A stretch of DNA of 64,000 bases, from assembly GCF_900114615.1 (NCBI RefSeq), contig NZ_FOTS01000011.1, positions 62,001 through 126,000 of the forward strand, read 5' to 3'. Shown here one piece after another: positions 1-64,000 of the stretch. Source of the DNA: Pelosinus propionicus DSM 13327 (GTDB lineage Bacteria; Bacillota; Negativicutes; DSM-13327). The notes beneath the pieces were generated by a model, which worked only from the letters and a program-made list of their open reading frames with translations, had not been told where the DNA came from and did not search any database. Numbering within the stretch: the stretch's first letter is position 1; every line of letters starts with the position of its first letter. The translations under genes were made by a program, and so were the position numbers.

Positions 1-763
1 ATTTTGCAATTAATTCTTCTGCGTTATCAGTCGCAGAACCCATTGCTGTCATACGAGCTCCTAACTCACTGGCCGATGCCTGAAGCAGCGCCCCATAAAT
101 TGTCGTTTCTAAATATTGAGGAACTAAGTGATTCAATACTTCTTCCGCTGAAGGCTCAAAAATATAATCGGAAGGATTCGCATCAACTGCCGTCACATCT
201 TCAATGGGTAGGAGCTTTACTGTAGTTGCTTTTTGGGTAATGGCAGAATGGAATACGGTGTAGCTCAAATGGATCTCATCATATCTGCCGCTTTTGAACC
301 CTTCCGCTACTGATCTGGCAATAGCAATCGCATGTTGCAGCGTTGGTTTCTCCGAAAAGCCAGTAAATTCTTCATCAATTCGATAGCCGCGGTGTTTAAA
401 ATAATCTCTGGCTTTGCGTCCAACAGTAATTACACTGCAATTCGTCTTACCTGCTATGCGGGGCACCACTTCTTTGATTACATTGGAAGAGTAGGCTCCT
501 GCTAATCCCTTATCAGCGCTTAGCACTAAATATGCAATATTATTGACTTCTCTTACTTCCAGCAGCGGATGCGAAAGATCACTTGCATGGCCAGCTACGC
601 TTGCCAGTACTTCTCGTACCTTTTCTGTATAAGGCAGACTGGCAGCAGCTTTTTCTTGGGCCTTACGCAGCCTTGCAGCCGCCACCATTTTCATAGCCTT
701 GGTAATTTGTTCAATATTTTTTACGCTTTTTATACGGCGGCGTATATCCTGAGCATTAGGCAT
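1..763 (-). CDS. atpG: ATP synthase F1 gamma subunit (C-terminus cut by window edge)
   Basis: Gamma is the rotating central stalk that couples c-ring rotation to catalysis in the F1 head. The frame opens at an ATG at 763 (MPNAQDIRRRIKSVKN), five bases after the atpA stop and behind an AGGTGA ribosome binding site, and stays open to base 2. The N-terminal helix with the conserved KAMKMVAAARLR segment is clear, and the residues near the window edge (RMTAMGSATDNAEELI) match the conserved C-terminal helix of gamma. About 254 of the usual 285-290 residues are present, so only the last 30 or so are missing. By family habit atpD and atpC should follow outside the window. No frameshift was seen where I checked. 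Confidence 0.95.
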   Translation of the reverse strand, partial: MPNAQDIRRRIKSVKNIEQITKAMKMVAAARLRKAQEKAAASLPYTEKVREVLASVAGHASDLSHPLLEVREVNNIAYLVLSADKGLAGAYSSNVIKEVVPRIAGKTNCSVITVGRKARDYFKHRGYRIDEEFTGFSEKPTLQHAIAIARSVAEGFKSGRYDEIHLSYTVFHSAITQKATTVKLLPIEDVTAVDANPSDYIFEPSAEEVLNHLVPQYLETTIYGALLQASASELGARMTAMGSATDNAEELIAK

Positions 764-768
764 TTATA

Positions 769-2857
<2,089 letters not shown>

Positions 2858-2864
<7 letters not shown>

Positions 2865-3361
2865 GGCAGACCACCTATTTTCTCATCATCAAGTTTTTCA
2901 ATAAAATCAGACACAATGCTTGCGTTTAATTCGGTATCCATCTTTTCTTTTACAATTTTAGTTGCAGCTGCCATAGACAGAGCTACCACCTCGCTGCGAA
3001 GCTGCGATAACGCCAACTCACGTTCTCGTATCACTTCTTCTTGCGCCTTTTGCAAAATATGGGCACTTTCTGCACGTGCAGATTTTAAAATTTCTTCTTT
3101 ATTTTCTTCTGCTAATTTCTCAGCAGTTTCCACAATCGACTGGGCTTTAGCTCGAGCCTCTACCAAATACTGTTTATATTCTAGTTTCAATTGTTCGGCT
3201 TCTCGTCTTTCGCGTTCTGCAGTATCAATTGCATCTGCAATTTTTTGCTGGCGATCTGCTAAGCCCTGCATTAACGGTTTATATGCAAATTTAGCAAGGA
3301 TAGCAACTAAAAGCAAAAAATTTACAATTTGCGCTAGCAGCGTCCCATTCAATTCAACCAA
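2858..3361 (-). CDS. atpF: ATP synthase Fo b subunit (TTG start)
   Basis: The b subunit forms the peripheral stalk. One membrane helix (about residues 10-28, LLAQIVNFLLLVAILAKFAY) is followed by a long charged coiled coil rich in E, A, K and R, as expected for a b dimer. The frame is open further upstream, but a GAGGAGGTG ribosome binding site lies inside that extension six bases before TTG 3361, so I place the start there (about 167 aa; sequence begins LVELNGTLL). It overlaps atpH by seven bases. Only one b gene is present, so the stalk should be a homodimer. Confidence 0.93.
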
Positions 3362-3438
3362 TGAAAGCACCTCCTCTTTGAGCAATATAAAGGAGACACT
3401 GGCAAGAAGTTTTCAAGCCAGCAACCTTATTAAAAACC

Positions 3439-3717
<279 letters not shown>

Positions 3718-3762
3718 TTATTTATTTGATTATCATTTGTATTTACACTCTTTATACCTTAC

Positions 3763-4434
3763 CTAGTGACCGTCTTGCATTGAGTTTGAAAGATAGGATA
3801 TTGACAACATGGTAAAAATGAATGCCTGTACGATACCAACAAACACGCTAAAAGCCAACCATAGTGTAGGTACAAAATAAGGCACCAGCATACCTAAGAC
3901 CAGTAGTAAAATCTCTCCAGCCAAAATATTGCCGAATAAACGGAATGATAACGTAATCGGCTTGGCAACTTCTTCAATAATATTAATAATCACAAAAGGT
4001 ACATAAGGCTCAAAAAAATGTTTGAAATACCTTACAAACCCTTTGTTTTTGATTCCTAGGACATGTACAATTAGAACAATCATTAATGCCAATCCCAGTG
4101 TCGTATTAATATCGTTGGTCGGCGATGTAAAACCCGGTACTAGTCCAAGTTCATTACCTACTACTAAAAATAAAAATAGTGTAATAATGAGCGGTGCTAG
4201 TTTTTGACCTTTCGATCCCATGTTCGTCTCCACTTGTTCCAGCAAATAAACGACAGCCATTTCTAAGAAATTTTGCCAGCCTCGAGGTTGAAGTTCAATT
4301 CGTCTGGTTGCAGCTATCGCTAGTACAATGACAATTGCCATCGTAATCCAAGTCATGATTAGCGTATCCATGTTAAAGGTTAAGCCTGCAAAATGGGCTA
4401 AGGAATGACTTCCAATTTCATGACCGTGTTCCAT
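3763..4434 (-). CDS. atpB: ATP synthase Fo a subunit
   Basis: The a subunit is the stator channel through which ions reach the c ring. It is 223 aa with five or six predicted membrane helices. The essential arginine is in the conserved RLFGNILAGEI segment, and the NELGLVPGFTSPTNDINTTLGLAL region is typical of the family. The N-terminus is His-rich (MEHGHEIGSHSLAH). It is followed by atpE after a 51-base gap. Confidence 0.97.
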   Translation of the reverse strand: MEHGHEIGSHSLAHFAGLTFNMDTLIMTWITMAIVIVLAIAATRRIELQPRGWQNFLEMAVVYLLEQVETNMGSKGQKLAPLIITLFLFLVVGNELGLVPGFTSPTNDINTTLGLALMIVLIVHVLGIKNKGFVRYFKHFFEPYVPFVIINIIEEVAKPITLSFRLFGNILAGEILLLVLGMLVPYFVPTLWLAFSVFVGIVQAFIFTMLSISYLSNSMQDGH

Positions 4435-4498
4435 ATCCTCCCTCCTTTCTTGTTAGTACAAATATGCTAAAAACGCTATAATATTAGCGTCCACGCAA

Positions 4499-4882
4499 CT
4501 ATGATTTTACGAAAAAACTTTTTGTTATCAGTACCACAGCTTGTAAGAACAAAATAATCTGCAAGGTAAACAATCCAAATACAGCTGACCAAAAATCAAC
4601 TCCTGGCAATTTTATTGACAGTAACATCATCGCAACAATAAAACCTAGCCGTATGATCCAACCTATTTTAGTATATAGTAATGCCCGATTTATAGGCATT
4701 TCAGCACTCTTTTTTATACGATAGCCCATTAATAAAAAATAAATTACACTCGTAAATATCCCAATAAAGAGTCCGGCTATTTTCCCAGAATATCCAGTAA
4801 AATAAGCCGCAGTACAAATTGATAACCCCCATACGATCATTTGTATGATCGTCTTTTTAATTTCAACATCATATTCTTGCAT
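4499..4882 (-). CDS. atpI: AtpI-like membrane protein of the ATP synthase operon
   Basis: A 127-aa hydrophobic protein with four predicted membrane helices, the size, topology and position of AtpI, which is thought to help c-ring assembly or ion supply. Recognition rests mainly on position directly before atpB and on topology; the sequence is poorly conserved in this family. A charged KKSAE segment separates the second and third helices. It lies 28 bases after the small atpZ-like gene. It could instead be called a generic ATP synthase subunit I. Confidence 0.8.
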   Translation of the reverse strand: MQEYDVEIKKTIIQMIVWGLSICTAAYFTGYSGKIAGLFIGIFTSVIYFLLMGYRIKKSAEMPINRALLYTKIGWIIRLGFIVAMMLLSIKLPGVDFWSAVFGLFTLQIILFLQAVVLITKSFFVKS

Positions 4883-4910
4883 ATTGATTTAGAAAGCAAT
4901 GAATTACTCT

Positions 4911-5123
4911 CTATTTTCCTCCTACCACTTTCTTATACATGGACCACATTCCCGCTATCATGCCAAGCACTATGCCCCACACCGTTCCCCAAGGAGTAAT
5001 AGCAAAATATTCATCTACAAGCCGACCTAACAATATGCCTGCGGCTACAGAGGATACCAAATAAAAACCAATAGATGCTGCTGTGCTAAGTGCATTTAAC
5101 AATGTGTTGCTATCTTTTCGCAT
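4911..5123 (-). CDS. AtpZ-like small membrane protein (AtpZ/AtpI family)
   Basis: A 70-aa protein with two membrane helices. The segment SVAAGILLGRLVDEYF followed by TPWGTVWGIVLGMIAGMWSMY is typical of the F0F1-ATPase subunit AtpZ family, proposed to handle Mg2+/Ca2+ or to assist assembly. ATG 5123 is preferred over an upstream GTG because the GAGGTGG ribosome binding site sits seven bases before it. It is the first gene of the atp operon in this window, preceded by a gap of about 370 bases. Confidence 0.78.
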   Translation of the reverse strand: MRKDSNTLLNALSTAASIGFYLVSSVAAGILLGRLVDEYFAITPWGTVWGIVLGMIAGMWSMYKKVVGGK

Positions 5124-5492
5124 GGCATCCACCTCTATGCAATCTTTTCACTCACAATTGTTAGTTTTGCATAAATTATGCTGCAAATATACGTTTTTGT
5201 GGTAGAGAAACACGTATAGAAAAATAATCAAAAACATTCTTACACGATAAAATGATTTGAGTCATTTTTTCTAATAGTGTAATTTTCGACAATCAGTAGG
5301 AAACTCCTGCCATTATCTATGTATACAATGGCATTTTCTTGCCATTTTTTTGTCTTTTCCCCACTAAATTAATCAAATCTGCTGCAATGAAGAAACAGCC
5401 CTAAGATTCCCCTTTTTTAAAACGGGAGCCTTAGAGCCACCAATCCGGTAATAGGCGTTCCTAAAACTCAAAAAGAGTAGTTTTCACCTGCA
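5124..5492 (-). other. Leader/intergenic region between wecB and the atp operon
   Basis: About 370 bases without a gene. Near wecB it holds a hairpin with an internal loop at 5401-5434 (CTAAG/CTTAG closing, TCCC/GGGA inner stem) inside a more GC-rich stretch (about 5395-5480). Nearer the atp genes it holds the plus-strand terminator-like hairpin at 5327-5351. No T-run follows the 5401-5434 hairpin on the minus strand, so it is not a plain terminator for wecB. I could not assign it to a riboswitch class and see no convincing -35/-10 pair. Confidence 0.5.
5327..5351 (+). terminator. Terminator-like hairpin on the plus strand in the atp leader region
   Basis: A perfect 7-bp stem (AATGGCA / TGCCATT) with a six-base loop is followed on the plus strand by a run of Ts. 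It looks like an intrinsic terminator, yet no plus-strand gene lies upstream. It may stop antisense transcription or act as a plain hairpin in the minus-strand atp leader. Confidence 0.4.
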
Positions 5493-6674
5493 TCAATCTT
5501 TTTTTATCCTAAGCTCACAAGAATCACCAAACTGCTTAGGCTTTTCCTGGGAAAAACCATATTTCCACAAAATGGTTTCTATAATTCGTCTGGATGCCTG
5601 CCCATCACCATAAGGATTACAAGCATTTGCCATACGGTCATATTCTACCGGGTCAGCGAGTAATAATCGTGTTTCTTGATACACTCGCTCTTTATCTGTG
5701 CCAATCAGCTTGACAGTGCCTGCTTCAATCGCTTCTGGACGCTCGGTATTGTCCCGCAATACCAATACAGGTTTTCCTAATGCTGGAGCTTCTTCCTGCA
5801 CACCGCCAGAATCAGTGAGAACGAGGTAGGAGCGAGCCAATAAGTTGGCAAATGGCTGATACTCCAACGGATCTATTAGTTTTACCCTTTCAATACCGCC
5901 TAATTCACTATTGACAACATCCCGCACAAGAGGGTTTTTATGGACAGGGAATATGACTTCCACATCTTCAAATTCTGTCACTATATCTCGTAAGGCTTGG
6001 TATACATGCCGCATAGGCTCCCCTAAATTTTCACGCCGATGGGTCGTTACTAAAATAATCCGTTTTTTCGTATAATCAATATTTGCCAAGACATCATCAG
6101 CAAATTGATAGCTTTTTTCTACCGTCGTCAGCAGTGCATCAATTACAGTATTGCCTGTAATAAAAGTAGCTTCTGCCAGAATTGCTTCTCTTATTAGGTT
6201 TTCTTTTGCTGTTTTAGTTGGAGCAAAATGAATATCAGTGAGCGAACCTGTTAATTTACGATTCATCTCTTCAGGAAATGGTGAATATTTACTATGAGTC
6301 CTAAGCCCGGCCTCTACATGCCCAACAGCTGTTTGATGATAAAATGCAGCCAATGCTCCTGCAAAAGTGGTGGTTGTATCTCCATGCACCAGTACAATAT
6401 CCGGCTTTTCTTTAGTCAATACTTCATTTAACCCATACATCGCCTTGGAAGTAATATCAAACAATGTTTGCCCTTGCGACATAATATCCAAATCATAATC
6501 TGGTACAATGTCAAATAATTGCAGGACTTGATCCAGCATTTCTCTATGTTGGGCAGTAACTGCTACAATTGGTATAATATGTTCTGAATGCTTGTTGAGT
6601 TCTAAAATAACCGGGGCCATTTTGATTGCTTCTGGTCTTGTCCCAAATACGGTCATTACTTTAATACGTGACAT
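5493..6674 (-). CDS. wecB: UDP-N-acetylglucosamine 2-epimerase (non-hydrolysing)
   Basis: Interconverts UDP-GlcNAc and UDP-ManNAc for cell-surface polysaccharide synthesis. The 393-aa protein has the family landmarks FGTRPEAIKMAP at the N-terminus, HVEAGLRT in the middle and TDSGGVQEEAPALGKPVLVLR in the C-terminal half. Of two close ATGs, the second (6674) has a properly spaced GGGGGAG site. The next gene upstream on this strand is tagO/wecA, which makes the lipid-linked GlcNAc primer, so the two likely serve one surface-polymer pathway. A wecB/mnaA gene near atp also occurs in other Firmicutes. Confidence 0.95.
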   Translation of the reverse strand: MSRIKVMTVFGTRPEAIKMAPVILELNKHSEHIIPIVAVTAQHREMLDQVLQLFDIVPDYDLDIMSQGQTLFDITSKAMYGLNEVLTKEKPDIVLVHGDTTTTFAGALAAFYHQTAVGHVEAGLRTHSKYSPFPEEMNRKLTGSLTDIHFAPTKTAKENLIREAILAEATFITGNTVIDALLTTVEKSYQFADDVLANIDYTKKRIILVTTHRRENLGEPMRHVYQALRDIVTEFEDVEVIFPVHKNPLVRDVVNSELGGIERVKLIDPLEYQPFANLLARSYLVLTDSGGVQEEAPALGKPVLVLRDNTERPEAIEAGTVKLIGTDKERVYQETRLLLADPVEYDRMANACNPYGDGQASRRIIETILWKYGFSQEKPKQFGDSCELRIKKD

Positions 6675-6789
6675 ATACATACTCCCCCTTTAAATTCCTC
6701 TAAAAATAGTTTTAAACGCAAAATTTCGAAGAATCAGATAGTGATACAACATCTTGTCTAGCTATATTTTTTCATTTTATTTATATAGA

Positions 6790-6819
6790 ATAAAAATGGG
6801 CAGGCATAATGCCCGCCCA
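6790..6819 (-). terminator. Rho-independent terminator after tagO/wecA
   Basis: On the minus strand GGGCGGGC-ATTAT-GCCTGCCC (one G.U pair) is followed by ATTTTTATT, 11 bases past the tagO stop. It separates tagO from wecB transcription. Confidence 0.85.
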
Positions 6820-6829
6820 AAATGTATCC

Positions 6830-7858
6830 TTAGTGACTTTCAATTGACTTCGTTGCCTTTAGTACACCTATTTTCTTAGCCCCAACAAAAGCAATACCAA
6901 GCAAAGCAACAATAATAAACGCCCCAAAGGATTTATTCACCTCGGTTAAGGCAATGGCACTCAAGCCTAAACAGCCGCTCATAACATACATTAATAACAC
7001 AGCTTGTTTTTGCGTAAGCCCCATCTCTAATAATCGATGATGCAAATGCCCTTTATCAGGTTTAAAAATAGGACGTCCACTCATATAACGGCGAATAATT
7101 GCAAACGCCGTATCCAATATTGGTAAACCTAACGCTACAATCGGTACAATTAAAGCAATGGTAGCCGCACTTTTTACCGTGCCAAGGATGGATATTGCTG
7201 CTAACATATATCCTAAGAACATACTTCCTGTATCACCCATGAATATTTTCGCTGGATTAAAATTATGCTGCAAAAATCCTAATGCACTGCCAGCTAACGC
7301 TGCTGTTAACACAGCTACAGTCCAGAAATTCTGTTGCAGCGCCACTAACAGAATTGTAACTGACGCAATAGTAGATACTCCTGCTGCCAATCCGTCCAAT
7401 CCATCAATCAAATTAACTGTATTGGTTAAGCCAACCACCCACAAAATCGTCAATGGTATTGCCAAATATTCTACATAGATCATTTCCCCAAAAGGATTGG
7501 TTAGCCACTCAATTTTAATGTCAAACATAACCAACACAGCCGCTGCTATGATTTGACCTAATAATTTTACCCTCGCTGGCAATGGCTTTAAATCATCAAT
7601 AATACCTACAATTAGAATGACGGTACCGCCTACTAGCAGTCCCATAACCTCACGGCTTACATACATGCTTGCTAACACAGCCAACACGAAAGCTCCATAA
7701 ATAGCCAATCCACCCATACGCGGAATCGGTTTCGTATGCACTTTTCGATCATCTGGAGCATCCAATGCTCCAACTTTTATCGCAAAATCTTTTACCCGCG
7801 GCGTTGCAAAATAAGCAACCGCTAAAGCAATCGTAAACGCCACAATATATGTTTGCAT
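6830..7858 (-). CDS. tagO: Undecaprenyl-phosphate GlcNAc-1-phosphate transferase (TagO/WecA family)
   Basis: Membrane enzyme that moves GlcNAc-1-P from UDP-GlcNAc onto undecaprenyl phosphate, the first step of teichoic-acid-like or O-antigen/ECA-like polymers. The protein is 342 aa with about ten membrane helices. Diagnostic cytoplasmic motifs are DAPDDRKVHTKPIPRMGG (about 33-50), NLIDGLDGLAAG, FMGDTGSMFLGY and KGHLHHRLLEMG. I start at ATG 7858, behind GAGGTG, not at the upstream in-frame codon. Whether the polymer is teichoic-acid- or LPS-related cannot be told here; wecA would be an equally good name. Confidence 0.93.
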   Translation of the reverse strand: MQTYIVAFTIALAVAYFATPRVKDFAIKVGALDAPDDRKVHTKPIPRMGGLAIYGAFVLAVLASMYVSREVMGLLVGGTVILIVGIIDDLKPLPARVKLLGQIIAAAVLVMFDIKIEWLTNPFGEMIYVEYLAIPLTILWVVGLTNTVNLIDGLDGLAAGVSTIASVTILLVALQQNFWTVAVLTAALAGSALGFLQHNFNPAKIFMGDTGSMFLGYMLAAISILGTVKSAATIALIVPIVALGLPILDTAFAIIRRYMSGRPIFKPDKGHLHHRLLEMGLTQKQAVLLMYVMSGCLGLSAIALTEVNKSFGAFIIVALLGIAFVGAKKIGVLKATKSIESH

Positions 7859-7965
7859 AATTTGCACCTCATTTCTACGCAACAATCCCATTTTACATCA
7901 CGCTAATATCCTTGTCAAACGGATTCTACTCTAGTGAAACTCTTGCTAAGAAGTATTTACCTTAA

Positions 7966-8625
7966 TTACATACAATAGCCCTTTCTCCTAAGTTTGGCTA
8001 TATGCCCTGACAATAACTCTTCCATGTTAACCTGATACTTTTCTGCTAGAATATACATCATCGTAAAACAGCATTGAGCCACATCCAATAGCTCATATGC
8101 ACAGCCTAGCAAAGCCGCTTGTATTTCCAACTCTGGCTTTTCCCCTGACGCCCCTGAACGCTTTCCCAAAAATTGCGTAAACTCCCCTATTTCTTCTTGA
8201 ATTTTGCAAACCGTCGTCAAGAGAGTCACATCCTCTAAAATGAGCCGAGGTAAATTCAAGCACTTAAAGGCCCCCACTGTTGTAATACTATATAATAGCG
8301 TATGATCAAACAAATATCCTTTATGTATTAATTTCCTAATATGTTCATCAATTAAAGCATCCACTTCTATAGCATAGGATTCTTCCATAACAAACAGCAT
8401 GGTAACGCAGGTTTGCGCTACATCCAATAGCTCGCTTGCTACCTCTTCTAACAATTCTTCTGCAATTACAGGAATATTTTTCTTATCTGAAAGCATATTC
8501 TCATATGGCAAGAAGTGCAGCACCGCCCTGGCTAATTCACCAGCTTCTTCCATTATCTTCAGCAGCGTTGAATCTAAGGTAGGAGTCAAGTTATTCAGCT
8601 TTGGCAGATAAATCGACTCGATCAC
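7966..8625 (-). CDS. Tandem MazG-like NTP pyrophosphatase-fold protein
   Basis: A 219-aa protein made of two similar halves. Each has the metal-binding pattern of the all-alpha NTP pyrophosphohydrolase (MazG/dUTPase-2) superfamily: E26-E27-x-x-E30 with E65-x-x-D68, and E144-E145-x-x-E148 with E178-x-x-D181. Each half ends in the same HI-x-KL-x-x-KGY pattern (residues 96-104 and 209-217). This implies an internal duplication giving a pseudo-dimer. The GTG start overlaps the downstream end of the dCMP deaminase region (2-base gap), so the two are likely co-translated and concerned with cleaning or balancing the nucleotide pool. The substrate is not evident. Confidence 0.75.
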   Translation of the reverse strand: MIESIYLPKLNNLTPTLDSTLLKIMEEAGELARAVLHFLPYENMLSDKKNIPVIAEELLEEVASELLDVAQTCVTMLFVMEESYAIEVDALIDEHIRKLIHKGYLFDHTLLYSITTVGAFKCLNLPRLILEDVTLLTTVCKIQEEIGEFTQFLGKRSGASGEKPELEIQAALLGCAYELLDVAQCCFTMMYILAEKYQVNMEELLSGHIAKLRRKGYCM

Positions 8626-8627
8626 AA

Positions 8628-9044
8628 TTACTTTTCCTCCCTTGGCATGTACACAACTTCAATAGAAGATAGCGCAAACCAATCTGTATGGGGATTATAA
8701 TCTCTCCCATATACTACCTTTGTAATACCAGAAGTAATAATGAGTTTTTGGCACTCAGGACAGGGCCTATCGGTACAATACAAAGTAGCCCCTTGCCTTT
8801 CGTCAGGAGTGCATTCCAGCAGCGCATTGGGCTCTGCGTGAATGCATCGTATACAATGCCCATCCAGCATAGCACAACCATCATCAATGCAATGAGGCAA
8901 CCCCGCTGGACTGCCATTATAGCCAGTACCCTTAATTCTTTTATCCTTTACGATCACAGCACCTACTTGACGTCTTAAACAAGTACTGCGCTCCGCCACC
9001 TGAAATGCAATATCCAAAAAATATAAATCCCAGTTCTTCCGCAT
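8628..9044 (-). CDS. comEB: dCMP deaminase (ComEB-like)
   Basis: Zinc-dependent deaminase converting dCMP to dUMP, which feeds thymidylate synthesis. In 138 aa it has the deaminase motifs H69-A-E71 and P94-C95-x-x-C98, plus extra cysteines (HCIDDGCAMLDGHCIRC) typical of the ComEB/dCMP deaminase branch, which often binds a second zinc. It is followed directly by the tandem MazG-like gene. A TATAAT-like -10 lies at 9097-9102. It could be a related cytidine/deoxycytidylate deaminase, but the pattern fits dCMP deaminase well. Confidence 0.92.
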   Translation of the reverse strand: MRKNWDLYFLDIAFQVAERSTCLRRQVGAVIVKDKRIKGTGYNGSPAGLPHCIDDGCAMLDGHCIRCIHAEPNALLECTPDERQGATLYCTDRPCPECQKLIITSGITKVVYGRDYNPHTDWFALSSIEVVYMPREEK

Positions 9045-9404
9045 ATACGTCCCCTTTAATTAACGATTCATCGTAAACACTATAGATACTCCCCCAATTA
9101 TACTATAGAAAGGAATAAAAAAGAATTAGTGGATACGAAAATTACGAACGAGTTCTTTAAATGATTATTTTTTTTGTTTTTTGACCGTTGCCAACAGAAT
9201 AAAGTCGTCTTTGCATGAAGGAAGGGATTGCTTCGCGTTCTTTACACTTCTTCATCGTCTTTGCGGTTTAATTTTTTCATAAAATAAGCACATTGTTTTC
9301 AAGATTTATCATATTATTTTTGTAAATACATGTACTTTTTTTCAGCATATGTGGTATTCTAAAAAATACAGTGTTCTTTAAAATAGCAAGGAGGAAATAT
9401 TTCA
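9045..9404. other. Divergent intergenic region between comEB and the Lrp gene
   Basis: Holds a minus-strand TATAAT at 9097-9102 (poor -35) for comEB. Around 9205-9275 there are fragments resembling the dispersed repeat seen elsewhere in the window (GATTGCTTCGC; CTTTGCGGTTTA). Near the plus-strand gene it is very AT-rich. No RNA gene or convincing operator is visible, although autoregulation by the Lrp protein would be expected. Confidence 0.45.
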
Positions 9405-9884
9405 ATGAAAGAACTTTTAGAATGTCTCGAAAGAGACCATACTCAAACTCCGGAGCAGTTAGCAATTATGCTAAATAAGCCTGTAGAGGAAATTGCCGCA
9501 CTTATTAAAAAATATCAAGATGAAAAAGTCATTGTAAAATATCAAACCATCATCGATTGGGAAAAAGCGGGCATTGATAACGTGACTGCCGTAATTGAAG
9601 TAAGAATTACTCCTCAGCGTGAAGTAGGCTTTGATGCCATCGCGGAGCGCATCTACCGTTATTCGGAAGTGCGCAGCCTGTATCTAATGTCAGGAGGTTA
9701 TGATCTATCAGTTACCGTCGAAGGAGCCAGTTTAAAAGAAGTTGCCGATTTTGTTTCTACTAAATTATCTACCATAGATGGAGTTGTCAGTACCACAACT
9801 CACTTCATGTTAAAAAAATATAAATTTGCCGGCGTTATCATCAAAGATGAAGAAGAAGAGCATAGGCTGGTGGTCTCACCATGA
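9405..9884 (+). CDS. Lrp/AsnC family transcriptional regulator
   Basis: A 159-aa feast/famine regulator: an N-terminal winged helix-turn-helix (about 1-60, with PEQLAIMLNKPVEEIAALIKKY) and a C-terminal RAM effector-binding domain (about 65-145). Such proteins sense amino acids and usually control neighbouring amino-acid genes. It starts at ATG 9405 behind AAGGAGG and overlaps the downstream aminotransferase by four bases (ATGA), so the two are translationally coupled. The ilv operon lies convergently just downstream. The ligand is not known from sequence. Confidence 0.9.
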   Translation: MKELLECLERDHTQTPEQLAIMLNKPVEEIAALIKKYQDEKVIVKYQTIIDWEKAGIDNVTAVIEVRITPQREVGFDAIAERIYRYSEVRSLYLMSGGYDLSVTVEGASLKEVADFVSTKLSTIDGVVSTTTHFMLKKYKFAGVIIKDEEEEHRLVVSP

Positions 9885-11050
9885 ATTGGGCTGATCGCAT
9901 AGCACCAACCGTCAAAGCCATCCCGCCTTCAGGCATTCGCCGTTTCTTTGACATTGCTGCGGAAATGAAAGGTGTAATCTCCCTGGGCGTTGGTGAGCCA
10001 GATTTTATTACGCCATGGCATATACGGGAAAGTTGTATTCACGGTCTGCACCGCGGTTATACTTCCTATACTTCCAATTATGGACTTCTCGAGCTTCGAG
10101 AAGAAATAACTAAATCTTTACATAAGGATTACCAGGTAACCTATGATCCTCGCCAAGAAGTCCTCGTAACCGTAGGCGTAAGTGAAGGCCTTGATTTGGC
10201 TATGCGCGCCTTATTAGGTCCCGGTGATGAAGTTCTCGTGCCCGAACCCTGCTATGTTTCTTATAAATCCTGCGTTACGTTGGCAGGCGGCACTCCGATT
10301 ACCATACCCACCAGCGCAGAAAATGAATTTCGGATTACAGCAGAGCAATTAGAAAAATATGTAACGCCGCGCACGAAGATATTACTGATTGGTTATCCCA
10401 ATAATCCTACTGGTGCAATTATGAGTCGAGAAGACTTAGAAGGCATTGCTGCTTTTGCACTAAAACATGACCTCATTGTAATTTCCGATGAAATTTATGC
10501 TAAATTAACCTATGATGGCACTCATACTTGTTTCTCCAGTTTACCGGGCATGCGGGATCGCACCATCGTGTTAAATGGATTTTCCAAAGCCTATGCTATG
10601 ACAGGCTGGCGTATTGGCTATGCAGTTTCCAATGTTGAATTCATTGCTGCCATGACGAAAATCCATCAATATACGATGCTATGTACTCCTATCACAGCAC
10701 AAATTGCAGCGATTGAGGCCCTAAAGAGCGGCGAAAAGAACGTAGAACATATGGTATCCGAATACAATTATCGCCGCCGTTTAATTTTCAATGGATTTCG
10801 CCAAATGGGCCTGGATTGTTTTGAACCCAAGGGAGCGTTTTATATATTCCCTTCCATTAAACAGACAGGTTTAACATCTTTAGAATTTGCCGAACAACTT
10901 CTCATGGCTGAAAAAGTAGCCTTAGTGCCAGGCGATGCCTTTGGTGAAAGCGGCGAAGGCTTCGTACGCTGTTCCTATGCTACCTCTACCAAAAATATCA
11001 CGGAAGCACTCGAACGTATTGGACGATTTATTAAAAATATAAAAAAATAA
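9881..11050 (+). CDS. PLP-dependent class I/II aminotransferase
   Basis: A 389-aa fold-type I aminotransferase. The Schiff-base lysine is K236 in NGFSKAYAMTGWRIGY; the cofactor-binding NPTG (about 175-178) and SDEIY (D203, Y206) motifs are intact, and a conserved Arg lies near the C-terminus (GFVRCSYA). It resembles the Firmicute PatA/aspartate-aromatic group that pairs with Lrp-type regulators. The exact amino-acid donor cannot be told. Overlap with the Lrp gene suggests the regulator responds to its substrate or product. Confidence 0.9.
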   Translation: MNWADRIAPTVKAIPPSGIRRFFDIAAEMKGVISLGVGEPDFITPWHIRESCIHGLHRGYTSYTSNYGLLELREEITKSLHKDYQVTYDPRQEVLVTVGVSEGLDLAMRALLGPGDEVLVPEPCYVSYKSCVTLAGGTPITIPTSAENEFRITAEQLEKYVTPRTKILLIGYPNNPTGAIMSREDLEGIAAFALKHDLIVISDEIYAKLTYDGTHTCFSSLPGMRDRTIVLNGFSKAYAMTGWRIGYAVSNVEFIAAMTKIHQYTMLCTPITAQIAAIEALKSGEKNVEHMVSEYNYRRRLIFNGFRQMGLDCFEPKGAFYIFPSIKQTGLTSLEFAEQLLMAEKVALVPGDAFGESGEGFVRCSYATSTKNITEALERIGRFIKNIKK

Positions 11051-11089
11051 ACGTTTTTCTCACAATTTTATACCTCTGGCGATATTATA

Positions 11090-11130
11090 AAACAAAGAGA
11101 CCAAGCTGCAGCGCTTAGGTCTCTTTGTTT
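11090..11130. terminator. Bidirectional terminator between the aminotransferase and ilvB
   Basis: A perfect 13-bp stem (AAACAAAGAGACC / GGTCTCTTTGTTT) with a 15-base loop lies between two convergent genes. Flanking A and T residues allow it to work in both directions. Confidence 0.9.
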
Positions 11131-11132
11131 TA

Positions 11133-12806
11133 CTATATATCCATAAATGTATCCAATGGTGAGTTCGGTTTCAACATTGGGGTTACCAGCTGCTCTGTAG
11201 GGATTTTGACAATGATGACCCGCGGACAGTTGCTTTCTATTGCAGCGGAAAATGCCGCTAAAAATTCTTCTTGCGTCGTAGTCAATGTACCTTCAATGCC
11301 AAAGGCTTTTGCAAAACAAACAAAATCCATAGGCACCGGTAATAACGACTCCGAATACCGCTGTTTATAAAACAGCTGCTGCAATTGGCGTACCATTCCC
11401 AAAGAACTGTTATCCACAATAATCGTAATTAAAGGCAATCCCTGACTCGCTGCGGTAAAAAGTTCACAGCCTGTCATTTTCATGCCTCCATCACCAACGA
11501 TGGCGATCACCCGCTTCGTAGGCATGGCGATCTGAGCACCAATGGCGGCAGGAAGACCAAATCCCATCGTACCTAAGCCACCAGAAGTTATCCAGGAACG
11601 TGGGGTCTCTATGTGAAGATTCTGAGCCGCCCACATTTGATGCTGCCCTACATCTGTTGCAAAAATGAATGGCTTTCCTTTTGTTCTTTCAGCTACTTGC
11701 TTTAACATCCATGTGGCTGAAAGATCATTTCCATCCGGTTTTACTGCAAATTCTTGTTTCCATTCCCAGATCACTTTCCACCATGGAGAAGGATTAAAAG
11801 GCTTTATCCGCTCGTTCAGCGTTGTTACCAATTGCTTCACATCCCCCGCCAGAGGAATATGAGTGGAAACATTCTTATCCAATTCAGCAGGATCCACATC
11901 AATGTGAATGAGCGTTTTTCCTTCTGCATATTTGAACTTATTACCTGTTACACGGTCATTGAAGCGGCTGCCGATAGCAATGACCACATCAGCACCATGA
12001 ACAGCAAGATTAGCTCTTTTATGCCCATGCATCCCTGTCAAACCTAAGAACAAAGGATGCTCAGAAGAAAATGACCCCAATCCCATCAGCGTGCTCACAA
12101 CAGGAGCATTCATCTTTTCAGCCAAGGCAACCACTTGTTCATAAGCTCCAGACGAAACTACACCGCCGCCAACAATCATCACAGGCTGCTTTGCTGTTTC
12201 AAGGACTGCTGCCGCCCTATCGATCAGCGAACTTCCCAATTGGGATAATTCCCATTGAAATCTCGGTTTATTTTTTTCTTGTTCCTCTTCTTGGGTGAAG
12301 TTGAATACGTCCAATTGAATATCACTGGGTACATCAATCAATACGGGACCTGGACGTCCTGAAGAGGCAATCCGAAAAGCAAATCGCATAATTTCAGGCA
12401 AAGTCGCAACGTCCTTGACTAAAAAATTATGTTTTGTGATCGGCATCGTAATCCCGGTGATGTCCACTTCTTGAAATGCATCAGCACCAATGAGATCGGT
12501 AGAAACTTGTCCGGTAATAACAACTAAGGGTACTGAATCCAAATAGGCATTCGCAAGACCAGTTACCAAGTTGGTAGCACCCGGACCGCTGGTAGCAATA
12601 CAAACCCCTACCTTGCCACTAGCCCGGGCATAACCATCTGCTGCATGGATAGCTCCTTGTTCATGCACTGTAAGGATGTGGCGTATCTTTCCTTCATATA
12701 TCGCATCATATAAAGGCAGTATACGGCCTCCAGGATAACCGAAAACCGTATCGACACCTTGCTCTAATAAACATTCTATGATCCCTTGGGCACCAGATAT
12801 CTTCAT
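11133..12806 (-). CDS. ilvB: Acetolactate synthase large (catalytic) subunit
   Basis: ThDP- and FAD-dependent enzyme that condenses two pyruvates, or pyruvate and 2-oxobutyrate, in the first common step of valine, leucine and isoleucine synthesis. At 557 aa it is full length. The N-terminus is typical (GAQGIIECLLEQGVDTVFGYPGG), the catalytic glutamate is E49 (VHEQGA), and the ThDP/Mg motif GDGGMKMTGCELFTA is followed by the ligand Asn in DNSSLGM. It is the last gene of ilvN-ilvC-leuB-ilvB. The regulatory subunit ilvN is at the other end of the operon, which is an unusual separation. Confidence 0.97.
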   Translation of the reverse strand: MKISGAQGIIECLLEQGVDTVFGYPGGRILPLYDAIYEGKIRHILTVHEQGAIHAADGYARASGKVGVCIATSGPGATNLVTGLANAYLDSVPLVVITGQVSTDLIGADAFQEVDITGITMPITKHNFLVKDVATLPEIMRFAFRIASSGRPGPVLIDVPSDIQLDVFNFTQEEEQEKNKPRFQWELSQLGSSLIDRAAAVLETAKQPVMIVGGGVVSSGAYEQVVALAEKMNAPVVSTLMGLGSFSSEHPLFLGLTGMHGHKRANLAVHGADVVIAIGSRFNDRVTGNKFKYAEGKTLIHIDVDPAELDKNVSTHIPLAGDVKQLVTTLNERIKPFNPSPWWKVIWEWKQEFAVKPDGNDLSATWMLKQVAERTKGKPFIFATDVGQHQMWAAQNLHIETPRSWITSGGLGTMGFGLPAAIGAQIAMPTKRVIAIVGDGGMKMTGCELFTAASQGLPLITIIVDNSSLGMVRQLQQLFYKQRYSESLLPVPMDFVCFAKAFGIEGTLTTTQEEFLAAFSAAIESNCPRVIIVKIPTEQLVTPMLKPNSPLDTFMDI

Positions 12807-12830
12807 ACAAGTTACCTCCTAATGAAGATG

Positions 12831-13904
12831 TTAACCAAGCTGCTTCTCAATTAAACTTGTTATTTCTTCTGTTGAAACTTTAGTTGAACCAGGTTTATAC
12901 AAATCCGCTGTACGATACCCTTGAACCAAAACCTGATCCACAGCCTTTTCGATTGCTTCCGCTGCTGCTTCAGCACCTAATGAGTAACGAAGAAGCATAG
13001 CTGCGGATAAGATCGTCCCCACCGGATTCGCCAAGCCCTTACCTGCGATGTCAGGAGCCGAACCATGGATTGGTTCATATAGCCCAGTGCCATCGCCTAG
13101 GCTAGCTGACGGCAGCATACCAATCGATCCCGTTAAGACAGCAGCTTCATCACTTAATATATCTCCAAACAGATTATTCGTTACGATTACATCAAACTGC
13201 TTTGGTGCTAAAATCAATTGCATCGCGCAATTATCAACATAAAGATGACTCAAATTAACATCCGAGTACTGAGAAGCAGTCTCTTGCGCCGCTTTACGCC
13301 ATAAACGTGAAGAAGCCAATACATTCGCCTTATCCACAGATACCACCTGCTTACGCCGTAATTGGGCAGCCTTGCAGGCCAGATTTACAATCCGCTGTAC
13401 TTCTGGGGTACTATAGATCTCTAGATCCGATGCTTGCTCCACACCATTTACCACTGCCGCCTCATTCTTGGCACCATAATAAATACCACCATTTAATTCT
13501 CGAACTAATAAAATATCCACACCCGAAATCGCCTCTGCTTTTAAAGGAGAAAATTCAATTAGTGCTTCTGCTACGCGGATAGGTCTCAAGTTTGCATATA
13601 GCCCCAATTCTTTGCGCAATCCTAAAATCGCTTTTTCCGCTCGAATCTCAGGAGCAACCCCATCCCATTTAGGACCGCCAACCGCTCCAAGCAGTATGGC
13701 ATCAGCCTTTTTGGCTGCCTGAATGGTACTATCCGGCAGCGGAAGACCATATGCATCAATGGCCGCACCGCCAGCCAAATGGCGCTCAACCTGTAATTGT
13801 ATTCCACTCTTACCTGCTGCTTTTTTCAGTATACAGACAGCTGCTGCTGTTATTTCTTCCCCAATACCATCACCGGGAATCACAACAATTCGTTTCTCGC
13901 TCAT
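12831..13904 (-). CDS. leuB: 3-isopropylmalate dehydrogenase
   Basis: NAD-dependent oxidative decarboxylase of leucine synthesis. The 357-aa protein has the family opening VVIPGDGIGEEI, the substrate-binding arginines in RKELGLYANLRP, and the metal/NAD segment GDILSDEAAVLTGSIGMLPSASLG followed by EPIHGSAPDIAGKG. It starts at ATG 13904 behind AGAGGTG and lies between ilvC and ilvB. leuA, leuC, leuD and ilvD are not in the window, so the leucine branch must be completed elsewhere. Confidence 0.97.
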   Translation of the reverse strand: MSEKRIVVIPGDGIGEEITAAAVCILKKAAGKSGIQLQVERHLAGGAAIDAYGLPLPDSTIQAAKKADAILLGAVGGPKWDGVAPEIRAEKAILGLRKELGLYANLRPIRVAEALIEFSPLKAEAISGVDILLVRELNGGIYYGAKNEAAVVNGVEQASDLEIYSTPEVQRIVNLACKAAQLRRKQVVSVDKANVLASSRLWRKAAQETASQYSDVNLSHLYVDNCAMQLILAPKQFDVIVTNNLFGDILSDEAAVLTGSIGMLPSASLGDGTGLYEPIHGSAPDIAGKGLANPVGTILSAAMLLRYSLGAEAAAEAIEKAVDQVLVQGYRTADLYKPGSTKVSTEEITSLIEKQLG

Positions 13905-13922
13905 ACCAACACCTCTGTCCTA

Positions 13923-14939
<1,017 letters not shown>

Positions 14940-15018
14940 TTAATATTCTAGTCTTATATAAAACAGCCTCTTACTTTTTTAGAGAAAGCCTCTTTAGAAA
15001 ATGAGAGGTGGTTTTGCC

Positions 15019-15564
15019 CTATGCCTCAACTTGAGCCGTATCGAATAAAGCACTAATTTCACATTTTTCTTTTTCATAAATACTACAGTCGCCTCGCTGC
15101 AAGCCAACAACGCCTGTACGAATCATCTCTAAGATTCCGTAGGACGATAAAGCATCAATTAGTGCATCCGTATTGGTTTTTCCACTGGTTATTTCTACCA
15201 TTAAGGTCTCATTTGAGATATCGACGACCTTAGCTCCAAAAGTTTCTGCCAACTGCAAAACTTCTAGCTTCTTATTTTGCGCTGCTTTGACTTTTATCAT
15301 CGCCATATCCCTCACTACCGCAGTATTAACAGGCAGGATCTCAACGGCCCTTACTTCTACCAACTTTTCTAATTGCTTCACTACCTGCGCTACAATTGCG
15401 TCACTTCCTTGCATGACCGCTGTAATTCGCGAATATTCCGGAACATGAGTCGTGCCTACGGCTAAACTTTCAATATTAAACCCTCGACGCGAAAACATTC
15501 CAGCCACTCGTACCAATACCCCGGATTGATTTAGAACTAAAATTGAGATTGTATGATGACCCAT
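15019..15564 (-). CDS. ilvN: Acetolactate synthase small (regulatory) subunit
   Basis: Regulatory partner of IlvB that gives valine feedback. It is 181 aa from ATG 15564, chosen because GGAGGTGG lies seven bases upstream; the frame is open further but the extra residues do not resemble the family. The N-terminal ACT domain (about 3-75) opens HTISILVLNQSGVLVRVAGMFSRRGF; the rest is the typical C-terminal domain of the long form. It is the first gene of the ilvN-ilvC-leuB-ilvB operon and is preceded by a long riboswitch-bearing leader. Confidence 0.95.
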   Translation of the reverse strand: MGHHTISILVLNQSGVLVRVAGMFSRRGFNIESLAVGTTHVPEYSRITAVMQGSDAIVAQVVKQLEKLVEVRAVEILPVNTAVVRDMAMIKVKAAQNKKLEVLQLAETFGAKVVDISNETLMVEITSGKTNTDALIDALSSYGILEMIRTGVVGLQRGDCSIYEKEKCEISALFDTAQVEA

Positions 15565-15612
15565 TCCATCCACCTCCATTTTATTACTCAAATAGAAACA
15601 AAAAAACCACCG

Positions 15613-15690
15613 AAAAATTCCCACTATAAGAATAGTTTAATCTATTCTTTGCTGAAACAATCATATACCACAGGCTTCAGCAGTGAGAAA
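15613..15690 (-). terminator. Candidate riboswitch-controlled terminator of the ilv leader
   Basis: On the minus strand TTCTCACT (15682-15689) can pair with AGTGGGAA (15618-15625). This encloses two small hairpins (GCTGAAG/TTTCAGC and a perfect 8-bp AAGAATAG/CTATTCTT), and TTTTT follows. The 5' terminator strand overlaps the 3' strand of aptamer stem P1, so ligand binding would prevent termination. It is an imperfect three-way-junction terminator, hence moderate confidence. Confidence 0.5.
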
Positions 15691-15791
15691 ATTTCCGCAG
15701 AGTCTTTTATACTCACGGTGTAATCCGCATACGCGCATTTGTATCGCTTGGTCCAGTCCTTTTTACAGCGGAACCCTAGATACTCTTTCTC
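15685..15791 (-). ncRNA. ykkC-family riboswitch, ppGpp (2a) type by context
   Basis: The minus-strand leader of ilvN carries the hallmark ykkC conserved blocks in order: TCTAGGGTTCCG (15769-15780), then GGACTGGACCAAGCG, then ACACCG, then a GAGT-ATAAAA-GACTC hairpin and GCGG. A P1 stem GAGAAA/TTTCTC (15786-15791 with 15685-15690) closes it. ykkC RNAs split into guanidine-I, ppGpp (2a), PRPP (2b) and nucleotide classes. The 2a class is known for sitting before branched-chain amino acid genes and turning them on when ppGpp rises. The subtype here is inferred from the downstream ilv operon, not from a residue-by-residue check. Confidence 0.8.
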
Positions 15792-16043
15792 GTTACGACG
15801 TTGTAACTTTTTTTACACTTCAAACGACAACGTTACTCTATTGCCAAGACCAATCGGCTGTATACTGAACTCTTTTTTACCGGTCACCATTTCCTTTGGC
15901 GATTATGCTTAGTTTAAACCGTCTCATTCCAATACATACAAGTCCTTCAGTATTAAATATGAACCTGCAGTATGAACAAACGAAGAAATCATCCTTCTCA
16001 AAAAGACATTCTTTTTCCTCTCAGCTACTTACTTGTAACATTT
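15792..16043 (-). promoter_or_regulatory. Upstream half of the ilv leader, unexplained structured RNA
   Basis: About 250 nt lie between the predicted transcription start and the riboswitch. Stems visible on the minus strand are ACGTTGT/ACAACGT (15798-15833), GCCAA..TTGGC with inner GACC/GGTC (15843-15900), and AAAAAGA-ATG-TCTTTTT (about 16003-16019). A T-box tandem partner is known for some ppGpp riboswitches, but I see no proper T-box motif (only TGGTGACCGG at 15880-15889). Function unknown. Confidence 0.45.
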
Positions 16044-16049
16044 TAAGCC

Positions 16050-16079
16050 ATTATACCAGTCATTGCAGAGAAAAAGCAA
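16050..16079 (-). promoter_or_regulatory. Promoter of the ilv operon
   Basis: On the minus strand TTGCTT (16074-16079) lies 18 bases before TATAAT (16050-16055), and TGG directly before TATAAT gives an extended -10. Transcription would start near 16043, giving a leader of about 480 nt before ilvN. Confidence 0.65.
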
Positions 16080-16227
16080 GATTATTTTACTATTTTACCT
16101 AGAATTATTAATATAAAAATGCATCACATCGTTTTATATAAAAAGCATCTTATTATTTACTGAGAACAAAACCAATTATGCCAGTAAGATTAATGACCAG
16201 CTAATCCTCACAAGATACCAATATAGC

Positions 16228-16270
16228 AAAAAAACCCTTGTACATTCTTTGTGTTAAAAGATAGCAAGGG
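16228..16270 (-). terminator. Terminator after the chemoreceptor gene
   Basis: On the minus strand CCCTTG ... CAAGGG (16235-16270) is followed by seven Ts. It lies about 105 bases past the stop of the MCP-DctP gene and before the ilv promoter. Confidence 0.75.
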
Positions 16271-16374
16271 TTGTCTACTATATCATTTATAAAAAGCTAA
16301 ATAATAAAATCTCAAAATAAAATTTAAAATAAATTCTCTATACCTTTTAGTATTCAACACCATTTCTAACTTTT

Positions 16375-18543
16375 CTATACTGTTTTTTCTTCCGCTTTTT
16401 TTATCTCTGTAAAAAGCTCGTTTACCAGCTCTTTGCCAATTTGATTTTTATATCGATCAATTACCGGTTTAACAACCTCTTGAATGTTAGCTATCTCCAT
16501 CGGACTAATTTGTCCTATCGACATACCTTTCCTTTCTAATGCCTGCAAATTATCCTCTTTCCTTTTCCGATTGACCTTAGTGGTATATAAGGCACCTTCT
16601 TTTGCAGCCTGTTCAATAATGGGTTTATCTTCAACTGGTACGATATCCCATAGCTTCTTCGAGTACATCAGTATAAAAGGTGAATATACATGATTTGTCA
16701 AGGTCAAAAACTTTTGCACTTCAAAAAATTTATCGTCATAGATCGTAGCAATCGGGTTTTCTTGACCATCTACCTCTTTTAACCGCATCGCATTGTACAA
16801 ATTAGCAAAAGGCAGCGGTACCGGCTCTGCTCCCAAAGCCTTCCAAGTATCGATATGAAGATCATTCTGCATGGTTCTAATCTTTAGTCCGCGAAAATCT
16901 TCTAATCCCATAATAGCATGCCGCGAGTTAGTCGTATTGCGAAATCCGCTCTCGGCAAATGTCAGACCGTAAAATCCGTATTGATCAAGCATATTCAGAA
17001 GCTTTCTGGCAAATGGTCCGTGAAGTATATAATCTGCTATGTTCTCATTTCTAAACAAGAACGGGAAATCAAAAATCATAAATCGCTTATCTAAACCTGC
17101 CAGTGTCGGCAAAGCCGGGAATGTCATTTCCAGAGTTCCTTCTTTTAACTTTTGAATCATATCCAGGCCCGTCCCCAATTGCGCACTATGAAAGATTTTC
17201 AGACTATAACGCCCCTGCGTGCGCTCATGCAAGATTTGTCCAAATTTCTCCATACCTGCATAACATACAGACTTATCGGTCATTTCAAACCCAACACGTA
17301 AGGTTTTCGTATTCGAAAAATGAAAGCGAAAAACTGCTTGTTCCAAACTTCCAGCCAAACGTGATAACTGTTGCGTACCATTAGCGATCTGAGCAACTGA
17401 TACGGTCATTTGCTCGCTGCTAACAGCAGCCGTTTGTGTTGCTGCTGCAGATTGTTCAGCGATCGCAGCCACGCCATGCACAGTTGACATCAAATCAACA
17501 GCAGCTTCTGCCTGATTATCTGCAAGCAATGTTACCTCTTGTAATTTATTGCGGGACTTCTCAATATCAGATCTTATATCTGCAAAACTATCATTAGCCT
17601 CTGTTATTGTATGTACACCTGTATTCAAACTTTCCTGCGTTGTTTCAAATGCTACCACGACATGTCCAATATCGGAAAGCATGCTTTCGACAATTTCATT
17701 AATTTGACCAGCCGCATGACGAGATCGATTGGCAAGTTCACGAACCTCTTCTGCAACAACCGCAAATCCTCTCCCTTGCTCTCCTGCTCTCGCTGCCTCA
17801 ATCGCAGCATTCAATGCTAATAAATTTGTTTGTGCTGTAATGCTATTGATAAGCTTGATAATTTCTCTTACTTCTTGCGATTTCCCCTTAAGTTCCCCAC
17901 CCAGGCGCACATTATACTGAGCAGTTGCTGCAATTTCATTGACAATATTTCTCGATCGTCCTATTGCTTCGCTTCCCTGATGAACTGACTCCACAATTTG
18001 CTGTGTAATTTGCAATAACGATTCCAGCCCTGCTGCCGTACTTTTTGCCAGTTCAGAAACTTGATCTGTTTTGCTGGCAGCATTTTGCGCTATCGCACCC
18101 GTTTCCTGAGCACCTGAAGCAAGTTCAGCTACTGCCATTGATATTAGCCTTATATCGCGGCTAGTCCCATCCGAGACAGATGCAATTTCTACGCTTTTTT
18201 TTGATACTTCTGCCGCTTCATTAGTCACTAAACCCAAGAGTGTACGTAGATATTCCAATGCAGAATTAATTGATGTTGCGATCTTTCCTAATTCGTTATT
18301 ACCTGCACACTCCAGCGAAACTGTCAAATCTCCATCTTTCATGCGGGAAGTTTGTTCCGAAATTGTTTTCAATGGTCGAAAGATTCGATACAATAATATT
18401 AAGTTGAAGGAACAAGATAGTAAAACACCAATCGTTAAGAATACGCTATACACATCAAATCCGGATAAAATGATATACATTAGTAAAATAAGTACTAATA
18501 TGGGCGATAATACAAAAAATAATTTCATATATTTTTCTTTCAT
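16375..18543 (-). CDS. Methyl-accepting chemotaxis protein fused to a C-terminal TRAP DctP solute-binding domain
   Basis: A 722-aa chemoreceptor of unusual order. Two adjacent membrane helices (about 8-28 and 32-54) leave almost no external loop. A HAMP segment (about 52-104) and a full MCP signalling domain follow, with the hairpin tip [14 protein letters not shown] near 264-277. A complete TRAP-type periplasmic binding domain follows at about 415-715, with the DctP landmarks LKIRTMQN (R556) and VDGQENP (591-597). No signal peptide or membrane helix precedes the DctP part, so on simple topology it lies in the cytoplasm. I infer an intracellular sensor of an organic or sugar acid. It starts at ATG 18543 behind GGAGGAGG, downstream of the carbonic anhydrase gene. 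Confidence 0.88.
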
Positions 18544-18620
18544 AATCTAACGCCTCCTCCGATTTGTTCATTAACTACAAATGGTTGCATAACATCATTC
18601 ATAACAACTCTTTCAAAGTA

Positions 18621-19166
18621 CTAACCATCTGTCAAAAGTGATACTTCACCTGTGTCAGGATGAATCATTAGCCCATGAATCGGAACATTTCTTGGAATAA
18701 TAGTCGTTGTACGCAGTGTATCTACCAGCTTTTTAACTTCTTCCTCACTATCGTGAACCTTGTCTAGCCACGCAATTGCTTCTTCCTCAAATTCAAGAAT
18801 CTGCTTCTTATCAATCCCTCGCTTTTGCATCTTTTGTTTCAGCATGCTTGGAGATATTTGCGTTACACCGCAATCCTCGTGACCGACCACAACAATTTCC
18901 TCTACGTCCAAAGCGTAAATAGCTATCACTAAACTTCGTAAAATAGCACCAAAATTTCCATCTGTTGATGTTCCGGCCGTTTTAATTACTACGGCCTCTC
19001 CTCTTTTTATTCCAAGTGCCGACTCTAACAATTCAACCAGTCTGGTATCCATACAAGTAACGATAGCGATCTGATGTTTTGGACTCTTAGAAAGACCATC
19101 CTCATTCGCCACTGATTTTAAAAGAAAATTGCTGTTTGCTTTGATTAGTTGCTCTAGCCCTATCAT
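18621..19166 (-). CDS. Beta-carbonic anhydrase family protein
   Basis: A 181-aa protein with the zinc site of beta-class carbonic anhydrases: C38-x-D40-x-R42 (CMDTR) and H96-x-x-C99 (GHEDCG). It interconverts CO2 and bicarbonate, or binds zinc in a related role. It is shorter than the plant and E. coli forms and matches the compact bacterial subgroup. It lies 77 bases upstream of the MCP-DctP gene on the same strand, so co-transcription is possible, but no functional link is evident. Confidence 0.9.
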   Translation of the reverse strand: MIGLEQLIKANSNFLLKSVANEDGLSKSPKHQIAIVTCMDTRLVELLESALGIKRGEAVVIKTAGTSTDGNFGAILRSLVIAIYALDVEEIVVVGHEDCGVTQISPSMLKQKMQKRGIDKKQILEFEEEAIAWLDKVHDSEEEVKKLVDTLRTTTIIPRNVPIHGLMIHPDTGEVSLLTDG

Positions 19167-19215
19167 TTACAATTCCTCCAGCATCATTTGACAACCAAAT
19201 ACTCCAAAAGTTATT

Positions 19216-19254
19216 CAATGAGCGCTTCAGATATAGAATCAGAAGCGCTCATTG
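19216..19254 (-). terminator. Hairpin terminator at the end of the sugar-acid operon
   Basis: A perfect 13-bp inverted repeat (CAATGAGCGCTTC / GAAGCGCTCATTG) with a 13-base loop lies about 78 bases past the last dehydrogenase gene. The T-run after it on the minus strand is weak (AATAACTTTT). Confidence 0.7.
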
Positions 19255-19331
19255 AGCCAAGTATACGATCCAAGCCTTAATCGTTTTTTACCAATATTTT
19301 ACAAGTAACTCTTATGTGATAACCCTTTATC

Positions 19332-20294
19332 CTATGCATTTACTGCAACAGCATGCTTAGGTTCCTGATGACTTAGAACACGTACAACCTCTTGAGCTGC
19401 GGTAACACTGCATCGTGTGACTGCATCTTCCGTATAGGCTCCACAGTGAGGAGTTAGCACTACATTAGGCAGTGTAAGCAGCGGATGATCCGGCGCCGGC
19501 GGTTCTTGTGTCAAAGTGTCGGCACCATAGCCGGCAATCGTTCCCGTTTTTAATGCATGAAAAAGGTCTTTCTCATCTACCAGCTCACCTCTAGCCGTAT
19601 TGATGATAAAAGCAGACTTCTTCATGCTTGTCAAAGTACGCTCATTCATAAGGGACTTTGTATCAGGGGTAACGGGTAAATGCATTGTTAAAAAGTCAGC
19701 TTTTTCTACTACTTCCTCTAAGGAAAGATATCTCACATTATAATTCCGACATAACTCTGGTTTCTGCCAAACATCAAAAGCTATAATTTCCATACCAAAA
19801 GCATGTGCTCTTTTTATCACTTCACTGCCAATATTCCCTGTACCCAGTACCCCTAATACTTTTCCATATAATTCACAACCTAAGTTGCGTTTCCAACTGC
19901 CTTGACGAATTTGAGCATCCTGAACAGGTATTGCTCTTGCTAGAGACAACATCAAGCCGAATACTAATTCGCAAACCGATATGGTATTCGTTCCTGGCGC
20001 AAGGGTAACGGGGATACCGAGCTTTGCAGCAGCCTTTACATCTACTTTGTTATATCCCACACCATTTCTGGCTATTATTTTTAATCCAGGTGCTCCTGCT
20101 TCAATAACCTTGTCAGTAATTTCATCTAGCCCGGCAATAATCGCATCCATACCGGGAATAATGCGAATCATCTCGGCCTCTGACTTAACGCCATCACTAA
20201 CATGAGTGATAATTTCATGCCCTGCATTTTCTAGTATTGCCTTGCCTTCTTTATTGGCAGCAACCGAACGAGCCGTAATTAATACCTTTGCCAT
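19332..20294 (-). CDS. D-isomer-specific 2-hydroxyacid dehydrogenase (second copy)
   Basis: A 320-aa NAD(P)-dependent dehydrogenase of the phosphoglycerate dehydrogenase-like family. The Rossmann motif is GVLGTGNIGSEV; the catalytic Arg is in NTARGELVDE, and the Glu and His in QEPPAPDHPLL and TPHCGAYT. It has no C-terminal ACT domain, so it is not the serine-pathway SerA type. It is the last gene of the sugar-acid operon, 40 bases after an FGGY kinase. It probably oxidises or reduces a sugar acid or its phosphate; the substrate is not known. Confidence 0.88.
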   Translation of the reverse strand: MAKVLITARSVAANKEGKAILENAGHEIITHVSDGVKSEAEMIRIIPGMDAIIAGLDEITDKVIEAGAPGLKIIARNGVGYNKVDVKAAAKLGIPVTLAPGTNTISVCELVFGLMLSLARAIPVQDAQIRQGSWKRNLGCELYGKVLGVLGTGNIGSEVIKRAHAFGMEIIAFDVWQKPELCRNYNVRYLSLEEVVEKADFLTMHLPVTPDTKSLMNERTLTSMKKSAFIINTARGELVDEKDLFHALKTGTIAGYGADTLTQEPPAPDHPLLTLPNVVLTPHCGAYTEDAVTRCSVTAAQEVVRVLSHQEPKHAVAVNA

Positions 20295-20334
20295 ACTCTA
20301 TGCCCCCTAGCAATTATTGGCGATCTTAGATGTA

Positions 20335-21882
20335 TCATTTTTTACCAAACGCAGCAATATCCGTGAATTCCTGCTGCAGATTCCAGTATATACGGTTATA
20401 AATATCATATAGTTCCTGGTAACACTTAACTGCCGGCGCTCCCGGCTTATAGGTTTTTTCAACGGTTACAAAATCAGCCGTAGAAGATATATCTTTCAAA
20501 ATCCCCGCAGAAACGAAGCCTAATACTGCGGCACCAAAAGCTGCCCCTTCGTTTACATTTGGGACATTTATTTCCTGATTCAAGGTGTCAGCTAATATCT
20601 GCAGCCATAACTCCGACCTGATAAAGCTGCCGCTTACCCTAATTTCACGAGCTGGTCCCGTCACTTCCTGTAAGGCATGCAGGATACTGTTCATTCGATA
20701 ACATACCCCTTCCATGGTGGCGCGAATCATGTGTCGTTTATCATGCTGCAGGGTAAGACCGAACAATACACCTCTGGCGTCCGCATTCCAGTTTGGAGCT
20801 CGCTCGCCGGTAAAAAAGGGAAGCATAATGAGCCCCTCTGAGCCCGGCGCTATTTTTTTTGCATAGCTAGACATCAAGTCATAGGAATCAATGCCAAGTT
20901 TTTCTGCCACGCTTTGTTCTGCCTCATTAAAATGATCCCGCATCCAGCGCAGCGCAAGTCCACCATTATTAATGGCTCCGCCAGCAACCCATACGTTATC
21001 CGTAAGATTGTAACACCAAGTCCGTCCTTTTTCATCTGTACACGGTTTATCTGTCAGCATACGTACTGCACCGCTTGTGCCAATGGTGGCACTCATATCC
21101 CCAGGCCTTACCGCTCCGATCCCTACATTTACCAATACACCGTCACCAGCACCAATCACGACAGGAATACCCGCCTGCAAACCCGTGCGACGAGCCATCT
21201 CACCTCTTAAGGGCTGACTATACGTTGTTGACACAACATTCGGCAGCGTCTCTTCTGAAATAGACAGATAAGATAGCAATTCCCGATCCCATTCCAAACT
21301 CAATAGATTATACAAACCGGAACCGCTGGCAACCGAACGGTCTACCACCCATTGTCCAGTCAATACTCGAAAGGCATAATCCTTGATAGAACCAAAGTAA
21401 GAAGAACGCTTGAATATCTCGGGACGCTCCTTGCGAAGCCAAGCAATCTTAGCCATGGGATACATAGGGTGGAGTGGACATCCTGTACGGCGGTATATGG
21501 ACAGGAAATCAGGATATAATTTTTTCATCTCTCGCACAATGTCCTGGCTGCGAGTATCTGCCCAAGTCATTAGCGTTGTAGTCGGCTCTCCCTCTTTATC
21601 ATAGGCAAGGAAACTATGAAATACAGAACTGATAGAAACTCCTTCCGCCTTACGTCCAGATTGGGTTAACGAGGTTACTACATCACTGATAACATTTTCC
21701 ATTGCACCAATGATTTCCTTAGAATCTTGCTCAGCCCAGCCGGAATGAGGCGTAAACAGCGGATATTCCTGAGAAGCAGCACAAAGAGACTGCCCGTCTG
21801 CTTGATACGCTACGGCTCTTACTCCTGTCGTCCCTATATCAATACCAATCCATACAGAAGGTTTCATCTTCATCATCCTCAC
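20335..21882 (-). CDS. FGGY-family carbohydrate kinase, gluconokinase-like (second copy)
   Basis: A 515-aa sugar kinase. The N-terminal phosphate loop is GIDIGTTGVRAVAY, a catalytic aspartate lies in GAGDGVLVNVG, the adenosine loop in TIGTSGAVR, and a C-terminal GSFIRSELWLQI segment is conserved. It is most like gluconate/xylulose kinases. It starts at the ATG at 21882 near a GTGAGGATG site. It pairs with the dehydrogenase gene downstream, as another FGGY kinase does earlier in the operon. The substrate is inferred to be an aldonic or keto-aldonic acid imported by GntP. Confidence 0.88.
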   Translation of the reverse strand: MRMMKMKPSVWIGIDIGTTGVRAVAYQADGQSLCAASQEYPLFTPHSGWAEQDSKEIIGAMENVISDVVTSLTQSGRKAEGVSISSVFHSFLAYDKEGEPTTTLMTWADTRSQDIVREMKKLYPDFLSIYRRTGCPLHPMYPMAKIAWLRKERPEIFKRSSYFGSIKDYAFRVLTGQWVVDRSVASGSGLYNLLSLEWDRELLSYLSISEETLPNVVSTTYSQPLRGEMARRTGLQAGIPVVIGAGDGVLVNVGIGAVRPGDMSATIGTSGAVRMLTDKPCTDEKGRTWCYNLTDNVWVAGGAINNGGLALRWMRDHFNEAEQSVAEKLGIDSYDLMSSYAKKIAPGSEGLIMLPFFTGERAPNWNADARGVLFGLTLQHDKRHMIRATMEGVCYRMNSILHALQEVTGPAREIRVSGSFIRSELWLQILADTLNQEINVPNVNEGAAFGAAVLGFVSAGILKDISSTADFVTVEKTYKPGAPAVKCYQELYDIYNRIYWNLQQEFTDIAAFGKK

Positions 21883-22041
21883 TTCTTAGTACCTCATCTG
21901 CATTAAAAGCCTTGTTGCTTTACCAGGCTCTTTCCGCCATGCATCATTGTCATGCTTTTCAGACCTCGATCTGAACACTCCTCTGCTTTGCATGTAAAAA
22001 TTTTTCGCTAAATTATCTATAATTTTAACGCAAATGAATTA

Positions 22042-22854
22042 CTATTCTTCTTTAAAAACAATTTTTTGTATTGCATATCCTACGCCGCATTCTTCATTTG
22101 TTTTCGTTATTTCATCAGCACACTGTTTTAGCTCCTCGCATGCATTACCCATAGCAATTCCAATACCTGCTTCTCGAATCATAGAAATATCGCTGCCTTC
22201 ATTTCCAACTGCCATCACATTTTCCATAGGAATTCCCAAATCTCGACAAATTGTTTTCAAAGCAGCCCCTTTGCTGACAGTCGGCTCTACAATTTCTAAA
22301 CCATGATCGGTATCCCGAATGACAGCAAAATCATCTGACCACATTTTCAAAATTTGCTGCGCTTTTTGAATCCGTTCAGCGTCATCAAATACTGCAATGC
22401 GTAGAGGCGCATTCTCCAATGTCCTTAATTTCTTTGGACCTAAGGCCGTATAAGGCACCCCAAAAATTTGAGAATAATTGACCGTTTCTTCGGTAGGTTC
22501 CTGAACAATAAGCTGATTTTCTAAATATATTTTGACATAATAATTTTCTTCTTCAAAAAAGCGAACCATTTCTCTAAATTTCAGCAAATTCATCGGTCTT
22601 CTTAGCCAGATTCTTTCTTCTCTTTCATCTGTTACATAGGAACCACTCAAAGAAATCAGCGGCGCATTTAACTGCAATTGGCGGGCATAAGGCAGCATAG
22701 AACAAAAAGGTCTTGCCGATGCCAGTGTAACAATGATCCCTTTCTCTTTGGCTTTGGCAATCATTTCAACAGCCTGATCGGGAATTTTTTTCTTTTCATC
22801 CAATAACGTTCCATCCAGATCAAGAGCAATCAGTCGAATAGGAGGATACATCAT
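22042..22854 (-). CDS. Cof-type HAD-superfamily phosphatase
   Basis: A 270-aa haloacid dehalogenase-type phosphatase. The nucleophile motif is DLDGTLLDE at the N-terminus and motif IV is GNEGSDISMI near residue 218; the C2 cap lies between, as in Cof/YidA proteins that dephosphorylate sugar phosphates. It lies inside the sugar-acid operon between the two kinase-dehydrogenase pairs, so it may remove phosphate from a pathway intermediate or clear a dead-end product. The start is ATG 22854 after AGAGGTAG. Confidence 0.9.
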   Translation of the reverse strand: MMYPPIRLIALDLDGTLLDEKKKIPDQAVEMIAKAKEKGIIVTLASARPFCSMLPYARQLQLNAPLISLSGSYVTDEREERIWLRRPMNLLKFREMVRFFEEENYYVKIYLENQLIVQEPTEETVNYSQIFGVPYTALGPKKLRTLENAPLRIAVFDDAERIQKAQQILKMWSDDFAVIRDTDHGLEIVEPTVSKGAALKTICRDLGIPMENVMAVGNEGSDISMIREAGIGIAMGNACEELKQCADEITKTNEECGVGYAIQKIVFKEE

Positions 22855-22878
22855 AAAGCTACCTCTTTTACAAATAAA

Positions 22879-23910
22879 TTAATTAACAATCCAACTAGAA
22901 GTATCTTTGCTATCTAAAACACGTTTCAATTCACGCAATAATAAATAGGGTGTCTGCGCAAATGTATCGTTCGTCGCACCAGCTAAATGAGGAGTTAGAG
23001 TAACATTATCCATAGTTAACAGAGGATGCTCTTTCTCTATCGGTTCTGTCCAAAAAACATCTAAAGCAGCTCCGCCAATTTGCTTAGTTTCTAAGGCTTT
23101 TATTAGTGCCTTCTCATCAATCAGACCTGCTCGTGCAGTATTAATCAAATACGCCGTGGGTTTCATCCATGAAAACGCCTCTTTGCCAATCAATCCTGCC
23201 GTATCTTTACTAAGTCGTGCATGAATGCTAATGAAATCAGATTGTCTGCACAGTTCTTCCAGTGAAACCAATTGCACTCCCGACCCTTGAACTGCTTCCG
23301 CCTTGATATATGGATCATATGCCAGAACGCGAACATTAAAGTTTGCTAATTTGTGGGCAACCAAACGTCCTATATACCCCAAGCCTACCAAACCAATTGT
23401 TTTTTCACGCACATCACCCATAAATCCAGAATTAGCATATTTCTTTTTCCAGTCTCCCTGCATCAATGCAGCATGACCCCTTGCCACATTGCGCAGCTCT
23501 GCCAGCAGCAGTGCAATCGTAAAATCGGATACGGCCTCTGCATTGCGTCCCATGGTTTTCATTACTTTAGCACCTTTAGCCGTTGCAGCATTGACATCTG
23601 CATTTTCTGTTCCAGCACGACACACTCCAATATAAGATGCACTGCTTTGCTCAATCAGTTCTTTATTTAACGGAGTATGATGAGTAATAATCACATCGGC
23701 ATCCTTGCCTGCTTCAATCAATTCTGCTGGAGGCTTACCGGCACTAGGACCAAATTTTTCAACCTGGCTGCGTAAGAACCAAAATTCTTCTTCACTCTCC
23801 GGTTTCCAATCTACCCCTTTTACAATTGCTTCATCTCCGAAGACATCATGTACTGCCTTTGCCAGCGTATCCGCTGTCAGCATCGGATCTCCTACCACTA
23901 AAAATTTCAT
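22879..23910 (-). CDS. D-isomer-specific 2-hydroxyacid dehydrogenase (first copy)
   Basis: A 343-aa dehydrogenase of the phosphoglycerate dehydrogenase-like group. The NAD motif is GLVGLGYIGRLV, the catalytic Arg is in NTARAGLIDE, and the His in TPHLAGAT. It lies three bases after the FGGY kinase stop with its own AAGGAGGAG site, so the two are co-translated. Its N-terminal half differs from the second copy in the operon, so this is not a recent duplication. A kinase next to such a dehydrogenase recalls the B. subtilis yoaC-yoaD pair. Substrate unknown. Confidence 0.88.
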   Translation of the reverse strand: MKFLVVGDPMLTADTLAKAVHDVFGDEAIVKGVDWKPESEEEFWFLRSQVEKFGPSAGKPPAELIEAGKDADVIITHHTPLNKELIEQSSASYIGVCRAGTENADVNAATAKGAKVMKTMGRNAEAVSDFTIALLLAELRNVARGHAALMQGDWKKKYANSGFMGDVREKTIGLVGLGYIGRLVAHKLANFNVRVLAYDPYIKAEAVQGSGVQLVSLEELCRQSDFISIHARLSKDTAGLIGKEAFSWMKPTAYLINTARAGLIDEKALIKALETKQIGGAALDVFWTEPIEKEHPLLTMDNVTLTPHLAGATNDTFAQTPYLLLRELKRVLDSKDTSSWIVN

Positions 23911-23913
23911 TTA

Positions 23914-25428
23914 TTACTCCTCCTTCTTAATTAGCGCATCGATTTTATGATGTATTTCTTGAAGCGCAGGATAAATGTTTTGATATACATTTTCAAACAT
24001 AGCACGATATGCTTTATGCCTTACTGGATCTGGAAGATACACTGTATCATCGCGTCTCGTCTGCCGCACAGCATCTTCAGGGTCTTTATATATTCCTGCA
24101 CCAAGTCCCGCCAGCATCGCTGCACCAAGTGTAACAGCCTCCGGAACATTTAAACAAACTACAGGTTTCCCTAAGATATTTGCTTTAATCTGCATCCAAA
24201 AAGGTGACTTTGTTGCTCCCCCTACTACATTCACAGTCTCAATCTCACGCCCTACAATCTTTTGTATTCCTTCTACAATTGTTGTAGATTCATAGCAGAG
24301 TCCTTCTATGATCGCTCTTGCCAAATCACCTCTTGTATGAGAAGTAGTCAATCCAATGAATGCTCCTTTGGATAAAGGATCAGCGCCAGGTGCATATTTC
24401 CCGCGAAAATGAGGCATTAATAGCGCTCCCTTAGCCCCCATTGGAGACTTTTCAGCCTCTTCAAGTAAGGTAGTCAAATCCTCCTTAGTCATTTCGGTAC
24501 GAAACCAATCTAAGATTACACCTGACGAAATCACTTGCCCTGCGATATAGTACTTATCATCCACAACATAATTTACACAAGTAAAGTTCGTATCAATGTG
24601 TTTAATATCATTGGTCGGTTCATCAACGACCATTAGAATCTGTTCACTTGTTCCTATAGCACTCAGCACTTGGCCGCTTTGCGTCAAACCACAAGCAAAG
24701 GCACCACATACATAGTCCATTCCACCAGCAAAAACAGGAGTTCCCGCTTCAATACCTGTTAATCCAGCTGAATGGCTTGTTACAGTTCCCGCCAATTCTC
24801 CCGATCGTTTTATGGTGGAGCATATTTCTTGAGGAATTTGTGCGTGATTCAAAATCTTTTCAGACCAGCAGCGCTCTTTTAGATCAACTGCCATTGTCCG
24901 ACAAGCGATCGATAAATCCACTACCGCCTCGCCGGTAAGCCGATACACAATGTAATCCTGCATAGAAACCCACCGCTTAACACCTTTAAACAACTCGGGC
25001 TTTTGCTTTCGAATCCATTGAATTTTGGTAATACCCGCCATCGGATTCGGTACAAAACCACTAATACTGAATACTTCTTCACTGCCAAAATCCTCGCGCC
25101 AGTCGGCAGCAATTCCTTCCGTTCGAGTATCAAACCATGCAATGGAACGATGAATCCATTCGTCGTTCTCATTCAGAAGAACACCAGCAGCTCCCATACT
25201 AGCCACTGCGATGCCATCAATCTTTTCTCCACCCAATTGTCTGGTAATATCTCGTAATATATCTTGTACTGCATCCCAAATTTGCCCAGGATCAAATTCA
25301 GCCCAATTATTTTCTAAATAGTGAGTCACAGTTGGACGACTAGCCACTGCTTTAAACATGCCATCTTCTGTATAGGCGGCAGCTTTACAATTCGTAGTTC
25401 CTATGTCGATGCCGATTAAACAAGCCAA
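23914..25428 (-). CDS. FGGY-family carbohydrate kinase (first copy, TTG start)
   Basis: A 504-aa sugar kinase with GIDIGTTNCKAAAY at the N-terminus, catalytic-type Asp in GGMDYVCGAFACG, nucleotide loop AIGTSEQI and the C-terminal NVVGGATKSPFWMQI segment. The start is TTG at 25428, five to six bases after AGGAGGGG. It couples tightly to the dehydrogenase gene that follows. Similarity to gluconokinase or xylulokinase is general; the neighbours point to sugar acids. Confidence 0.88.
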   Translation of the reverse strand: MACLIGIDIGTTNCKAAAYTEDGMFKAVASRPTVTHYLENNWAEFDPGQIWDAVQDILRDITRQLGGEKIDGIAVASMGAAGVLLNENDEWIHRSIAWFDTRTEGIAADWREDFGSEEVFSISGFVPNPMAGITKIQWIRKQKPELFKGVKRWVSMQDYIVYRLTGEAVVDLSIACRTMAVDLKERCWSEKILNHAQIPQEICSTIKRSGELAGTVTSHSAGLTGIEAGTPVFAGGMDYVCGAFACGLTQSGQVLSAIGTSEQILMVVDEPTNDIKHIDTNFTCVNYVVDDKYYIAGQVISSGVILDWFRTEMTKEDLTTLLEEAEKSPMGAKGALLMPHFRGKYAPGADPLSKGAFIGLTTSHTRGDLARAIIEGLCYESTTIVEGIQKIVGREIETVNVVGGATKSPFWMQIKANILGKPVVCLNVPEAVTLGAAMLAGLGAGIYKDPEDAVRQTRRDDTVYLPDPVRHKAYRAMFENVYQNIYPALQEIHHKIDALIKKEE

Positions 25429-25530
25429 TTCCTTCCCCTCCTGCTTCTATTCATTTGTACATAGGTCGAAGTAAATGTTTATGAAATCATAAGAACAAAA
25501 AGATTTATTCCAGCTTCTTTGGACACGCTG

Positions 25531-26625
25531 TTATTTTATAACTACGATCTCCGAATGTTCATTGAGCTCATCCTTTAATTCATCCAGAAATGGAGCCACC
25601 GACACACGCAGTCCTGCCCTTTTGGTAACCAGATCCATCCCTTGGCCTATTTCATCCAACGACACCAAATGAGTCAAAATTTTCTTAGCTGATACCTTAC
25701 CGCTACGAATCAACTCTAGGGCTAATGCATTATGCCGAGGTGCTGAAGAAAATGCACCATAAATAGCAATTTGCCGATAATGCACATAATTAGCATCGAT
25801 TGTAATCTCAGGCTGATCTTTAGGCAATCCTGCAAACAGACAAACTTTACCCATTTTACTAGCCATATTAATACCTAAAACTTGAGCTTCTGGTGTACCT
25901 GCCGTTACAATCACTACATTTGCTCCCAATCCACCCGTCAGCTCCATTACAGCTTTCGCTCCATCTTGGACACTAAGGTCAATATATCCATCGAAACCGA
26001 ATGATTTTGCTTCCTCCAAACGTCTAGAGCTCCGGTTAATCAAGAAGACCTTGCCTGCTCCTCTTGCTCTAGCCGCCTCAGCATGCATAATGCCGATTGG
26101 CCCTGCTCCGATCACTGCCACTGAATCACCTAAACCAATATTCATTACTTCTTGTGCATTCAGTACGCAAGCCAGAGGCTCCGCAAGAGATGCTTCCAAA
26201 TAGGTAACCTCATTGGGAATACGATTCATATTACCAACCCGGACACCGCCAGCTGGAACAAGTACATATTCAGCAAAGCCCCCATTATAGTGATGAGCTA
26301 TGGTTTTACGGGTATAACACATATTCTGCCAGCCAGAAGAGCAATAAGAGCACGTTCCGCACCCTATACCCGGTGCAACGATAACCCGATCACCTACCGA
26401 ATATGCAGTAACATCGGATGCTACTTCTACAATTTCTCCTGCTATTTCGTGTCCTAAAACAATCGGTGGCTTAATCGCCGCATGGCCATGACGAAAGGTT
26501 CTTAAATCCCCACCGCAAATTGCACAAGCCTTTACTTTAATCAAAACAGTTCCTGGCTGAACCTGAGGTGTTTCAATCTCCTCAACTGTCATTTTTCCAA
26601 TGCCTTGATATATCGCTGCTTTCAT
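25531..26625 (-). CDS. Zinc-dependent medium-chain dehydrogenase (sorbitol/threonine dehydrogenase-like)
   Basis: A 364-aa MDR-family dehydrogenase. Catalytic zinc ligands are in CAICGGDL and GHEIAGEI; the structural zinc is held by four Cys in GCGTCSYCSSGWQNMC. The Rossmann motif is AVIGAGPIGIMHAEAARARGA. It would oxidise a secondary hydroxyl of a polyol or sugar acid (compare L-idonate 5-dehydrogenase IdnD). It is second in the operon, after gntP, and the gap between them contains two copies of the palindrome TGGACGTCCA. Confidence 0.9.
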   Translation of the reverse strand: MKAAIYQGIGKMTVEEIETPQVQPGTVLIKVKACAICGGDLRTFRHGHAAIKPPIVLGHEIAGEIVEVASDVTAYSVGDRVIVAPGIGCGTCSYCSSGWQNMCYTRKTIAHHYNGGFAEYVLVPAGGVRVGNMNRIPNEVTYLEASLAEPLACVLNAQEVMNIGLGDSVAVIGAGPIGIMHAEAARARGAGKVFLINRSSRRLEEAKSFGFDGYIDLSVQDGAKAVMELTGGLGANVVIVTAGTPEAQVLGINMASKMGKVCLFAGLPKDQPEITIDANYVHYRQIAIYGAFSSAPRHNALALELIRSGKVSAKKILTHLVSLDEIGQGMDLVTKRAGLRVSVAPFLDELKDELNEHSEIVVIK

Positions 26626-26729
26626 ACTACTTCCTCCTTTGTCTTATAAGAATAATCAACAGTTGCTAAAATCGAACCGAAATTACTCTTTTATGCACAT
26701 TTAATAATAATTGAATCTATTTCTATAGT

Positions 26730-26768
26730 TGGACGTCCAGCTGTAGTTAATGTACACCTGGACGTCCA
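26730..26768. repeat. Paired TGGACGTCCA palindromes between gntP and the dehydrogenase
   Basis: The 10-bp perfect palindrome TGGACGTCCA occurs at 26730-26739 and 26759-26768, 29 bases centre to centre. The pair can also fold into one long hairpin, but no T-run follows on the minus strand. It is either an operator pair or an intra-operon hairpin that adjusts expression after gntP. Confidence 0.6.
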
Positions 26769-26782
26769 TACACCTTTATGTT

Positions 26783-28117
26783 CTATGAGACTACCTTAGA
26801 TAGAAGCAATATAAATCCCAATGAAGATACTGAAAGAATCGTCTCCAAAACGGTCCACGTTTTTAATGTTTCAGTAACGGACATACCGAAATATTCCTTT
26901 ACAATCCAAAACCCGGCATCATTCACATGAGAAAGAACCAGCGCTCCCGATCCCACAGCCAGCACGATAATTTCTTTGGATACTCCTGTGGAATTTGCAA
27001 CAAGAGGTGCTACGATGCCAGCTGCAGTCATCATCGAAACGGTAGAAGAACCCGTAGCGATACGAATCATAGCTGCAATCGTCCACGCTAACATAATCGG
27101 GCTTAACCCCATCGTGGAAGCCATCTTAGCGATTTCATTACCAATACCACTATCTAATAATACTTTATTAAATGCGCCGCCACCGCCGATAACCATTAAA
27201 ATACTGGCCATAGCTGGCAGCGATTGATCGCAGAATCTACCAATTTGGGTCAAGTTAAAATTACGATTAAAGCCAAAGCTATAAAAAGCAAACAATAATG
27301 CAATTAAGAGGGCCATAAATGGGCTGCCGATGAATTTCAAAATCGCAAACATCTGAGACGTACGATCCATTGTCAAATCAGCAATTGTTGCAAACAGCAT
27401 TAATATAACAGGCAATAATATCGTAAAAACTGTAATGCCGAATCCCGGCATTTCATGATCCTCCCGACCTGCTTTAATCTGGTCAGCAAAACCTTCAGGT
27501 ACCCCAACCACTCGCATGCGTTTTGAAATAAAACTGGCAAATAAGGGACCAGCAAGAGCTGCCGCAGGCAGACCAACAATAAGACTATATAATATTGTTT
27601 TACCTACATCAGCTTTAAATATATCTACAGCTGCCATCGCTGCAGGGTGAGGGGGAACCAAACCATGAACGATGGACAGCCCCGCAACTAAAGGAAGGCC
27701 CACTTTCAGCAAAGAAATTCCTGTTTCCTTTGCAATCGTAAATACAAGAGGAATTAAAAGTACAACACCGACCTGAAAAAAAACAGGAATTCCAACAATA
27801 AAAGCAACAATCATCATTGCCCAGTGAACTTTTTTCAATCCAAACAAATTAATTAAGGTTTTGGCAATTCGCTCTGCTCCACCAGATTCTTCTAGCATTT
27901 TTCCTAACATAGTGCCAAGTCCTAAAACAATTGCAATAAAACCAAGGGTATTGCCTAATCCTGCTTGAATGGAGGCAAGGACTTTATCAAAAGGCATCCC
28001 CGCTGCCACTCCTAAGAATACCGACACAATCATTAAGGTTACAAAAGGATTAATTTTAAAATAAGTAATCATAACCAAGAGCAAAAGAACAGCTGCAATA
28101 GCAACTCCGATTAACAT
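26783..28117 (-). CDS. gntP: GntP-family gluconate/sugar-acid:H+ symporter
   Basis: A 444-aa inner membrane permease with about 12 helices. Family features include the Gly-rich GLVPPHPAAMAAVDIF segment and the C-terminal GSGALVLSHVNDAGFWIVKEYFGMS. Members carry gluconate, idonate, fructuronate or related acids with protons. It is the first gene of the minus-strand catabolic operon and faces the rpiR regulator gene. The exact substrate is not given by sequence, so the name refers to the family. Confidence 0.92.
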   Translation of the reverse strand: MLIGVAIAAVLLLLVMITYFKINPFVTLMIVSVFLGVAAGMPFDKVLASIQAGLGNTLGFIAIVLGLGTMLGKMLEESGGAERIAKTLINLFGLKKVHWAMMIVAFIVGIPVFFQVGVVLLIPLVFTIAKETGISLLKVGLPLVAGLSIVHGLVPPHPAAMAAVDIFKADVGKTILYSLIVGLPAAALAGPLFASFISKRMRVVGVPEGFADQIKAGREDHEMPGFGITVFTILLPVILMLFATIADLTMDRTSQMFAILKFIGSPFMALLIALLFAFYSFGFNRNFNLTQIGRFCDQSLPAMASILMVIGGGGAFNKVLLDSGIGNEIAKMASTMGLSPIMLAWTIAAMIRIATGSSTVSMMTAAGIVAPLVANSTGVSKEIIVLAVGSGALVLSHVNDAGFWIVKEYFGMSVTETLKTWTVLETILSVSSLGFILLLSKVVS

Positions 28118-28906
28118 TAATATTCCTCCTCTTTTATCCTAGATTTCTTCCCCGCGTGGGACTAACCTCATCCTTGTTGTCCTAAACAAAGAAAATTCTG
28201 TTATTTAACGCCTTTCCACCACCTTTCGTTCTCTCTTCCCCTCACTTTGAAAACAAGATCAATTTATGCCTATCTACGAAAACAGCGAATCAGACTTATT
28301 TAATTAGTTTTCGCAAATTATTTTCAATGTTCGTTGTATTTTCAAAATTATTTTCATATGTATTATATATTTTATAAAAAATAAAATCAACCACTTTAAA
28401 TCAAATTTTCAATATTTTTATATAATTCATAATTATTTTCATTTTATTTTCCAGTTTTATCATGTTGAAGTTTTAGCTGTATTGATGAATGCAAAACCTT
28501 TCTATGATTAGCCTTTTTCTTAAGGAATTCTTTTTCTAACAATGTTTTTTAACTATCATCATTCATATTTATGTATATTTCTTTAATTTTATTTCTATTC
28601 TGTAAAATTATTTTCATTTCAAGTTTCATATGTATAATCTAAAAAATCTCCTCCTTTACTGTTTTGTACTTTTAGCAATCTTTGAAATCAATTGTTTTTT
28701 TCATAATCCATTATGTTTTTTGATATTATTTTCTTTTTCTCTTAAAGAATTCTTGTTATTCTTCCCTGTCATTTGTTATACTTACATTGTCAATGGTCGT
28801 TCTTACATTTTATGTATTTACCTCTTTTACAAAAAAATTCCGGTTGGAAAAGTCTTGATTGATATAGTATTTCTGTACAAAGTACGAGTTCATAAGGAGA
28901 ATAAAT
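28118..28906. promoter_or_regulatory. Divergent control region between gntP and the RpiR regulator
   Basis: About 790 bases of very AT-rich DNA without a credible gene. It has four near-identical copies of AATTATTTTCA, all on the plus strand, at 28315-28326, 28345-28356, 28430-28441 and 28605-28616 (three are AAATTATTTTCA; the third begins TA). The first two are 30 bases apart, about three helical turns. They are candidate operators of the RpiR protein encoded next door. Strong promoter boxes could not be chosen amid the AT-rich background. Confidence 0.55.
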
Positions 28907-29773
28907 ATGACGATACGAGAACCTAAACCCAATGTGTGCTTAGCACTCATACATAATATGTTTCAATCATTAACGAAAACAGAGCGCAAACTAGCAGAAT
29001 ATATCATTTCTAATCCATCAGAAGTCATTCATATGACAATCACCGAATTAGCTGAAATTACAGGGAGCGCTGAAGCTACGATTTCACGCTTTTGCAAAAA
29101 CAAGTTAGGATTTCCAGGTTTTCAAAGTCTTAAAATAGCCTTAGCAAGCGACTTATACGAACCCTTTGAATCGGTGTACAATGAAGTCAATGCAGATGAT
29201 CCCATCGACGAAGTCGCCAGTAAAGTCTTTCAAAATATTAACGAAGCATTACACGACACCTTAAAAATTATTCATGCTGAATCTATGTCTAATGCAATCA
29301 CTGCTATTTTAGCCGCTCGCCGTATTGACGTCTATGGCACAGGTGGGTCCGCACCGATTGCTGCTGATGTAGAACATCGCTTTTCACGTTTTGGTATTTC
29401 TGTCAGAGCTTATGCAGACCAAGATATGCAAGCAATTTCCGCCTCACTCTTGCATCCCGGCGATGTCGTAATGGCCATATCTCACACTGGTTCTAATCAA
29501 AGTGTTCTAGAATCTGTAAAAATCGCAAAAGAAAACGGCGCAACAATAATCGGTATCACAAGCCATATTCGATCTCCTCTTAGCCAAATATCAAATATTA
29601 CGTTAAACGGTATGGCAAAAGAAGTGAATTATCGATCCGAGGCAATGTCCTCACGTTTAATTCATTTAGCAATTATTGATGTGCTTTATGTTGGAGCCAT
29701 GTTAAGACAACCCGATCGAATTACACAAAATATGCAAAAGATTCGTCAATCCATTGCTAAAACTCGCTTATGA
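28907..29773 (+). CDS. RpiR/MurR-family transcriptional regulator
   Basis: A 288-aa sugar-phosphate-responsive regulator: N-terminal HTH_6 domain (about 10-85, with TITELAEITGSAEATISRFCKNKLG) and a C-terminal SIS domain (about 125-260, with GTGGSAPIAADVEHRFSRFG and SHTGSNQSVLE). It starts at ATG 28907 behind AAGGAG. It is divergent from the gntP operon, which it most likely controls in response to a phosphorylated sugar acid. A bidirectional terminator follows. Confidence 0.93.
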   Translation: MTIREPKPNVCLALIHNMFQSLTKTERKLAEYIISNPSEVIHMTITELAEITGSAEATISRFCKNKLGFPGFQSLKIALASDLYEPFESVYNEVNADDPIDEVASKVFQNINEALHDTLKIIHAESMSNAITAILAARRIDVYGTGGSAPIAADVEHRFSRFGISVRAYADQDMQAISASLLHPGDVVMAISHTGSNQSVLESVKIAKENGATIIGITSHIRSPLSQISNITLNGMAKEVNYRSEAMSSRLIHLAIIDVLYVGAMLRQPDRITQNMQKIRQSIAKTRL

Positions 29774-29820
29774 AATAAGTGCGGGTATGTCCTTTAAAAC
29801 GTATAAGTCTAAATAAAAAA

Positions 29821-29856
29821 ATGAACCACAAAGATACCTTTGTGGTTCATTTTTTT
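29821..29856. terminator. Bidirectional terminator between rpiR and glyA
   Basis: A perfect 13-bp stem, ATGAACCACAAAG - ATAC - CTTTGTGGTTCAT, with a run of Ts on the plus side and As on the other. Its core GAACCACAAAG recurs in the hairpin at 42504-42557. Confidence 0.92.
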
Positions 29857-29941
29857 AGCAATATTATATAATTGATTAAATGGTTTGTATTATTTTCAAA
29901 ATCGAAAATACCCCTGCAAAGCTTTCCCCCAGTTGTCCATT

Positions 29942-31177
29942 TTAAACATACAAGGGATGTTTCTTGCACAGTCCGCCGATTAGCTCCACTGCTTTTGCTT
30001 TCACAGCATCATCTGTAGGATGATTCAGCACCATGCCAATAATAGCAGCTACAATTTCCATGTCAGCCTCTTTCATCCCGCGAGTCGTCAGTGCTGCTGT
30101 ACCAATTCGAATACCACTTGTAATAAAAGGACTGGCAGGGTCATAAGGAATCGCGTTCTTATTTACAGTAACGCCTACTTCATCTAGCATTTTCTCGGCT
30201 TCTTTGCCGGTCATATTCTGGGGACGCAAGTCCACTAATAATAAATGATTATCCGTACCACCTGAAACCAGTGTAAATCCTGCTTTTTTTAGCCCTTCTG
30301 CTAATGCTGCTGCATTTTTAACAATCTGTTGTTGGTATACTTTAAACTCATCCGATAAAGCCTCTTTAAAAGCAACAGCTTTTGCTGCAATAACATGCAT
30401 CAAAGGTCCGCCCTGAATACCAGGAAATATCGCTTTATCCACTTTAGCGGCCAATTCACTACGGCACATAATCACTCCGCCGCGAGGTCCGCGTAAGGTT
30501 TTATGCGTTGTTGTCGTAATAATATCAGCATGTCCTACAGGAGAAGGATGCAGCCCTGCCGCAACCAAGCCAGCAATATGAGCCATATCTACCATTAACA
30601 TAGCTCCGACTTCACGAGCAATCTTGCCGATACGTTCAAAATCAATCGTCCGAGAATAAGCACTGGCACCAGCCACAATCATTTTGGGGCGATGTTTTGC
30701 CGCAAGCTCTGCTACCTCATCATAATTGATTAAGTGAGTATGCGCATCCACACCATAAGGTACAATATTGAACCATTTTCCAGAAATGTTCACAGGACTG
30801 CCATGAGTTAAATGTCCACCATGCGCTAGGTTCATACCCAAAATGGTGTCACCTGGCTGCAGAAATGCAAAATATACTGCCGTATTAGCTTGGGCACCGG
30901 AGTGAGGCTGCACATTTGCATGTTCTACACCGAAAAGTTCTTTCACTCTGTCAATCGCCAACTGTTCAACCACATCTACATGCTCGCAGCCGCCATAATA
31001 ACGCTTACCCGGATACCCCTCTGCATATTTATTTGTCAGGACGGATCCTTGAGCTTCCATAACTGCTTTACTAACAAAATTCTCAGATGCAATCAACTCA
31101 AGCTTATTTTCCTGACGCTGACCTTCCATTTGAATTGCCTTAGCAATTTCCGGATCAAAATTAGCAAGTACACTCAT
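29942..31177 (-). CDS. glyA: Serine hydroxymethyltransferase
   Basis: PLP enzyme that converts serine and tetrahydrofolate to glycine and 5,10-methylene-THF. It is 411 aa from ATG 31177, chosen because GGGGGAAG lies five bases upstream; an earlier in-frame codon has no such site. The PLP lysine is in the conserved [14 protein letters not shown]; other landmarks are [10 protein letters not shown] and [20 protein letters not shown]. It closes the sua5-mntP-ywlE-rpiB-ywlG-glyA run, as in B. subtilis. Confidence 0.98.
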
Positions 31178-31196
31178 TTTTACTTCCCCCATATTC

Positions 31197-31745
31197 TTAT
31201 TTATAGACTGACCGCGGACCTCCAATCAGCTTTGGACGAGTAAGAGCTGCGGTCAAAAATGCTTTTCCAATATTCTTTTGCTGTAAACGCACTGGTACAG
31301 CTACTGCTTTTAAGTGCATGCCAATCAAAGTATTGCCAATATCTAAACCAACATGAGCCTGAATGTGCTCTACTACCACAGGACAGTCAAAAGAGTTCAT
31401 AGCCATAGCGGCTAATGCGCCTCCCGCTTTTGGAACAGGCATCACCATTACAGGCTCTAACCGATATTTTTCAGCAGCTTGCCCCTGTACTACTAAGGCC
31501 CTATTTAAATGTTCACAGCATTGTACTGCTAAATACACGTCAAATTTTTCACAAACAGTCATCAGACCGCTTAAAATAGCTTGAGCTATATCGGAAGAGC
31601 CTGCTGAACCAATACGAGCTCCCATCACCTCGCTAGTACTGCAGCCAACGATCATAAGCTGTCCAGAGACAGCCCCTGCTATCTGCAGCAATTCTAAAGC
31701 GGCTTCCATCGTCTGGCTTCGTATTTCCTCTATTTCGCTGCTCAT
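31197..31745 (-). CDS. ywlG: YwlG/TIGR01440 family protein
   Basis: A 182-aa conserved protein found in Firmicutes between rpiB and glyA. The sequence matches the family pattern ([47 protein letters not shown]). No catalytic function is established for the family. It starts at ATG 31745 behind AGGGGG and ends 19 bases before glyA, so it is part of that operon. Confidence 0.9.
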
Positions 31746-31766
31746 GTGTTTTCCCCCTAAGGATCA

Positions 31767-32204
31767 TTATGATTCTAACTGAGAAATTTTAGCTACTCTG
31801 TCACCATGCCGACCACCAACAAAATCCGTTGCAAGCCAAGTCGAAACAATCATACGTGCCAATCCTGCACCGATAACTCTTTCTCCCATTGCTAATATAT
31901 TTGAATCATTGTGTTCTCGAGTCATTCTAGCTGAAAATACGTCATGACAAAGCGCAGCACGAATTCCTTTTATTTTATTTGCCGCAATGCTGATGCCAAT
32001 GCCTGTACCACAAATTAAAATACCTCTAGTATATTGACCAGCAGCTACAGCTTCCCCTACTTTTTGGGCAATATCAGGATAATCAACGGATTCTATGGAA
32101 TGAGTTCCAAAATCTTCGAATGCAATATTCTCTTCTGCCAATAATTTTTTAATTTCTTCTTTCAACAAAAAACCGCCATGATCGCTACCAATCGCTACCA
32201 ACAT
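31767..32204 (-). CDS. rpiB: Ribose 5-phosphate isomerase B
   Basis: Interconverts ribose-5-P and ribulose-5-P in the pentose phosphate pathway. It is 145 aa from ATG 32204, which follows TGGAGG; a longer open frame upstream overlaps the phosphatase gene and does not look coding. MLVAIGSDHGGF at the N-terminus and ILICGTGIGISIAANK, with the catalytic Cys, are typical of RpiB/LacAB, and the H and R of REHNDSN are present. It lies in the conserved ywl block. Confidence 0.95.
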   Translation of the reverse strand: MLVAIGSDHGGFLLKEEIKKLLAEENIAFEDFGTHSIESVDYPDIAQKVGEAVAAGQYTRGILICGTGIGISIAANKIKGIRAALCHDVFSARMTREHNDSNILAMGERVIGAGLARMIVSTWLATDFVGGRHGDRVAKISQLES

Positions 32205-32278
32205 ATATAAACCTCCAGATTTTTTTATAAATAGAGTATGCCCTCTGACATATACTCTATTTGTCATTTTTTCTATAT

Positions 32279-32749
32279 TTAACTCATTTTTCCTGCAAGT
32301 TCTAAAATTCTCCCCCAAGACTTGTCCAGAATCTTCTCTATTTCCACAGCGCAAGCCTCATAAATAGCAATATTTCCACCGTAAGGATCCGAAATATCTT
32401 TCTTTTCACCGGCAAACTCCGCCAAAGTAAACACCTTATTCCATGCATCAGGCATGATGGAAAGCACAGCTTCTTTATGACTGGCGGTCATGGCCAGCAG
32501 CAAATCTGCTTTTACGATATCTTCTCTTGACAGCCGGCGAGAACGGTGACTTAAGATATCAATCCCCCGCTGTTTCATAACACATTGAGCACCTTTTGAT
32601 GCTTGTCCTGCATTCCACGCAGCGATACCAGCAGACGCCACAGCAATCTGCCCCGCTACGTTGTGTTTTTCTATTTTGTTTTTCAACAAAACCTCAGCCA
32701 TAGGGCTCCGGCAAGTATTGCCCGTACAAATAATTAATATCTGCAGCAT
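32279..32749 (-). CDS. ywlE: Low-molecular-weight protein phosphatase, YwlE (arginine phosphatase)-like
   Basis: A 156-aa phosphatase with the P-loop CTGNTCRSPMAE near the N-terminus (C-x5-R) and the general-acid Asp in the SDPYGG loop. B. subtilis YwlE has the same CTGNTCRSP loop, where the Thr in the middle favours phosphoarginine over phosphotyrosine, and YwlE sits in the same gene order. I therefore infer a protein arginine phosphatase. The kinase partner McsB is not in the window. ATG 32749 follows GGAGA; an upstream TTG is less likely. Confidence 0.85.
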   Translation of the reverse strand: MLQILIICTGNTCRSPMAEVLLKNKIEKHNVAGQIAVASAGIAAWNAGQASKGAQCVMKQRGIDILSHRSRRLSREDIVKADLLLAMTASHKEAVLSIMPDAWNKVFTLAEFAGEKKDISDPYGGNIAIYEACAVEIEKILDKSWGRILELAGKMS

Positions 32750-32807
32750 TTCAATCTCCAACTGCCTTTCTGTTATATAGTTGATACCTAACCAAGTAAT
32801 TTTATTA

Positions 32808-33407
32808 TCAATGCAGCATCGTCCATAGAATGTGCATTCCTAATAACATAAGTACAATTCCTCCGATACATTCCGCCTTACCACCTATACAATGCCCTAC
32901 TTTACGGCCTAAACTCAGTCCAAACAAGGCAATTAAAAAGATAACACTTCCTAAAATAAAACTTAATCTGACCAAATCAACATCCATCATGCCCATGCTA
33001 AACCCTGCAGCCAAAGCATCAATACTTACGCTAGCTGCGAGCATCAATAAGGAAATACCTTGTAAGGGATGCGCTTTATTCTGATTTATTTCAGCAGCAA
33101 AAAGATTTTCTCTAATCATATATATGCCCAAACCACTTAAAACCAATGCTCCTAAAATACTGGCCCAATTTTCCATAACCAACAGAGGATATTCACTATG
33201 ATAACTACCAAATCGTTCTACCACCGATCCCAGAAAATTACCAATATAATAACCTGTCAATATGAGAACAATATGAAATAAAGCAAAGACCACTGCTGCA
33301 CGAAAAATGATTTTACGTCTCATAGGATTCATACCAATCGGCACCGATACTGAGAACAAATCGGTACCCAAGGCTGCACTCAGCATCAATAATTCTAAAC
33401 TTGTCAC
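32808..33407 (-). CDS. mntP: MntP/YtaF-type manganese efflux membrane protein
   Basis: A 199-aa membrane protein with about six helices and two repeated motifs with acidic residues inside helices: GTDLFSVSVPIGM near the N-terminus and SIDALAAGFSMGM in the middle. This is the pattern of the MntP manganese exporter family. It occupies the position of ywlD in the B. subtilis order. In some genomes mntP is controlled by an Mn riboswitch; none is visible in the 50-base gap before it. Confidence 0.88.
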   Translation of the reverse strand: MTSLELLMLSAALGTDLFSVSVPIGMNPMRRKIIFRAAVVFALFHIVLILTGYYIGNFLGSVVERFGSYHSEYPLLVMENWASILGALVLSGLGIYMIRENLFAAEINQNKAHPLQGISLLMLAASVSIDALAAGFSMGMMDVDLVRLSFILGSVIFLIALFGLSLGRKVGHCIGGKAECIGGIVLMLLGMHILWTMLH

Positions 33408-33458
33408 CAGCCCCCACCTCCATTTTATATAATATATGTGAGGGATATAGTGTATATG

Positions 33459-34508
33459 TTACCCTTTAATAATTCGATAACCGCTAGCCTTTCGCAAGCG
33501 GTTCATAACTGCTAATCCTAATCCGTCTTCGGAAATCCCCTCCGCAAAGATCACATCTACAGAATGGTCATCATAACTACGCAGAGCCGAATACAAATTA
33601 GCAGCTATCTCCTCTACATTCTCCCGCATACCATACACAAAAGGTATGGTGCCACTAGGTAACTTATCAGCTGTCTGGAGAGAAACTAAAGCACCTACCC
33701 TTTTCCCTTCTGCCAATGCTGCCGAAACTTCCTTTAAGATCAGCTCTAGCACTTGAGGATATTCACCTTCCACTAATACCATTGGTGCATCAGGAGCATA
33801 ATGAGTATACTTCATCCCTGGCGAACGCGGAGCAAGCTCAAAGCTCCCGCTTAAAATCGGATCCATCTCCACTTCTCCTAATGTCTCCATTAACATCTCC
33901 AGCGTAATTCCTCCCGGCCTTAATAGGGTGGGCACTGGCGTTGTACAATCGACTACCGTTGATTCGACTCCAATCTCACAATTACCAGCATCGACTACAG
34001 CATCAATTTTGCCCTCCAAATCAACTAACACAGCTTGAGCACTAGTCGGACTAGGCCTTCCTGAAATGTTAGCACTAGGCGCAGCAATGGGCGTACCCGC
34101 CAAAGCGATTAATTCGCGAGCAACAACAGAATCAGGCAAACGAATTCCTACCGTCTCTAACCCTCCAGTAACAATATCGGGCACAATAGCAGACCTTCGC
34201 AATACAAGAGTAAGAGGACCTGGCCAATACGCATTCATCAAAACTTTCGCATTATTAGGAATATGAGCAACAAGCCGTTTTAGTTCTTCTATGCAAGAAA
34301 TATGTAAAATTAAAGGATTATCGGATGGTCTTCCCTTCGCTACATAGATATCGGCTACTGCCTTTTCATCCAGACCATTTGCACCTAACCCATAAACGGT
34401 TTCTGTCGGAAAAGCTACCAGCTTGCCTCGTTTTAAGAACTCTGCCGCTTGCCCTAGTACTCCCTGATCCGGATGCTCTTTATCCACTACAAAACATTCA
34501 GTATGCAT
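33459..34508 (-). CDS. sua5: Threonylcarbamoyl-AMP synthase, Sua5 type
   Basis: Makes threonylcarbamoyl-AMP for the t6A37 modification of ANN-reading tRNAs. It has a YrdC domain (about 10-195, with FPTETVYGLGAN and the SANISGRPSPTSA loop) plus the extra C-terminal Sua5 domain, 349 aa in all. The start is ATG 34508. It lies just after prmC in the same orientation (ywlC position in B. subtilis). Confidence 0.95.
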   Translation of the reverse strand: MHTECFVVDKEHPDQGVLGQAAEFLKRGKLVAFPTETVYGLGANGLDEKAVADIYVAKGRPSDNPLILHISCIEELKRLVAHIPNNAKVLMNAYWPGPLTLVLRRSAIVPDIVTGGLETVGIRLPDSVVARELIALAGTPIAAPSANISGRPSPTSAQAVLVDLEGKIDAVVDAGNCEIGVESTVVDCTTPVPTLLRPGGITLEMLMETLGEVEMDPILSGSFELAPRSPGMKYTHYAPDAPMVLVEGEYPQVLELILKEVSAALAEGKRVGALVSLQTADKLPSGTIPFVYGMRENVEEIAANLYSALRSYDDHSVDVIFAEGISEDGLGLAVMNRLRKASGYRIIKG

Positions 34509-34588
34509 AATAAACCCTACCTTTATGAAACGTTTAAATAAGAAAAGCCCTAATGCTAATACATAACCCAACTACAGTTCATTGTTCC

Positions 34589-35464
34589 TTACAATCCTTC
34601 CAATACCACTACCCTCTCAATTCCACCATAGTCCTTTATTATATCACTAACCTTATAATACCCTGTTTTTTCGGCCAAATCAGCAACTAGTCGAGCTTGG
34701 CCTATGCCAACCTCCATAGCAATGAAACCATTATCCGTTAAATACTCCTTGCCTTCTTGTATAATGCGGCGATAAAAATCTAATCCATCTTCACCGCCTG
34801 CTAAAGCCAAATTAGGCTCTTGCCGTACTTCTGGCGTAAGCCCTGCAATATCACCGCTAGGAATATAAGGTGGATTTGATAAAATCGCTTTAAATTTTTC
34901 ACTTTTTACCGGAACAAATAAATTACCCTCATAAAAAGTCAATCGCTGCTCAATCTGATGCTTGGCAGCATTTCTTTTCGCTACAATCAGAGCCTCTGAA
35001 GAAATGTCAACGGTGATCCCTCTCGCTGTTGGTAAATTTTTCAGCAAGCTAATACAAACGGCGCCACTGCCTGTTCCGAGGTCTAAAATACAAGGTTCGT
35101 CCACTCGAGCAAGACGTTTTATCGCAGCCTCCACTAAAATTTCCGTATCCGGTCTAGGAATCAGCACTGCAGGCGTAACTTCAAAATCTAGCCCCATAAA
35201 TTCCTTGCTTCCGATAATATAGGCAACGGGTAGACGAGCAGCCCTTTGCTTCACAGCAATGCGAAAAGCCGCTAGCTCTTTATCCTCTAAAGGCTGATCA
35301 AAGTGCACATATAAATACAGCCTTTCCTTTTTAAGAATATGGGAAAGCAGTACTTCCGCATCAAGACGTGGATTTTCCACACCTTTATCCAAAAAGTACT
35401 GCCGAGTCCAGTTTAAAATTGCCTGTACAGTCCAAACTTCTTTCTTATCTGCCATCTTATTCAC
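34589..35464 (-). CDS. prmC: Release factor glutamine methyltransferase
   Basis: SAM-dependent enzyme that methylates the Gln of the GGQ motif in release factors. In 291 aa it has an N-terminal helical domain, the SAM motif [15 protein letters not shown] and the catalytic NPPY tetrad ([11 protein letters not shown]). The start overlaps the end of prfA, its substrate gene, by eight bases, so the two are co-translated. Confidence 0.97.
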
Positions 35465-36530
35465 CTTGCTGCATGCGTTGACTTTGATCTGTCGCTATCA
35501 AAGCATTAATGATTTCATCAATATCACCATTTAAGACAAAATCAAGTTTGTGCAGAGTTAGTCCAATACGATGATCCGTAACCCTGCCTTGAGGGAAATT
35601 ATAGGTACGAATGCGCTCACTACGGTCTCCTGTTCCCACTTGACTTTTCCGGGTCTCAGCCAGCTCAGCCCTATGTTCTTCTTCTGCCATTTCTAGCACC
35701 TTAGCCCGCAGCACCCGCATAGCTTTATCTTTATTTTTCATCTGTGATTTTTCATCTTGGCACTGTACAACAATACCGGTGGGTAAATGCACAATTCGTA
35801 CTGCAGATTCTGTTTTATTAACATGCTGACCGCCAGCACCACTAGCACAGTAAGTATCAATTCGTAAATCATTTTGATTAATTACGACATCTACTTCTTC
35901 CGCTTCCGGCAACACAGCAACTGTTACCGTAGAAGTATGAATTCGTCCGCCCGACTCCGTGGTAGGAACACGTTGTACACGATGAACACCACTTTCAAAC
36001 TTCAAACGGCTATAAGCGCCATCACCATCAATCGTAAAGATAACTTCTTTAAAGCCGCCCAAATCAGGTGCATTTGCATCCAATATCTCCGTACGCCAGC
36101 CTTGATTTTCAGCGTATCGTGTATACATGCGAAATAAATCTCCTGCAAATAAAGCAGCCTCATCACCGCCAGCACCTCCACGGATTTCTACGATTACACT
36201 CTTTTCATCATTTGGATCTTTCGGCAATAATAAGATTCGCAATTCTTCACTAAGCACTTCATTCTTGGCTTTTAAGTCCGTCAATTCGGCTGTAACCATT
36301 TGACGAAAATCATTATCCAGCTTATCATTTAACATTTCAAGAGTATCAGTAATACCTTGCTGCACCTCTTTATACTCCCGAAATTTAGCAACAATAGGGA
36401 GCAATTTCGAATGGGCCTTCGTATGTTTTTGCCATTCCGTCATATTAGCAATAACGGAAGGATCACTAATTAAGTTCTCCAATTCAAGTTGTCTATCTTC
36501 AATGGCCTGCAATTTATCCAGCATGGTCAT
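35457..36530 (-). CDS. prfA: Peptide chain release factor 1
   Basis: Reads UAA and UAG stop codons. The 357-aa protein has the peptidyl-hydrolase GGQ loop ([16 protein letters not shown]) in domain 3 and the class I arrangement with [22 protein letters not shown] before it. The start is an ATG at 36530 or 36524; the protein opens [13 protein letters not shown]. It is followed by prmC with overlap and preceded by the yqhQ-like gene. Confidence 0.98.
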
Positions 36531-36561
36531 TCTCCTCTAAAACTTTATTTATGTATCGACT

Positions 36562-36630
36562 AGTTCCTAAAGGAACTTTCCTAAGCAAGGAACACAAAGG
36601 GACGCAAGATATCTCGTGCTCCCTTTGCGC
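36562..36630. repeat. Two hairpins in the gap between the yqhQ-like gene and prfA
   Basis: A perfect hairpin AGTTCC-TAAA-GGAACT (36562-36577) is followed by a longer inverted repeat with CAAAGGGA / TCCCTTTG arms (about 36595-36628). The second resembles the dispersed CACAAAGG-type repeats at 29821 and 42504. No T-run follows on the minus strand, so it may be a repeat insertion or mRNA processing site. Confidence 0.5.
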
Positions 36631-36647
36631 CTATGCAGTGATTTTAT

Positions 36648-37514
36648 TTATAATTCTTCCACTGGCCTGGCTGCTTCCAATGCTTTTATCGCAACTTCCA
36701 GTTGATCATCACTGGGTTCTCTCGTTGTCAATTTCTGCAACAACAAGCCTGGCATAATAGCAATCCCTACCCAGGCAGCCTCACTCTTTCCTGCAAAACG
36801 AATAATCTCATAGGCAAGACCTGCCACAAGCGGCATCAATATAATTCGAGATACAATCCGAATCCATAAATCAGGCCAACCTAAAAAAGCGAACATCACA
36901 ATGCTTACAATCATTACGATAAATAAGAAATTCGTACCGCAACGAGGATGTAGCGTTGTATAGGTTCGGACATGCTCCACATCCAATGGTACTCCCGCCT
37001 CATAGGCGTGGATCGTCTTATGTTCTGCACCATGATATTCAAATACTCGGCGAATATCCTTCATTCTGGATATCCCAATTATATACACTAAAAAGATGGC
37101 TAAACGCAGCACACCTTCCATCAGATTTAATAAACGAGGATCGGTTATCGCACTATGAATATATTTGGCTGCATACGTTGGAATAATTACAAATAAAACA
37201 ATGGCCAATCCCAAAGAAAACATCATGGTTACGGCAATTTCCTTATTTGACAATTCATCCCCTTCATCTCCGGCTGCCTGAGCTGAAAAAGATAAAGCCT
37301 TGAGACCCTGCACCAATGATTCAATCAATGCAACAACACCACGCAGCATCGGCTTTTTCAAAATGGGATACCGATCACTAACAGGTGTAAAAGCTTCCTG
37401 TTTTACAATAATTTCACCTGATGGTTCTCTGACCGCAGTAGCGATTATACCAGGTCCACGCATCATTACACCTTCAATGACCGCTTGCCCACCAATACTA
37501 ACTTTCGGTTTCAT
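36648..37514 (-). CDS. DUF1385 (YqhQ-like) membrane protein
   Basis: A 288-aa protein with several membrane helices and the family blocks GGQAVIEGVMMRGP at the N-terminus, EYHGAEHKTIHAYEAG in the middle and HPRCGTNFLF after it. The function of the family is not known; it commonly stands between rpmE and prfA in Clostridia-like genomes, as here. The His and Cys residues of the middle block could bind metal, but that is a guess. Confidence 0.92.
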   Translation of the reverse strand: MKPKVSIGGQAVIEGVMMRGPGIIATAVREPSGEIIVKQEAFTPVSDRYPILKKPMLRGVVALIESLVQGLKALSFSAQAAGDEGDELSNKEIAVTMMFSLGLAIVLFVIIPTYAAKYIHSAITDPRLLNLMEGVLRLAIFLVYIIGISRMKDIRRVFEYHGAEHKTIHAYEAGVPLDVEHVRTYTTLHPRCGTNFLFIVMIVSIVMFAFLGWPDLWIRIVSRIILMPLVAGLAYEIIRFAGKSEAAWVGIAIMPGLLLQKLTTREPSDDQLEVAIKALEAARPVEEL

Positions 37515-37587
37515 AGTATCCCCTCCTTATATTTTTACTATAGGCTCATCCTTATACGTTGTTTCTATGCAGATGACGGATATAAAT

Positions 37588-37613
37588 GTAGCAGAGCATT
37601 TCTGCTCTGCTAC
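37588..37613 (-). terminator. Hairpin after rpmE
   Basis: An 11-bp perfect stem GTAGCAGAGCA / TGCTCTGCTAC with a GAAA loop (minus strand) lies eight bases past the rpmE stop. The following tract (ATTTATATCC) is a weak T-run, so termination may be partial. Confidence 0.7.
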
Positions 37614-37620
37614 TCCGTTT

Positions 37621-37824
37621 TTAGGCCTGTTGACCGTAACGTTTATTGAATTTCTCAATACGTCCACCAGCAGTGATATTACGTTGCTGACCAGTAAAGA
37701 ACGGATGGCATTTTGAGCAAACATCGATACGTAGTTCTTTTTTGATAGAACCAGTTACAAAAGTGTTGCCACAACCACACATTACTTTTGATTCACCATA
37801 ATTTGGATGAATTTTATCTTTCAT
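37621..37824 (-). CDS. rpmE: Ribosomal protein bL31, zinc-binding form
   Basis: Large-subunit ribosomal protein, 67 aa. The zinc-type C+ pattern is present (C-G-C at about 16-18 and C-S-K-C at about 37-40), as in RpmE and unlike the zinc-free YtiA form. The motif HPFFTGQQR is typical. It starts the translation-related run of minus-strand genes and is followed by the hairpin at 37588-37613. Confidence 0.97.
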
Positions 37825-38197
37825 TTATTGCACCTCACTTTAAAGCACCTTGTAGCTTTTACCACATCATTATAGCACACCAGTTTCTGCTAAGCAACAT
37901 CGTTTTTCTGTTAATTACTTTAAATATTTACCAAACCATTTCTAACTATCGGCTCGTTTAGAAAAAACGTTATAAGATTAAAAAAATACATTTTGGTTTC
38001 CCTCTGCCCTTTGCATTTTTCGTGTCTTCGCGTTTCAATAGCTTTTTATTAACTACTTTATTTATTCATAAATTTACAGGGCGTTATTCGTTTATGATCG
38101 TTTCAGTTTATTTATGATTGACTTTTTGCGATATTACTTTTATAATGAAATAAATTGAACATTACTGAAAATACAGTTTATTTTGAGAGGTGCGTAT
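37825..38197. promoter_or_regulatory. Divergent region with fruR promoter and repeated CAGTTTATTT
   Basis: About 370 bases. On the plus strand a clear promoter, TTGACT (38118-38123), 17 bases, TATAAT (38141-38146), precedes the fru operon. CAGTTTATTT occurs at 38104-38113, just upstream of the -35, and at 38174-38183, just before the ribosome binding site, so the pair is a candidate operator for the DeoR-type FruR. TTTATGAT also occurs twice (about 38092 and 38111). Around 37995-38040 the sequence resembles the dispersed CTTTGCG/CTTCGCG repeat. Confidence 0.7.
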
Positions 38198-38989
38198 ATG
38201 TTTGCCGAAGAAAGACGCAATAAAATTATAAAAATGATCCAATCTAGGCAACCTGTTAAAGTAATTGATCTTAGCTCATTATTCGCCGTATCAGAAGCTA
38301 CCATACGCCGTGACTTACAAGAACTTGAAAACTCAGGGTTTGTCCAGCGAACCCATGGCGGTGCTGTATCCTCTCAATTAGGGTCAGAGCTTAGCTTTCA
38401 TGACAGGGAAGTATATTTTTTGGAAGAAAAAAGGGCTATTGCAAATCTCGCTGCCGACTTGGTACAAGATGGTGAAACGATCTTGTTAGATGCTGGTACA
38501 ACCACTCGAGAAATTGCTCGAGCATTATGCGGAAAGCGATTAACAGTTGCAACAAACAGCATGGATGTGGCCTCTGTTTTTGCTGAAGAGGCGGATATCG
38601 AAGTCCTTTTATTAGGTGGTACTTGGCGAAAGTCTATTAATTCTCTTATTGGTCCGCTTACCAATTCTATGCTCAAGCTCTTTTCCTTTGACAAGGTGTT
38701 TCTCGCCGCCAATGGCATCGACTGCACTTTGGGAGTGACAACCAAACATCTTGCAGAAGCAGAAACCAAAAGAGCGATGATTGCTGCTGGTCAATCTATC
38801 ATATTGGTAGCAGATCATTCCAAGTTTGAAAAAAGAACATTTTCTAAAATCTGTAATGTAGATGAATTATCTGCAATCATCACCGATAGCAGCATTCATA
38901 AAGATACTTTAGAAAGTTTACGAAATTATACTCAGGTCATCATCCCCGAAAGTGCCAATTTAACAAAGGAGGTGAACGCCCTTGATTAG
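38198..38989 (+). CDS. fruR: DeoR-family regulator of the fructose operon
   Basis: A 263-aa repressor with an N-terminal DeoR helix-turn-helix (VSEATIRRDLQELENSGFVQRTHGGAV, about 23-49) and a C-terminal sugar-phosphate-sensing DeoRC domain (LDAGTTTREIA; LLLGGTWRKSINSLIGP). ATG 38198 is chosen because GAGAGGTG precedes it; a TTG five codons upstream lacks a site. The gene overlaps the 1-phosphofructokinase gene by eight bases. The likely inducer is fructose-1-phosphate, known for the family. Confidence 0.92.
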   Translation: MFAEERRNKIIKMIQSRQPVKVIDLSSLFAVSEATIRRDLQELENSGFVQRTHGGAVSSQLGSELSFHDREVYFLEEKRAIANLAADLVQDGETILLDAGTTTREIARALCGKRLTVATNSMDVASVFAEEADIEVLLLGGTWRKSINSLIGPLTNSMLKLFSFDKVFLAANGIDCTLGVTTKHLAEAETKRAMIAAGQSIILVADHSKFEKRTFSKICNVDELSAIITDSSIHKDTLESLRNYTQVIIPESANLTKEVNALD

Positions 38990-39929
38990 TACGCTTCCCA
39001 TCGTAACCGTCACCTTAAATCCAGCCCTTGATCGAACTTTGCATCTGCCTAACTTTACATTAGGAAAAGTAAACCGAGTGGATACGGAGCGTACAGACCC
39101 TGGCGGCAAAGGTATTAATGTGGCCAAGGTTATATCTGCCCTTGGAAATCCTGCAGTCGTAACGGGATTTCTCGGAAAGAAAAATGCTTATCTATTTAAA
39201 GACTATTTTAAAGAAAAAAACATCACTGACTGCTTCGTAGAAACAGCCGGGGAGAATCGCGAAAATATTAAAATCGTGGATACTGCAACGGACGTCGTGA
39301 GCGAATTGAACTTTCCCGGCATGATCCCAACCATAGCAGACTTAAAAAATCTTCAAGACATTTTGTGTCAGCTGGCTGTCAATCATAAATGGTTTGTACT
39401 TTCCGGCAGCCTGCCATTAAATGTCCCTGCTGATATCTATGCAACATTCATAGAAACGCTGCATCAATACGATTGCAACGTTATATTAGATACCAGCGGT
39501 CCAGCCCTATCTGCAGGAATTGCCGCAAAGCCTTTTGCAGTCAAACCAAATCTACCCGAATTAAGCCAGCTTATGCAAGCACCGATGGAATCTGATAAAG
39601 ACATACTAGAGGCCGTAAAACACCTGCTTCGACTGGGAATCTCTCAAGTCGCAATTTCCCTCGGAGAAAAAGGTTCGTTAGTTGGCGATTGCCAACAAAT
39701 TCTAAGAGCCAAAGCCCCCACGGTTCCTGTCAGCAGCACCGTAGGAGCGGGCGATGCTTTTGTTGCCGGCTTTAGCGTAGGGCAAGCACGCTGCTTATGT
39801 TTGGCCGACAGCATTCGCTTAGCATCTGCCGCTGCCAGTGCATCCGTAATATTGCCCGGTACCCAGGCAGCCTCATTATCAGATGTAACAAAACTGATCG
39901 ATAAAATACAAATAGAAGAGTGGAGGTAA
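38982..39929 (+). CDS. fruK: 1-phosphofructokinase (TTG start)
   Basis: PfkB-family kinase that turns fructose-1-P into fructose-1,6-bisphosphate. In 315 aa it has LNPALDRTL and the Gly-Gly motif DPGGKGINVAK near the N-terminus, and the catalytic base motif VGAGDAFVAGF in the C-terminal third. The start is TTG at 38982, eight bases after a near-perfect AAAGGAGGTG; no ATG is nearby. It overlaps fruR and is followed six bases later by the PTS EIIA gene. Confidence 0.94.
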   Translation: MISTLPIVTVTLNPALDRTLHLPNFTLGKVNRVDTERTDPGGKGINVAKVISALGNPAVVTGFLGKKNAYLFKDYFKEKNITDCFVETAGENRENIKIVDTATDVVSELNFPGMIPTIADLKNLQDILCQLAVNHKWFVLSGSLPLNVPADIYATFIETLHQYDCNVILDTSGPALSAGIAAKPFAVKPNLPELSQLMQAPMESDKDILEAVKHLLRLGISQVAISLGEKGSLVGDCQQILRAKAPTVPVSSTVGAGDAFVAGFSVGQARCLCLADSIRLASAAASASVILPGTQAASLSDVTKLIDKIQIEEWR

Positions 39930-39935
39930 CGGACT

Positions 39936-40382
39936 ATGAACATACAAGAATTGTTATCCGCTTCCAGAGTAAAATTCCATTTAATGTCCAGCAACAAATT
40001 GGAGGTGATCAATGAACTCATTGATGTTTTGAATCAAGACGGTAAGCTTTTAAATAAAGACAAATATAAAGAAGCTGTGCTTGCCCGTGAGAAAGAATTT
40101 TCTACCGGAATCGGTATGGGGATTGCAATTCCCCATGCTAAAGACAGCAGTGTTAAAGAAGCATCCTTAACATTAGGAATTTCAAAAGCTGGGATTGATT
40201 ATGAGGCACTCGATGGAAGCCTAGCTCATATTTTTTTCCTAATTGCCGTACCTGCTGAATCAAATGATGTACATCTCAAAGTATTATCCTATATATCTCG
40301 AAAGCTCATGCATCAGGAAATCAGAGACCGCCTATTGTCCGCCACCACTTATGAAGAAATACTAGCGGCCTTTAACGACTAG
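39936..40382 (+). CDS. PTS fructose-type EIIA protein
   Basis: A 148-aa phosphocarrier of the fructose-mannitol family. The phosphorylated His is H67 in GIAIPHAKD. It passes phosphate from HPr to the EIIB domain of the next gene. Here EIIA is a separate protein while EIIB and EIIC are fused. A strong TGGAGG site lies before the ATG. Confidence 0.93.
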   Translation: MNIQELLSASRVKFHLMSSNKLEVINELIDVLNQDGKLLNKDKYKEAVLAREKEFSTGIGMGIAIPHAKDSSVKEASLTLGISKAGIDYEALDGSLAHIFFLIAVPAESNDVHLKVLSYISRKLMHQEIRDRLLSATTYEEILAAFND

Positions 40383-40482
40383 ATCTTATAAGAAGCTGGC
40401 TTAATGTAAAGTACTTCCAGCAGAACGGTTTTGTTTTATATTCATTATTTTGTTTACTATATAAATAAAGGAGGATTGTATC

Positions 40483-41847
40483 ATGAAATTATTAGCCATT
40501 ACATCTTGCCCAACAGGTATTGCCCATACCTACATGGCGGCTGAATCCTTACAAATGACGGCCAAAGCCATGGGAATTGAAATCAAAGTAGAAACAAGAG
40601 GCTCAGTCGGTGTAGAAAACGAAATCACTCCACAAGATATCAAAGAAGCTCATGCACTTATTATTGCAGCAGATACTCAAGTTGACAAAGAACAGTTCGC
40701 CGGATTACCTATTATTAGCGCCCCTGTACAAGAAGCTATTAAGAATCCGAAAGGTCTCATTGAAAATGCAATGAACGCAAAGAAATTAAGCAACCAAGAT
40801 GAAAAAATTATATCATCCAAAGGACCTGAGAAAGCTACACAAAATGGTCTATACAAGCATCTTATGACAGGCGTTTCTTATATGATTCCTCTTGTATCCG
40901 CCGGAGGTTTAATTATTGCTTTATCTTTTATCTTCGGCATTGAGGCTTTTAAAGAAAAGGGGACATTAGCTGCAGCTTTAATGGACATTGGCGGTGGCGC
41001 TGCTTTTGCCCTCATGGTACCATTATTAGCAGGTTTTATCGCCCACTCCATCGCCGACCGTCCTGGTTTGGTTCCTGGTCTTGTCGGCGGCATGCTGGCG
41101 GCCCAAATCGGTTCTGGATTTCTAGGTGGTATTATTGCCGGTTTTTGTGCTGGTTATATTGCCTTATGGATCCGAAATTCCGTAAGACTTCCTAAAGCTT
41201 TAGAAGGTTTAAAACCTGTACTTATTATTCCGTTCTTCTCTACTCTGCTAGTCGGACTTTTAATGGTTTATGTTATTGGCACACCTGTCAAGGCTATTAT
41301 GGATCTCATGACGCAAACATTAAAAGGTATGACTTCTGCCAATGCAGGCTTTTTGGGTCTTATCCTCGGTGGAATGATGGCCTTTGATATGGGTGGCCCT
41401 ATCAATAAAGCCGCTTATGCATTTGGCGTGGCTTTATTGAGCAGCAGCGTATTTGAACCAATGGCCGCCATTATGGCTGCTGGCATGACACCTCCGTTAG
41501 GTTTGGCCTTAGCTACTGTTTTGGCCAAAAACAAGTTTACGACAGAGGAACAAGAAGCCGGCAAAGCAGCCTCTGTCATGGGTATATCATTTATTACGGA
41601 AGGCGCCATTCCCTTTGCCGCAGCAGACCCCTTACGAGTTATTCCCGCTCTTGTCGCAGGTTCTGCTATTACAGGCGCATTATCAATGCTGTTTAATTGT
41701 ACATTGCGCGCACCTCATGGCGGAATTTTTGTCCTCTTAATTCCAAATGCCGTCAGTAATCTTGGAATGTACGTCACTACCATTGCGATTGGAACGATTC
41801 TTACGGCTCTGCTAATTATCCTTTTTAAGAAGAGTCCTGTTAAATAA
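40483..41847 (+). CDS. fruA: PTS fructose EIIBC permease
   Basis: A 454-aa fructose transporter. The EIIB domain (about 1-100) has the phosphocysteine C9 in the motif TSCPTGIAHTYMAAE; the EIIC domain (about 125-450) is a multi-helix membrane part with GGPINKAAYAFG and ALATVLAKNKF. It imports fructose as fructose-1-P, matching fruK. A 100-base gap precedes it and a strong terminator follows. Confidence 0.95.
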   Translation: MKLLAITSCPTGIAHTYMAAESLQMTAKAMGIEIKVETRGSVGVENEITPQDIKEAHALIIAADTQVDKEQFAGLPIISAPVQEAIKNPKGLIENAMNAKKLSNQDEKIISSKGPEKATQNGLYKHLMTGVSYMIPLVSAGGLIIALSFIFGIEAFKEKGTLAAALMDIGGGAAFALMVPLLAGFIAHSIADRPGLVPGLVGGMLAAQIGSGFLGGIIAGFCAGYIALWIRNSVRLPKALEGLKPVLIIPFFSTLLVGLLMVYVIGTPVKAIMDLMTQTLKGMTSANAGFLGLILGGMMAFDMGGPINKAAYAFGVALLSSSVFEPMAAIMAAGMTPPLGLALATVLAKNKFTTEEQEAGKAASVMGISFITEGAIPFAAADPLRVIPALVAGSAITGALSMLFNCTLRAPHGGIFVLLIPNAVSNLGMYVTTIAIGTILTALLIILFKKSPVK

Positions 41848-41861
41848 TAATAGTAAAATGT

Positions 41862-41903
41862 AAATGACTGGATTAGAAATTGATTTCTAATCCAGTCATT
41901 TTT
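41862..41903 (+). terminator. Terminator of the fructose operon
   Basis: A near-perfect 18-bp stem with a two- to four-base loop, opening AATGACTGGATTAGAAAT, is followed by TTTTT, 14 bases past the EIIBC stop. Confidence 0.93.
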
Positions 41904-42006
41904 GCTTATTTAAAATTTCTCAATTCTAGGAATACATGTATAAAGTGCAAAGGATTTCCTTTTTTCATGAAGAACTCTTAAGTATTAAGATAAGGGAGGT
42001 ATTGCT

Positions 42007-42435
42007 ATGTCTATCAAAAACATAGTCTTAGCCTTTGACGGTTCTGCTGGCAGCAACAAGGCATTACAGTGGACGATTGAATTCGCTAAAGAAAATGCAG
42101 CGCAAACTCATATCACCACTATTTTTGAGTCAATGGCTAATGTAGCAATTGAAACCGCTTCGAATGTAACAGCACTGGAAAGATCTCGTCGTGCTCACAT
42201 TGAAACCTTAACAGATTCAGCTAAAACTCGGTACGCTGAACATAATTTATCAGCTAAAGTAGTTACCTTGGAAGGGAATCCCGCAGATTCGATTATCAAA
42301 TATGCTCAAAAAATAAATGCAGATATCATCATTTGCGGCACCCGGGGACACGGCGGGTTTGGTGCCTTACTATTAGGCAGCGTCGCCCACAAATTGGTAA
42401 CCTACTCCAAAATACCGGTATTAGTCGTTAAATAA
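42007..42435 (+). CDS. Universal stress protein, UspA family
   Basis: A 142-aa UspA-fold protein. The N-terminus is KNIVLAFDGSAGSNKALQW, and the ATP-binding motif near the C-terminus is GTRGHGGFGALLLGSVAHKLVTYSKIPVLVV (G-x2-G-x9-G(S/T) pattern), so it is probably ATP-binding. It has its own AGGGAGG site and stands alone between the fru operon and convergent pth. Confidence 0.93.
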   Translation: MSIKNIVLAFDGSAGSNKALQWTIEFAKENAAQTHITTIFESMANVAIETASNVTALERSRRAHIETLTDSAKTRYAEHNLSAKVVTLEGNPADSIIKYAQKINADIIICGTRGHGGFGALLLGSVAHKLVTYSKIPVLVVK

Positions 42436-42452
42436 GAAATAGCTATCGCGTT

Positions 42453-42483
42453 TGTCATTACGAGTGTGAGCGAAGCAATGACA
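42453..42483. repeat. Dispersed-type inverted repeat (GTCATT...AATGAC)
   Basis: TGTCATT, a GAGTGTGAGCGAAGC core, then AATGACA. It resembles the widespread GTCATTGCGAGxxGCGAAGCAATC type intergenic repeat found in many bacterial genomes. A related fragment, GATTGCTTCGC, lies near 9228. Confidence 0.5.
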
Positions 42484-42503
42484 GAGCCAAGTAAAAAATG
42501 AAT

Positions 42504-42557
42504 CGAACCACAAAGGACACAATGCCGCAGCAGCGGCATTGTGCCCTTTGTGGTTCG
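42504..42557. terminator. Long bidirectional hairpin between uspA and pth
   Basis: Arms of about 25 bp with one mismatch, a CGAACCACAAAGG outer stem and a CACAATGCCGC inner stem around an AGCA loop, lie between convergent genes. A- and T-rich flanks suit termination. It shares its GAACCACAAAG core with 29821-29856. Confidence 0.75.
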
Positions 42558-42574
42558 TAAATTCTTCTATTTTT

Positions 42575-43132
42575 TCACTTATTATGCAAATTCATAGCTT
42601 TATTCATGCCTTGCTCTAGGATACTCTCCGTTGCATCAGCAGCCTTTTCAATTGCTTCTTTTAATAAAGGCTGCTCTTCCGCAGTAAACGAACTCAAAAC
42701 ATAATCAACTACCTGCCATCCTGCAGGAGGACGGCCAATGCCCACACGAACTCGGGCAAATAAATCGTTGCTTAAATGCTCTAATAAAGACTCGATGCCC
42801 CGATGCCCCCCTGAACCACCCTTCATTCGTAAGCGTAAGCGACCTGTAGGTAAATCCATATCATCAAAAATAATAATAATATCTTCTACGGCAACCTTAT
42901 ACCAGCGAGCCAGCTGTCCCACAGCTACTCCACTCAAATTCATATATGTCTGAGGCTTAACCAGTAATATGGTGTCATTTCCTTTATAATCAGCAACCAA
43001 TGCCTCTTTCTGATTTCGCCACCTATCAATACCGAAGCGCTTAGCTAATTCATCAATAACCATAAAACCTATATTATGACGAGTTGCACTATATTGTTGC
43101 CCTGGATTGCCAAGACCTACTACAATTTTCAC
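42575..43132 (-). CDS. pth: Peptidyl-tRNA hydrolase
   Basis: Recycles peptidyl-tRNA that drops off the ribosome. In 185 aa it has VVGLGNPGQQYSATRHNIGF with N10 and catalytic H19, the conserved DDMDLPTGRLRL loop and the KGGSGGHRGI segment. The start codon overlaps the stop of the polysaccharide deacetylase gene by four bases. Confidence 0.96.
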   Translation of the reverse strand: MKIVVGLGNPGQQYSATRHNIGFMVIDELAKRFGIDRWRNQKEALVADYKGNDTILLVKPQTYMNLSGVAVGQLARWYKVAVEDIIIIFDDMDLPTGRLRLRMKGGSGGHRGIESLLEHLSNDLFARVRVGIGRPPAGWQVVDYVLSSFTAEEQPLLKEAIEKAADATESILEQGMNKAMNLHNK

Positions 43133-43956
43133 CCTTTCACGTCCTCCGTTTTTTCCAAGATTTCATCTACAGTTACAAAGGTATATCCCTGCTTCGACAG
43201 AATTTGGATAATACGCCGTGCAGCTTCTACACTCTGCATGCGCGAATCCTGAGATGTTATGCCGTCCCCATCATGCAGAAGAATAATGGAACCATTCTTC
43301 ACTCCTTTTACAGTACGTTCCACAATAACATCTACCCCTGGATTGGTCCAATCCCGACTCATAACAGACCACTCTACAACCTTCAAGTTACGCTCTGCCA
43401 TCATCTCCATAACTACGGGATCACGAAAGCCATGCGGCGGTCTCATAAGACGCGGTTTTATTCCCGCAGCTGCTAGTATCGCCTGATTTGTGTTATCGAT
43501 TTCTTCAGCAATTACCTTGCGATTTGCTTTTAATAAGTCAATGTGATGATAAGTATGGTTTCCCAGCTGGTGTCCTTCATCAGCAATACGTTTCACTAAT
43601 TCAGGATATTTTTCAACATTTTTCCCAACAACAAAAAAAGTAGCAGGAACATTATATTCTTTTAGTACATCCAGCACTTGTTCTGTATACGGGGGATATG
43701 GACCATCATCAAAAGTAAGAGCTACGACTTTCTGCGTAGTTTTAGTATTGGAAAACACTCTGCCAAATACATCATTTTCTGGCAGTACAGCACTCAAAGT
43801 TAAAAAAATACCAGCAGTAATCCCCAGTACAGCTAAGCTCATTCCCATTCGCATAGGCTTCTTTAAGACATTACGATAATCTAGCACCAAACCGACAATT
43901 ACAACGATGGTCAGTAGTCCAAGCATATTAATTAAGCGTATTTTTAAATCAAACAT
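43129..43956 (-). CDS. Polysaccharide deacetylase (NodB domain), membrane-anchored
   Basis: A 275-aa protein with two N-terminal membrane helices (about 10-27 and 38-57) and an external NodB domain (about 78-260). The metal site is present: TFDDGP, the H-x3-H of NHTYHH, and RPPHGFRD; LLHDGDG is the later motif. It probably deacetylates a cell-wall or surface GlcNAc polymer. It lies between pth and a GNAT gene with overlaps at both ends, though a functional tie is not obvious. Confidence 0.9.
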   Translation of the reverse strand: MFDLKIRLINMLGLLTIVVIVGLVLDYRNVLKKPMRMGMSLAVLGITAGIFLTLSAVLPENDVFGRVFSNTKTTQKVVALTFDDGPYPPYTEQVLDVLKEYNVPATFFVVGKNVEKYPELVKRIADEGHQLGNHTYHHIDLLKANRKVIAEEIDNTNQAILAAAGIKPRLMRPPHGFRDPVVMEMMAERNLKVVEWSVMSRDWTNPGVDVIVERTVKGVKNGSIILLHDGDGITSQDSRMQSVEAARRIIQILSKQGYTFVTVDEILEKTEDVKG

Positions 43957-44617
43957 GATGACGCTCCATTTCCTTCAACATAATCAACCACTTACCCTGA
44001 GAATCTTCTGTATATCCCGCAGGTGTAAAGTTCTTCTTTTTATATAATGAAAGGGCTGCAAAATTATTTGGTCGTACTTCCAAACGCACAAGGGCTGCTT
44101 TCATTTCTGAGAAATATTCAATTGATTTATCTAACAGTTTACCAGCCACCCCTTGACCTCGGGCTTCCTGCGCTACAGCAATGGATAAAATACGAGCATT
44201 GGCCCTTTTCACAGAAGTAACAGCCGAAGAAAGAAAGGCTATTTTATTCATCACAATCACCTTCACAGGGTGCAAGCCGAAACCGTACTGCCCTGTTAGC
44301 CAGCGCCACGCCCATAATAGCAGATGTCCTCGATATAATGCCCTGAACCATAATTTCGATAGTTGCGTGGGGGCAAAACAGTAACCAACCACCTTTCCTG
44401 ATAAGGTGCGAGCCACTAAAGCAGCCTGAGGCTCTGCTTGGTATACTAATGCAAATACATCCTGCATAGCCTGCGGTTTTGGCAGTTTTCCTCCGCAATG
44501 ATGCCGGACACTCTCATCAAAGCTTGCGGTAAACAAAGCTGCAATAGATGATATATCATCGTCCTTAGCTCGTTCTATGTGTATCTCTCCATTTGCTGCC
44601 TGCTCTTTCATTATCAT
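43949..44617 (-). CDS. GNAT-family N-acetyltransferase
   Basis: A protein of about 222 aa with the GCN5 fold. The acetyl-CoA loop V-A-x-E-A-R-G-Q-G-V-A-G-K-L is clear in the middle, followed by VRPNNFAALSLYKKKNF. It resembles RimI-like enzymes, but the N-terminal region is longer and the substrate is unknown. ATG 44617 fits the GAGG site; an upstream GTG is less likely. It overlaps the deacetylase gene by eight bases. Confidence 0.85.
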   Translation of the reverse strand: MIMKEQAANGEIHIERAKDDDISSIAALFTASFDESVRHHCGGKLPKPQAMQDVFALVYQAEPQAALVARTLSGKVVGYCFAPTQLSKLWFRALYRGHLLLWAWRWLTGQYGFGLHPVKVIVMNKIAFLSSAVTSVKRANARILSIAVAQEARGQGVAGKLLDKSIEYFSEMKAALVRLEVRPNNFAALSLYKKKNFTPAGYTEDSQGKWLIMLKEMERHHV

Positions 44618-44711
44618 CACCAACCTCACTGGAATTATATCATAAGATAGATAGAGAAAAAATATAAGAACGGTGGGTGGAAAGATCTTACTTAAATAGT
44701 TCTAGTATAGC

Positions 44712-44738
44712 AAAAAGCAGGACGCATGATGCGCCCTG
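44712..44738 (-). terminator. Terminator after prs
   Basis: On the minus strand CAGGGCGCA-TCA-TGCGTCCTG (one G.U pair) is followed by CTTTTTG, about 20 bases past the prs stop. Confidence 0.85.
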
Positions 44739-44757
44739 TTTTGCATTGCGATATAGA

Positions 44758-45705
44758 TTATTCGTCAAACATTCTACTTACTGGAAGTTCACCAAAAATC
44801 CTAAGAATGGCCTCTCCCAGAAGAGGTGCGATTGATAATACCTTTATTTTTGCATTTTCTTTTTCTAAAGGCAGCGGAATTGTATTGGTAATTACAAGTT
44901 CTTTAATCGTGGATGCTTCAATGCGAGCTACAGCAGGATCACTTAAAACACCATGTGTACAACAGGCATAGACTTCCTTTGCACCAAATTTCACTAATGC
45001 ATTGGCACCCTCAGTCAAAGATCCAGCCGTATCTACAATATCATCAATCATAACAGCTGTCCTTCCTTCTACATTACCTATCAAATTCATAACTTCTGCC
45101 ACACCAGGCATAGGACGGCGCTTTTCAATAATTGCGATCGGTGCATGCAATCGATCCGCTAATTGTCTTGCACGTGTAACGCCACCTAAATCCGGCGATA
45201 CAACAATCAAATCATCTAAATTCTTAGAGCGGACGTAGTCAGCTAATAAAGGTACGCCAGGCATATGATCTACAGGAATATCAAAGAATCCCTGAATCTG
45301 CCCTGCATGCAAGTCCACTGTCAAAACACGATTCACGCCAGCGGTCGTTAATAAATCTGCAATGAGTTTTGCAGAAATAGGTTCACGTCCCCTAGTTTTG
45401 CGATCTTGTCTCGCGTAAGCATAATAAGGAATTACCGCCGTAACTGTACGCGCAGAAGCCCGTTTAGCAGCATCTACCATAATTAAAAGTTCCATCATGC
45501 TGTCATTCACAGGATTACAAGTAGGTTGCACAATAAATACATCTTTACCGCGCACACTCTCATCAATGATGACTTGCGTCTCTCCGTTGTTAAAATGCCC
45601 CACAAAAGCATTCCCCATAGTAAGACCCAAATGGTCAGCAATTTCCTTGGCCAACCCTGGATTGGCATTACCGGAAAAAATCCGCAATCTCTTCATATCT
45701 TCCAT
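44758..45705 (-). CDS. prs: Ribose-phosphate pyrophosphokinase (PRPP synthase)
   Basis: Makes PRPP from ribose-5-P and ATP for nucleotide, His, Trp and NAD synthesis. In 315 aa it has FSGNANPGLAKEIADHLG at the N-terminus, YYAYARQDRKTRGREPISAKL, DLHAGQIQGFF and the PRPP loop VMIDDIVDTAGSL. It follows glmU as in most Firmicutes (gcaD-prs). The glmU leader carries a PurR-box-like sequence, and PRPP is the signal read by PurR, whose gene lies 3 kb away. Confidence 0.97.
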   Translation of the reverse strand: MEDMKRLRIFSGNANPGLAKEIADHLGLTMGNAFVGHFNNGETQVIIDESVRGKDVFIVQPTCNPVNDSMMELLIMVDAAKRASARTVTAVIPYYAYARQDRKTRGREPISAKLIADLLTTAGVNRVLTVDLHAGQIQGFFDIPVDHMPGVPLLADYVRSKNLDDLIVVSPDLGGVTRARQLADRLHAPIAIIEKRRPMPGVAEVMNLIGNVEGRTAVMIDDIVDTAGSLTEGANALVKFGAKEVYACCTHGVLSDPAVARIEASTIKELVITNTIPLPLEKENAKIKVLSIAPLLGEAILRIFGELPVSRMFDE

Positions 45706-45764
45706 TGTAAAACGTTACCTCCTGATTATGCTTTTTGTCACAGAATAATATCTATTATAAACGC

Positions 45765-45791
45765 ATTAGAGAGCTAATATCACTTCTCTAA
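45765..45791. promoter_or_regulatory. Inverted repeat and TATAAT-like box between glmU and prs
   Basis: TTAGAGA and TCTCTAA form an inverted repeat (arms 7 bp) in the glmU-prs gap. On the minus strand TTTATAATAG lies just downstream. It may be an internal promoter with an operator, or a processing hairpin. Confidence 0.4.
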
Positions 45792-45819
45792 TACTACCTA
45801 TTTTCCATAAAGAGCAGCT

Positions 45820-47181
45820 CTATTTTTTTGTTACCCAACCTTCAATGTTGCTTTGCCGAGATCTGGCCACACCCAAAGCATCTGCTGGAACATTTTTAGT
45901 AATTGTTGAACCCGCAGCCACATAAGCACCCTTCCCTACCGTTACAGGTGCTACCAGATTGGTATTACAACCAATAAAGGCTCCATCCTCAATCGTAGTA
46001 CGATTCTTATTCTTGCCATCATAATTTACCGTTATGGTGCCTGAGCCAATATTAACCTTAGCTCCCATATCCGTATCGCCAATATAGCTTAAATGGGGAA
46101 TTTTACTCCCTACCCCTACTTGCGAATTTTTTACTTCGACAAAATTGCCAATTTTAACACCTTGTGATAGCACTGTCTTGGGCCGCAAGTGAACATAAGG
46201 CCCTACTACCGCATCATCACCGACTTCGCAATCATGGGCATAGGTAAAATGCAAGGTAGCGCGATCGCCAATCTTGCTATTTTGAATACGGCTATTCGGT
46301 CCAATCTGACACTTTTCGCCTATCGCCGTAGTTCCTTCAATCCATGTAAAAGGATAAATCACAGTATCAGCACCAATAGAAACTTCCTGGTCAATAAAGG
46401 TACTATCAATGTCCATGATGGTAACACCATGATCCATTAGTTCATTTAACTTTCGTCTTCTGAAGATTTTTTCTGCTTCTGCTAATTGCATACGAGAATT
46501 AATTCCAAGTGTTTCCTGATAATCTTCTACGCTCACAGCCCACACTTTGGCATGAGTCGTTGCTAAGATTCCAATTACATCTGTTAAGTAATATTCACCC
46601 TGCATATTGTCGCAATTGATATTCTGCAATGCATCAAACAAAGCAGCACGTTCGAAACAGTAAATTCCAGTATTAATTTCATTAACAGCAAGTTCCCTGC
46701 TATTGGCATCTTTTTGTTCTACAATTTTCAAAACTTGTCCACTGGCATCTCGAACCACACGTCCATAGCCTGTCGGATTGTTCATATGAGCTGTTAACAC
46801 CGTAGCCGATGCTTTAGCAGCTTTATGCTCTGCAAAAAGTTTTTCCAGCGTTTCTCCTTTTAGCAAAGGTGTATCGCCACACAACACCATAACCGTCCCA
46901 TCAAATTCTTTCAAAAAATCCTTGGCCTGCATAACAGCATGGCCTGTTCCTAATTGTTCTTTTTGTACAACAAACTCAGCTTGCTTTCCTAACGTTGCTT
47001 CAACACATTCTGCTCCAAAGCCAACTATCACAACTTTTTCTTTAGCTCCAGCCATATGAGCTGCATCCAGCACATGCTGCACCATTGGCTTCCCACCAAT
47101 CTGATGTAACACCTTGGGCAAGGTTGACTTCATTCGTGTACCTTTGCCTGCCGCTAAAATCACCGCTAGTAAATCAGACAT
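45820..47181 (-). CDS. glmU: Bifunctional GlcN-1-P acetyltransferase / UDP-GlcNAc pyrophosphorylase
   Basis: Makes UDP-GlcNAc, the precursor of peptidoglycan and of the WecB/TagO polymer. The 453-aa protein has an N-terminal nucleotidyltransferase domain (LAAGKGTRMKS; LCGDTPLL) and a C-terminal left-handed beta-helix acetyltransferase of hexapeptide repeats (about 250-450). The catalytic His/Asn region NFVEVKNSQVG is present. It starts at ATG 47181 behind GGAGGAAGG and is first in glmU-prs. Confidence 0.97.
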   Translation of the reverse strand: MSDLLAVILAAGKGTRMKSTLPKVLHQIGGKPMVQHVLDAAHMAGAKEKVVIVGFGAECVEATLGKQAEFVVQKEQLGTGHAVMQAKDFLKEFDGTVMVLCGDTPLLKGETLEKLFAEHKAAKASATVLTAHMNNPTGYGRVVRDASGQVLKIVEQKDANSRELAVNEINTGIYCFERAALFDALQNINCDNMQGEYYLTDVIGILATTHAKVWAVSVEDYQETLGINSRMQLAEAEKIFRRRKLNELMDHGVTIMDIDSTFIDQEVSIGADTVIYPFTWIEGTTAIGEKCQIGPNSRIQNSKIGDRATLHFTYAHDCEVGDDAVVGPYVHLRPKTVLSQGVKIGNFVEVKNSQVGVGSKIPHLSYIGDTDMGAKVNIGSGTITVNYDGKNKNRTTIEDGAFIGCNTNLVAPVTVGKGAYVAAGSTITKNVPADALGVARSRQSNIEGWVTKK

Positions 47182-47460
47182 TAACCTTCCTCCATTCCAT
47201 CCAAACTCGATCCTTCCTAAAGAAGACTTGATTAGCGATGGAGTTTTAACGCCACCACCAGTCGTCGCCGAACTTATCCGAACTTTACCTAGTTATTGAG
47301 TAATGAATTTTGTATCCATTCCCCCAAACTTCTTTAATTTTCGACATCAATTTCAACATTCCTGCCTAAAATAATAAAGTTTAATAATAATGAATATTCT
47401 AGTATCTTGACAAAGTTATATTTTGTTTATCTCCCCAACCTAACCTCAAATTTAGTTGGA
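47182..47460 (-). promoter_or_regulatory. glmU-prs leader with promoter and PurR-box-like sequence
   Basis: On the minus strand TTGTCA (47408-47413), 18 bases, TATTAT (47384-47389) gives a likely promoter, so the leader is about 195 nt. Within it TTATCCGAACTTT (plus strand 47274-47286) matches the B. subtilis PurBox pattern AWWWCCGAACWWT at 12 of 13 positions, and a second CCGAAC lies ten bases away (47268-47273). Control by PurR is inferred. Confidence 0.55.
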
Positions 47461-47462
47461 TT

Positions 47463-47559
47463 GTCGTCAGTCATCATACTAACGGTATGCCTCCTTCCTC
47501 CGCCTTGCGCTGCGAAAAATAGCCTCGCCATTCTCTACTGCTTTAAGACTGACAAGGTA
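47463..47559 (-). ncRNA. Structured GC-richer element after ilvA, unassigned
   Basis: In AT-rich surroundings, GTCAGTC (near 47467-47473) can pair with GACTGAC (near 47549-47555), enclosing a CATAC/GTATG hairpin and a GCGA/TCGC hairpin with the purine-rich GGCGGAGGAAGGAGG between them. It is not followed by a T-run. It could be the ilvA 3' UTR, a dispersed repeat or a small RNA. I do not recognise the family. Confidence 0.4.
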
Positions 47560-48771
47560 CTAGATAATTTTAGCGCTATACCCATGCTGACGTAAATTGG
47601 TTAAAATCTGCTCCGTATGCAATGCATCACGTGTCTCTAAGCTAATTTCAATAATCGCCTGCCCAATTGGCACATTCTGCTCTACCCGATCATGAAAAAC
47701 AGCAATTACATTCGCCCTTGAATTCGCAATCACGGTTAATAATTGCTGTAATAATCCCGGCCGATCTGTTATTTGTGTCGAAATTTTAATTCTGCGACCA
47801 GCTTTAACTAGACCTCGCTCAATAATGCGAGAAATAAAATTGACATCAACATTTCCCCCTGAAACCACACTAACAACCTTACCATGAGCTGGAATTTTAT
47901 GATTTAATATAGCAGCTAAAGCAATCGCTCCTGCTCCTTCTACCATCAGTTTTGCTCTTTCAAGCATCATTAAAATAGTGCTGGCAATCGCTTCATCGTC
48001 CACTACTACTATATCATCCACATACTGTTCTACAATAGGAAATGTAATGTCTCCTGGTATTTTAACGGCAATACCATCGGCAATTGTTGTAGCATCCGGC
48101 GTACTTTTAAGCACGTGAGCATATTTCGACATATACATTGCCGGAGCGCCTTGCGCTTGCACACCATAAATTTTCACATGGGGCGCCAGCTCTTTTACGG
48201 CTAATGCAACACCTGCAATCAATCCGCCGCCCCCTATGGGAACTACGATGGCAGAAACATCTTCAAGCTCCTGAAGTATTTCAAGCCCGATGGTCCCTTG
48301 CCCGGCAATAACCGCTTCATCATTAAATGCATGAATAAAAGTCTGCTTCGTCTCTACTTCTAATTCTTGCGCTTTATGAAAAGCATCATCATACACTGTT
48401 CCACTCAAAACAACTTCGGCACCATACCCCCGAGTAGCCATTACCTTCGCTAAAGGTGCGACTTCAGGCATAACAATCGTTGCCTTTGTCTCCATCATTC
48501 TGGCAGCATAAGCTACCCCTTGTGCATGATTGCCTGCAGAAGCTGCAATAACCCCTTTTGCTTTTTCTTCTGGTGTTAGAGAATGGATCTTATTATAAGC
48601 ACCGCGCAATTTAAACGACCCTGTTTTCTGCAAATTTTCTAGTTTTAGATATACATCATAACCAGCCATACTACTAAATGTAACACTTTTATCCAGAGGG
48701 GTATGATGCACCACATTGTACATCGCTTGATGAGCTTGCTGAACATCTGCCAAACTAATACGTTTTTTCAT
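47560..48771 (-). CDS. ilvA: Threonine ammonia-lyase (threonine dehydratase)
   Basis: PLP enzyme that makes 2-oxobutyrate from threonine, the entry to isoleucine. In 403 aa the PLP lysine is in the motif GSFKLRGAYNK, the Gly-rich loop is SAGNHAQG, and a single ACT-like domain fills the last 75 or so residues (KISTQITDRPGLLQQLL). This size matches the TIGR01127 group, which includes both biosynthetic and degradative enzymes. Supply of 2-oxobutyrate to the ilvNCB operon is the likely role. Confidence 0.94.
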   Translation of the reverse strand: MKKRISLADVQQAHQAMYNVVHHTPLDKSVTFSSMAGYDVYLKLENLQKTGSFKLRGAYNKIHSLTPEEKAKGVIAASAGNHAQGVAYAARMMETKATIVMPEVAPLAKVMATRGYGAEVVLSGTVYDDAFHKAQELEVETKQTFIHAFNDEAVIAGQGTIGLEILQELEDVSAIVVPIGGGGLIAGVALAVKELAPHVKIYGVQAQGAPAMYMSKYAHVLKSTPDATTIADGIAVKIPGDITFPIVEQYVDDIVVVDDEAIASTILMMLERAKLMVEGAGAIALAAILNHKIPAHGKVVSVVSGGNVDVNFISRIIERGLVKAGRRIKISTQITDRPGLLQQLLTVIANSRANVIAVFHDRVEQNVPIGQAIIEISLETRDALHTEQILTNLRQHGYSAKII

Positions 48772-48847
48772 CTCACGTTTCCTCCCCTATGTAAGAACAT
48801 CCTTATTTTTTACTCGTTTTATCCAATCTATGAATATATCATTCTTT

Positions 48848-49657
48848 TTACAATACAGGCCGAATGTCAATTATCTTAGTATGCTGCCCAACATCGTGAA
48901 GCATCAATAATGCCAAATAATCTTCTATCAATTTCTTTTCTGGTTCAATCGTTGCGATAAGCACACCTGTACCTACCACATCTGCTCCCACCTCATTTGC
49001 TAAGTCAATCATTCCCTGGGCTGTACCCCCAGCTTTCATAAAATCATCGATCACCAATACTTTAGACCCAGATGGCAATGCACGCCTGGGCAGGGACATC
49101 GTTTGAATTCGCTTGGTAGAACCCGTTACATAATTAATACTTACTGAAGGACCTTCAGTAACTTTACTTCCTTGCCGTACAATTACCAAAGGCAGACCAA
49201 AAGCCCGTGCAGTAGAAAAAGCCAAGGGAATCCCCTTTGTCTCCACGGTCATGATATAGTCAGGAGCTACGCTGGAAAATCTTGCTCTAAAAATTTCACC
49301 TGCCTGCATCATTAACGCAGGGGTAAATAGAAGATCCGACATGTATAAAAATCCTCCAGGAATAATCCTCTCAGGATCGGAAAGCTGCTGTGCCATCTGC
49401 GTCAACATATGATTGATGTGTTCCTCCGAAGGACATGGGACATACTTTACTCCGCCAGATGCACCTGATACAGTTTGCACTGTCCCTAGACCAAATTCCT
49501 GCATTGATTGTTTAATTGTCACCATATCTTCACTTAAAGTAGACTTTGCTGTATTAAACAAGTTACTAAAGTGTCCCAATGAAAATAAATGCCCGGGCAT
49601 ATCCATTAGCATCTTAGTCAGGGCGACGATTCTTTCTACTCTCCGTACCTTAGTCAT
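48848..49657 (-). CDS. purR: Purine operon repressor PurR
   Basis: A 269-aa Gram-positive-type PurR with an N-terminal winged helix (about 1-75) and a phosphoribosyltransferase-like domain (about 80-265) that binds PRPP through VLVIDDFMKAGGTAQGM. It represses purine genes when PRPP is low. The opening VRRVERIVALTKMLMD is typical. It is the bacillus type, unrelated to E. coli PurR. prs and a PurR-box-like sequence are nearby. A CCGAAT-containing sequence just upstream (near 49687) could be an autoregulatory box but is degenerate. Confidence 0.95.
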   Translation of the reverse strand: MTKVRRVERIVALTKMLMDMPGHLFSLGHFSNLFNTAKSTLSEDMVTIKQSMQEFGLGTVQTVSGASGGVKYVPCPSEEHINHMLTQMAQQLSDPERIIPGGFLYMSDLLFTPALMMQAGEIFRARFSSVAPDYIMTVETKGIPLAFSTARAFGLPLVIVRQGSKVTEGPSVSINYVTGSTKRIQTMSLPRRALPSGSKVLVIDDFMKAGGTAQGMIDLANEVGADVVGTGVLIATIEPEKKLIEDYLALLMLHDVGQHTKIIDIRPVL

Positions 49658-49916
49658 TACTTTTTATCCTCCATAACGAAAAACACCGAATATTATTATA
49701 TTTTTTGATATTTTCATTCACTTTCTCCGCAAAAAATGAAATACCTGCAAGCTATGTAGTTTTTTTATATTATATCACTATTTTTTTAAAAGCTCTAAAA
49801 ATATAACATAAAAAACATTTTGAAACTCTCCTTTGCGTCTTCGCATTTCAACCTTTTCTTAACTGTCTTTGCTTATAAGAAAAGACTTGGCGTATGCCAA
49901 GTCGCATTGATCTATA

Positions 49917-50675
49917 TTATATGCGGAAAGAGAAAGTGGTGCGTACCAGTTCTAAGTCGCTTGGCTTATCAACATCAATCCCCAATTCAGGATAACAAGA
50001 TTGTACGACTGAGCCAGTAATGCCTAATAAACTCTCTACCCGTTCCTTTACTTTCGTTAAGCTTAATGTACCTAGTAAAAATTGCAGAACAAAACCCCAC
50101 CCTAACAAGCAGCAGAGTTTAAAGGGATTTTTACGATTATTAATCAGTCCTTCAGCTACAGTCAAACACTGAGGTACAATTTCCGGATTCACTAAAAAGA
50201 TATTCCCGCCAGTGTAGGTTCCGTCTTTAAATCTTACATAGGTACGCTTGCTTTGCGGATAGCATTTATTATTGATTTCTTTACTGACAATAGGATAATA
50301 CAAATCCGCCTCAACTTCGTCACATTGGCGAAGGAAATCAGTAATAGCATCGGGTGTTAATAGAGGAATATCAGCCGTAACGATTAATACCTTATTCTTG
50401 TTCCCAACAGCCTTGATCCCTAGTTGAATCGTTTCAATCAAGGTGTGGCCTCCCTCAAGCAATATGGTATCTTCAGGAAATTGACATTTTTTCAATTGCG
50501 GAATTGGTCCCATGACAAAAATCCGTTTCACCTGGAGGGAAGCAGCCAATGCATCTGCCACAAAGGTCACCATAGGCTTACCAGCTATTTCAATCATCGC
50601 CTCATACGACTGTGATGAAAACTTGCTCAAATGTTCATTATTTTCACCACCAGCCAGTATAATGGCATCATACAT
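49917..50675 (-). CDS. MobA-like NTP transferase domain protein
   Basis: A 252-aa nucleotidyltransferase-fold protein. The N-terminal loop is AIILAGGENNE, with IAGKPMVTFVADAL and the metal Asp segment IVTADIPLLTPDAI, like MobA/IspD/GlmU-type cytidylyl or guanylyl transferases. The usual RM of GxGxRM is replaced by the GGENNEHLSK loop. No molybdenum cofactor genes are near, so MobA function is doubtful. ATG 50675 follows GGGAGG. The substrate is unknown. Confidence 0.78.
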   Translation of the reverse strand: MYDAIILAGGENNEHLSKFSSQSYEAMIEIAGKPMVTFVADALAASLQVKRIFVMGPIPQLKKCQFPEDTILLEGGHTLIETIQLGIKAVGNKNKVLIVTADIPLLTPDAITDFLRQCDEVEADLYYPIVSKEINNKCYPQSKRTYVRFKDGTYTGGNIFLVNPEIVPQCLTVAEGLINNRKNPFKLCCLLGWGFVLQFLLGTLSLTKVKERVESLLGITGSVVQSCYPELGIDVDKPSDLELVRTTFSFRI

Positions 50676-50770
50676 ATAACCCAAACCTCCCATGCGAATC
50701 TTACGTAGAAATGACTTGTTTATCAAGTAAAAACATAAGTCTTATATATACTATCCTAAAAAACTAACAA

Positions 50771-51466
50771 TTATTCTGCACTGGAATCCGATCCACGTTC
50801 CAGCATATTTTTTAACAAAACTTGTTCAGCATTTGCCATGTGCTCTCCAGCAAACTGCTGAGCTAAAGCTACATTGCGCTGCCCTAATGATTCTACCATA
50901 CGAGTATGCTCAGCAAACATTGCCTTGAGTCGCCCAGGATACGACATTGATAATGAACGAAAGCGGGTCAATTGCTCCCGCAAATTGTTAATTATACCTA
51001 CAAGACGTTCATTACGGCTGGCTCTATACAAAATATCATGAAACTGGCTATCAGCTTCAACTATTTTCTCCATATCATTTTGTTCAATATAGCCGCCAAT
51101 TTCCACCAGCAAACGTTCCATCTGTTCAAGTTCTTCCTCCGTGATTCGTTCTGCAGCTAATCCTGCGGCTAGAATATCTAAGGAAGTGCGAACTTCAAAA
51201 ACTTCCGTAATATCTTTAATAGAAAGATCAGATACGTATGTACCACGGCGAGGTATCATTACCACAAATCCTTCTAATTCCAATTTACGAATTGCTTCTC
51301 GCACAGGAGTACGACTTACTCCTAATTCTTCAGCTACTTGAATCTCCATCAAACGCTCGCCCGGCTGTAAAACACCTGAAACAATTGCATTACGCAAAGT
51401 TTCACACACTACTTCTCTTAGAGGCTGATAACTGTCTAATTTGATTGGCAATAATCGGCGTTCCAT
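50771..51466 (-). CDS. GntR-family (FadR subfamily) transcriptional regulator
   Basis: A 231-aa regulator: N-terminal GntR winged helix (about 15-80, with VAEELGVSRTPVREAIRKLELEG) and an all-helical FCD effector domain (about 90-220) with Asp and His residues that usually bind a metal and a carboxylate ligand. Its ATG overlaps the ispE stop (TAATG), so it is translated together with ispE. The target is not evident. Confidence 0.9.
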   Translation of the reverse strand: MERRLLPIKLDSYQPLREVVCETLRNAIVSGVLQPGERLMEIQVAEELGVSRTPVREAIRKLELEGFVVMIPRRGTYVSDLSIKDITEVFEVRTSLDILAAGLAAERITEEELEQMERLLVEIGGYIEQNDMEKIVEADSQFHDILYRASRNERLVGIINNLREQLTRFRSLSMSYPGRLKAMFAEHTRMVESLGQRNVALAQQFAGEHMANAEQVLLKNMLERGSDSSAE

Positions 51467-52335
51467 TATACTTCCTCACTTCTTCCTACTGTTTTAGTAA
51501 CAAATATGTCAGCAGCACATTGACTTTTAAGCTTCTCTGCAATATATTCTGCCTTGGTCTGATCTTCTGCCAGACCAAAAACAGTAGGACCACTGCCCGA
51601 CATCAAACTGGCCATTGCCCCATGCTGCATCATAGCTTGCTTCAATCTTTTTATTTCAGGATGAACCGGAATGGTTACAGATTCTAAGACATTACACACG
51701 CCCTTGGCTACTCCCACTAAATCCCCCTGCCCCAGACTGGCTATTACTCCAGCGGTATTAGGGCGAACCTTCACATTCTGACTTTTGTACTGACGATATA
51801 CCCAGGCCGTAGAAACGCTTACAGAAGGTTTTGCCAATATTACAAAACAAGGTTTAATATCAACAAGAGATTGAAGTATTTCACCTCTCCCTGTTGCTAA
51901 CATGGTTCCTCCTTTTATACAAAAAGGAACATCAGAACCCAACTTACTCCCTAGTTGTTCCAGTTCATGAGTGGTTAAACCAAGCTTCCATAAACGATTT
52001 AGCCCTAATAAGACACTGGCAGCATCCGTACTGCCACCCGCCAAACCAGCAGCCACCGGAATTTTTTTATCAATAAAAATATGTACACCGCTTTTCACTT
52101 GGCAAGTCTCTTTTATTAGAGCAGCTGCACGATATGCCAGATTTCTTTGATCACAAGGCAGGCGAGCAATTGTAGATGCAATACTAATATTACCCGTTGC
52201 TCTTTCTTCTAAACGTAGCTCATCAGCAAGATCGATAGCTTGCATAATCATTTCTACTTGGTGAAATCCATCTTCTCTTTTATAAAGAACATCTAACGTC
52301 AAGTTAATTTTTGCATTTCCCTTTATCGTTAACAT
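51466..52335 (-). CDS. ispE: 4-diphosphocytidyl-2-C-methyl-D-erythritol kinase
   Basis: GHMP kinase of the MEP isoprenoid pathway. In about 289 aa it has KGNAKINLTLDVLYKREDGFH, the Gly-rich ATP loop KKIPVAAGLAGGSTDAASVL and the C-terminal MSGSGPTVFGL. ATG 52335 is preferred, with AGGTGA close upstream; a GTG two codons earlier is possible. It lies directly after cheW and before the GntR gene. In many Firmicutes ispE sits near purR and glmU, as here. Confidence 0.94.
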   Translation of the reverse strand: MLTIKGNAKINLTLDVLYKREDGFHQVEMIMQAIDLADELRLEERATGNISIASTIARLPCDQRNLAYRAAALIKETCQVKSGVHIFIDKKIPVAAGLAGGSTDAASVLLGLNRLWKLGLTTHELEQLGSKLGSDVPFCIKGGTMLATGRGEILQSLVDIKPCFVILAKPSVSVSTAWVYRQYKSQNVKVRPNTAGVIASLGQGDLVGVAKGVCNVLESVTIPVHPEIKRLKQAMMQHGAMASLMSGSGPTVFGLAEDQTKAEYIAEKLKSQCAADIFVTKTVGRSEEV

Positions 52336-52341
52336 ACTCAC

Positions 52342-52812
52342 CTAATCATTTAATTGCTTTACAGCAATTTCTTCTTGCGCTGTTAGAACTTGGTTACTAT
52401 CTAATAAAATAATTAAACGATCGTCAATCTTGCCTACACCATTAATATAACGAGAATCTACAGCAATGGAGGCTGGTGGCTCCTCAACATCTGCAGCACT
52501 TAGACGTACGACTTCAGTCACCGCATCAACGGTCACGCCTACTGTTTGTCCATTAATTTCTACAACGATAATACGTGTATCATCATTATGCTCTGTAATC
52601 GGTAATTGAAACCTTTTTCTTAAATCAATAACAGGAATAATACGACCTCTAAGATTAATAATTCCCTCCATAAACGAAGGAGTTTGAGGCAACTTGGTAA
52701 TTGGCAATAAACGATTGATTTCCTGAACCTTCGTAATTGGAAGTCCATATTCCTCACTTGCCAGCTTAAATGTGACCAACTGTAATTCATCTTCTACTTT
52801 TATATCTTCCAT
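52342..52812 (-). CDS. cheW: CheW-type chemotaxis coupling protein
   Basis: A 156-aa CheW-like domain protein that couples chemoreceptors to the kinase CheA. The core pattern is present: LVTFKLASEEYGLPITKVQEI, then FMEGIINLRGRIIPVIDLRKRF, then TVGVTVDAVTEVV. ATG 52812 follows GGAGGTG. It is an orphan, with no cheA nearby, joined to the isoprenoid gene ispE. It might also serve the MCP-DctP receptor elsewhere in the window, but this is only inference. Confidence 0.93.
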   Translation of the reverse strand: MEDIKVEDELQLVTFKLASEEYGLPITKVQEINRLLPITKLPQTPSFMEGIINLRGRIIPVIDLRKRFQLPITEHNDDTRIIVVEINGQTVGVTVDAVTEVVRLSAADVEEPPASIAVDSRYINGVGKIDDRLIILLDSNQVLTAQEEIAVKQLND

Positions 52813-53086
52813 ATGGCAATACACCTCCATAATTCACCAAAAGATCAAATTAATTATTATATTCGATATTATAGCGGTGTTTGCCTGCAAATACCAGTAA
52901 TATTTTATACAATATATTTATTTTACCCAATTTTATAATTTTGCATGTACCTTGATTACTCCTGCAAGTTTTTATCTTATCCGATAACGAGTCTTTCGAC
53001 GCAGAACCAACTCTTCTTTATACCATTTGCACCAGCCAAACTCTACTTACATATAATAACTAAAGATCTTGCAGGAGGTGTATGTT

Positions 53087-53722
53087 GTGAATGTTCGTAC
53101 ACTCTATTTATCTCACAGGTTAGCATCTATTGCCTTTGAAGAAGAAAGTGAACATCCCCTTATTGGGGAAATACAACAATTACTGCTTCATAAGAATCTC
53201 TATGAGGGACCGATTCACCATAAATATGATACAGAAACCATTCGTGGAATTACCTTATTTCAAGAAAAAGAAAACTTACCCGCAACTGGCATCGTAGATC
53301 CAATTACCTATTGTCGTTTGCATCAGGCAATTACCACTTCAATTACCACCTTAACACCAGCAGCAAAGCGAGCAGATTTCTCTTTGTCAAGAGCTAATAT
53401 CCTAATTACAACCTCATCTCGTCAACTAACTCTCTTTAATGGCAATACGCCAATACATCAGTATTCGGTGGGCATTGGTAAACTGACAACTCCAACTCCA
53501 CTTGGAAATTATGCGATTTCGCTCAAAGTCATGAATCCTGGAGGCGTCTTAGGAACCCGTTGGTTAGGTCTCAATTATGACTCTTATGGAATCCATGGAA
53601 CAAATCGCCCTTGGCTGATAGGTACCATGGTTTCAAACGGCTGTATTCGCATGCATAATCAAAACGTAGAACAACTCTATCCCTTAGTAAAAATGGGTAC
53701 GCCTGTTTATATCAGGAATTGA
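53087..53722 (+). CDS. L,D-transpeptidase (YkuD) with peptidoglycan-binding domain, GTG start
   Basis: A protein of about 211 aa. A PG_binding_1-like segment (about 25-80, with QQLLLHKNLYEG and FQEKENLPATGIVD) is followed by a YkuD catalytic domain with the H of HGTNRPWLIG and the nucleophile Cys in SNGCIRMHN. It would make 3-3 cross-links or attach proteins to peptidoglycan. The GTG at 53087 lies six bases after AGGAGGTG. No signal peptide or membrane helix is visible, odd for a wall enzyme. The gene end overlaps the convergent HipA-like gene by 39 bases. Confidence 0.88.
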   Translation: MNVRTLYLSHRLASIAFEEESEHPLIGEIQQLLLHKNLYEGPIHHKYDTETIRGITLFQEKENLPATGIVDPITYCRLHQAITTSITTLTPAAKRADFSLSRANILITTSSRQLTLFNGNTPIHQYSVGIGKLTTPTPLGNYAISLKVMNPGGVLGTRWLGLNYDSYGIHGTNRPWLIGTMVSNGCIRMHNQNVEQLYPLVKMGTPVYIRN

Positions 53723-54475
53723 GCGGCACAGGCGTAAAACAATCTGATCCACCATCTGACATCTTCGGAACATGAAATTGAGAAGTGCGTCTCGTTCTTC
53801 AGCCTTAGGCAGCCACTCCTGGGGGATTGAGTTTACTAACTGGACTAAATCTTCTTTTTTAATCTCCCTGACTCTTGCAGTATAAGGGCTAAAATCTCCA
53901 GAAGTAAAAAAATAAGTCAGGAGCCAGCCATATGCTCTACGTCGATTTACAACAATTTTTTCTGTCAATTTTTCTAATGTTTTGTTATTCCAACGTCCGC
54001 GCACAAACAAGTGCGAGTTATCAATAGCATATAACACATAAGCAGAATCTTGTAAACGTACCAGCAGATTTTTTCGGTTCTTTGTTCGATCAATATTATG
54101 AAACATGTGATCAAACAGCATCACTCCAGCCATTGCGCTCTTATTACTAGCTTTAGAAAGATTTGTCCTTACAACATATTTATTACTTGGTATATATTGA
54201 CTGGCAAAATGGATCTTAGTGCGCGTACCAGTCGATCGCAGAGATTTATGCTTTTGTAAAACCTGCTCTTCAATTTGAATCAAATCACTAGGAGGAAAGC
54301 ACAACTCCATACGTTCCCCAAACCAGCATGCGATATATTCATTAACCAATACTTTTGTACCCATGGGATTGTTTTGTAGTTTAACAACATAAATCTTGCC
54401 ATCATCGGCACGAAAAACACGGGGTACTGTTACTCCCACTCCCACTGACCCAAGATATTCAACAGCAGTAAGCAC
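53684..54475 (-). CDS. HipA-like kinase family protein
   Basis: A 263-aa protein resembling the HipA-like domain proteins of Bacillus and Clostridia: KYVVRTNLSKASNKSA, then the kinase-type DHMFHNIDRTKNRKNLLV (Asp and Asn of the active site) and AIDNSHLF (DNS/DFG-like metal Asp). It is shorter than HipA toxins and has no antitoxin partner beside it, so a toxin-antitoxin role is unlikely. Its target is unknown. It overlaps the L,D-transpeptidase gene end to end by 39 bases. Confidence 0.7.
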   Translation of the reverse strand: MLTAVEYLGSVGVGVTVPRVFRADDGKIYVVKLQNNPMGTKVLVNEYIACWFGERMELCFPPSDLIQIEEQVLQKHKSLRSTGTRTKIHFASQYIPSNKYVVRTNLSKASNKSAMAGVMLFDHMFHNIDRTKNRKNLLVRLQDSAYVLYAIDNSHLFVRGRWNNKTLEKLTEKIVVNRRRAYGWLLTYFFTSGDFSPYTARVREIKKEDLVQLVNSIPQEWLPKAEERDALLNFMFRRCQMVDQIVLRLCRSIPDINRRTHFY

Positions 54476-54627
54476 TCTTCTTCCCCCTCAATTTTTAAAA
54501 TACATCAGAGTCAACGCATCTTCAAGGACACATGATACACTATATGCTCCTACCCTTTAAATTATTTCATAAGAAAAACCCTAAGCCTTAAAACATACTT
54601 ACTGTTTATACTTTCTCTACTTAGAAT

Positions 54628-54673
54628 AAACACCGCACAATCTACTTGATCGCAAGCAGATTGTGCGGTGTTT
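54628..54673 (-). terminator. Terminator after the SPOCS-SH3 gene
   Basis: A perfect 16-bp stem (AAACACCGCACAATCT / AGATTGTGCGGTGTTT) with a 14-base loop lies about 11 bases past the stop, followed on the minus strand by ATTCT. Confidence 0.85.
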
Positions 54674-54684
54674 CAATGCACTCA

Positions 54685-55677
54685 TTATCCTTTGGGGGCT
54701 GTTGGTACCGCACCAGTGCCAGTATTCGCCAGCCAGCTAGCAACCCACCCAGTAGTGCCACCAGAAAGAACAACTTTATACCAACCAAAAGCCTGCTCTT
54801 TTATCGTTACTTGTTCCCCTTTATTAACCTTGGTTACTACAGGGAAATTAGTACCTGGACCTGTACGAATATTAACAGAATTCCCGGTGATAGTAGCAGT
54901 ACCACTAATCCCCATCTTGGTTCCAGCAGTCTGAGTAATTCCAGGGCCTGTTACATACATATTTTCATATTCACCATTCCCTGCACTCGTTATAAAGTTG
55001 TTTTCATAACCTACAGCATCAATGTCTCCACCGCCAGTCTGAGATGCAGAAACAGTATAATCGTCATCCCCCATATTACCAGAAGCGTAACTGCCATTTT
55101 GAGAATTAGCACTATTATATTCGATTTGACCATATTCAGTGATTGGTGTTAAACCATATACGTCCATTTCTGTCATGGCTATGACCCGTGCCCAAAATTT
55201 AAGAACAATGGTGATATGCACTTTGCGCCTGTTATGATGGCAATGGAAATCATAATCCACATACTCAACAACAACATCTGCAGTAGCATCCATACCAGGT
55301 TCTGCGCCTTCAATTTCAATATCCCGGGTAAAGCGTACATGCCTTCTTTCAAACGCATGAACTGGCTGATTTGGCAAATCTGCTACATACATAACTTTAA
55401 CTTCCAGGTCACCACGTATAATAACTTTATTTCGAATAACGTCTACACTATCTATATCTACATCCTTGACATACACATCAATGATTTGTTCTATATCGGG
55501 TTTTGGGTCAGGGACTGTCATATCAAATTCTACAACTTTTTGTTTCATCTCAGCACCTAGAACCTGTTCCACGGAAATCGTTTCCGGTCCTGGCTCTGGG
55601 CATCCGCACATCATATTTACATCATCAATTGCTCTTTTGCCGTCTACATCAGAATCTTGCTTTACTTCATCACTCAT
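54685..55677 (-). CDS. SPOCS (DUF3794) domain protein with C-terminal SH3b domain
   Basis: A 330-aa protein. A SPOCS domain fills about residues 30-170 (VLGAEMKQKVVEFDMTVPDPKPDIEQIIDVYVKDVDID; YVADLPNQPVHAFERRHVRFT). A Gly/Ser/Asn/Tyr-rich linker (about 185-255) leads to a bacterial SH3 domain (about 262-325, with SVNIRTGPGTNFPVVTKVNKGE and WVASWL). SPOCS occurs in SipL-type spore coat assembly proteins, where the partner domain is LysM; SH3b could bind wall or cortex peptidoglycan instead. No signal peptide is seen. It lies next to a second SPOCS gene. Confidence 0.9.
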   Translation of the reverse strand: MSDEVKQDSDVDGKRAIDDVNMMCGCPEPGPETISVEQVLGAEMKQKVVEFDMTVPDPKPDIEQIIDVYVKDVDIDSVDVIRNKVIIRGDLEVKVMYVADLPNQPVHAFERRHVRFTRDIEIEGAEPGMDATADVVVEYVDYDFHCHHNRRKVHITIVLKFWARVIAMTEMDVYGLTPITEYGQIEYNSANSQNGSYASGNMGDDDYTVSASQTGGGDIDAVGYENNFITSAGNGEYENMYVTGPGITQTAGTKMGISGTATITGNSVNIRTGPGTNFPVVTKVNKGEQVTIKEQAFGWYKVVLSGGTTGWVASWLANTGTGAVPTAPKG

Positions 55678-55716
55678 TAAACTCCCCCCCTTTTTAGCAA
55701 ATTAGTAGCGAAAGAA

Positions 55717-56409
55717 TCATCCTTTAGGTTGAGTAGGCATAGTTGCATTGCCGCCGATTTGCACTTGGCGGTCAGCCATAACTTTGGCAGTAATTTTAAG
55801 CACTACAGATACATCAAATTCTCTAGTCCATCTGTGATGATGGTGATGGTGGTGGCCATTATCATCACAATCATCATGATCATCACAATCATCGTCACAA
55901 TCATCATCACAATCGTGGTCGTGCCCATGGTGATGATGGTCTTTGCAATTTCCATCGCAATCATTATCACCATATTTGTACTTGTAAGCGCGGCAGTGTT
56001 CATCTACATCATAATCTACAAATTCTACAATGACATTTGCATCTGCATCCATGCCTCTGCGTGCGCCAGGTATTTCAATATCCTGAGTCCATTTAAAATG
56101 CTTAATTTCAACAGCATGCACAGGTTGGTTAGGCAAATACGCCACATAGATCGCTTTAATTTCAAATTCCCCGCGTACAATTACCTTATTATGAATAACA
56201 TCTACGCAATCAATCTCTACGTCTTTTACAAATACATCAACAATTTGCTCGATAGCTGGCTTTGGATCAGGTACAACTACATGAATATCCAATACCTTCT
56301 GCTCTTCAGCCGAGCCGATTACCTGGCGAACGATGATAGTTTGCGGTCCCGTCTCGGTACCTAATGTACATTGATTATTATAAGCTAGACGTGTATCTTT
56401 TTCATCCAC
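55717..56409 (-). CDS. SPOCS (DUF3794) domain protein with His/Asp/Cys-rich insertion
   Basis: A 230-aa paralogue of the next gene (shared VPDPKP.IEQI.DV.VKDVEID core and YLPNQPVHA). Between the SPOCS core and the last strand it carries a low-complexity stretch (about 148-192) made almost only of His, Asp and Cys, including seven consecutive His, which looks like a metal-binding sink. The same motifs flank it as in the paralogue, so this is an insertion in a loop. The start is GTG 56409 behind GGGGGGGG. Likely spore-coat or surface associated, by family. Confidence 0.88.
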   Translation of the reverse strand: MDEKDTRLAYNNQCTLGTETGPQTIIVRQVIGSAEEQKVLDIHVVVPDPKPAIEQIVDVFVKDVEIDCVDVIHNKVIVRGEFEIKAIYVAYLPNQPVHAVEIKHFKWTQDIEIPGARRGMDADANVIVEFVDYDVDEHCRAYKYKYGDNDCDGNCKDHHHHGHDHDCDDDCDDDCDDHDDCDDNGHHHHHHHRWTREFDVSVVLKITAKVMADRQVQIGGNATMPTQPKG

Positions 56410-56442
56410 ACATATCCCCCCCCTTTTATGTTCTATTTATAT

Positions 56443-56459
56443 ATATGCTAGTAGCATAT
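56443..56459. promoter_or_regulatory. 17-bp palindrome in the divergent SPOCS / Cys-rich control region
   Basis: ATATGCTA-G-TAGCATAT is a perfect inverted repeat with a single central base, about 34 bases upstream of the SPOCS gene. The one-base centre suits a dimeric protein site more than an RNA hairpin. Confidence 0.5.
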
Positions 56460-56681
56460 TTTATGTGCAAAAAAGTGTTTTTCAAAAGATCTTCCCTGTT
56501 TTCTTCCTAAGGATAAGTTCTATGAACATTCCAATGGAGTTAAAATCGATCTCAATCAATTCTTCTTGATCCCATCAACAATTTATACTATTTTGAAATT
56601 GCAACATAACACTTTTACTTTGATGCGCATAGAATATAGCAACCCAATGTCATATTTTTGAATAAAAGGAGGATCTATTTC

Positions 56682-56993
56682 ATGAATTACCCTAAATATG
56701 ATTGTCATAAACCCAAACCACAGTATTGCAATATGGATGACGATGATGATCAGGATGACTGTGAAAAACCTTGTATGAAAGAAAAGCCTAATGATTGCTA
56801 TTCTACGATGTGCTCTGATATGGATAAATTCAAATGTAAAATGGAAAAAGAATGTGTGAAAACCTATAAAACATATTATAAGCTGTATCGAGTCTGTCAA
56901 TTTCGACTTTATAAGTTATGCCCCTGCTGTGGTCATGAATTTGACTATCATAAACATCGCGGCATGTGCCCTAAATGCGGCGTTTCAATTTAA
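56682..56993 (+). CDS. Small Cys- and Asp-rich protein with a C-terminal zinc-ribbon-like pair
   Basis: A 103-aa protein not in any family I recognise. The N-terminal third is acidic (DDDDDQDD) and Cys-rich; the middle is basic and aromatic (KTYKTYYKLYRVCQF); the C-terminus has C-P-C-C-G and C-P-K-C-G, like a zinc ribbon. ATG 56682 follows AAAAGGAGGATC. It is divergent from the two SPOCS genes, whose paralogue is also metal-ligand rich, so a shared coat or metal role is possible. The Cys content suggests a spore coat or intracellular metal protein. Confidence 0.7.
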   Translation: MNYPKYDCHKPKPQYCNMDDDDDQDDCEKPCMKEKPNDCYSTMCSDMDKFKCKMEKECVKTYKTYYKLYRVCQFRLYKLCPCCGHEFDYHKHRGMCPKCGVSI

Positions 56994-57078
56994 GTTTTCA
57001 TGTCTGCCACATCAGCGTATTTTCCGCGTTCTCTGTGTCCAATATACCTTTTAAAGCTTACACATCCTAGTATATGCA

Positions 57079-57115
57079 AAAGGTCCTACAGCCGCTAAGC
57101 CGTAGGACCTTTTTT
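57079..57115. terminator. Bidirectional terminator after the Cys-rich gene and the CAP-domain gene
   Basis: AAAGGTCCTAC / GTAGGACCTTT stem with a GC-rich 12-base loop and TTTTTT on the plus side; it lies between convergent genes, one base from the CAP gene stop. Confidence 0.9.
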
Positions 57116-57116
57116 A

Positions 57117-57806
57117 TTATTTCCCTATAAACTCTTGTACTACATAAGCTGATCCATTGCTGTTATAACGAACACCCACACCAACTTCTGTATAATTTTT
57201 ATTCAGGATATTGGCCTTGTGTCCAGAACTGTTCATAAAAGCAGTCTCCGCAGCAGTCACATTATTATTGATAGCTAGGTTTTCACCAGCATAGGTGTAA
57301 CTAATACCGGCGTTCTTCATTCTGTCAAAAGGAGTCAAACCCTCAGGGTTATTATGAGCGAAAAAATTACGGTCGATCATATCCTGTGCATAATTCCCAG
57401 CGAGACTTGTGAGCTGTGAATTTGTTTTTAAGGCACTCAGACCATTTTTAGCGCGATCCGCATTTAATAATTCAACAGCCAGCTTTTGATCCGCTGTCAC
57501 ATTTTGACTGGAAGAAGAAGTTGTTGTTGAACTATTCCCAGAAGTACTGCTATTGCTACTCTTGCTGGCAGAAGCACTATCATGGCTTCCTCCATGATGC
57601 CCCGCAATTAATGCAATCGCTCCAACGGCTAAAAGTCCTCCCAACAAATCTTTATTATCTTTACTCTTCTCGTCCTTAATCACAGCAGAGGGTTCTGCTT
57701 CAGCTGCAAAAGCCGGGGTAGCAAAAATACTGCCAAAAGATGTCGTAATCAAGGAAACTGTCATGAATCCAAGGGTCGCCATACTACATAATTTATGCTT
57801 CTTCAA
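57117..57806 (-). CDS. Secreted CAP-domain (SCP/YkwD) protein, TTG start
   Basis: A 229-aa protein with a signal peptide (about 1-34, hydrophobic core then AFAAEA), a Ser/Thr/Asn-rich low-complexity linker (about 74-100) and a CAP domain (about 110-229) with the typical blocks AVELLNADRAKNGLSAL, FAHNNPEGLTPFDRM, AGENLAINN, and SGHKANILN. Such proteins are common in spore-formers (YkwD/SafA-linked) and are secreted. The start is TTG 57806, seven bases after GAGAGGT. Confidence 0.88.
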   Translation of the reverse strand: MKKHKLCSMATLGFMTVSLITTSFGSIFATPAFAAEAEPSAVIKDEKSKDNKDLLGGLLAVGAIALIAGHHGGSHDSASASKSSNSSTSGNSSTTTSSSSQNVTADQKLAVELLNADRAKNGLSALKTNSQLTSLAGNYAQDMIDRNFFAHNNPEGLTPFDRMKNAGISYTYAGENLAINNNVTAAETAFMNSSGHKANILNKNYTEVGVGVRYNSNGSAYVVQEFIGK

Positions 57807-57935
57807 TACAATTACCTCTCTTTCAAGTTAACATAATATATTTTTTATTTTGGATACGGATATATATATTCGCTTTTTTATTGATAATTCCTGTTTCAAT
57901 TTCATGGTAATGTTTACATAACTACGAACGTCTGG

Positions 57936-57979
57936 TAAAAAAAGATAAAACAAGCGACGTCTGCCGCTTGTTTTATCTT
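57936..57979 (-). terminator. Terminator overlapping the end of the small membrane protein gene
   Basis: A perfect 15-bp stem AAGATAAAACAAGCG / CGCTTGTTTTATCTT with an eight-base loop; its right arm overlaps the stop codon, and TTTTTT follows on the minus strand. Confidence 0.9.
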
Positions 57980-58211
57980 AGGTAGCATTGATTCTACGCT
58001 TTTTACTTTTCCACAATTGTTTGTATCCTGCCCATCCATTTACTATGGCAAACAATGCTGCCCCACATAGTGCCAGACCATTTAAAACTTGACCTTTAGC
58101 CACTACAATCAGACCAGCCGCCATTGCTACGATGCCAATTAACAAATGAATACCGAAATGCAATCCCCAGAAAGGCCAATACCGCCACAAACAAATTTCT
58201 TTCCCTCCCAC
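57978..58211 (-). CDS. Small two-helix membrane protein, unknown function
   Basis: A 77-aa protein with two hydrophobic segments (about 13-38 and 43-62) and a basic tail (KKRR). It has a GTG start behind GGGGTGAGG. I do not recognise a family. It lies between the CAP-domain gene and the Ter-linked HAD gene on the same strand and ends at a strong terminator, so it could be the last gene of the Ter-linked operon. Confidence 0.6.
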   Translation of the reverse strand: MGGKEICLWRYWPFWGLHFGIHLLIGIVAMAAGLIVVAKGQVLNGLALCGAALFAIVNGWAGYKQLWKSKKRRINAT

Positions 58212-58314
58212 GACCTCACCCCTTTTATTATATGATGAAGCATCACTATAATTTCATGAGTCATATGGTATAGAAGGTACTATTCCTGGCACATACATGG
58301 TTATGCTTCTATCC

Positions 58315-59142
58315 TTAGGCCTGCATTTTATAAGCAGTAAACTGACCTACATAATCCAAGATTTCCTCTGCAGCTAAAATACCGGCCTGATTTGTAAATT
58401 GAACGGACAAACTGGGCAGCATTCCCTTGGAATAACTTTCCCAAACTTCCCCATGCTTCGGCGCGATTGCATAGTCAGCCCGCTCTAACATACACAGATC
58501 CAATAAAGAATCTCCTGCAGAAATAATCATCTTTTCTTCTAGTAAATTTCGTACATATAACACAGCATCCCACTTGTTCACTACCGCCGGTACCAGATAT
58601 AATTTTCTTCCTTGTAATGATATATTCCAATTCTGGGATTTTGCCCATAAAGAAAAACTAGTAAGCTCCTCTGTTGGTATGTTCTCCCGCTCAACTATAC
58701 AGTAATGGAAGCAATCATCTGCCAATTTTAAAGATCCCGCCCATGAAGAATGGCTAATCTCGGCAAACTGAGACAATATATCTTGGGCACACATACACAT
58801 TTTCGATATATTGCTTTTTACTCTTTGATTCCACCCTTGGTCTATCATGCCGTTTACAAGAACATTTCCACCATTGCTTACCACTGCATAGACTGAAGGA
58901 ATTACATCGCGAAATAAAGAAATGCGCTGATATTGTTCGATTGTGCGTGTGGTTACAGGGACAAAGGAGGCTCGGGAAGCAAATTGCAAAAGATGCTTGA
59001 TTGCCTGGTCGGTCATATAGGAAATATCTCGCCCATCATAAGTTTCGACTGCACTCATCGCCGGAGGGTTGTGATCGGGCAGCAAGCGAAAAGCTCGGAC
59101 AGAATAAATGAGTGTTTGATCAAGATCACTGGCAAATAACAT
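58315..59142 (-). CDS. HAD-family phosphatase of the Ter-linked biosynthetic module
   Basis: A 275-aa HAD hydrolase with the nucleophile motif DLDQTL (D6, D8) and a late GDSLLDLCMLERADYAIAP motif. The sequence is closest to sucrose-phosphatase/trehalose-phosphatase-type enzymes with a C2 cap. ATG 59142 overlaps the stop of the upstream PRTase gene (TAATG), and GGAGGAG lies six bases before it. In Ter stress operons a HAD enzyme is part of a predicted pathway for a nucleoside-like product; it would dephosphorylate the last intermediate. That role is an inference from published operon analysis. Confidence 0.82.
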   Translation of the reverse strand: MLFASDLDQTLIYSVRAFRLLPDHNPPAMSAVETYDGRDISYMTDQAIKHLLQFASRASFVPVTTRTIEQYQRISLFRDVIPSVYAVVSNGGNVLVNGMIDQGWNQRVKSNISKMCMCAQDILSQFAEISHSSWAGSLKLADDCFHYCIVERENIPTEELTSFSLWAKSQNWNISLQGRKLYLVPAVVNKWDAVLYVRNLLEEKMIISAGDSLLDLCMLERADYAIAPKHGEVWESYSKGMLPSLSVQFTNQAGILAAEEILDYVGQFTAYKMQA

Positions 59143-61649
59143 TAGTCTCCTCCCATCGTTTGAATCAAGCCACAGCAAGAATACGACATACCGCTGAATT
59201 GTTCCACGGCCACTCCTCGGTCTTTTGCTAATAAAAGGATATGCCGCAAATTAGGATTTTCTTTATTATCGATTAATATTTTCCAAGGAACACGCCGTAA
59301 CAGCACTCGAGTAGTTTCACCCACGCCAGGTTTGATCAGATTGATGTTAGACAGCTTAAATGTATCTTGTAGCTGCTTTATTGTATGCAATCCTGCCCAA
59401 GTAGGTACCTGTAAGTCACGAATATGTTTTCGGGCCATCAGTCTGGCTTCGTGGGAAATTACAGGATACTTGTCTACTATGGCAGCAATGAATAGCAGAG
59501 AAACATCTTGCTTGATCCATTCTTCATAAAACCTTGCACCATGAAAGTCAGTTTCATCTATCAACTCTGCAACATGGACCGTACGGCTCACTAACCCTGA
59601 TACAGTCGAGTTTAAGCAGGCGCTGGGAATCAAAAAGTCTTCTCTTGTCCCATACAAACGTACACAATGTCCCGGATCTGCTAAAACAGCTAAATCAGGC
59701 TCTACAGTTTCTCTATATTTTTGATTAAAAATAGTACATGCTTCTATGAGTTGATTCGTAATGGCTCCCTTACCAGTCCAGCCATCAATAAATTGTATGG
59801 CAGCTCCAGGATGCTGCTGCCTGATATAGAGCAACGCGTTTTCATCGATGCCTTTATCGCGAATAATGGAAATACTGTAATGAGGCAACGAAATATTAAA
59901 TTGCGCCTCGATATAGCGCTTAATCAAAATTCCTATGGGTGTCCCTGCACGCGCTAATGACACTAAGACAATGTTAGTCCCCTTAAGAGAGATAATCTGC
60001 TCTGCCACACTGCCAGCAGCCAACGCAATTTTCTCGGCAGTCTCCTGCAGCATGTGCTGAAATAGCGTCATATATTCAGGATTAGGCTGATACTCTATAG
60101 GCAGCATCTCTGAATAATGCCTGCCACCTTGTATCGCGGCCTCCCTAATTTGATTATCCAGCTCTGGAACGAGTCCACTAATATTTTTAAGCAAGAAGAC
60201 AACATCTCTGGAGCTGTAGCTGCCAATGGGCTTCGGATGAGGAATCAACGGCCTTATCAAATAACGGCTAACACAGTTTACAAGATAAATGCTTTTCACA
60301 CCAATAGGCTCTAGAGCCTGCAATAAAGTCTCTAGATCTTGATCCTTTACTTCTCTTTCAAAAAAGATAAAAATGTCATCGTAATAATCAGAAGGAATAT
60401 TATAGACAAAATTAGTAATGGAAGTATCCTCGGGATTGGCAAAGCAAATCGCCTGCTGTACTCCATAATTTTCCTCCTGCACTGGATAAATTGGGCTTCT
60501 GGTTGTGGACTGAACACTCACCCCTTCCCCCATATACCCCGCAATACGAAAGGGAATATACATAAATTCCCCTGTCCCCAGGCACAAAGCCTTCTTACCT
60601 TGTCTTTTTTGCTTCAGCCAATTGCCGATGTTGCGATATGCTTGCTCCATATTATTTTGTTCCTGACTGCTAATACCAAATCGCCCTGTGGCAAGCAAAT
60701 AAGGAATATTATTTTCTTCAGCCTTCGTATTCAACGAAGAATAATTCCTTACCAATCCTAAATCGTCTTTTATTTCTAACTTTTTCACAGCCGGCTTTTC
60801 ATTTTTTTTAGCAACATGAAGGAAGGTTTCCTGCCTATCTACCATAGGTCCTCCCTTTACAGTAATCTCTCCGGATAACAAAGATATGGTATCAATTTGG
60901 ATTTGCATTTCTTTTTGGGCATCAAGATATTGTTCTTTATCAGCTTTTGAGCGCCAATCCAAAAGAGAGAGTACAGCATACTTCTTACGAGGATATTGCT
61001 TGTGTATAGCACGAATAAAATTTAAAGCTGATTTACCAGTAGTAATCTCATCATCCACTAATACGATTGTATCTTCATTAGCAAACCATTCTCTTTCAAT
61101 CCCATAACAATAATGATCTACGGCGTGACTATGTTCTTCCGCGAACTTCAATACCATATCAATACCTACGATATTCTCTCTGGTTGTATGAATAAATCTA
61201 GCATTTTGGGAAAAGCAGCTGAAAACACCATGCCCTAAAGCAGTTGCCGTTTCTGCAAATCCGATAAACAGTGTTCTTTCTGGCAGGGGCAAAGGGTTGT
61301 TCCTTATATATTCCCAAGCCGTTGACATGGAGGGTGCGTTCGTAAAAGCCTTAGTAAAATCGCAATTCTCTTCAAAATGGCATTGCTGATACATCACACT
61401 AGCATAGCGTGATGCTAAAGCTCCACTTCCTAGCAAGGGAATCAGTGGGTGAACCGGAATGTGCTTTCCCAATATCTTGCTGACAAACAAAAAGCCGCGT
61501 TTTTTATTTTTTCGCGCGGCCATAAGAAACAAATTGTCGATAGGGATCTTGTAAACATTTGCAACCATATGTACCTGAACGTTTAAATCTTCCAGAATAT
61601 CATAAGAATACACATCAGGTAAGCAAGCTGGTAAAGTTATGTTGTTCAT
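59142..61649 (-). CDS. Phosphoribosyltransferase-TRSP-StiP fusion protein of the Ter-linked module
   Basis: An 835-aa protein with three recognisable parts. Residues about 30-275 form a PRTase-like domain, with the PRPP loop VLVDDEITTGKSA (196-208). About 316-430 form a TRSP domain, named for the motif seen here (TTRSPIYP, near 382-389). About 475-835 match the StiP family (YRHYSEMLPIEYQPNPEYM; SLARAGTPIGILIKRY; FIDGWTGKGAITNQLIEA). The StiP-type part has a PRTase-like RDKG/WTGKG layout. In other genomes these domains are often separate genes. It probably attaches ribose-phosphate to an unknown base and processes it. ATG 61649 overlaps the upstream lyase gene by 35 bases. Confidence 0.85.
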   Translation of the reverse strand: MNNITLPACLPDVYSYDILEDLNVQVHMVANVYKIPIDNLFLMAARKNKKRGFLFVSKILGKHIPVHPLIPLLGSGALASRYASVMYQQCHFEENCDFTKAFTNAPSMSTAWEYIRNNPLPLPERTLFIGFAETATALGHGVFSCFSQNARFIHTTRENIVGIDMVLKFAEEHSHAVDHYCYGIEREWFANEDTIVLVDDEITTGKSALNFIRAIHKQYPRKKYAVLSLLDWRSKADKEQYLDAQKEMQIQIDTISLLSGEITVKGGPMVDRQETFLHVAKKNEKPAVKKLEIKDDLGLVRNYSSLNTKAEENNIPYLLATGRFGISSQEQNNMEQAYRNIGNWLKQKRQGKKALCLGTGEFMYIPFRIAGYMGEGVSVQSTTRSPIYPVQEENYGVQQAICFANPEDTSITNFVYNIPSDYYDDIFIFFEREVKDQDLETLLQALEPIGVKSIYLVNCVSRYLIRPLIPHPKPIGSYSSRDVVFLLKNISGLVPELDNQIREAAIQGGRHYSEMLPIEYQPNPEYMTLFQHMLQETAEKIALAAGSVAEQIISLKGTNIVLVSLARAGTPIGILIKRYIEAQFNISLPHYSISIIRDKGIDENALLYIRQQHPGAAIQFIDGWTGKGAITNQLIEACTIFNQKYRETVEPDLAVLADPGHCVRLYGTREDFLIPSACLNSTVSGLVSRTVHVAELIDETDFHGARFYEEWIKQDVSLLFIAAIVDKYPVISHEARLMARKHIRDLQVPTWAGLHTIKQLQDTFKLSNINLIKPGVGETTRVLLRRVPWKILIDNKENPNLRHILLLAKDRGVAVEQFSGMSYSCCGLIQTMGGD

Positions 61650-62784
61650 GAAACACCCCATAAATTTTTGATTTTATCATTATTTTTTGCGCCCAGCGCG
61701 TATGAGGCTTGATTTCATTCATTTTGTTACCATAAGCACTAGAAACAACTCCTGTATTCCCATGAGATTCTGCTAAGATGCTGCATGCATCCATATACTC
61801 TTCATGGGTGACGACACATAAGGCCTGTACAGGTTTGATATGGCTAGGGTGAATGATTGTTTTACCAATTAATCCATTGGCTTTATCTAAAACAATCTCA
61901 TGCAGTAAACCATCCACATAGTGATTTAAAAGTGCGTCCCTCATTTTCTCCCCTGCTTGTCCAAAATTATCCGTAAAAGGTCTTTGGCGCAATAAAGGCT
62001 TTAAAACTCGTTCACTAGAATAAAACTCCCAAACAGGACCTGATACCACATAACCATGCTCTTGGCGAGTAAAGACATTAATAATATTGTCAATACAGCT
62101 GCGAATAACAGCAATATCATAAATTGTCATATCCGGACTGCGCCTTAAACCAAATAGTCCAGAAAAATCGGTTGCACCAATACGCACATTTAATATTAAG
62201 TTGCGATAAGAGTCGAGTAATTGCTTCACTTCGATCAGGCTTTTTTGCCTGCTCTCTATATACATAATTTCTGGTGATTCCAAAATAGGCATCCCATAGA
62301 TAGGTTTTGCCTGGTATTGATTAATCTTATCAAGGGTCTCAAGATAAAGATTGCCATTCTTTGCTGTAAACTTAGGGAAAACAAAACCCGTTAATAAGAC
62401 TGCATCCTGCCCTAATAAATGGGTTACTCGCCACATTTGTTCTACATTCCGTATTCTCACAAAAATAAGTGGAATATCAGCTGACGTAATGGTCCCTTCA
62501 CGCAGGGCTAAAGTAAGCTGCTGGAGCTGAAACTTTATCATACTCTCCGCCTCTGGGACCAAATTATCACCAATCGCATCTTCCAGACACAAAACCATGG
62601 ACATTAAACCTTTTAACTTGCCGCTGATTACATCTTGTGCAATGGTTTTACGAGTAGCAGGCATATACAAGGTTGCCCCTAAAGCGTACTCTAACAAAGA
62701 CTGATCCTCTATCCTTATTAATTGGGGTGGCAAATAAAAGATAGATTGCTCCTTCTCAAGAGAAAGATAGTTGAAGTAGCGCAT
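61615..62784 (-). CDS. HpcH/HpaI-type TIM-barrel C-C lyase of the Ter-linked module
   Basis: A 389-aa protein of the citrate-lyase beta/aldolase-like TIM-barrel group found in Ter operons. The family pattern LYMPATRKTI, the acidic VLCLEDAIGD, IYGMPILESPEIM and RIGATDFSGLFGLRR segments and HPSHIKPVQAL near the C-terminus fit a C-C bond lyase; the acidic residues would bind a divalent metal. The ATG overlaps the terC stop. The substrate is unknown. Confidence 0.85.
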   Translation of the reverse strand: MRYFNYLSLEKEQSIFYLPPQLIRIEDQSLLEYALGATLYMPATRKTIAQDVISGKLKGLMSMVLCLEDAIGDNLVPEAESMIKFQLQQLTLALREGTITSADIPLIFVRIRNVEQMWRVTHLLGQDAVLLTGFVFPKFTAKNGNLYLETLDKINQYQAKPIYGMPILESPEIMYIESRQKSLIEVKQLLDSYRNLILNVRIGATDFSGLFGLRRSPDMTIYDIAVIRSCIDNIINVFTRQEHGYVVSGPVWEFYSSERVLKPLLRQRPFTDNFGQAGEKMRDALLNHYVDGLLHEIVLDKANGLIGKTIIHPSHIKPVQALCVVTHEEYMDACSILAESHGNTGVVSSAYGNKMNEIKPHTRWAQKIMIKSKIYGVFHEQHNFTSLLT

Positions 62785-63509
62785 TATGAAGTACGTTTAC
62801 GTAAATGATGGACTACAAAAGTACCAAGGAATATGGCAATCAACGTAGAGAAAAATACGACTTGACTGACATGATAGTTGAAAACAGATGCCATCATTTT
62901 CGCACCAATAATACCAATAATAATATACGCTGTAGTTTCCAGCTCAGGATAACGTTCAATCAGCGTCAAGAAAATCTGCGCCACCCCTCGCATCATCATG
63001 ACCCCGAAGATACCTCCCAAGTATAATACCCAGACCTGGTCACTGACTCCAAAAGCAGCCAATACACTATCAATACTAAAAGCAATATCCATGATCTCAA
63101 CAGCCAGTACCGTACGCCAAAAACCATGAGGCGTTTCTGGAACTGCGGCTTCATCCTCTTCCTTGTTCTTTTTCATGAAAAATTGAATGGCCATCCACAA
63201 GAGATATAAAGCACCTGCCGCCTTTATCCACCAAATCTTAATTAAGTAGGTTCCTACTCCAATGGCAATAAAACGGAAAAGATATGCACCTAAAATACCA
63301 TAAAACAATGCCTTTTTCTGCTGTTCCTTCGGCAAATGCTTTACCATAATTGCTAGTACCAAGGCATTATCTGCTGATAAAAGCCCCTCCAATACAATCA
63401 AGCTGCCAATAATTGCCCAGTTCATTGGATTATAAATAACCCCGAGAAACTCCGTCACATTAAAGAAATGAGAATAGTTTCCTAAAATTCCTGTAATAAA
63501 CTCAATCAT
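62784..63509 (-). CDS. TerC-family integral membrane protein
   Basis: A 241-aa protein with about seven membrane helices and the two TerC motifs with acidic residues inside the membrane: LEGLLSADNALVLAIMVKHLP (about 39-59) and EIMDIAFSIDSVLAAFGVS. TerC proteins are linked to tellurite and metal stress and, in B. subtilis (MeeF/MeeY), to Mn2+ supply to exported enzymes. Here it overlaps the lyase gene by one codon and so belongs to the module. A KKNKEEDEAA charged loop lies on one side. Confidence 0.92.
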   Translation of the reverse strand: MIEFITGILGNYSHFFNVTEFLGVIYNPMNWAIIGSLIVLEGLLSADNALVLAIMVKHLPKEQQKKALFYGILGAYLFRFIAIGVGTYLIKIWWIKAAGALYLLWMAIQFFMKKNKEEDEAAVPETPHGFWRTVLAVEIMDIAFSIDSVLAAFGVSDQVWVLYLGGIFGVMMMRGVAQIFLTLIERYPELETTAYIIIGIIGAKMMASVFNYHVSQVVFFSTLIAIFLGTFVVHHLRKRTS

Positions 63510-63546
63510 GTATTGATACTCCTCTTAATCCTTCAAATTTTATTTT

Positions 63547-64000
63547 CTATTTGGCAGGAATCAGGCTTTTTGCCCACTCACCAAAACCTTTTGGATTTCG
63601 CGTCTGAATCAACACTACACCCGGTCCTTTAAAACGGCAGACCAGCATTTCTCCTGACGTAAAGCTGGATATCCAGCCGGAAGTTGCCTTTTCAATTTTG
63701 TAATCCATATAATCCGGCCAGGCTACAAGATGATTATTATCAACAATCCGCTCTTCTCCTGCCTCGAGATTAATAGCATGGATTGCCCCGTAAGAGTTTA
63801 AAAAGACAGTTCCCTTACCACTTACTTTCAATGTGAAAAAGCCCTCTCCCGAGAACATCCCCTGCATTAAATTCTGCATTTTGCTGGATACTTCAATTCC
63901 CGTAGTACCAGCTAAAAATCCATCTTTTTGTACAACCAAACCATAACTGCCATCTAAATCAACATCAATGATATCCCCAGGTATGGATGGAGCCAATGTA
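63547..64000 (-). CDS. AIM24/TIGR00266-family protein (N-terminus beyond window)
   Basis: An open frame runs from the right edge to 63547 (about 151 codons here). The sequence matches the C-terminal half of AIM24-family proteins (APSIPGDI; DGFLAGT; EGFFTLKVSGKGTVFLNSYGAIH; GEMLVCRFKGPGVVLIQTR). These beta-rich proteins often accompany Ter genes; their function is unknown. The apparent TTG at 63996 is probably not the true start, because the family begins earlier. It lies 37 bases before terC. Confidence 0.85.
   Translation of the reverse strand, partial: TLAPSIPGDIIDVDLDGSYGLVVQKDGFLAGTTGIEVSSKMQNLMQGMFSGEGFFTLKVSGKGTVFLNSYGAIHAINLEAGEERIVDNNHLVAWPDYMDYKIEKATSGWISSFTSGEMLVCRFKGPGVVLIQTRNPKGFGEWAKSLIPAK

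Follow-up and report, generated by a model that had tools for sequence, protein, structure and literature searches.

TRAP-type binding proteins are classic examples of extracytoplasmic proteins, and DctP proteins are in general exported. Chemoreceptors with a cytoplasmic sensor also exist, some of them carrying it at the C terminus (CZB, PilZ). The signaling hairpin of an MCP contacts CheA and CheW and, because both are cytoplasmic, is itself inside the cell; it doubles back, bringing its C-terminal end near HAMP and the membrane.

In 4P47, the ligand pocket of a TRAP binding protein comprises Arg152, Arg173, Asn213, an aromatic residue at position 196, and an acidic one at position 76 (PMC11668362), and for CxaP passages of the same source cite binding of several sugar acids at 1.9 to 8.0 micromolar. 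In SiaP, the substitution E172R prevents docking onto the membrane subunits and does not impair ligand binding (PMC9352664). SBP-type domains serve in general as receptor sensor domains, according to passages of PMC9602780 in which DctP is named as a dicarboxylate SBP family only, without a DctP-MCP fusion. Our literature search found no paper on an MCP-DctP protein; one may still have been described in a subscription journal or in an annotation database. Here we analyze such a protein, encoded in a 64-kb window (the whole stretch of Pelosinus propionicus DNA examined), and compare it with its relatives.

Results

The receptor gene is a single unbroken ORF of 722 codons (frame analysis; Table 1). 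Pfam matches to HAMP, MCPsignal (PF00015, residues 216 to 359, 131 bits), and DctP (PF03480, residues 421 to 699, 280 bits against a cut-off of 23.4), together with two N-terminal hydrophobic segments, bear out the TM-TM-HAMP-MCP-DctP layout proposed in the initial annotation, and the protein also scores above the curated cut-off of the NCBIfam model TIGR00787 (dctP). The KIRTMQ and VDGQENP segments highlighted there were located at residues 554 to 559 and 591 to 597, and the external loop, described as nearly absent, indeed spans only about 6 residues between TM1 and TM2. In the structure model the C-terminal helix of the hairpin ends at residue 403 and the first DctP strand begins at residue 413. 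An alignment of 14 fused proteins contains zero indels at this junction, and the hairpin tip is the same in all 14 save for one residue.

Table 1. Coordinates of the fused receptor gene, its functional residues, and neighboring features in the window
Feature	Position	Strand	Basis
Terminator-like AACCCTTG...CAAGGGTTTTTTT, 3′ of receptor gene; missed by the scanner (long loop)	16231..16272	(-)	sequence
Fused chemoreceptor gene, 722 aa, TM-TM-HAMP-MCP hairpin-DctP	16375..18543	(-)	
DctP domain, residues 413-722, bilobed binding-protein fold	16378..17307	(-)	Pfam, structure match
N596 (SiaP N187, 4P47 N213)	16756..16758	(-)	
N581, site of the TRAP docking Glu (SiaP E172, docks onto QM)	16801..16803	(-)	
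F579, aromatic pocket lid (4P47 position 196)	16807..16809	(-)	
R556 (SiaP R147, 4P47 R173), carboxylate salt bridge	16876..16878	(-)	
R535 (SiaP R127, 4P47 R152), ligand carboxylate	16939..16941	(-)	
G459, site of the ligand-hydroxyl-binding Asp/Glu of most TRAP binding proteins (4P47 D76)	17167..17169	(-)	
Linker, 9 residues (404-412)	17308..17334	(-)	alignment + model
Helical signaling hairpin, continuous, residues 84-403	17335..18294	(-)	Pfam + model
HAMP domain, residues 51-100, 44 bits	18244..18393	(-)	Pfam PF00672
TM2, residues ~33-54 (to 56); Arg/Lys after it, predicted inside	18382..18447	(-)	hydrophobicity
TM1, residues 8-26; Lys-rich N terminus before it, predicted inside	18466..18522	(-)	hydrophobicity
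Shine-Dalgarno GGAGGAGG, clear and strong, ahead of ATG 18543	18553..18560	(-)	sequence
Carbonic anhydrase-like gene, 77 bp upstream of receptor, same strand	18621..19166	(-)	Pfam PF00484
D-2-hydroxyacid dehydrogenase	19332..20294	(-)	
FGGY kinase; nearest NCBIfam model gluconokinase, 521 bits, below model cut-off of 648	20335..21882	(-)	
Cof-type HAD phosphatase	22042..22854	(-)	
D-2-hydroxyacid dehydrogenase, second	22879..23910	(-)	
FGGY kinase, xylulokinase/gluconokinase-like	23914..25428	(-)	
Zinc-type alcohol/polyol dehydrogenase	25531..26625	(-)	
GntP-family (gluconate-type) permease, 567 bits	26783..28117	(-)	
RpiR-family regulator, divergent	28907..29773	(+)	
CheW gene	52342-52830	(-)	

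A Kyte-Doolittle scan detected no TM-scoring segment beyond the N-terminal pair in any of the 14 fused proteins, the highest later mean (1.40) lying within a soluble domain. As the initial annotation had it, no signal peptide precedes the DctP domain: neither a signal peptide nor a lipobox was found in the fused proteins, and nearly all stand-alone relatives carry such an export signal. Instead of the export signal of a TRAP subunit, the MCP helix leads directly into the DctP domain. These features predict a cytoplasmic DctP domain at the membrane-proximal C-terminal end of the MCP hairpin. Since the hairpin doubles back, the domain should sit beside, and be tightly coupled to, the HAMP/adaptation region.

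The DctP domain modeled with high confidence (pLDDT 95.5, from a 65-sequence alignment) and with an intact fold, the top structural match being 7BBR (Z 45.2, 1.3 Å over 308 aa). Its nearest solved relatives are CxaP/DctPAm of Advenella (7BBR, 7BCO) and 4P47, the CxaP/DctPAm match exceeding the next protein by two Z units. The full-length model was moderate (pLDDT 72.8, pTM 0.55, residues 597 to 619 poor), and its inter-domain geometry is not used for any claim made here.

A search of 1,427 whole genomes, with the DctP domain as the query in most searches, recovered the MCP-DctP fusion in 10. Besides Clostridium ljungdahlii and one congener, the carriers were all Negativicutes: five from the same family as the window, including four of its genus and one genome with four paralogues, and three from elsewhere in the class, among them one that has three paralogues. 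No additional fusion appeared in samples of 398 same-phylum and 398 other-phylum genomes within the E-value limits applied, which rarer or more divergent fusions could escape, and no relative was found on viral contigs. Pfam confirmed MCP and DctP in all 14 full-length fused proteins and HAMP in 11 of them. In two receptors (L058:4897-7008 and L056:4531-6681) HAMP is degenerate or partly deleted and MCP and DctP are intact, as if the membrane-side input were dispensable there.

Two sets of long DctP frames were discarded. The 788-aa frames in G073 and G081 are DctM-DctP transporter fusions rather than receptors; such 788-aa fusions, with an adjoining DctQ-like ORF, occur in two genomes from a different family of Negativicutes (L064:3841-6204(-) and L065:3653-6016(-)) and covalently link the binding protein to a membrane subunit. 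In G1003 (L097), the 992-aa frame turned out to encode an ordinary secreted SBP following DctM, its length reflecting a GC-rich artefact.

In a maximum-likelihood tree built from 71 DctP domains, the 15 fused ones, 44 to 94% identical to that of the window, group as one clade with support of 100/99. A single change between the fused and stand-alone states suffices on this tree, and 0 of 500 shuffles scored equally low. The sister of the fused clade is a stand-alone protein from a Sporomusaceae MAG (L021/L050) that has a lipoprotein-type signal and directly precedes DctQ and DctM genes. Together, the single clade and its secreted, DctQM-associated sister show, at the level of sequence, that the family arose from one fusion of an ordinary TRAP binding protein to an MCP, followed by diversification. 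DctQ and DctM lie beside nearly all stand-alone proteins, and neither was found in the 64-kb window or at any fused locus read.

The fused protein of C. ljungdahlii (L049, genome G200) shares 70% identity with that of the window over the DctP domain. Because the organisms are distant and the identity is nonetheless this high, horizontal transfer is likely. No DctP domain other than that of the fused receptor was detected in the C. ljungdahlii genome, which makes a residual TRAP-transport role there very unlikely.

The pocket of the fused family is conserved, contrary to the possibility that the ligand-binding residues had been lost. R535, R556, and N596 are invariant in all 15 fused domains, as are the coupling residues E595 and H618, and the F579 position is aromatic in 14 of the 15. 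The acidic pocket site is Asp in nine domains and Gly in six, the latter being the window's own subclade; ligand details therefore probably differ within the family. Given Gly459, the window receptor may differ in specificity from CxaP, and one might speculate that the site gives room to a bulkier ligand.

The Glu corresponding to SiaP E172 is present in 41 of 54 stand-alone proteins, including 20 of the 20 nearest ones, and in only 2 of 15 fused domains, the other 13 having N, Q, K, or G (Fisher p 1.7e-5, in a tally that treats the sequences as independent despite their shared ancestry). D58 and S60, which also take part in SiaP docking, are not invariant among TRAP proteins and are of little diagnostic value here. 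A sensor released from its transporter would be expected to show this pattern of retained pocket and relaxed docking.

Upstream of the receptor gene, the window carries kinases, dehydrogenases, and a GntP permease (Table 1), the last of which is likely the importer of the sensed compound. The whole 5.4-Mb genome has only three full-length GntP genes; a random gene would lie within 10 kb of one with a chance of about 1% (a rough estimate). Comparable genes flank fused receptors elsewhere: GntP, FGGY, 2-hydroxyacid dehydrogenase, KDPG aldolase, and a 6PGDH-like gene in C. ljungdahlii; GntP, FGGY, class II aldolase, 2-hydroxyacid dehydrogenase, and RpiR at L059, L060, and L062; and a galactarate/altronate or EDD-type dehydratase, a DHDPS-type aldolase, and an MFS importer at L055 and L061. 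Counting orthologous loci once, 6 of the 10 distinct fused loci thus lie in sugar-acid catabolic clusters with a GntP or MFS importer, not a TRAP transporter. The other four (L048, which ends at a contig edge, L056, L057, and L058) have no sugar-acid genes nearby. At L056 (L056:1-6681) the receptor gene is located just 5′ of a homocitrate synthase-aconitase-isocitrate dehydrogenase cluster, and the ligand of that receptor may be a different one.

On the downstream side of the Pelosinus receptor gene are ilv/leu genes. ilvC and leuB adjoin each other in the window (12831-14927) and in L047; in L046 and L063 a 514-aa 2-isopropylmalate synthase-like gene, absent from the former two, sits between them.

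As to the search for nearby cheA and cheW proposed in the initial annotation, the window contains one CheW gene, about 34 kb from the receptor, and CheW and CheA-sized CheW-domain ORFs are present in the genome. Nine CheW-domain matches were found genome-wide, four of them within three CheA-sized ORFs (690, 695, and 1,017 aa). The CheW gene of the window stands in tandem with genes for a GHMP kinase and a GntR/FCD regulator, and no other chemotaxis gene was recognized among the neighbors scanned. The window also contains an 839-aa ORF (59142-61661(-)) that fuses PRTase_2, TRSP, StiP, and PELOTA domains (tellurite-stress type).

Discussion

Comparison of sequences and structures establishes one fusion origin, an intact fold and carboxylate pocket, and a linker of fixed length. 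We consider it probable that the receptor senses sugar acids in the cytoplasm and steers chemotaxis by what a GntP-type (or MFS) permease has imported, the ligand, topology, and signaling all being predicted. The initial annotation had suggested an organic or sugar acid; because the best structural match is CxaP/DctPAm and the gene neighborhoods are of the sugar-acid type, the predicted ligand can be narrowed to a sugar acid on two independent lines. The association seen in the sequences would fit the free acid and its phosphorylated product alike.

In the mechanism we propose, a GntP-type (or MFS) permease would bring in an aldonate-like sugar acid, and either the free acid or the phosphorylated or oxidized product of the neighboring kinases and dehydrogenases would close the two lobes of the DctP domain. 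Lobe closure would be relayed through the 9-residue linker to the C-terminal hairpin helix beside HAMP, and a shift of this helix would alter CheA activity at the far tip of the hairpin. The cell would thereby steer by the amount of sugar acid taken up, a metabolic, inward-looking form of taxis.

Other readings differ in what they make of the DctP domain. It is unlikely, in our estimation, that the domain is a cytoplasmic sensor of some other carboxylate, such as a branched-chain or 2-oxo-acid intermediate or a dicarboxylate. The ilv/leu genes of Pelosinus, the position of the L056 receptor gene, and the many carboxylates among DctP family ligands (PMC11668362) would suit such a sensor, but the ilv/leu genes lie about 750 bp off, past the terminator-like sequence, and this side is not conserved in C. 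ljungdahlii, L059, L060, or L062, which have sugar-acid genes; moreover, the closest structural match is a sugar-acid binder. A domain that has lost ligand binding and acts instead as a cap, structural or dimerizing, or as a docking site for a partner protein, seems improbable. It would be in keeping with the loss of the TRAP-docking surface and with the loss of the hydroxyl-binding acid (G459) in one subclade, yet a decayed pocket should drift, and the carboxylate and coupling residues are invariant over 15 domains that are as little as 44% identical to that of the window.

An unusual topology could put the last 300 residues outside the cell, as a tethered periplasmic receptor or one still feeding a TRAP transporter, and the export signals of the stand-alone relatives may be cited in its favor. 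We regard this as very improbable: none of the 14 proteins has a hydrophobic segment between hairpin and DctP, the cytoplasmic location of CheA and CheW places the hairpin inside, the docking glutamate is largely lost, the DctQ and DctM partners were not found at the fused loci or in the 64-kb window, and C. ljungdahlii has no other detected DctP. That a frame error or misassembly joined two genes is next to inconceivable: nothing was found in its favor, the frame is clean, and independent genomes encode 13 more full-length proteins with the fusion and its gapless junction, that of C. ljungdahlii among them.

Returning to the cytoplasmic sugar-acid sensor, we also lean, with less assurance, toward a broader account in which a chemoreceptor gene acquired a TRAP binding protein on a single occasion and relocated it to the cytoplasm. 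On this account, the resulting inward-facing receptors would sense the sugar acid, free or phosphorylated, once a non-TRAP permease has imported it, and taxis would track uptake or catabolic flux rather than the concentration outside. A monophyletic set of DctP domains with the pocket kept, the export signal gone, and the docking residue mostly gone would represent a transport protein turned intracellular sensor. It makes a case for studying how CheA may be controlled by a sensor at the C-terminal end of the MCP hairpin, and how taxis may be driven by compounds already taken in; the purified DctP domain could become a compact sugar-acid biosensor.

Judged from its sequence, the fused protein is a chemoreceptor by architecture and a TRAP binding protein by descent. 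It is not the solute-binding subunit of a TRAP transporter, as its export, partner, and docking features all differ from those of one. With the TRAP SBPs of the DctP family (PF03480; 7BBR, 7BCO, 4P47) it shares the whole fold, at about 40% identity, the R/R/N carboxylate residues, and the aromatic lid; unlike them, the fused domain stands behind an MCP, has no signal peptide or DctQM partner, is predicted to be cytoplasmic, and in 13 of 15 cases has lost the docking Glu. Two TM helices, HAMP, and a hairpin with a standard tip are common to classical MCPs, in which the ligand-binding domain is extracytoplasmic, whereas here the loop has about 6 residues and the sensor is C-terminal to the hairpin, in the predicted cytoplasmic position. 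CZB and PilZ chemoreceptors likewise have the sensor on the cytoplasmic end of the hairpin, but theirs are small regulatory domains, in contrast to the complete 310-aa bilobed TRAP binding protein found here. As with maltose-binding protein and Tar, a bilobed solute-binding protein would feed chemotaxis; maltose-binding protein, however, is separate and periplasmic and docks from the outside, whereas DctP is covalently attached and predicted to be cytoplasmic.
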